From: a virus
DNA: 21,482 bases
Strand: one strand, 5' to 3'
IMG/VR virus record: IMGVR_UViG_3300024520_000554
Span: 1 to 21,482 of that record
The notes beneath the pieces were generated by a model that was not told the DNA's origin, did not search any database, and saw only the letters and a list, made by a program, of their open reading frames with translations. Made by a program: the position numbers and the translations under genes. Every line of letters begins with the position of its first letter. Position 1 is the first letter of the stretch. This document shows positions 1 to 21,482 of the stretch, piece after piece.

Positions 1-31
1 TGTAATTTATTTAAAATAGTCTATATTAAAG

Positions 32-57
32 ATGGGTGCTTTAAAGGCCCATTTTAT
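32..57 (+). terminator. weak hairpin with T-rich tail
   Basis: ATGGG at 32-36 pairs with CCCAT at 48-52 across an A/T-rich loop, followed directly by a TTTT run. It could end a transcript entering from the left of the window. The stem is only five pairs, so it may be fortuitous. Confidence 0.35.
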
Positions 58-80
58 TAACTGTCTAACAAGGAGGTTAA

Positions 81-533
81 ATGACATTCGATAAACTACC
101 ATCAATCTTTAAACAACTTAGACCTGTCTCAATCGGGTTCGATAATCTTTTCGATCACTTCGAAAATTTTTTCGACGAGTATGATAATGTTCGGTCTTCG
201 TTGACAGCTAATTTTCCTTTTTACAATATTGTAAAGAAGGAAAACAATAAGTTCGATATTGAAATAGCTTTAGCAGGCTACGACAAGAAGGACATTGCTG
301 TAGAACACGCAGATAGTGTACTAACTATAAAATCTGTGAAGGAAATTAAATCCGATAAAGAAAAAGACGGAGTGATCCATCAAGGAATCGCGAAGAGATC
401 TTTTTCTAAAGCTTTTACCATCGCCAATGATGTAGAAATCAAAGGTGCTGAGTTAAAAAACGGATTATTGAAAATATCCTTGGAGAAGATTGTTCCTGAA
501 GGCAAAAAGCCAAAAATGATCACGGTAAAATAG
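81..533 (+). CDS. Hsp20/alpha-crystallin small heat shock protein
   Basis: This 150-aa protein belongs to the small heat shock (IbpA/Hsp20) family, ATP-independent holdase chaperones that bind unfolding proteins in the cytoplasm. It has a Phe-rich N-terminal arm (residues 20-50, including FPFYNI), the alpha-crystallin domain from about residue 55 (AGYDKKDI at 65-72, RSFSKAFTIAND at 106-117) and the end-of-domain signature NGLLKISL at 127-134. Length is normal for the family. The ATG is fixed by an excellent AAGGAGG Shine-Dalgarno at 70-76. It converges on the minus-strand SNF2 gene. Small Hsps are known in cyanophages and other marine phages, where a role in capsid assembly or stabilising phage proteins has been suggested; that role is inference here. 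Confidence 0.93.
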   Translation: MTFDKLPSIFKQLRPVSIGFDNLFDHFENFFDEYDNVRSSLTANFPFYNIVKKENNKFDIEIALAGYDKKDIAVEHADSVLTIKSVKEIKSDKEKDGVIHQGIAKRSFSKAFTIANDVEIKGAELKNGLLKISLEKIVPEGKKPKMITVK

Positions 534-563
534 AGAATTAGAAAATTCTGCGCGCCTCGCGCG
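534..563 (-). terminator. hairpin pair between convergent genes
   Basis: Two adjacent inverted repeats fill the gap between the converging Hsp20 and SNF2 genes: AGAATT (534-539) with AATTCT (544-549), and GCGCG (550-554) with CGCGC (558-562). Read on the minus strand, the GC-rich stem is followed by AGAATTTTC, a short T run, so it best fits termination of the SNF2 transcript. The U tract is weak. Confidence 0.4.
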
Positions 564-572
564 TATATCCTA

Positions 573-2003
573 CTAAATCCATGATCTAAGTTCTTCGCCC
601 ATTACTTCAGAGGCGATATTAATTTTCTTGCGGAGGGATTTGACGATTTTTTCATCGACGGTTTCTTCCGCGAGAATATCCACATAGGTTACAGATTTCT
701 TTTGCCCGATCCGGTGAGCACGGTCCTCGGACTGAATTCGTTTTTCCAGGTCATATCCATTAGAATAGTAAATGACGGTATTAGCCGCCGTCAGTGTAAT
801 ACCATATCCACCTGTTTGAGCAGTTCCTACGAAATAGCGTACTTTAGAATCATTCTGAAAAGCATCACGATTCTTCTGTCTTTGATCTTGAGGTGTCAAC
901 CCGTAATAATCAACCACGGACCCCGGACCATATTCTTTGATAAGAGCTTTTTTAATAATTTGTACATCTTTTTGCCAATGCACCCAAATAATAGCTTTAC
1001 CTTCTACTTCATCTAAAATATCCATTAACTCCTTTAATCTATTATTCTTGATTTCTTGAGTCGTGCCATCATCGGCTACAAAATGACCACAGGTAATTTG
1101 TTGCAATCTCATTAATTGAGTCAAAGCATTTACAGTGGTAACTGTTTTCTCATTTAAAATAGCTAAAGCCTCTTCCTTCATTTGCTTATAGACTTTTTGT
1201 TGCTCGTCCGTTAAGCTTATCACCCTTTTCATGTAAATTTTATCAGGTAAATCCAAACAATCTTCTTTTAAGACACGATAAGAAAAAGGTTTTAATTTTT
1301 CAGATAGTTCAGCTAAATGTTTAAATCCTGCAACTAATTGAATAGAGCGTCCAGCAATATGAGCCGTTTTCATAATCGCATAACGTGTTCTGAATGAATA
1401 ATAGGATTGATGATCCAAATGATAAGGATCTAAAAAATAACATTGAGTAAATAAATCTAAGGGATTCTTAGTAACAGGAGACCCTGTTAAAATTCTTCGG
1501 TATTGAGCACGATCTGCAAGTTGAAGGATATTTTTAGTACGTTTAGCTTTAGGATTTTTAATCGTTGTTGATTCATCTATCACCATTAAAGTTTTATGAG
1601 AAAGCATAAATTTTTGAGCAAATTGACTGCCTTTTACAGTACTAAAGGCTTCTATATTCATAATTAGAATATGTAGTTCTTCTCCTGTTTTAAATAAGGT
1701 TCCTAGTTTTCTTGATTGACCCTTAGTAATATTGGCTTGCCACAGAACGGTCACATTCTCAATATGATTGGGCAGGTGCGCAGGCAACTCTTGATTGTGC
1801 CAGGTTCCAACTACTCCTTTAGGGGCAATGATTAATGCTCCATCAATTTTACCTTTATCATAGAGCATAGCCATATTATCAATGAGTACTTTGGTTTTAC
1901 CCGTACCCATTTCCATAAAATAGGCAAACGTTTCCCTATTCCAAGACATCTCTAATGCCTTAAGCTGATGCTTATACGGTGGTGTCTTAAACTTATATTT
2001 CAT
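573..2003 (-). CDS. SNF2-family DNA helicase/translocase
   Basis: A 476-aa SF2 ATPase of the SNF2/Rad54-like class, expected to translocate on double-stranded DNA. Motif I GTGKT is at 33-37, the DExx box is DEST at 143-146 (phage SNF2 proteins often vary here), motif III LTGSP at 172-176, and motifs V-VI lie at about 395-434 with the diagnostic QSEDRAHRIGQ at 424-434. The protein is close to a minimal two-lobe helicase with no accessory domain. It is the only gene on this strand in the first 19 kb. The start has a weak purine-rich AGAAAG upstream. Such helicases are common in marine phages near recombination genes; the precise role (repair, replication restart or recombination) is unknown. 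Confidence 0.93.
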   Translation of the reverse strand: MKYKFKTPPYKHQLKALEMSWNRETFAYFMEMGTGKTKVLIDNMAMLYDKGKIDGALIIAPKGVVGTWHNQELPAHLPNHIENVTVLWQANITKGQSRKLGTLFKTGEELHILIMNIEAFSTVKGSQFAQKFMLSHKTLMVIDESTTIKNPKAKRTKNILQLADRAQYRRILTGSPVTKNPLDLFTQCYFLDPYHLDHQSYYSFRTRYAIMKTAHIAGRSIQLVAGFKHLAELSEKLKPFSYRVLKEDCLDLPDKIYMKRVISLTDEQQKVYKQMKEEALAILNEKTVTTVNALTQLMRLQQITCGHFVADDGTTQEIKNNRLKELMDILDEVEGKAIIWVHWQKDVQIIKKALIKEYGPGSVVDYYGLTPQDQRQKNRDAFQNDSKVRYFVGTAQTGGYGITLTAANTVIYYSNGYDLEKRIQSEDRAHRIGQKKSVTYVDILAEETVDEKIVKSLRKKINIASEVMGEELRSWI

Positions 2004-2010
2004 CTTTCTA

Positions 2011-2039
2011 TTGACTTAATATATAGGATATCTTATATG
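2011..2039 (+). promoter_or_regulatory. possible sigma70-like promoter of replication operon
   Basis: TTGACT (2011-2016) and TATATG (2034-2039) are separated by 17 bp. They lie in the 38-bp gap between the divergent SNF2 gene and the forward operon. A transcript from here would start at about the first codons of the next gene, implying a leaderless or slightly later start. Plausible but unproven. Confidence 0.35.
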
Positions 2040-2041
2040 TA

Positions 2042-2437
2042 ATGTCAATGCTAGAAAGTATAGATTATAAAGAAATAAAAACTACACCTGCGACAGTGTA
2101 CGTTATTCAGGAAATTGCAGGAACCAGAGATGGACGTCCTAAAATAAATATTATGGGAGCAGCTGAATTTGGAACATTTAAATTTCTGTTACCTGAGCTT
2201 TCTCAAATTATTTTTTCACCTGGTCCTTTAATTTTTAAACTAAGAAAAGGTTTACAAAACTATCGTCCCAAAGATTTCTTGTTACTAACCGGAGATCCTG
2301 CTATTATTGGTGTGGCTTGTTCTATAGTTTCTGACATGACAAATGGAAAATATCAATTACTCAAATGGGATAAACAAGAAAGAAAATATTATCCTATTCA
2401 AATTAATTTACATGAGAAAGGAACAATCGATGAGTGA
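2042..2437 (+). CDS. conserved phage protein of unknown function, operon leader
   Basis: 131 aa with mixed alpha/beta character, no signal peptide or membrane segment. Features visible are a VYVIQEI strand near residue 19, GRPKINIMGAAEFG, IIFSPGPLIFKLRKGL and LLLTGDPAIIGVA. I do not recognise a named domain, but I remember very similar proteins from uncultured marine phage genomes in the same position upstream of replication genes. No good Shine-Dalgarno precedes the ATG at 2042; an in-frame ATG at 2048 is an alternative. The 3' end overlaps the next gene by 8 bp, implying translational coupling. Function unknown; location suggests a DNA metabolism role. Confidence 0.8.
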   Translation: MSMLESIDYKEIKTTPATVYVIQEIAGTRDGRPKINIMGAAEFGTFKFLLPELSQIIFSPGPLIFKLRKGLQNYRPKDFLLLTGDPAIIGVACSIVSDMTNGKYQLLKWDKQERKYYPIQINLHEKGTIDE

Positions 2438-2984
2438 TATTAATTTTGAAAAAGATCAAGAGGAAATTTTAGATCGTACACAGAATCTAACTTCTTTGGC
2501 TGATCAAGTTAAAAACTTGAGAACTTTGGAAGATGAAGTGAAGACTGAGGAAGAATTATTAAAAAATAAGAAAAAAGAATTAGAACGAATTTCAGGAGAA
2601 GTTATTCCTACACTTTTAAGTGAAATGGGACTCTCTTCTCTTAAACTTGCAGATGGATCTGCAGTTGATGTGAAACCGTATTATGCAGCTAACATCTCTT
2701 TAAAAAATAGAGAAGCGGCGTATAATTGGCTTCGTTCCAATGGCCTAGGTGATATAATAAAGAATGAAATCACCGTTTCCTTTGGAAAGGACGAAGATAA
2801 CAAGGCGACAACATATGTTAACCTTGCGAAGGGTCAGGGGTATCAACCAACACAAAAGTTGAAGGTTGAGCCTATGACCCTGAAAGCGCTAGTCCGTGAG
2901 CGTACAGAAGCAGGTAAAGAAATGCCAGCGGATATTTTTAACGTGTTCGTAGGAAACCGAACCAAAATAACAAGGAAACAATAA
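2430..2984 (+). CDS. conserved phage protein with N-terminal coiled coil
   Basis: 184 aa. I place the start at ATG 2430 rather than the longer in-frame ATG at 2343 because AAAGGAAC lies 7-14 bp upstream and the longer form would run almost wholly through the preceding gene. Residues about 1-60 are heptad-like and charged (coiled coil), followed by a globular half with KLADGSAVDVKPYYAANIS, a WLRSNGLGDIIKNE segment and a C-terminal FNVFVGNRTKI. This two-part layout is one I recall from phage genomes next to the following gene, but I know no function. Three bp separate it from the next start. A role in replication or recombination is inferred only from its neighbours. Confidence 0.82.
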   Translation: MSDINFEKDQEEILDRTQNLTSLADQVKNLRTLEDEVKTEEELLKNKKKELERISGEVIPTLLSEMGLSSLKLADGSAVDVKPYYAANISLKNREAAYNWLRSNGLGDIIKNEITVSFGKDEDNKATTYVNLAKGQGYQPTQKLKVEPMTLKALVRERTEAGKEMPADIFNVFVGNRTKITRKQ

Positions 2985-2986
2985 AC

Positions 2987-3766
2987 ATGAACAAAGAAAC
3001 AAATATCGCGAAACGCGAAAATGCAGGTGCATTGGCTACAAATATATTTGAAGCGGATGCAAATGCTGGCTCTCAAAACATGACGCAGGATGATCTTGCG
3101 TTACCTTTTCTGAAAGTCTTGGGACAATTATCTCCAGAAATTAATAAACAACACGCTAAATTTATTAAAGGAGCCGAATCTGGAATGATTGTAAACAGCG
3201 TAACCAAAGAACTTTATGATGGAACTAAAGGTATAAATATTATACCTGTCCATTATGAAAGACACTATGTCGAATGGCAAGACAGAGGTCAAACAGGAAA
3301 TGCTCCTGTAGCAATCCATAAAGCAGACAGTGATATCATCAGTACAACTACTCGTGATAAGTCTTGGAAGGATAGATTACCAAATGGTAATTATTTGGAA
3401 AATACTGCAAATCACTTCGTGATTCTTTTAGGAAAAACTCCATCTACAGCATTGATATCTATGAAGGCTACTCAATTAAAAGTTAGTCGAAAATGGAACT
3501 CATTGATGATGGGATTGAAACTACAAGGGAAAAATGGCTTATTTACACCGCCAACATATAGCCACATTTATAATCTAAAAACTGTTCAAATGTCTAATGA
3601 CAAAGGAACATGGTTTGGATGGGATGTATCTAGAGTTGGTCCTATTACAGATAAAGGTGTTTATCAAATTGCTAAAAACTTTGCTGAAAAAAATACCAAA
3701 GGTTTAGTAAAAGTTAAGCATGGTGAAACAGCTGAAGAAACCAAGCAACCTTCATTAGATTTGTAA
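2987..3766 (+). CDS. conserved phage protein, possible ssDNA-binding type
   Basis: 259 aa, cytoplasmic. Recognisable blocks are DDLALPFLKVLGQLSPEIN (about 36-54), GMIVNSVTKELYDGTKGI, DRLPNGNYLENTANHFVILL and SMKATQLKVSRKWNSLMM. This is a widespread phage protein family of unknown function that I remember sitting between a coiled-coil protein and a primase. The C-terminus (EETKQPSLDL) is mildly acidic, loosely like the tail of ssDNA-binding proteins, and the order resembles places where an SSB would be expected. That is inference; no OB-fold signature can be seen by eye. The start ATG at 2987 follows the previous stop by 2 bp. Confidence 0.82.
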   Translation: MNKETNIAKRENAGALATNIFEADANAGSQNMTQDDLALPFLKVLGQLSPEINKQHAKFIKGAESGMIVNSVTKELYDGTKGINIIPVHYERHYVEWQDRGQTGNAPVAIHKADSDIISTTTRDKSWKDRLPNGNYLENTANHFVILLGKTPSTALISMKATQLKVSRKWNSLMMGLKLQGKNGLFTPPTYSHIYNLKTVQMSNDKGTWFGWDVSRVGPITDKGVYQIAKNFAEKNTKGLVKVKHGETAEETKQPSLDL

Positions 3767-3768
3767 TC

Positions 3769-3818
3769 TTCCTTTGCGAAGGAAAGAAGGGGCGGCAGCG
3801 GGAGACTTAAACCGCCCC
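3769..3818 (+). promoter_or_regulatory. two tandem hairpins ahead of the prim-pol gene
   Basis: TTCCTT (3769-3774) and AAGGAA (3779-3784) form a perfect 6-bp stem with loop TGCG. It is followed by GGGGCGG (3789-3795) and CCGCCCC (3812-3818), a perfect GC-only 7-bp stem. No U tract follows either. They lie in the largest gap within an otherwise gapless operon, so attenuation, mRNA processing or translational control are all possible. Confidence 0.5.
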
Positions 3819-3827
3819 GGTAATAAT

Positions 3828-5294
3828 ATGATAAACAAATTTAATAATGGGGATGCACCCAATACGTATGAACACTGGATAGATTTAGGTAGAATCATAA
3901 TTCCATGTTTAAAAGGGAGGCCAATAGTAAAAAATTGGCAAGACTCCAGTTTTAAAATATCGAAAGAAGAATGGAAAAAGAAATACACTCACTGTGCAAT
4001 AGGATTGAGATTAGATCAAGATATTGATTTTGATATCGATAATGATTTAACGAAAAGATTCATAGAAACTTATGTAAAAACTTCTGGTAGTATATTTGGT
4101 CGTGATAGTAACCCTTCAAGTCATTATATTTGGAAGGGTAAATTAACTTTTAAACAATTTATACTACCATCAGAATTAAAAGATCATTGTAAAAATTTAC
4201 CACATGGAACAACACTTTGTGAAATAAGAACTGAAGCAAAACATTATACTATAGTTCCTGGATCAAAACATAGCAAAGCAAACGAAAACGTAAGATGGGA
4301 AAAATATGAAGGCATCAATGAATATCCAGGTAATTTAAACACTGATTTAAGAAAAGTAGCTCTCTCTACTGCGTTATGTATTCTTTATGCTCCACAAGGT
4401 CAAAGGGACACCTATTGCACTGCAATTGCAGGTGTGCTCCTCAAACACACCAATTGGAGTGAAGAAGAAATCAATGAATTTGTTTATAATCTAGCTCTCG
4501 AATCTGATGATAATGAAGCAGAAAAGAGAAAATCTAAAGGTTCCAGTGGTAAAAAAGCAAATAGAAATCTTGGTCTACCAAAACTTGCTGAAATAATTGG
4601 ATGCTCTACAAGAGCCGTTGCAGAATTATTTAGCTGGGTTGGAGTTGAATATGCAGCAGGAAAAGAAATTGCACAGGAAGCAGTTGGAGACATTATTGAG
4701 TATGGTCATGATAGATACATAGTTAAAGTAAATGCATTTATTAATGGTGTGTTAAAAGAAAAAGAAATTAGAATAACTGGACCAACGCTCAAGAAACAAG
4801 AGCCTTTCTATGATGAAGTAATTGCACAAGCATCGGTCTGGATTCCTAAAATGAAGGGTCCAGAGTTTGAAAGGATTATGATGCAGAAATTTAATAACAG
4901 GACTCAATCAGAAGATTATGTAGAAGAAGCCAATGAAGATCTTGTCTTCATAAAATACTTTGCTCAGTATATTAAAAAAGAACAAGCTTTTTCAGATAAA
5001 ATTAATTTACTTGAATACAAACGTCCACATTTCAATATGACAAAAAGATCTTTAGAATTTAATCTAGATTCTTTTGAAGATTTTTTAGTAGAAAAAAGAG
5101 TGAAGATTAAAAGGGTAGACCTTGTTATGAACATACAAAGAATATTAAAAGCTAAAAAATATCATGGGAAAGTTAAAAATAAGTCTTGTGTGTCTTGGAG
5201 AATAGAAGAATATGATTTAGCAAAAGAGGATCTTGTCATCGATGGAGAATATGAAGAAGCCAAAGAAACAGAAAGGATAACAGATGGAACCTAG
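3828..5294 (+). CDS. bifunctional primase-polymerase (prim-pol, AEP superfamily)
   Basis: 488 aa from ATG 3828. A TTG at 3774 would add 18 residues but lies inside a hairpin and lacks a Shine-Dalgarno. The N-terminal third fits the prim-pol domain: a buried IIPCLKGRPIVKNW segment, the metal-binding motif DFDID (67-71), the SH motif in GRDSNPSSHY (91-100) and the third motif CEIR with E132 followed by TIVPGSKH. Such enzymes make primers and can extend them. The C-terminal 300 residues carry no Walker A motif, so unlike many phage prim-pols it is not fused to a helicase; the adjacent SF1 helicase may supply that function. A FINGVLKEKEIRITGP segment at about 307-322 looks like a beta-rich subdomain. 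It overlaps the helicase gene by 11 bp. Confidence 0.85.
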   Translation: MINKFNNGDAPNTYEHWIDLGRIIIPCLKGRPIVKNWQDSSFKISKEEWKKKYTHCAIGLRLDQDIDFDIDNDLTKRFIETYVKTSGSIFGRDSNPSSHYIWKGKLTFKQFILPSELKDHCKNLPHGTTLCEIRTEAKHYTIVPGSKHSKANENVRWEKYEGINEYPGNLNTDLRKVALSTALCILYAPQGQRDTYCTAIAGVLLKHTNWSEEEINEFVYNLALESDDNEAEKRKSKGSSGKKANRNLGLPKLAEIIGCSTRAVAELFSWVGVEYAAGKEIAQEAVGDIIEYGHDRYIVKVNAFINGVLKEKEIRITGPTLKKQEPFYDEVIAQASVWIPKMKGPEFERIMMQKFNNRTQSEDYVEEANEDLVFIKYFAQYIKKEQAFSDKINLLEYKRPHFNMTKRSLEFNLDSFEDFLVEKRVKIKRVDLVMNIQRILKAKKYHGKVKNKSCVSWRIEEYDLAKEDLVIDGEYEEAKETERITDGT

Positions 5295-7014
5295 ATTTAT
5301 AGTTGGACCACCAGGAACAGGAAAAACACATAAGAGGATAATTAAACTATATAAAGAATGTTTTCCTAAGTATACTCCAGAGAAAATAGTACTGCTTTCT
5401 CACACGAACGTTGCTGTTGGTCAAATCCTAAATGCAATAATGAAACTTAAAGAAGTAAAAGGATACACAAGAAAAGATTTTGAGGACCGCATATGCACCA
5501 TTCATCATTACTGTAACCATAAAATTATGGGAAACAAAGGATTATTTTCAAATGAAGATTTGAGAGGTTTATGTATAACGGAAGATGGAAGAGGATTTCG
5601 TCAAAGTAAAGAAAGAGACGTTGAAAAACATCCTGTCCTTAATTTTATTAAAGATGCTCGAGGTCATGGAAGAGATTTAGATAAACATTGGAATCATTCA
5701 AATACAGATAAAAAAGATTTACTTGAGGCAAATTATAATATTGAAAATATAAAGGAATTAAACCAAGCGTATAAAGATTATAAGAACGATAAGGAAAATA
5801 GATTACAAGATTTTGCGGATATGATTGATGAGTTTAATTCTTTAACTAAAGAATCTGATGTCGAAGTTTTAATTGTTGATGAGGCTCAAGATTCTAATGT
5901 TCCTCAGCTCAAAGCCATTAAAAAAATAGCTAAACATGTAATAGATGGCCATTTTTATTTAGTTGGAGACCCTGATCAAACAATTCATGAGTATGCCGGA
6001 TCAGATGCTGAATGGTTTCATAAAGCTGCAGCTCATCCCTACGATGAATTAGAGCAGGGGCTTAGATGTGGCCGTGCTATTAACGAATTTTGTAAAAAAA
6101 TCATAGCCCCTATATGGAAACATTATGAATATGAAGGTGGTGGAAGAACCTGGTTACCAGCCGTCTATAATAAAAAATATCACGAAATACCAGAGGGATG
6201 TAAGGAGGGAGATATTATAGAAGGACATAAATATGAATTAACAGACCTTAAGCCTTCAAAAAATTTAGACATTCTTATAAATAAAATGAGAAACACTAAA
6301 CAGAGTTTTATATTTTCTTTCAGAGGAACTCCTAGTCATAAACTTGTAACTAAATTTCTACAGCACTATGGTTTTGAATATGCCCGTGTAGATAACAGTG
6401 CTTATGTTTCAAAAAAAGAATTAAGGTGTCATTTTGAATGGCCTAAATTTATGAAAGGAGAACCTAAAAGTTTCAACCAAATAAAAGACTTCCATTTTTA
6501 TTTAGGACGTAAAGCTTTAATACATGGCGCAGGAAAAGAAGACTTTAAGGAATGGATCAAGAAAGATTACACTTATAGTGAATTAGTAAAAAATAAATTT
6601 TTTAAACCTAACCTAGATAAAGAATTTGATCTTCTCAGAAAAGAACGTGACAGTGATCGAATGATTTATATAAAGAATGTTTTAAGAAGAAAAGTGGATT
6701 GGGATGAAAAAATCAGAATTAAATATGGAAATATACATAAAGTTAAAGGAAAAACTTTTGATAATGTAATTGGAGATTTATCACTATACAGACCCGAATC
6801 TTGGTTTGCACAGCGTAGATTAGCCTACACAATGTTTAGTCGAGGTATTTTTGATGTATGGGTTTTAAAAACCCAATCAGGGAAAGAATTAGGAAACTAC
6901 GGTCCCGTTCCTATTAGAAGACCAAGGTCAATGGATGAAGATCAGTTTCACCGAAGATGGAGACCAGATTGGAATGAAATTGAAAACCCTAACAATAATG
7001 ACAGGAGAATATGA
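5284..7014 (+). CDS. UvrD/PcrA-like superfamily 1 DNA helicase
   Basis: 576 aa with a complete SF1 motif set: GPPGTGKT (8-15), motif Ia LLSHTNVAV (37-45), motif II DEAQD (199-203), motif III GDPDQTI (228-234), an EQGLRCG motif IV-like element, motif V HKVKGKTFDN (about 485-494) and motif VI RLAYTMFSRG (512-521). It should unwind DNA using ATP, probably 3'-5' as in UvrD/PcrA. It is shorter than UvrD (about 720 aa), with reduced 1B/2B subdomains. Its start overlaps the prim-pol stop by 11 bp and its stop overlaps the DUF3310 start by 4 bp, so all three are probably translationally coupled. With no DnaB-type helicase in view it may act at the phage replication fork. Confidence 0.92.
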   Translation: MEPRFIVGPPGTGKTHKRIIKLYKECFPKYTPEKIVLLSHTNVAVGQILNAIMKLKEVKGYTRKDFEDRICTIHHYCNHKIMGNKGLFSNEDLRGLCITEDGRGFRQSKERDVEKHPVLNFIKDARGHGRDLDKHWNHSNTDKKDLLEANYNIENIKELNQAYKDYKNDKENRLQDFADMIDEFNSLTKESDVEVLIVDEAQDSNVPQLKAIKKIAKHVIDGHFYLVGDPDQTIHEYAGSDAEWFHKAAAHPYDELEQGLRCGRAINEFCKKIIAPIWKHYEYEGGGRTWLPAVYNKKYHEIPEGCKEGDIIEGHKYELTDLKPSKNLDILINKMRNTKQSFIFSFRGTPSHKLVTKFLQHYGFEYARVDNSAYVSKKELRCHFEWPKFMKGEPKSFNQIKDFHFYLGRKALIHGAGKEDFKEWIKKDYTYSELVKNKFFKPNLDKEFDLLRKERDSDRMIYIKNVLRRKVDWDEKIRIKYGNIHKVKGKTFDNVIGDLSLYRPESWFAQRRLAYTMFSRGIFDVWVLKTQSGKELGNYGPVPIRRPRSMDEDQFHRRWRPDWNEIENPNNNDRRI

Positions 7015-7343
7015 ACGTCTATAAAAAACAAATAGGAGGATCCCATTACAAGAACATGGTGGTTCAGCCGAGTGAGTTTATAAACAAGAACAAATTGCAA
7101 TTTGCAGAAGGAAATGCTATTAAATATATCTGCAGACACGCACATAAAGGAGAAATTCAAGATTTGGAAAAAGCAAAACACTATATTGATATGATTATTG
7201 AAAGAGATTACGGTGATCATACTAAACCTTTACCTTATGGTTTTACTTTAATTAAACCAAAAGATCCGGACATGACTCCCATGACAGAAGAAGAAGAATA
7301 TCGTAATGCAGGGATTACTAAAGAAGAGGCAGAGAAAAAATAA
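7011..7343 (+). CDS. DUF3310 family protein
   Basis: 110 aa. The N-terminal half matches the DUF3310 pattern well: GGSHYK (9-14), a QPSEFI element, EGNAIKYICRHAHKGE and DLEKAKHYIDMIIER. The family is common in phage replication modules and is sometimes annotated as nucleotide-kinase-like, but its biochemical activity is not established. The C-terminal 40 residues are Glu/Pro/Lys-rich and probably flexible. ATGA coupling with the upstream helicase and a one-base overlap with polA place it in the replication operon. Confidence 0.9.
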   Translation: MNVYKKQIGGSHYKNMVVQPSEFINKNKLQFAEGNAIKYICRHAHKGEIQDLEKAKHYIDMIIERDYGDHTKPLPYGFTLIKPKDPDMTPMTEEEEYRNAGITKEEAEKK

Positions 7344-9400
7344 TGTGTTCAGCTCCACAACTAATCGATCTTGATTTAAAAGGGATTGATACCGTTGCAG
7401 TTGACTTGGAAACTTATGATCCAGATTTAAAAGATAAAGGGTCAGGAGCAGTACGAGATAACGGTTGGGTATGCGGTATTGCTATAGCCACTGGTAAACA
7501 AACACTTTATTTTCCTCTTGATCACAAAGAAGTCAAGAATATTCCTTCCGAGGAAGCATGGAAGTATCTTAACGAAAAATTATTTCAAAACCCTAATATT
7601 AAAAAAGTATTTCATAACGCCATGTATGATGTCTGTTGGATTCGTAAAGAATCAGGACTCATGCCTCACGGACCACTGCTCGATACAATGGTCGCTGCTT
7701 CAATTATTAATGAAAACAGAATGAAGTATTCATTAGATTCTCTCAGTAAAGACTACTTAAAAGACAAGAAATATAAATACGATTTAAAGGAAAAAAGTCA
7801 GGCTGCTCCTTATTTTATCAATGATCCGATGACTAATATGCACAAACTCCCTTATGAATTGGTAAAAGAGTATGCAGAACAAGACGTTAATTTAACTCTA
7901 CGTTTATGGAGACACTTTGAAAAAAAATTAAATCAAGAAGAAAAAGTGGAAATTGGAACACCAGATGAAAAAGTAAAAACTTTAAAATCTATTTTTGAAT
8001 TAGAGACTGCATTATTCCCCTGTCTTGTTGATATGAGGTTTAAAGGAGTTCGAATTGATATTGAAAGAGCCAAGAAATTTGGAGAAAGACTAAAGAAAAC
8101 TAAAAATAATATAGTTGAGTATATTAAAAGAAGAACAGGAATTAAAATTGAGATCTGGGCAGCAGCCTCTATTAAAAAACTTTTAGATAAATTAAAAATA
8201 AAAGATTATAAAACTACACCGAAATCTAATTTACCTCAATTACCTAAAGATTATTTAAAAACTCATAAGAATCATTTCATAAGATTAATTGCTAAAGCTA
8301 GAGAGTTTGACAAAGCAAAAGGCACTTTTGTTGAAGGTCTTTTAAAATTTGTTCATAAAGGAAGAATTCATGCTGATATTAATCAAATTAGAGGAGAAAA
8401 AGGTGGAACTATTACGGGACGATTCTCAATGTCTAATCCAAATTTACAACAAATTCCAGCCAAAGGTTTTATTGGTAAAAATATGCGAGCACTATTTCTT
8501 CCTGAAGAAGGATGCTCGTGGGGTTCTTTCGATTACTCTCAACAAGAGCCAAGAATCGTTGTTCATTATGCTTTGAAATTGAAAATGAAAGGGACAGAAG
8601 AAGTAGTTGAATCTTATCAAGAAGATCCGAACGCAGATTTTCATCAAATCGTAGCAGACATGGCTAAAATACCACGGATCACGGCTAAAACAATTAATTT
8701 AGGTTTATTTTATGGCATGGGTAAAAATAAATTGGCCCAACAACTTAATCTTGACTATACAGAAGCAAAAGAATTATTTGATAAATACCATCAGAGAGTT
8801 CCTTTTGTAAAACAACTTTCTTCTAGCTTACAAAAATACGCTGAAAGAAATAAATTTCTTTACACACTGGAAAATAGATTTTGTCGTTTTGATAAATGGG
8901 AACCCATTCGTAAGAAATGGAACCCTAAAGAGAAAAAATTTGTAATCAAAGTAGAAGAAGATAAAAAAGATAAGGATGGTAAAGTTGAGAAAAATAAGGA
9001 TGGAAAAGTAAAGAAAATCCAAGTAGAAAAACCTGTACCACTATTGTCTGAAGAAGATGCTAAAATTCATTATAAGTCTGAACTATCTGATAAAGGATAT
9101 CCTCCTGATAAAGAATGCGAAAATTTTGAAAACTTTTATCGTCCTGCGTTTATATACCGAGCATTAAACAAATTAGTTCAAGGAGGTGCTGCAGACATGA
9201 CCAAAAAAGCAATGGTCTTGTTATATAAGAAAGGTATTTTACCTCATATTCAAATTCATGATGAATTATGCATTTCTATAACTGATAAAGAGCAAGCTGA
9301 GAAGATAAAGGGGATTATGAGAGAGGCAATTAAACTTGAAATCCCTAATAAAGTAGACTATGAATCAGGACCCAATTGGGGTAATATCAAACCCGAGTAA
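7343..9400 (+). CDS. polA: family A DNA polymerase (Pol I-like) with 3'-5' exonuclease
   Basis: 685 aa replicative polymerase lacking the 5'-3' nuclease domain of bacterial Pol I. Exonuclease motifs are DLE (D21, E23), HNAMYD (Exo II) and YAEQD (Exo III), so proofreading should be active. Polymerase motif A is FDYSQQEPR with catalytic D397, where the usual form is DYSQIELR; motif B is RITAKTINLGLFYG; motif C is HDE (639-641). The residue matching E. coli Phe762 is Leu453. A Lys/Asp-rich insertion at about 535-565 lies between motifs B and C. Surveys of marine viral PolA linked Leu at this site to slower, more accurate synthesis and proposed temperate-type lifestyles. Start follows the DUF3310 stop directly. 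Confidence 0.96.
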   Translation: MCSAPQLIDLDLKGIDTVAVDLETYDPDLKDKGSGAVRDNGWVCGIAIATGKQTLYFPLDHKEVKNIPSEEAWKYLNEKLFQNPNIKKVFHNAMYDVCWIRKESGLMPHGPLLDTMVAASIINENRMKYSLDSLSKDYLKDKKYKYDLKEKSQAAPYFINDPMTNMHKLPYELVKEYAEQDVNLTLRLWRHFEKKLNQEEKVEIGTPDEKVKTLKSIFELETALFPCLVDMRFKGVRIDIERAKKFGERLKKTKNNIVEYIKRRTGIKIEIWAAASIKKLLDKLKIKDYKTTPKSNLPQLPKDYLKTHKNHFIRLIAKAREFDKAKGTFVEGLLKFVHKGRIHADINQIRGEKGGTITGRFSMSNPNLQQIPAKGFIGKNMRALFLPEEGCSWGSFDYSQQEPRIVVHYALKLKMKGTEEVVESYQEDPNADFHQIVADMAKIPRITAKTINLGLFYGMGKNKLAQQLNLDYTEAKELFDKYHQRVPFVKQLSSSLQKYAERNKFLYTLENRFCRFDKWEPIRKKWNPKEKKFVIKVEEDKKDKDGKVEKNKDGKVKKIQVEKPVPLLSEEDAKIHYKSELSDKGYPPDKECENFENFYRPAFIYRALNKLVQGGAADMTKKAMVLLYKKGILPHIQIHDELCISITDKEQAEKIKGIMREAIKLEIPNKVDYESGPNWGNIKPE
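8970..9017 (+). repeat. 24-bp imperfect tandem duplication inside polA
   Basis: ATAAGGATGG begins each of two adjacent 24-bp units (8970-8993 and 8994-9017), which encode two copies of a KDGKV-type peptide in a charged insertion between polymerase motifs B and C. It is in frame and looks like a local duplication within a flexible loop. Confidence 0.7.
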
Positions 9401-9414
9401 AATTAGGAGGAACT

Positions 9415-9516
9415 ATGGAAAAAGTGAAACAACTTTGGACATTAGCAAAAGCTAATCCCAAAATATCTGCCGCTATCGTGGTAGTTATTGTTGCTATCTA
9501 TTTTTTAGCAACGTAG
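9415..9516 (+). CDS. 33-aa single-span membrane peptide
   Basis: Starts at an ATG with a very strong AGGAGG at 9405-9410. The product has a basic/amphipathic start (MEKVKQLWTLAKANPK) and then a hydrophobic segment from residue 17 to the end (ISAAIVVVIVAIYFLAT), so it should span the inner membrane once with almost no tail. I recall similar tiny peptides directly behind replication genes in marine phages. A holin-like or membrane-anchoring role is possible but not shown. Confidence 0.72.
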   Translation: MEKVKQLWTLAKANPKISAAIVVVIVAIYFLAT

Positions 9517-9529
9517 GACTATATGTTAC

Positions 9530-10243
9530 ATGGCTTACTTGAACGCAAACATTCCTGCCACGTATGCGCAGGTAAGAAGAGAATATCTCTATGACCTTAA
9601 AGAACACCATGGAGAAGTGGAAGACTGCCTACTTTTTGGGATTGCATCGATTACAGGGCGTCCGATACTCTTTCATGCAATTATGGAAAATGGAGCTGTA
9701 TTCTACCGTTTGCCGATCTCTGCATTCATACAAAGAGGATTTAAAGCAAGTGAGGTTCCTCGGCTGCGACTTGATGAGTTGGAGTTATGGAATTGCTTTA
9801 GTTACTATCCTAGCATTACTTCTTTTGATGTCTTGGACGGTCAGTCCGGTAAATTCCTAGGTAAAGATAAAAAATGGCGCGAGGGTGCGTACCTTTTCAC
9901 GGTTGACTGGGGCCATCCAGAGAGTAATATAGTCGATACAGATCATTCGGAAATCCCGCACGAACATAAGTGCGCGCACATAATGGCCTTGGATGATGGG
10001 AATTATGCAGCACAACCTAACAACAGACTAATCTGGAGCATTCCCTCTTTCACGGTGAAGGATGAAATCCCTTTTGATTGGAAGGTACAAACTTCTGAAT
10101 GGAATGTAGAAGATAGTAGTAAATGGAAAACGGAAGATACTGATAAGTACTTCTACGGAATTGAGGAAAAGGAAAAAACTACATCTGAACTTTTAAAAGA
10201 AGGTATGGATCTACAAATAAAATTGGAGGAAGAAAATGAATAA
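9530..10243 (+). CDS. conserved marine-phage protein of unknown function
   Basis: 237 aa, soluble, no signal peptide. Conserved-looking blocks are the start MAYLNANIPATYAQVRREYL, then CLLFGIASITGRPILFH, GAVFYRLPISAF, WNCFSYYPSITSFD and LFTVDWGHPE, with IPHEHKCAHIMALDDGNYA later. I remember this protein type from uncultured marine phages but know no function. The aromatic/His-rich DWGHPE and HEHKCAH could bind metal (inference). An AGGA lies about 12 bp upstream of the start. The C-terminus is charged and its 3' end overlaps the next microprotein by 8 bp. Confidence 0.85.
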   Translation: MAYLNANIPATYAQVRREYLYDLKEHHGEVEDCLLFGIASITGRPILFHAIMENGAVFYRLPISAFIQRGFKASEVPRLRLDELELWNCFSYYPSITSFDVLDGQSGKFLGKDKKWREGAYLFTVDWGHPESNIVDTDHSEIPHEHKCAHIMALDDGNYAAQPNNRLIWSIPSFTVKDEIPFDWKVQTSEWNVEDSSKWKTEDTDKYFYGIEEKEKTTSELLKEGMDLQIKLEEENE

Positions 10244-10298
10244 ATGGTGGAAAAAATTTAAAGAATGGTTCTGGAAAGATTTTTATGGAAGGGACTAA
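10236..10298 (+). CDS. 20-aa Trp/Lys-rich microprotein
   Basis: Starts at ATG 10236 behind GGAGGAAGAAA and ends at TAA 10298. The peptide (MNKWWKKFKEWFWKDFYGRD) is strongly amphipathic, with four Trp, three Phe and six Lys, resembling membrane-surface or antimicrobial-type helices. It overlaps the genes on both sides by 8 and 14 bp. The Shine-Dalgarno supports translation; function is unknown. Confidence 0.5.
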   Translation: MNKWWKKFKEWFWKDFYGRD

Positions 10299-10416
10299 GT
10301 GTAAGCACTGTAACTGTAATTGCCACTGTTCTTTAAAAGAACATAGCGATCTGTACGGTGTATGCAGTTGTAAAGGCTGCGAACATGAGTTAGAAGAGTG
10401 TGAAACATGTCAATAG
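10285..10416 (+). CDS. 43-aa Cys-rich metal-binding-like microprotein
   Basis: Ten of 43 residues are Cys and four are His, arranged as CxxCxCxCxC near the N-terminus (KCKHCNCNCHC, Cys 6, 9, 11, 13, 15), then CSCKGC (27, 29, 32) and CETC (39, 42). This looks like a metallothionein or compact zinc cluster rather than a standard zinc finger. GGAAAG 5-10 bp upstream may serve as ribosome binding site. It overlaps both neighbours. Such density of Cys is unlikely to arise by chance in an AT-rich out-of-frame stretch, so I consider it real; what metal it binds is not known. Confidence 0.65.
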   Translation: MEGTKCKHCNCNCHCSLKEHSDLYGVCSCKGCEHELEECETCQ

Positions 10417-10520
10417 ACGAAGAAAAAACTTGCAATATGCATACCAAAGAAAAAGAAAAATCAGGTACATGTTGTCAAATAAAAAACGAAGAAGAAAAAA
10501 CAGAGGAGCCAAATGAATAA
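10407..10520 (+). CDS. 37-aa acidic/lysine-rich small protein
   Basis: Overlaps the Cys-rich gene by 10 bp and the following lipoprotein gene by 8 bp. The product begins MSIDEEKTCNMHTKEKEK and has an isolated CC pair, with Glu and Lys making up about half of the residues. GAAGAG lies about 7 bp upstream. It is probably a disordered peptide; no function can be proposed. Confidence 0.45.
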   Translation: MSIDEEKTCNMHTKEKEKSGTCCQIKNEEEKTEEPNE

Positions 10521-10674
10521 ATTATATTTAGTTCTTGCACTATTATTTGCATTAAGCGCCTGTTCGGTAGGCAAAAAATGTACCTATACACAAGATGGAA
10601 CGAAACTCTCATCTTATGTATGGTTTTTTAATGGTGACAAGCCAATTGATTTAGACAAAAACAACTGTACTTAA
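10513..10674 (+). CDS. 53-aa small lipoprotein
   Basis: MNKLYLVLALLFALSACSVG is a classic lipoprotein signal: basic start, hydrophobic core and LSAC lipobox with lipidated Cys17. The mature part is about 36 aa with three more Cys-containing positions or close (KKC, NNCT end). GAGG precedes the start at a good distance. It opens the block of secreted proteins. Size and class would fit an outer-membrane spanin or an entry-exclusion lipoprotein, but sequence gives no proof of either. Confidence 0.75.
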   Translation: MNKLYLVLALLFALSACSVGKKCTYTQDGTKLSSYVWFFNGDKPIDLDKNNCT

Positions 10675-10690
10675 GGGTTTATGGAAATTG

Positions 10691-11314
10691 ATGAAGTATT
10701 TATTTACATTTTTAATACTGACACTATTGGTGTGTTCAACAAGTGCCTACGCTGCAGAAACGCAAACGAACGTTTCAGGCAGTAATACAAGTATTGAAGG
10801 AGGCTATACCGGAGGAGCTACAACCTATGAATCTGGATCTGAATCTACTTCAACTACAAATTCTACAAGCAATTCAAATATAAGATCAGCTCCACCAACA
10901 GCAGGAGCACCTTCTTATAATTCTATGACACAAGATGTATGTGCCGTAGGAGCATCCATGGGAGTACAAACATTTGGTGTGGGCCTTTCAGGTGGAAAAC
11001 ATTTTATTGACAAAAATTGTGAACGATTAAAGCTAGCTAGAATACTTAATGACTTTGGTATGAAAGTAGCAGCCGTTGCTATTCTCTGTCAAGATGAGCG
11101 CGTTTTTGAGAGCATGATACAGGCGGGCACTCCATGCCCAATCGACGGCAAAATCGGAAAAGCTGCCCAGGCTTTATGGAACAAATATGACTTTGAAAGA
11201 CCAGATTATAAAGCGTATGTTAAGCGTATGAAAAAAAGAGAAAAGGTAGCACCTACTCCTAACGCCATATCTTTAAAAGAAGTGGATAAAGTCACATGGA
11301 CAGAACCAAAATAA
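10691..11314 (+). CDS. secreted Ser/Thr/Gly-rich conserved phage protein
   Basis: 207 aa from ATG 10691; a TTG at 10688 adds only one Met and is not needed. A Sec signal peptide (residues 1-21, ending SAYA) precedes a low-complexity stretch of Gly, Ser and Thr (about 25-70, with ETQTNVSG and GGATTYESGS), then a more ordered part with CAVGASMGVQTFGVG, a C..C pair in NCERLKLARILNDFGM and CQDE, and a Lys-rich tail. I recall related proteins in marine phages at the head of the same cassette. It should be exported to the periplasm. It overlaps the next gene by 19 bp, implying co-translation and joint function. No known enzyme motif is visible. Confidence 0.82.
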   Translation: MKYLFTFLILTLLVCSTSAYAAETQTNVSGSNTSIEGGYTGGATTYESGSESTSTTNSTSNSNIRSAPPTAGAPSYNSMTQDVCAVGASMGVQTFGVGLSGGKHFIDKNCERLKLARILNDFGMKVAAVAILCQDERVFESMIQAGTPCPIDGKIGKAAQALWNKYDFERPDYKAYVKRMKKREKVAPTPNAISLKEVDKVTWTEPK

Positions 11315-12957
11315 AAAATTTTATAATTACTTTTTTTGTTTGTTATCTAATAGGTGCATGCGCTTTTAATAAAGTTATTGCAGAAGATAACGACACAGGA
11401 TTCTCATCTAACATATTACCTAATGCTGGTACTACAACATCAAGTTTAAGTAATGCTGGTCTAGATGGTGTTCAATCAGGGTCCACAGGTAATCTAACTA
11501 ACAACTCAACACACAATGGGTTTACTATTACTTGCGATACGCAGGTTAGCAGTGCGTGTGGTGTTGCATTTAGTGGAGAACTAGAAGCTAGTCATGACAT
11601 GACAGTTACAGCAACAGGTTCTTTAGTAGGAATTTCAGGAACAAGTACTCCTGATGGAGTATCTCACACCTCAACACAATTAAAACTTAATGGTGGAATA
11701 GGGATAACCAGTAATGTATCTGTACAAAACTGTGAATGGAGTGGTTCTAGTTATCAATGTGGTAATTCTGTAGGTGTCGCTGATTCTTATACTATTACTA
11801 TGAAAATTAAAAATTCCGATGGTGAGGTTTTAGCTTCATCTACAAAAATAAGAACAACAGATGCTGGTTACAATGCCAATGCACGTACCTTTGATGACAG
11901 CTTAAATTATAATGGTGTTCATGCCAACACTTATGAATGGTCCTGGAAAGGTGTTGATGGATCCGAGAGTACTAGTGTCATAACACGGGGACCAAACTTA
12001 TTAGGTGCTGAACTAGAGTTAGCTTTTCCAACAGATGATTATGAACCATTGAGTGCCACTGAAATTGAAACGATAAACGAAGCTCTAGGTACAGCTAACT
12101 TAAATGAAAGTCAGATCTGGGATATCGTATCAGGTTTAGAGGAAAGTATTGGTGAAACATTAAACTTAGAAACAGGTGGAGCAGTTACAGGTGTAGAATT
12201 TAATGAAGAAACATTTGAAGTAATTGTATACACAGCTCCAGGCGCCAGTGTTGAAGAGGTAGCGCAGGTTCAAGAATTAGTTCAAACCATGACCGAAACT
12301 AAAACTGTTGAGACATTAAAAACAGAAGTTATAAAAGAAGTAATTGAAGAAGCTAAAGAAGAACTAACATCTGGACCTCAACCCATGTTGCTAGAAGAAA
12401 CACCCAAGGAAGAGGAGCCCAAAATTACCAAAGCCCCTCCAGGGATGACAGGAAAAAAAGAAGAAAAGAAACCCACTAAGATGGTACAAAAAGGACCAAA
12501 CAATGAAGAAAAAAAAGAAGAAGCTAAAGAAGAGAAACCTGCTAGCGAGACTACTAGCGAGTCCACTACTGAGACAGCAAATAGTCAAGAGCAAGAAGGT
12601 GTACAATCGGAAAAAACTCAAGTTGCCAAGCTTGAATTGGTAATGAAAAAAGTAGATGCCAAAGTAAAAAATCCAATAAAAAATTTAGAAATTAAAAACT
12701 TAATAAAATTAGATATTATGATAGGTGATAAGGATGCACTATTGATGTATCAAAATGCACTATTTTATAAGCCAAAAGACATCTATTTAGAGCAGTTAAA
12801 TATATTTGATCCTAGGCAGATTTATGATAGTGTGAATCTCGCGAGCTATATCAAGACGGATAAGGTCGCAATCAAGGCGAACGCCTTGCACGAAATCAAT
12901 CTCAAAAAACAGAGACTATTAATAGAATTGGAGCAACTAAAAAATGGGAAAATTTAA
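11296..12957 (+). CDS. large secreted phage protein with beta-rich N-terminus and coiled C-terminus
   Basis: 553 aa. The start shows an export signal with an IGAC lipobox-like element (Cys22); cleavage after VIA at about residue 29 is the alternative. Residues 30-250 are rich in Ser, Thr, Gly and Asn with beta-strand alternation (GFTITCDTQV, SYTITMKIKNSDG, YEWSWKGVDG), resembling surface or adhesin-like domains. Residues 348-441 are a Glu/Lys/Pro low-complexity linker. The last 110 residues are helical, containing FDPRQIYDSVNLASYI and ending in a Leu/Lys helix. The low-complexity DNA gives long artefactual antisense frames. It overlaps the next gene by 14 bp. Function unknown; envelope location is likely. 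Confidence 0.82.
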   Translation: MDRTKIKNFIITFFVCYLIGACAFNKVIAEDNDTGFSSNILPNAGTTTSSLSNAGLDGVQSGSTGNLTNNSTHNGFTITCDTQVSSACGVAFSGELEASHDMTVTATGSLVGISGTSTPDGVSHTSTQLKLNGGIGITSNVSVQNCEWSGSSYQCGNSVGVADSYTITMKIKNSDGEVLASSTKIRTTDAGYNANARTFDDSLNYNGVHANTYEWSWKGVDGSESTSVITRGPNLLGAELELAFPTDDYEPLSATEIETINEALGTANLNESQIWDIVSGLEESIGETLNLETGGAVTGVEFNEETFEVIVYTAPGASVEEVAQVQELVQTMTETKTVETLKTEVIKEVIEEAKEELTSGPQPMLLEETPKEEEPKITKAPPGMTGKKEEKKPTKMVQKGPNNEEKKEEAKEEKPASETTSESTTETANSQEQEGVQSEKTQVAKLELVMKKVDAKVKNPIKNLEIKNLIKLDIMIGDKDALLMYQNALFYKPKDIYLEQLNIFDPRQIYDSVNLASYIKTDKVAIKANALHEINLKKQRLLIELEQLKNGKI

Positions 12958-13279
12958 GTTAAAAGATCAACTAGCAGGGATTGCTGCGCTGATAGCAGCT
13001 ATTGTTGCTATTGGTGGTGGTTTTGTGAAGTATGGTGAAGTCATGACCAGACTTGATGTATTATCCGAGCAAACTGGCCCTGATCTTACACCGTTAGCAC
13101 GAGCGATTGGTGATGCTAAAAAAGGTGTGAGTAATAATCAACAGGCAATTACAATTACTACTGAAGATGTTCTAGAGAATGTAGGTGAAATTAAAGTTTT
13201 ACAAAAGGAAATAGAATTAATTAAACTTCAAATAGAAGAGATAAAAGTAAGTACAACGAATCCACTATCAACAAACTAA
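12944..13279 (+). CDS. membrane-anchored coiled-coil protein
   Basis: 111 aa. After a short basic start (MGKFKLKDQ) there is one transmembrane segment at about residues 10-29 (AGIAALIAAIVAIGGGFV), then a helical heptad region to the end (VLQKEIELIKLQIEEIKVS). This is a bitopic protein probably with its coil outside the cytoplasm. GGAGC lies 9-13 bp before the ATG, inside the previous gene. Topology would suit an inner-membrane spanin-like or anchoring subunit for the secreted protein just upstream; that is inference from layout. Confidence 0.8.
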   Translation: MGKFKLKDQLAGIAALIAAIVAIGGGFVKYGEVMTRLDVLSEQTGPDLTPLARAIGDAKKGVSNNQQAITITTEDVLENVGEIKVLQKEIELIKLQIEEIKVSTTNPLSTN

Positions 13280-13282
13280 TTT

Positions 13283-13690
13283 ATGAAACTCGGTCCAGAG
13301 CAAAACGTTCAGATGCCGATGAAGACCGTGATCTCTTTAATTATAATGGTCAGTCTAGGCACGATGGGCTACTTCCAGATTCAAGAGAAACTCAACCAAC
13401 ACGACACTCTTCTGCAAATGCATACCAAAGACTTGGATCAAAATTCAGAATTTAGGATCAAATACCCCAGGGGTGAGCTGGGCCAGTCATCAGGAGAATC
13501 CGAGCTTTTCATGTTAGTGGAGCATATGGCTGGACAAATTACAAAGATGGAAGAGCGAATGGAGGACATGATGTCAAATTCCGTTAACATCGAGCGTTTA
13601 CAAAAAGATGTGGAAAAAGTCTTAAGTGATATTGAAAAATTAAAAGATAAGCAAAGAACGTTTGCAAATGGAAATCATAAAAGCCAATGA
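13283..13690 (+). CDS. second membrane-anchored coiled-coil protein
   Basis: 135 aa. MKLGPEQNVQMPMK precedes one hydrophobic span at about 15-34 (TVISLIIMVSLGTMGYF), then an alpha-helical ectodomain with FRIKYPRGELGQ (about 53-64), ESELFMLVEHM and a long coiled coil ending in Lys-rich residues. The FRIKYPRGE block is conserved in similar marine phage proteins as I remember them. It lies 3 bp after the previous, similarly built gene, so the two may pair in the membrane. No strong Shine-Dalgarno is present. Function unknown. Confidence 0.82.
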   Translation: MKLGPEQNVQMPMKTVISLIIMVSLGTMGYFQIQEKLNQHDTLLQMHTKDLDQNSEFRIKYPRGELGQSSGESELFMLVEHMAGQITKMEERMEDMMSNSVNIERLQKDVEKVLSDIEKLKDKQRTFANGNHKSQ

Positions 13691-13908
13691 TCGAAACTGT
13701 AACAGCATTATTATTATTTTTAAACGGAACAATGATCGAGCATGTTTACAAGCCCGATCTTAGTTCATGCCTCAAGTCCAAGCGCATAGCTTCTCGTGAA
13801 TTAAATCCTGAGCGCGTAATTTTTAGCTGTAAAGTTATTAAAGCAAAAGTAGAGTTGGATGATCAAGCCAAATATGGTAAAAGAATTATAAAGGTATTAG
13901 ATGAATAA
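13687..13908 (+). CDS. small secreted two-Cys protein, paralogue of next gene
   Basis: 73 aa, ATGA overlap with the preceding gene. A short hydrophobic start (TVTALLLFLNG) suggests export or membrane insertion. The rest carries SSCLKSKRIA, then VIFSCKVIKAKVEL, the same order of elements as in the downstream lipoprotein (GECIKKRREA, then FMFMCDKVKAEVEI). The two genes therefore look like a tandem duplication that diverged. Two Cys about 20 residues apart may form a disulfide in the periplasm. Confidence 0.75.
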   Translation: MIETVTALLLFLNGTMIEHVYKPDLSSCLKSKRIASRELNPERVIFSCKVIKAKVELDDQAKYGKRIIKVLDE

Positions 13909-14317
13909 ACTACTTATATTAATTCTTACACTTTTCTTAACAGCATGTATGATGCCAGGCAGTGCTAGTGGTGAAGATAAGGTAGGTCAGGGAGATGTGG
14001 TTGATTTAACTAATTCTAAACCTAAAGAAGGTATTGTTTTTGCTGTTTGTATTTTTGCCATGGGTGAAGATGGAACTAAATATTTAGTGGACCACCGTCA
14101 TGCGGAAAACATGGGTGAATGTATTAAAAAACGTAGAGAAGCGGTCAATAAATATAAAGACCCTAAACATAGAGAACTCATGGGTGGTACAAGATTTATG
14201 TTTATGTGTGATAAGGTAAAGGCTGAAGTTGAAATTTTAGAAGATGGTACTTGGCACATTAACAAAATACTAGGAAAATATGAACCAGCCTATAAAAAGA
14301 AAAAGTCGTACAACTAA
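13901..14317 (+). CDS. lipoprotein with C-terminal two-Cys domain
   Basis: 138 aa. MNKLLILILTLFLTACMMPG is a clear lipoprotein signal with LTAC lipobox (Cys16). A variable middle (about 20-55) is followed by the domain shared with the gene upstream: GECIKKRREA, FMFMCDKVKAEVEI and INKILG. AAGGT lies about 8 bp before the ATG and the genes overlap by 8 bp. It would be anchored in a membrane leaflet facing the periplasm. The repeated occurrence of this small domain argues for a specific ligand or partner, unknown at present. Confidence 0.8.
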   Translation: MNKLLILILTLFLTACMMPGSASGEDKVGQGDVVDLTNSKPKEGIVFAVCIFAMGEDGTKYLVDHRHAENMGECIKKRREAVNKYKDPKHRELMGGTRFMFMCDKVKAEVEILEDGTWHINKILGKYEPAYKKKKSYN

Positions 14318-14337
14318 TCCTATAGGAGGAAAAAAAT

Positions 14338-14583
14338 ATGTTTGGAGGAGGCAGATTCGGCGGGGGAATGATCTTTAAAACCCAAGTGGTGAATGGGACA
14401 TGTCCCATGTGTGAAGCCAAATCTGTTTTTATATCTCTATCTCCTGAATTTTTTCGTTGCACTACTTGTGGAGGGGATCTTGAGCAAAAGGTGAATGGAG
14501 TTATTCAATATATTCCCGCCTCAACTCCAGGGGACAAGGTACCTGTTCTTGAAACCATAGAAGATGGCCCGCAAAAAGCCTAG
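14338..14583 (+). CDS. small zinc-ribbon protein
   Basis: 81 aa, start fixed by AGGAGGAAAAAAA. The sequence begins with a Gly/Phe-rich MFGGGRFGGGMIFKTQVVNG, then a CPMC and CTTC pair about 20 residues apart that make a treble-clef or zinc-ribbon site, followed by a KVNGVIQYIPAS strand and an acidic tail. It is a type I recall as conserved in uncultured marine phages; the partner is unknown. It overlaps the downstream Arg/Lys-rich gene by 20 bp, so the pair is probably co-expressed. Confidence 0.8.
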   Translation: MFGGGRFGGGMIFKTQVVNGTCPMCEAKSVFISLSPEFFRCTTCGGDLEQKVNGVIQYIPASTPGDKVPVLETIEDGPQKA

Positions 14584-14692
14584 GGCTTTTGGGTACGTCC
14601 ACATCAAACAAAAGCCACGCAAACGACCCGGACGTCATTCTAAAAGACCTAATAAACAGAACAAGCGTAAGAAGTCACGCGGTCAAGGTTAA
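14564..14692 (+). CDS. 42-aa strongly basic protein
   Basis: Begins MARKKPRAFGYVHIKQKPRK and stays Arg/Lys-rich to the end (KRKKSRGQG), with no acidic residue at all. Expected to bind nucleic acid or to neutralise DNA. The out-of-frame overlap with the zinc-ribbon gene is 20 bp, and codons become more GC-rich here. I remember highly similar short proteins in marine phages, which supports it as a true gene despite having no clear Shine-Dalgarno of its own. Confidence 0.7.
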   Translation: MARKKPRAFGYVHIKQKPRKRPGRHSKRPNKQNKRKKSRGQG

Positions 14693-14798
14693 CAACCTTT
14701 ACAAATAGTAAAACATTTATTTACAAAACATTACGAATTAACCGCTGATACCAACGTTTTTTCTTGCAACCCCTCTGGTTGTAACGTATGTAAATTAT

Positions 14799-14948
14799 AT
14801 GGAAGATCCACACCCTCATTCAAATTGCGTAGTTCACGAAGATGATGTTGATTGGGGTGGTCATTCTGCTATAATTCCGACCAATGAAAGTGATAATGAT
14901 TCTAGCAACGGGAACACTCCTTACTTTCCCTACGATCGAAAACATTAA
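14799..14948 (+). CDS. possible 49-aa acidic His/Asn-rich protein
   Basis: An open frame from ATG 14799 encoding MEDPHPHSNCVVHEDDVDWG and an Asn/Ser-rich tail. There is no Shine-Dalgarno and it overlaps the next gene by 65 bp. The 106-bp gap before it (14693-14798) contains only A/T-rich sequence and a weak hairpin (TTGCAACC at 14763-14770 with GGTTGTAA at 14776-14783, no U tract). May be spurious. Confidence 0.3.
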   Translation: MEDPHPHSNCVVHEDDVDWGGHSAIIPTNESDNDSSNGNTPYFPYDRKH

Positions 14949-15093
14949 ACCCGACTGTTTTAGTCAGGGTCACGCGGTTCTTGAAAAACTAGCCACGTAC
15001 CACGGACCTGAGGAAAAAGGTAAAGATCAGGGATGGTATTTAAACGACAAGCCCATTCAAGTTGGGGGATGGTATTGTGAAAACAAACATTAA
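14884..15093 (+). CDS. small secreted two-Cys protein
   Basis: 69 aa. A short hydrophobic start (MKVIMILATGTLLTFPTI) is followed by PDCFSQGHAVLEKLA and a terminal GWYLNDKPIQVGGWYCENKH. The Cys pair, one near the start of a helix and one in a final aromatic strand, resembles the layout of the two paralogues at 13687-14317, though similarity is loose. I recall the DCFSQG...GWYLNDKP pattern in marine phages. It overlaps the oxygenase gene by 17 bp from the preferred start. Confidence 0.65.
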   Translation: MKVIMILATGTLLTFPTIENIKPDCFSQGHAVLEKLATYHGPEEKGKDQGWYLNDKPIQVGGWYCENKH

Positions 15094-15673
15094 AAATTAT
15101 ATTAAAATTTTTGATAATAAATTTTTCTCAAAACAACAATGCCAATTGATTATTAATTCTTTGGATGATTCTACAAGACACACACATGTATTTTATGAAG
15201 CCCAAACTAACAAGAGAAAAAAAACAGGTAGTGATCCTCAAGTTTCTTTATTAAAAAATGAAAAAAGAGGATCCATAGGAAATTTAATTCAAAGCCAATG
15301 GTATAAAGTTATATGCGCCTATGTTCTAGAGTGGATAAATAAAAAAGAAAAGATGAAATGGTTTGGAGGTTTTACCGGTTATGCTTTTCCCAAATTTCTA
15401 GAGTATAACAAGGGTACCTTAATGAAACAGCATTGTGACCATATATATGACTTATTTGAAAGCCCCGGAAAACCAAGAGGAATACCCATTTTATCCATTA
15501 TAACAGCATTAAATGAGGACTACGAGGGCGGAGAAATTATCCTGTGTGAAAAGTATAAGTATAAATTAAAAACTGGAGAAACATTGATCTTCCCTAGTAA
15601 TTTTTTATACCCCCATGAAATTAAAAAAATAACTAAAGGAACCAGACACTCCATGGTGTCCTGGGTATACTAA
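15077..15673 (+). CDS. 2-oxoglutarate/Fe(II)-dependent dioxygenase
   Basis: 198 aa from GTG 15077, which sits 7 bp behind GGGGGA; a TTG at 15062 would add five residues. It is a prolyl-4-hydroxylase/PKHD-type oxygenase. The iron triad is H119 and D121 in KQHCDH and H180 in YPHEI, with R190 in GTRHSMVSW as the 2-oxoglutarate ligand; LNEDYEGGEIIL (145-156) and GETLIFPSN are typical core strands. It should couple 2OG decarboxylation to hydroxylation of a protein or small molecule. Marine phages often encode such enzymes, with substrates generally unknown. It is last in the forward block before a long gap. Confidence 0.9.
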   Translation: MKTNIKNYIKIFDNKFFSKQQCQLIINSLDDSTRHTHVFYEAQTNKRKKTGSDPQVSLLKNEKRGSIGNLIQSQWYKVICAYVLEWINKKEKMKWFGGFTGYAFPKFLEYNKGTLMKQHCDHIYDLFESPGKPRGIPILSIITALNEDYEGGEIILCEKYKYKLKTGETLIFPSNFLYPHEIKKITKGTRHSMVSWVY

Positions 15674-15676
15674 TAA

Positions 15677-15704
15677 ACCTATCCTTAAGGGAGATAGGAT
15701 AGGT
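15677..15704 (+). terminator. 9-bp stem-loop after the oxygenase gene
   Basis: ACCTATCCT (15677-15685) and AGGATAGGT (15696-15704) are perfect inverted arms with a 10-nt loop, 4 bp after the oxygenase stop. There is no U tract afterwards (TATAAAGG), so it may be a factor-dependent terminator or mRNA end protector. The remainder of the 144-bp gap contains a palindrome ACAATTGT at 15741-15748 and the promoter listed separately. Confidence 0.45.
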
Positions 15705-15767
15705 ATAAAGGTGAGGGTGTAAAATTAACACATTTCTGCCACAATTGTCAATAAGTCCTTTTTCATC

Positions 15768-15796
15768 TTGACAGCAGCTTCGTAAAATCCTATATT
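15768..15796 (+). promoter_or_regulatory. strong sigma70-like promoter
   Basis: TTGACA (15768-15773) and TATATT (15791-15796) are separated by exactly 17 bp, giving a consensus -35 box and a one-mismatch -10 box. Transcription would begin near 15803 and yield a very short leader before AGGAAAG and the ATG at 15818. It is the best promoter in the window and drives the RHH gene and the genes behind it. ACAATTGT just upstream could be an operator. Confidence 0.8.
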
Positions 15797-15817
15797 CTAC
15801 TCTAAAAAGGAAAGAAT

Positions 15818-15988
15818 ATGACAGACATTAGTAAATATCGAAACGTATCTTTAACACATGATACCTATAACACATTAGTGAGGCTATCAAAGACTTTATT
15901 GCCGGATGCTAAATTATCCATCAGTAAAACCGTTGAAGCACTAGCAAATGAGAAAGATAAAAAGTTAAATGGGAAGAGCCGTAAATAG
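15818..15988 (+). CDS. ribbon-helix-helix DNA-binding protein
   Basis: 56 aa with AGGAAAG ahead of the ATG. The pattern fits an Arc/MetJ-type fold: a short strand (YRNVSLTHD, residues 7-15), a helix (TYNTLVRLSKTL), a turn with DAKLSISK and a second helix (TVEALANEK), then a Lys-rich tail. RHH proteins bind DNA as dimers, usually as repressors of their own promoter. Being the first gene behind a near-consensus promoter fits an autoregulated switch protein. It overlaps the next gene by 20 bp. Confidence 0.75.
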   Translation: MTDISKYRNVSLTHDTYNTLVRLSKTLLPDAKLSISKTVEALANEKDKKLNGKSRK

Positions 15989-16496
15989 TTTTAGCAGTTT
16001 AGTAGGACACGCAGAAGAAACACTTAGTGATCACAAAGTAACCATTCCGGAAAAAGATCTCTGGGTTGCTGTCTTATGCAGAGCCGTCTTAGACGCCTGT
16101 AAAGGTCCTCCTGATTTAGACATGACCAGGAAGGCTAACAAATCCCATAAAACTTTATATAACTTTAACCGTGAAGCAGCGCGTCATTTTTTTATGGAGG
16201 GGGGTTATCACTTCAATCTTATATGTGAAATGGCTGGACGCAATCCTGCTTACGTTCAAAACAAAGTTAGAAAAGTAATTTTAAAAAACAATGGATGGAA
16301 TGTAGATGTTCCAATTACTTCTCATTATAGACAAGGTTCTAAACGTGGGAAAAGAAGAGGACGTAGAAAAACGAAACACTTAACGGGGAATGCTTATTAT
16401 GCTGCAAAAGCAGGCAGAGAAATGAAAAAGAAGAACCTTTACTACCAAGGCATGGGCGCTAAGGGGGGTAGACCAAGGATTTATAATGGGATATAA
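15969..16496 (+). CDS. basic, possible HTH DNA-binding phage protein
   Basis: 175 aa. The N-terminal part is helical (DLWVAVLCRAVLDAC, EAARHFFMEGGYHFNLICEMAG) and the segment FNLICEMAGRNPAYVQNKVRKVI reads like a helix-turn-helix. The C-terminal 60 residues are strongly basic, with KRGKRRGRRKTKH and AYYAAKAGREMKKK, expected to contact nucleic acid. No catalytic motif is visible. The 20-bp overlap with the RHH gene suggests coupled translation of two DNA-binding proteins. I do not recognise a named family; regulator or late-transcription role is inference. Confidence 0.75.
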   Translation: MGRAVNSFSSLVGHAEETLSDHKVTIPEKDLWVAVLCRAVLDACKGPPDLDMTRKANKSHKTLYNFNREAARHFFMEGGYHFNLICEMAGRNPAYVQNKVRKVILKNNGWNVDVPITSHYRQGSKRGKRRGRRKTKHLTGNAYYAAKAGREMKKKNLYYQGMGAKGGRPRIYNGI

Positions 16497-16668
16497 AGCG
16501 ATCTGCGACAATTGTAAAGGAAACGGATATATTTATGTTACTGATACAAAGAAACAAACAGAAGTTAAACAGTGTTGGACATGTGAATCCCAGGGCGAGA
16601 TCAATTGGTCTCAAGCTCAGGTTGATGATCTTATTTACAACACTTATTTTCGTAAGCAGCTGCACTGA
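16486..16668 (+). CDS. DnaJ-type zinc-finger microprotein
   Basis: 60 aa with CDNCKGNGYIY (Cys 7 and 10) and CWTCESQG (Cys 30 and 33). The CxxCxGxG plus CxxCxxxG pattern is that of one zinc site of the DnaJ central domain, without J or C-terminal domains. AAGGA lies about 9 bp upstream, inside the previous gene, which it overlaps by 11 bp. It may bind proteins or nucleic acid; no further assignment. Confidence 0.75.
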   Translation: MGYKAICDNCKGNGYIYVTDTKKQTEVKQCWTCESQGEINWSQAQVDDLIYNTYFRKQLH

Positions 16669-16843
16669 ATTTGCACTCATTATGAGTGGATCAAGTATTG
16701 CCATAAGTCAGAATGCTTACGTGAAAGCCTATAATAGTGTGGACGTACTAACCATTATGCATTCAGACAAAAGTATAAAGAAACATATTTATGATAAAGG
16801 AAAAAAACATGTACAAACCCTTACCCGAATCACTAACCGTTAA
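16625..16843 (+). CDS. small lipoprotein, out of frame with zinc gene
   Basis: 72 aa from ATG 16625. Upstream in-frame ATG 16535 would put a charged stretch before the signal, so the shorter form is preferred. MILFTTLIFVSSCTEF is a lipoprotein signal with VSSC lipobox (Cys13). The mature part has a small-residue patch (MSGSSIAISQNAYVKAYNS) and a Lys/His tail. It overlaps the zinc gene by 44 bp and the SET gene by 35 bp. I recall similar short lipoproteins in marine phages. Function unknown. Confidence 0.65.
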   Translation: MILFTTLIFVSSCTEFALIMSGSSIAISQNAYVKAYNSVDVLTIMHSDKSIKKHIYDKGKKHVQTLTRITNR

Positions 16844-17102
16844 ACAAAGTGGTATTAATGGTTTAGGACTCTTTGCTGATCAGAAGGTCATGCAAGGAAC
16901 CAATTTCGGTGTGTCTCATTACAAATTCAACGGTGATATTATCCGCACTCCTCTTGGAGGATTCATCAATCATTCTAACACTCCGAACGTCGTTAAGGTC
17001 GAACTTAAAGATAATAAATATAAAAAATGGAACCTAGTTACTCTCAAAGACATTGAAAAAGGGGAAGAGGTAACCATACGTTATACGTTTTATAATATAT
17101 GA
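16809..17102 (+). CDS. minimal SET-domain protein (putative lysine methyltransferase)
   Basis: 97 aa from ATG 16809, chosen because AAAGGA lies about 8 bp upstream; ATG 16791 would add six residues. Recognisable SET elements are GINGLGLFAD (16-25), the key GFINHSNTPN (51-60, matching the NHSxxPN SAM/pseudoknot motif) and DIEKGEEVTIRYTF (81-94) with the C-terminal Tyr92. No pre-SET or post-SET Cys cluster exists and the insert between the halves is very short. SET enzymes transfer methyl from SAM to protein lysines; substrate here is unknown. It ends ATGA-coupled to a membrane peptide. Confidence 0.82.
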   Translation: MYKPLPESLTVKQSGINGLGLFADQKVMQGTNFGVSHYKFNGDIIRTPLGGFINHSNTPNVVKVELKDNKYKKWNLVTLKDIEKGEEVTIRYTFYNI

Positions 17103-17179
17103 ACAGTTTTTTTATTATTATATTTGCGTCACTGGGGGCGATGGTACTTTTATCCCTCTTTATGCTTTATACTATATGA
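17099..17179 (+). CDS. 26-aa single-span membrane peptide
   Basis: ATGA-coupled to the SET gene. The product is hydrophobic nearly throughout (FFIIIFASLGAMVLLSLFML), long enough for one transmembrane helix. No separate Shine-Dalgarno except GGGGAAGAGG inside the SET gene at 17061-17070, somewhat distant. Another ATGA links it to the next small frame. Confidence 0.5.
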   Translation: MNSFFIIIFASLGAMVLLSLFMLYTI

Positions 17180-17256
17180 ACGAAGTTAATTATAATTTTT
17201 ATCATTGGGGTCGATCAAGACTCACGTGTCGATTACTTTTCAGGAAAGAAGCATAA
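17176..17256 (+). CDS. possible 26-aa microprotein
   Basis: ATGA-coupled to the membrane peptide and ending 3 bp before the next gene. Aromatic and Arg-rich (MNEVNYNFYHWGRSRLTCRL). Its exact fit between two genes is the only support; it could be just a spacer. Confidence 0.3.
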   Translation: MNEVNYNFYHWGRSRLTCRLLFRKEA

Positions 17257-17259
17257 CCC

Positions 17260-17451
17260 ATGAGATATGAATACACCATCACCAAAGAGGGTGGCGAAGC
17301 CGAGATCATAAAAGAAATGAGCTGGAAAAAATTATTTAAAAAATTACTAATGAAGTATCCCAAGTTTAGTGGTTGGTGTACCTATATTAATAAGAAAGGA
17401 CACATCCAAGTACGAAATTTTAATGATGGGAAAGAAACGAAAAAATTATGA
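17260..17451 (+). CDS. 63-aa conserved small protein
   Basis: Begins MRYEYTITKEGGEAEIIKE, then a helix with KKLFKKLLMKYPKF and a strand GHIQVRNF. Alternating strand-helix-strand pattern suggests a compact alpha/beta fold. AGGAAAG is 12-18 bp before the start, slightly far. The 3' end overlaps the next gene by 4 bp (ATGA). I do not recognise a family. Confidence 0.6.
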   Translation: MRYEYTITKEGGEAEIIKEMSWKKLFKKLLMKYPKFSGWCTYINKKGHIQVRNFNDGKETKKL

Positions 17452-17675
17452 AAAATAAAGAAGAAGATGAGTACAAGGTCTATGACGAACTGTTCCAGAA
17501 AGCGATCGCTCTGATTCAGGATCATCCTCCCGAGTTGGTGGCAGGAACCCTGATGGCCATTGCTCAACGACTCTATAAAACTCATCTCAGTGAAAGTGAA
17601 TATCATCAGATCATGACTCTAGCGACCACAACCGAGGTTGAGCCCTACGAGGTTAGCAAGGAAAGGCTCCATTGA
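17448..17675 (+). CDS. 75-aa helical conserved phage protein
   Basis: All-helical looking: DELFQKAIALIQDHPPELVAG and TLMAIAQRLYKTHLSESEYHQIM. The pattern of a long helix, HPPELVAGTLMA turn and second helix is one I recall from small marine phage proteins of unknown function. It is coupled by 4-bp overlaps to both neighbours, the second through a TTG start. Confidence 0.7.
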   Translation: MKNKEEDEYKVYDELFQKAIALIQDHPPELVAGTLMAIAQRLYKTHLSESEYHQIMTLATTTEVEPYEVSKERLH

Positions 17676-17833
17676 AAGACCGGATCTTATATTTTATTGA
17701 AGAATGGGCCGAGAAGCTTCATGCATGGGCTTTTAATAAACGCTATAAACGACTAAAGAAACGTGCAAAGGATCCGAATGAATGGATCAAGGGTTATAAA
17801 GAGTGGAAGACGCGCTATGAAAAAAAATACTAA
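17672..17833 (+). CDS. 53-aa basic Trp-rich protein with TTG start
   Basis: Starts at TTG 17672 overlapping the previous TGA, with a convincing AAGGAAAGG at 17659-17667; no ATG is available in frame before residue 54. The product (first residues MKDRILYFIEEWAEKLHAWA) is amphipathic, ending in a Trp/Lys-rich KDPNEWIKGYKEWKTRYEKK. I recall homologous-looking short proteins before the same exonuclease in marine phages. It overlaps that exonuclease by 17 bp. Confidence 0.65.
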   Translation: MKDRILYFIEEWAEKLHAWAFNKRYKRLKKRAKDPNEWIKGYKEWKTRYEKKY

Positions 17834-18551
17834 ATACAATTATGTCCGTGGTTCACGGTCCACGGATCACGGCACACGGACCTATCAGGTCAGTGGATTT
17901 AACTTGCCTTCTGTTACAACCATCCTTAATAAGACCAAGGATCAAAGTTTTTTAACCAAATGGAAAGACCGAATCGGTCATGACGAAGCGCAAAGAATAT
18001 TCAACCTATCTAGTAAGCGGGGCACTGCCATGCATAAGTTCTTGGAGAAACATATCGAAGGGTATGGGTACCAGGACCTTACGGACATTGGTCGTCAAGC
18101 AGCTCCGATGGCTAAGAAAATTATTGACGTAGGACTCGCACCGGTATCTGAATACTATGGGAGTGAAGTGACTCTATACTATCCGGGTCTTTATGCGGGG
18201 ACCACGGATCTTGTGTGTAGGCACAACGGCATGGACACCATTGCAGATTTTAAACAGTCAAATCGCCCAAAAGAAGAAGAATGGATTGAGGATTACTATC
18301 TGCAGATTGCAGCATATGCCATGGCTCATGACTATATTCATGGCTCTAACATTGAACAAGGCATCATAATGGTATGTACTCCTGACCTATATTACCAAGA
18401 ATTCAAGTTTTCCGGGCTTATTTTAAGGGACTGGAAACATAAATTTTTAAAAAGATTAAATGAGTATTATGAAATTATAAAAGAACCCCCTGTAGATCAA
18501 AAAGAATTATTAGCAGAATTTGAAGAAAACAAAATTAAGGAGGACAAATGA
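17817..18551 (+). CDS. PD-(D/E)XK exonuclease, RecB/MGME1-like
   Basis: 244 aa from ATG 17817; an earlier in-frame ATG at 17763 would add 18 basic residues lying in the preceding gene. Motifs are LPSVTTILNKT (30-40), RGTAMHKFLEKH (68-79, with H73), E117, GTTD (128-131), DFKQS (144-148) and YYLQIAAYA (160-168), the standard order of a RecB-type nuclease with Asp131, Asp144 and Lys146 as metal-site residues. It resembles the mitochondrial MGME1 single-strand exonuclease. Likely acts in recombination or flap removal alongside PolA. A heptanucleotide repeat encodes residues 11-22, just ahead of the conserved part. Confidence 0.9.
   Translation: MKKNTKYNYVRGSRSTDHGTRTYQVSGFNLPSVTTILNKTKDQSFLTKWKDRIGHDEAQRIFNLSSKRGTAMHKFLEKHIEGYGYQDLTDIGRQAAPMAKKIIDVGLAPVSEYYGSEVTLYYPGLYAGTTDLVCRHNGMDTIADFKQSNRPKEEEWIEDYYLQIAAYAMAHDYIHGSNIEQGIIMVCTPDLYYQEFKFSGLILRDWKHKFLKRLNEYYEIIKEPPVDQKELLAEFEENKIKEDK
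17847..17881 (+). repeat. heptanucleotide tandem repeat YRYGGNN
   Basis: Five 7-bp units: CGTGGTT, CACGGTC, CACGGAT, CACGGCA, CACGGAC. The first five bases are nearly fixed and the last two vary. TCCGTGG (17845-17851) and CCACGGA (17860-17866) also form an inverted repeat across it. It lies in frame within the variable N-terminus of the exonuclease gene and is GC-rich compared with its surroundings. Confidence 0.75.
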
Positions 18552-18769
18552 GAGAAGCAGGCACAATGAGGGAAAGAATTTATAAAGCCCTAGTTGCACA
18601 CTATACAGCTGAACAAGAAACTGCGTTGGTTAAGATCGATGCACTCTTAAAAGGAGATGTTATACCAGGACACACGGCTTTGACGGAAGATATTGATAAG
18701 CTCCTAGGTAAAGTAGCTGATGCAGCTGAAAAGATGGCAACATTAAAACGTTATTACGGAATGAATTAG
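18548..18769 (+). CDS. 73-aa helical conserved phage protein
   Basis: AAGGAGGACAA precedes the ATG, and the start overlaps the exonuclease stop by 4 bp. Two helices, RERIYKALVAHYTAEQETALV and ALTEDIDKLLGKVADAAEKM, suggest a coiled-coil hairpin. Likely a small phage accessory factor acting with the exonuclease, based only on coupling. It is the last gene before the large repeat cluster. Confidence 0.72.
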   Translation: MREAGTMRERIYKALVAHYTAEQETALVKIDALLKGDVIPGHTALTEDIDKLLGKVADAAEKMATLKRYYGMN

Positions 18770-18802
18770 GTCAATTGTGTCCGAAATATGGCAAAGATAG
18801 AG

Positions 18803-19072
18803 GTGTCGAATTGGTGTCGGCGAGGTGTCGGCGAGGTGTCGGCGCCGACACCTAAAGTGTCGGCAAATGCCTTTTTGGGTCAAAGTTACCCCGAATTGCC
18901 GACACTGCCGACACTTTGCCGACACCCTGCCGACACCAATTCGACACTTACTAATTTCGACTATTCGTCTACTCTAACAACGATAATAGGAGATTATTTT
19001 TAAAAGCCGACACTTTGACTGGATTTTTTAGCGCAAATGAAATAAAAATATTTTCTGTATATAGGTGTCGGC
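18803..19072 (+). repeat. GTGTCGG/CCGACAC repeat cluster with nested inverted repeats
   Basis: Eleven copies of a 7-mer occur within 270 bp: GTGTCGG at 18814, 18825, 18836, 18857 and 19065, and CCGACAC at 18845, 18899, 18908, 18919, 18930 and 19007. The first three are exactly 11 bp apart, as are the last three of the inner right block. GTGTCGAATTGGTGTCGGC (18803-18821) is matched by its perfect reverse complement at 18929-18947. AGGTGTCGGCGCCGACACCT (18834-18853) is a perfect 20-bp palindrome. GCCGACAC/GTGTCGGC (18844-18864) is a third stem with TTTTT at 18872-18876. No convincing gene lies in the 323-bp gap 18770-19092. Confidence 0.9.
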
Positions 19073-19092
19073 AATTGAATTGAGGCAAAATT

Positions 19093-19383
19093 ATGGCAAA
19101 GAAACGTAAAAAAACTAAATACCGTCACGTGGTGATCAATAAGAAAAAATATTATTTTTATAAGATCTCCTGGGTGGATATTACAGCGGATGGGGGACAC
19201 GCTACCGCTGAGGAGTTTGATAAGTTTGAGTGCTCAAAGCTTATTTCGTTTGCGTACATCTATAAACGTACTAAGAAATTCATTTGGACTTTTGCGAGTT
19301 ATGATTCGAAGGACGAAGCTTATTCAGATAGGAATATCTTTCCTATAGGTGTTATAACTGCTATAGAGAAGAGAAATGTTTAG
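19093..19383 (+). CDS. 96-aa conserved small phage protein
   Basis: After a basic start (MAKKRKKTKYRHV) comes a beta-rich body: KKYYFYKISWVDITADGGHA, FAYIYKRTKKFIWTFASYD and NIFPIGVITAIEK. The YKISWVDI...FAYIYKR...TFASYD pattern is familiar from uncultured marine phage genomes but unnamed. GAGGCAAAATT lies upstream of the ATG (19080-19092). It is the first gene after the repeat cluster. Function unknown. Confidence 0.75.
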   Translation: MAKKRKKTKYRHVVINKKKYYFYKISWVDITADGGHATAEEFDKFECSKLISFAYIYKRTKKFIWTFASYDSKDEAYSDRNIFPIGVITAIEKRNV

Positions 19384-19519
19384 TGAAGATATGAGTGAAG
19401 AAGATCTAAGCGAAGACATGTATAATATATGGAAGGAGGATTTAATGGCTAAAAAGAAAAAAGTTAAAGCTAAGAAGAAAAAGAAAAAAGCTAAAGCTAA
19501 GAAGAAAAAGAAAAGATAG
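19376..19519 (+). CDS. poly-lysine/alanine peptide with two possible starts
   Basis: One frame has two plausible starts. ATG 19376 gives 47 aa with an acidic first half (MFSEDMSEEDLSEDMYNIW) and a Lys/Ala second half. ATG 19445, preceded by a far better AAGGAGGA at 19433-19440, gives 24 aa that is almost only Lys and Ala (MAKKKKVKAKKKKKKAKAKK). The short form is the more certain product. It resembles H1-like basic tails and probably binds DNA or RNA non-specifically. The longer start overlaps the previous gene by 8 bp. Confidence 0.6.
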   Translation: MFSEDMSEEDLSEDMYNIWKEDLMAKKKKVKAKKKKKKAKAKKKKKR

Positions 19520-19543
19520 TGTTTAATCCGGATAAGGTAATAA

Positions 19544-20128
19544 TTATATCTTTACTACTACTGACTGTGGTATTGACTTATTGCCTTGTCTTGAACCTTT
19601 ACTAGATGGTAGCTTTTTGGTTTTGCTTTGTTTTATTTTTAATTTTTGTTTGGGTAGTTTTTCATTGGGAGGAGTAACATTTAAAATCGGTGCGTAATCG
19701 TCTAAAATTTGTTTCATTTTCGCTTCTAGTTCTTGCTCTGACATATCTTCTAATTTCCCATGTTTTATTATTTTTCGTTCTATGTATAATCCTGCTGCCT
19801 TGCCTCGATTTGTTTCTGCGTTTACTGCAGAGGAGAAGCTCCCTTTCTTTAAAGCGAGTTCTTTTATCCGAGCAAGTTCAGCCACATGTTCATCATAACT
19901 CACAGCGAACTTCTTAAGTCTTTCTTCTTTGAGTTTACCTACATACTGTACTACTAAAGGACTGAGTCTAGGATTCAGGAGTTCTGATCCTTCTGATCTT
20001 GCCCTCTTAGAACTATAGCCAGCCGCTATGGCTGCTTCACCTTGAGTCATAGGTCCATCTACTCCTCCGAATACTACGAACTCGGCGAATCTCATTTGCA
20101 TTTCAGTTAATCTCTTAGGAACACCCAT
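19544..20128 (-). CDS. terS: terminase small subunit
   Basis: 194 aa on the minus strand. The N-terminal 60 residues match the Terminase_2-type DNA-binding domain: LTEMQMRFAEFVVFGGVDGP, TQGEAAIAAGYSSKRARSEGSELLNPRL with the QGEAAIxAGYS helix-turn-helix core. A central helical oligomerisation region (KLKEERLKKFAVSYDEHVAELARI) and a Lys/Ser-rich tail follow. TerS recognises the pac/cos site and recruits the large terminase, which is not in this window. It is one of only two minus-strand genes, with its own divergent promoter region. The overlap with no other real gene and the clear domain make the call firm. Confidence 0.85.
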   Translation of the reverse strand: MGVPKRLTEMQMRFAEFVVFGGVDGPMTQGEAAIAAGYSSKRARSEGSELLNPRLSPLVVQYVGKLKEERLKKFAVSYDEHVAELARIKELALKKGSFSSAVNAETNRGKAAGLYIERKIIKHGKLEDMSEQELEAKMKQILDDYAPILNVTPPNEKLPKQKLKIKQSKTKKLPSSKGSRQGNKSIPQSVVVKI

Positions 20129-20129
20129 A

Positions 20130-20158
20130 TTGACAATTTAAGGTAACATTGATAAAAA
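20130..20158 (+). promoter_or_regulatory. possible forward promoter, overlapping the terS promoter
   Basis: TTGACA (20130-20135) has a 17-bp spacer to TAAAAA (20153-20158), a poor -10. It would drive the coiled-coil, His-rich and VRR-NUC genes. The whole element overlaps the terS promoter on the other strand and is bounded by ATTGAC/GTCAAT inverted arms. Confidence 0.4.
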
Positions 20159-20163
20159 GTCAA
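20135..20163 (-). promoter_or_regulatory. sigma70-like promoter of terS
   Basis: Read on the minus strand, TTGACT (20163-20158) and TAAATT (20140-20135) are 17 bp apart, with the ATG only 7 bp beyond the -10 box. The transcript would therefore be leaderless or nearly so, which agrees with the lack of a Shine-Dalgarno before terS. Confidence 0.5.
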
Positions 20164-20185
20164 TGTGAAAGAAGGGAAATGTATT

Positions 20186-20560
20186 ATGGGAGAAATGAGA
20201 AAAGATAGAGAAAAAATTACAGATACAAGTGTTTTGATTGATACTTATGAGAAGGAGATATGGAAGTTGAAAGAATTATTGTCTCGAGCTTTGCAAGATA
20301 CTAGTACGCTGGAAGGAACGAAGAGAATTGTAATAGATCTATCCAAAGAGAAGATTGAATTAAGAAAAGAGATTGATCGAGTTAAGAAAGAAAATAATGA
20401 TTTATATAATAGGATTGCTGATGCTCTTGAAGTCAACGAGTCCCATCAAAAACTTAACGGAAAATTACAAGAAAGATTGACAGAGTTAGAGGAAGAGCAT
20501 AAGAAGATGCACGATCATTTAGACAGACAAGTTGAGAATGCTCGAAAGTCAGGAATGTAA
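20186..20560 (+). CDS. coiled-coil protein of unknown function
   Basis: 124 aa from ATG 20186, behind GAAGGGAA; GTG 20165 would add seven residues. The protein is helical almost throughout, with regular heptads: LIDTYEKEIWKLKELLSRA, LRKEIDRVKKENNDLYNRI and LQERLTELEEEHKKMHDHL. No membrane segment or signal is present, so it is a cytoplasmic rod, maybe a dimer. It shares a divergent promoter region with terS. A role in packaging or DNA handling is conceivable but rests on location alone. Confidence 0.72.
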   Translation: MGEMRKDREKITDTSVLIDTYEKEIWKLKELLSRALQDTSTLEGTKRIVIDLSKEKIELRKEIDRVKKENNDLYNRIADALEVNESHQKLNGKLQERLTELEEEHKKMHDHLDRQVENARKSGM

Positions 20561-20820
20561 TGAGGGTCAAAGACCTACAAGAATTTTTATCTACTTTTAC
20601 TGCGGCCGATAGTAAGGGCGTTCGTCAAGGCAACGCTGTTTCTAATGCAGTTATTATGGTTGAACATAATAGTCACCTTCATGAAATTAGACGGATGGAA
20701 GTGCATGAACATGCTGTTCCAATCATAGGTCATCAAGGTCATAGTGCTCATAGATTAGTTTTAAAAACCGTACAAGAATCTCCACTTATTCTTCCCACCA
20801 AGCTTAAAGATGACTACTAA
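20560..20820 (+). CDS. 86-aa His-rich small protein
   Basis: Starts on the last base of the previous stop (TAATG). It opens with MRVKDLQEFLSTF, a motif common to small phage proteins with a leading helix, and then has about nine His in 35 residues (VEHNSHLHEIRRMEVHEHAV, GHQGHSAHR). The His density suggests metal binding, though no spaced Cys/His motif of a known zinc fold is visible. Function unknown. Confidence 0.68.
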   Translation: MRVKDLQEFLSTFTAADSKGVRQGNAVSNAVIMVEHNSHLHEIRRMEVHEHAVPIIGHQGHSAHRLVLKTVQESPLILPTKLKDDY

Positions 20821-20838
20821 TGTTCCTTTAAAAAACAA

Positions 20839-21195
20839 ATGGCTCCTGAACGTAAATTATACCAAGATCTTAAAAAAAATACCAAAGGAATTATCTGGAA
20901 TCGCATTGAAAACCTTAGCTTACTTGGTATGCCTGATGTGTTGGGCTACAATAATTCTGGGAAGTTTTTCACTGTTGAATTAAAAGTCGCAAAGGGAAAC
21001 AAAGTTCGTTTCTCACCACACCAAATTGCCTTCCATAAATCACATCCAAAGAATACATTTATCTTAGCCCGGACCCTCGGTCCGTGCTCCTTGAAACTTA
21101 TTCCAGGAGCCATGGTCCATGAGTTATGGTCCGTGGGCCACGGAGCTTGGAGCTCAATTACTTGGCTTGAAATTCAGAAAACTTTTGAAGCTTGA
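20839..21195 (+). CDS. VRR-NUC-like PD-(D/E)XK endonuclease
   Basis: 118 aa. Catalytic features are E24 in NRIEN, GMPD (30-33, with D33), ELK (47-49) and the trailing Q62 in FSPHQIAFHKSHP, the order seen in phage VRR-NUC and Holliday-junction-resolvase-like nucleases. Such enzymes cut branched DNA or flaps and frequently accompany SNF2 helicases in phages. The C-terminal 30 residues (from about GAMVHELWSVGHGAWS) are encoded by degenerate heptanucleotide repeats and look acquired rather than conserved. The start lacks a clear Shine-Dalgarno. The stop codon lies in the first unit of the next repeat. Confidence 0.85.
   Translation: MAPERKLYQDLKKNTKGIIWNRIENLSLLGMPDVLGYNNSGKFFTVELKVAKGNKVRFSPHQIAFHKSHPKNTFILARTLGPCSLKLIPGAMVHELWSVGHGAWSSITWLEIQKTFEA
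21111..21152 (+). repeat. degenerate heptanucleotide repeat in nuclease 3' end
   Basis: Six 7-bp steps: CATGGTC, CATGAGT, TATGGTC, CGTGGGC, CACGGAG, CTTGGAG, with the YRYGGNN pattern of the repeat at 17847-17881. It contains the inverted repeat TCCGTGG/CCACGGA (21130-21144), the same 7-mer arms as in the other nuclease gene. Confidence 0.65.
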
Positions 21196-21287
21196 GGCTT
21201 GAAGCTTGGCGCTTGGGCCTTACGGCTTGACGCTTGCAGCTTGCACCTTTTAGCCGGTAGCCATGGGCCTTGGCCCACGCTTCATGG
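21190..21287 (+). repeat. heptanucleotide tandem repeat GCTTGNN
   Basis: Units in phase: GCTTGAG, GCTTGAA, GCTTGGC, GCTTGGG, CCTTACG, GCTTGAC, GCTTGCA, GCTTGCA, CCTTTTA, GCCGGTA, GCCATGG, GCCTTGG, CCCACGC, TTCATGG. The first eight are close to GCTTGNN, and later ones drift but keep the 7-bp step. It spans the nuclease stop codon and runs into the terminator. Confidence 0.8.
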
Positions 21288-21301
21288 AGCTTTTTTATTT
21301 T
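21260..21301 (+). terminator. rho-independent terminator after the nuclease gene
   Basis: GCCATG and CATGGAGC flank an inner TGGGCC-TT-GGCCCA palindrome (21264-21277), so several GC-rich stems are possible, followed by TTTTTTATTTT from 21291. This is the most typical terminator in the window and should end the forward transcript. Confidence 0.7.
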
Positions 21302-21482
21302 AGTGTTTTGCATATGTCACGTTTTGGATGTCTCTAGACCAGCATGCGCGGCAGCTCTTACACTTGCCTCCCTGATCTGGGGCCGGGCAGGTCTTAGACT
21401 GAGTCGACACGGTCGACGTCCAGGGCCACCAGCTCGGGGCCAGACCGTCAACCTTCGTTGCGGAGATTCTTATGATTAAATT
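21302..21482. other. GC-rich structured region without a supported gene
   Basis: From about 21335 base composition becomes clearly GC-rich, unlike everything before it. CTGGGGCC (21377-21384) can pair with GGCC-A-CCAG (21424-21432), enclosing GTCGAC-ACG-GTCGAC (21403-21417). An open frame across it (21270-21479) begins inside the terminator and shows no protein character. It could be a structured RNA, a packaging or attachment site, or foreign DNA. Confidence 0.55.

Follow-up and report, generated by a model that had tools for sequence, protein, structure and literature searches.

The gap between the exonuclease gene and the terminase small subunit gene terS of this viral genome fragment holds a dense cluster of 7-bp repeats, and the question arises what function such a cluster serves. 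A preliminary description of the DNA had put forward a replication origin, a packaging signal and a cruciform or RNA hairpin. Here, the cluster was analysed in the window, i.e. the whole stretch of 21,482 nucleotides, and in related viral contigs. The window is one contig of IMG/VR, and its proteins group with those of HTVC027P and HTVC023P, two phages of Pelagibacter, and of phage 023Pt_psg01 (psg01). Judging from the comparisons below, it is likely that the element is an iteron-type replication origin of an HTVC023P-like podophage, with an initiator provided by the phage's own primase–helicase–PolA module.

Layout of the repeat cluster

The heptamer GTGTCGG or its complement CCGACAC occurs in eleven exact copies in the whole window. 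Every one of them lies within positions 18814–19071, and GTGTCGG is absent from the rest of the window. In 100 dinucleotide shuffles of the window, a mean of 0.57 copies and a maximum of 4 were obtained, which confirms the eleven-copy cluster of the preliminary description. The 11-bp phased runs reported on each side were also found, on the plus strand at 18814, 18825 and 18836 and on the minus strand at 18908, 18919 and 18930. A degenerate GTGTCG unit prolongs the first run at 18803, and another prolongs the second at 18942–18947. The left iteron array (18803–18842, plus strand) consists of four units 11 bp apart, GTGTCGaa at 18803 followed by the three GTGTCGG copies of the run, and the same inward array is present in relatives. 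A further plus-strand copy is located at its inner edge (18857–18863). The right array (18899–18947, minus strand) is inverted and contains CCGACAC at 18899, 18908, 18919 and 18930 and the degenerate CGACAC at 18942–18947.

Two isolated iterons lie further to the right, an exact minus-strand copy at 19007–19013 and the outermost plus-strand copy at 19065–19071. Between the right array and these copies an imperfect dyad, TCTAACAACGATAATA, is found at 18973–18988. An AGCGC box (19030–19034, plus strand) follows a T-run (TTTTTTAGCGCA) and adjoins an A+T-rich stretch at 19035–19060 (23 of 26 positions A or T), which is a candidate unwinding region. The iterons, the dyad, the AGCGC box and the A+T-rich stretch are all retained in the close relatives L187 and L289. 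Sequence inspection additionally revealed an outer degenerate unit, TATGGCAAAG, at 18787–18796 on the plus strand; TGGCA units akin to it were seen, again by inspection, about 11 bp apart on both flanks in many relatives.

The 20-bp perfect palindrome (18834–18853) and the outer 19-bp perfect inverted repeat (18803–18821/18929–18947) are present as described. Both belong to a larger 41-bp inverted repeat with 90% complementarity (18803–18843/18907–18947). The palindrome is formed by two iterons placed head to head (18836 on the plus and 18845 on the minus strand). It is kept in L187 and missing in L289, a contig that matches the window at 93% identity across 2.9 kb, and is therefore probably incidental.

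The repeat copies are found in the interval 18803–19072 given previously; the functional element is wider and spans about 18785–19092, as indicated by the L187/L289 alignment and by its conserved place between the exonuclease gene and terS. It is flanked by a 73-aa gene (18548–18769) and a 96-aa gene (19093–19383). The gap had been regarded as the only large gene-free one. This does not hold at a threshold of 60 aa for open reading frames, since the interval 10244–10687 is larger (444 versus 323 bp). A 71-aa reading frame overlapping the element (18788–19003) is probably spurious, and its matches in relatives reflect the repeats. Upstream of the exonuclease gene, positions 16791–17102 encode a small protein that appears SET-domain-like by eye and matches only PHROGs without known function.

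Recurrence in relatives and coupling to the replication module

Several hundred viral contigs were gathered by searches with the exonuclease, TerS, a 237-aa ferredoxin-family protein and the repeat itself. A similar element lies between the exonuclease gene and terS in more than 200 of the related contigs and in HTVC027P and psg01. Comparison across relatives, as suggested in the preliminary description, thus shows that the element recurs at the same place and is not peculiar to the window. The recurring order is exonuclease, 73-aa gene, element, 96-aa gene and, on the opposite strand, terS; the 73-aa gene is sometimes missing or set apart. In the contigs L006, L008, L012, L018 and L043, at least about 0.6 kb of additional DNA separates the exonuclease from the 73-aa gene and likely represents optional genes.

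The repeated 7-mer, hereafter the word, varies between genomes and is uniform among the copies within one genome, isolated copies included (185 unique intervals). Examples are GTGTCGG, GGGTCGC, GTATCGG and CCCTCGC, which contain TCG (TCG class), or TGGACAT, GTACACT, TTGTACC and TGCTTCA. At the same place, the units are GTTTCAC/GTGTTACA in HTVC027P and GGCACAC in psg01. In HTVC023P the exonuclease gene is located elsewhere, but the gap preceding terS contains CTAGGAAAA repeats (L207:11672-11780), two of which are 11 bp apart. Some non-TCG elements (L006, L014 and L016) are bounded by long inverted repeats, e.g. CTATATAGAGATGTGGGA...TCCCACATCTCTATATAG, with CGCGCGCG inside. The freshwater phage DSL-LC04 has a 36-nt inverted repeat of 83% around a CGCGCGCG stretch near terS (L208:6563-6765), which is perhaps the same kind of element. 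A nucleotide search with the element against named phages gave no match.

The replication genes of these phages occupy one genomic slot, which is filled by one of two module types, type A, with a prim-pol, a UvrD helicase and PolA like those of the window, or type B, resembling HTVC027P and psg01. The module type is marked by DNA polymerase A (type A in the window, 7343–9400, plus strand), with a PolA identity of 57–62% for type A and mostly 41–49% for type B. Word class and module type were compared in a strict set, for which a contig must hold both flanks of the element. L471, discordant in the first word-class table, and L447 were excluded, as both contigs end before the element. With the word class assigned by a simple 7-mer script on contigs that are mostly fragments, TCG arrays were found in 14 of 14 type A and 0 of 22 type B genomes of the strict set (Fisher p 2.6e-10, uncorrected for kinship). 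The count for type A becomes 15 of 15 once genome G027 is added; its exonuclease (49%) and TerS (51%) are distant and B-like, yet its module is of type A and its element carries a TCG word.

The module types are mixed on the exonuclease and TerS trees, where module type changes 8 and 9 times, respectively, and word class equally often. The scatter of module types over the TerS tree is like that in shuffles, whose mean is 9.7–9.8 changes, and the word tracks the module at each of the 9 changes. The well-supported independent pairs, four on the exonuclease tree and two on the TerS tree, are all concordant; kinship correction on well-supported branches yields 4 independent contrasts (sign test p 0.125), which alone are too few for significance. 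Word class follows the replication module and not the neighbouring genes, as neither the exonuclease gene on the left (17763–18551, plus strand) nor terS on the right (19544–20128, minus strand) co-varies with the word.

Natural exchanges between near-identical contigs display this coupling directly. L542 (type A) and L556 (type B) share recT at 98.3% and then differ in type in the primase, the helicase and most of polA. Beyond polA, they agree again over 5,314 bp at 96.9%, running through the exonuclease and the 73-aa gene. The element itself is unrelated over 331 bp and is followed by the 96-aa gene at 77%. In the pair L468 (A) and L464 (B), the polA types differ, the exonuclease side is 87.6% identical, the element is unrelated, and despite this replacement the 96-aa gene (p19093) and terS are 86.5% identical in DNA. 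The same pattern is seen at lower identity in L489/L475; for both of these pairs the agreement is limited to the parts that their contigs cover. L446 and L447 have identical exonucleases within a 5.5-kb stretch of 98% identity and differ in polA; L447 gives no evidence on the word, since its contig ends before the element. The contigs come from different metagenomes, so a single assembly error cannot explain the exchange pattern. The element has a conserved place and its own word in each genome, and it is replaced together with the primase–helicase–PolA module.

The anatomy of the element also differs between the classes. The gap between successive copies on one strand was scored in 106 genomes of the TCG class and is exactly 11 bp in 361 of 567 cases (64%). 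The arrays face inward in all 62 scorable TCG elements, and the dominant 7-mer differs between the two arms in 50 of them. Type B elements show other phasing, with gap peaks at 12, 9 and 18 bp; they are heterogeneous, and in some the repeats are few. AGCGC is present in 87.5% of the TCG elements (shuffled 23%), where it lies behind a T-run within the A+T-rich flank, versus 0.9% of the non-TCG elements. CGCGC or GCGCG occurs in 68% of the non-TCG elements (shuffled 4.5%). The dyad has the family consensus tATACCAAcgcTTaTA and accompanies both module types. It scores above the 95th percentile of shuffles in 77% of the elements of the TCG class and in 63% of the others.

Candidate reader of the word

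The L542/L556 exchange leaves the primase, the helicase, a small interval gene and polA as candidates for the protein that reads the word. The type A prim-pol primase is encoded at 3774–5294 (plus strand) and has a C-terminal domain at about residues 268–490, with a winged-helix-like part at 388–480. The UvrD-like SF1 helicase (5284–7014, plus strand) is the second candidate partner. We infer that the C-terminal domain of the primase rather than the helicase may read the iteron word, and it is regarded as the leading candidate. In a profile comparison, the A and B primases match in the C-terminal domain only (303–484 versus 325–497, E 9e-18). The primases of the genomes G030 (L600:4371-6050) and G033 (L603:5538-7223) combine a B-type catalytic domain with an A-like C-terminal domain and, as judged from their sequences, represent a natural domain swap. 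The word of G030 is CCCTCGC, with a TCG core, and the catalytic domain is therefore excluded as the reader. The C-terminal domain is inseparable from helicase and polA in G030, because both are also type A there. In L566 (740-4013), a contig without the element, the primase is 93% and the helicase only 62% identical to that of the window; the helicase is thus exchanged or evolves independently of the primase.

The AlphaFold model of the window primase has a pLDDT of 81, and the order of its predicted secondary structure suggests a winged-helix-like fold at about 388–480. Assignment to the prim-pol fold agrees with Foldseek matches to phage prim-pols in BFVD (best E 1e-14) and a weak match to a PHROG DNA primase. 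No match was obtained in a Pfam search or in a sequence search against PDB chains, and in the PDB Foldseek matched the primase model to none of the solved structures at E <= 0.001. The model of the helicase is of good predicted quality and shows no obvious extra DNA-binding domain. TerS, p19093 and the exonuclease were considered as readers and rejected because none of them co-varies with the word. The recT-like protein was likewise rejected, being 98% identical in L542 and L556 although the word changes.

Origin reading, alternatives and known systems

Features by which an iteron origin is recognised are found at this locus. Several copies of one short motif are phased and clustered at a single intergenic site, an A+T-rich region adjoins them (19035–19060), and changes of the motif go together with changes of the replication proteins that the replicon itself encodes. 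The coupling would be read as direct recognition combined with origin function. We propose that a phage initiator from the primase–helicase–PolA module would bind the GTGTCGG-type iterons of the inward-facing arrays, with one iteron on each helical turn. The bound initiator would open the adjoining stretch of T-run, AGCGC and A+T-rich sequence, where primase and helicase could be loaded. The distance of about 13.5 kb between the element and the primase gene was counted against this reading. The GC-skew check proposed earlier was run on HTVC027P, psg01 and the 57.8-kb G001 and proved uninformative. GC skew cannot decide the origin, because skew follows the gene strand and the four-fold sites of the three genomes are flat, with no skew switch and no origin signal.

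Among the options of the preliminary description, the origin is well supported by the coupled replacement with the replication module; the packaging and hairpin options are disfavoured. A packaging start site (pac or cos) would be bound by the terminase small subunit, the ring contacting one site per helical turn. Pac sites are often located near terS, which the element adjoins, and the 11-bp phasing would fit DNA wrapped on a ring. However, site specificity does not follow TerS. The protein is 85–86% identical to that of the window in L351/L415, L354 and L460, all with unrelated words, and just 71–81% identical in many genomes with TCG words. Moreover, the element is replaced beside the terS of L468/L464, and each of the nine changes of module type on the TerS tree coincides with a change of word class. 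A packaging site is therefore very unlikely. An operator or regulatory region for early or late transcription, whose regulator would be a product of the replication module, is unlikely. A regulator swapped along with the module would yield identical coupling, and the element is intergenic, with isolated extra sites and a promoter-like TATATAG near 19058–19062; the word cluster is, however, confined to a single place in the window, and no dedicated regulator was found alongside the primase, the helicase, polA and the small interval that make up the segment replaced between L542 and L556.

The 41-bp inverted repeat of the window and its nested palindromes could suggest that a long hairpin or a cruciform, formed by RNA or single-stranded DNA, is the active structure, similar to the stem-loop origin of pRN1. 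This is highly improbable, as complementarity of the arms is neither conserved nor compensated. The arms carry different dominant 7-mers in most scorable elements, the palindrome is lost in L289, and the isolated copies beyond the arms carry the same word. An Rfam search of the DNA gave no match and a tRNA search found nothing. Centromeres of the RHH/ParB type consist of phased short sites, which the iterons resemble, and the dyad could be a recombination core. A parS-like partition or recombination site unrelated to replication start nevertheless has a barely appreciable probability, since the coupling is to primase, helicase and PolA and searches of the window, which is a genome fragment, revealed neither partition nor integrase genes.

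An iteron origin read by its own replication module has partial counterparts. The alpha protein of phage P4 is a primase-helicase acting at the short iterons of ori and crr. The likeness lies in a phage-encoded primase-helicase and short iterons; alpha is, however, one protein whose primase domain is of the bacterial (Toprim) type, whereas in the window the primase is an AEP and the SF1 helicase has a gene of its own. The AEP prim-pol of phage NrS-1 starts on a specific template sequence and is likewise a phage enzyme, but the window primase has no sequence match to PDB chains. A structure of the NrS-1 enzyme is available (PMC7102993). ORF904 of pRN1, which has been compared with P4, is an AEP prim-pol with a C-terminal winged helix and uses a stem-loop as origin (PMC4234260). 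The window primase shares with it the AEP prim-pol type and, in a predicted model, the winged helix; the pRN1 origin lacks iterons and ORF904 carries its own helicase domain. In SCCmec, the initiator helicase Cch2 and the primase-polymerase CCPol-MP act at intergenic direct repeats (PMC7581432). There, the separate Cch2 binds a short direct-repeat region through its C-terminal domain, whereas in the phages the arrays are long, face inward and lie at a great distance from the genes, and their reader is only a candidate. In the PLE satellites of Vibrio cholerae phage, the origin varies together with the DNA-binding domain of RepA, and the exchange of modules takes place under attack from an origin-directed nuclease (PMC8263062). 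PLE uses a RepA_N initiator and semi-palindromic iterons of about 30 bp; in the present phages, the iterons measure about 7 bp and recur with an 11-bp period, the module consists of prim-pol, SF1 helicase and PolA, and the number of word classes is much higher.

A broader reading is possible, though doubtful. The origin word could be a freely exchanged code, read by a C-terminal domain on unrelated catalytic domains and replaced with its matching origin across kilobases of unchanged DNA. This would give many mutually exclusive specificities in one population, perhaps selected by origin-directed nucleases or satellites. It is speculation that a conflict of the PLE kind drives the word change in these phages.

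Literature searches found no described replication origin for HTVC023P-type pelagiphages. These abundant phages now gain a concrete candidate origin. Since the element and the replication genes are exchanged together on either side of near-identical DNA, its partner can be narrowed down to three main proteins. The word classes provide natural variants for studying how a short-iteron initiator shifts its specificity. Their large number suggests a diversifying pressure on origins, as in the conflict between ICP1 and PLE.
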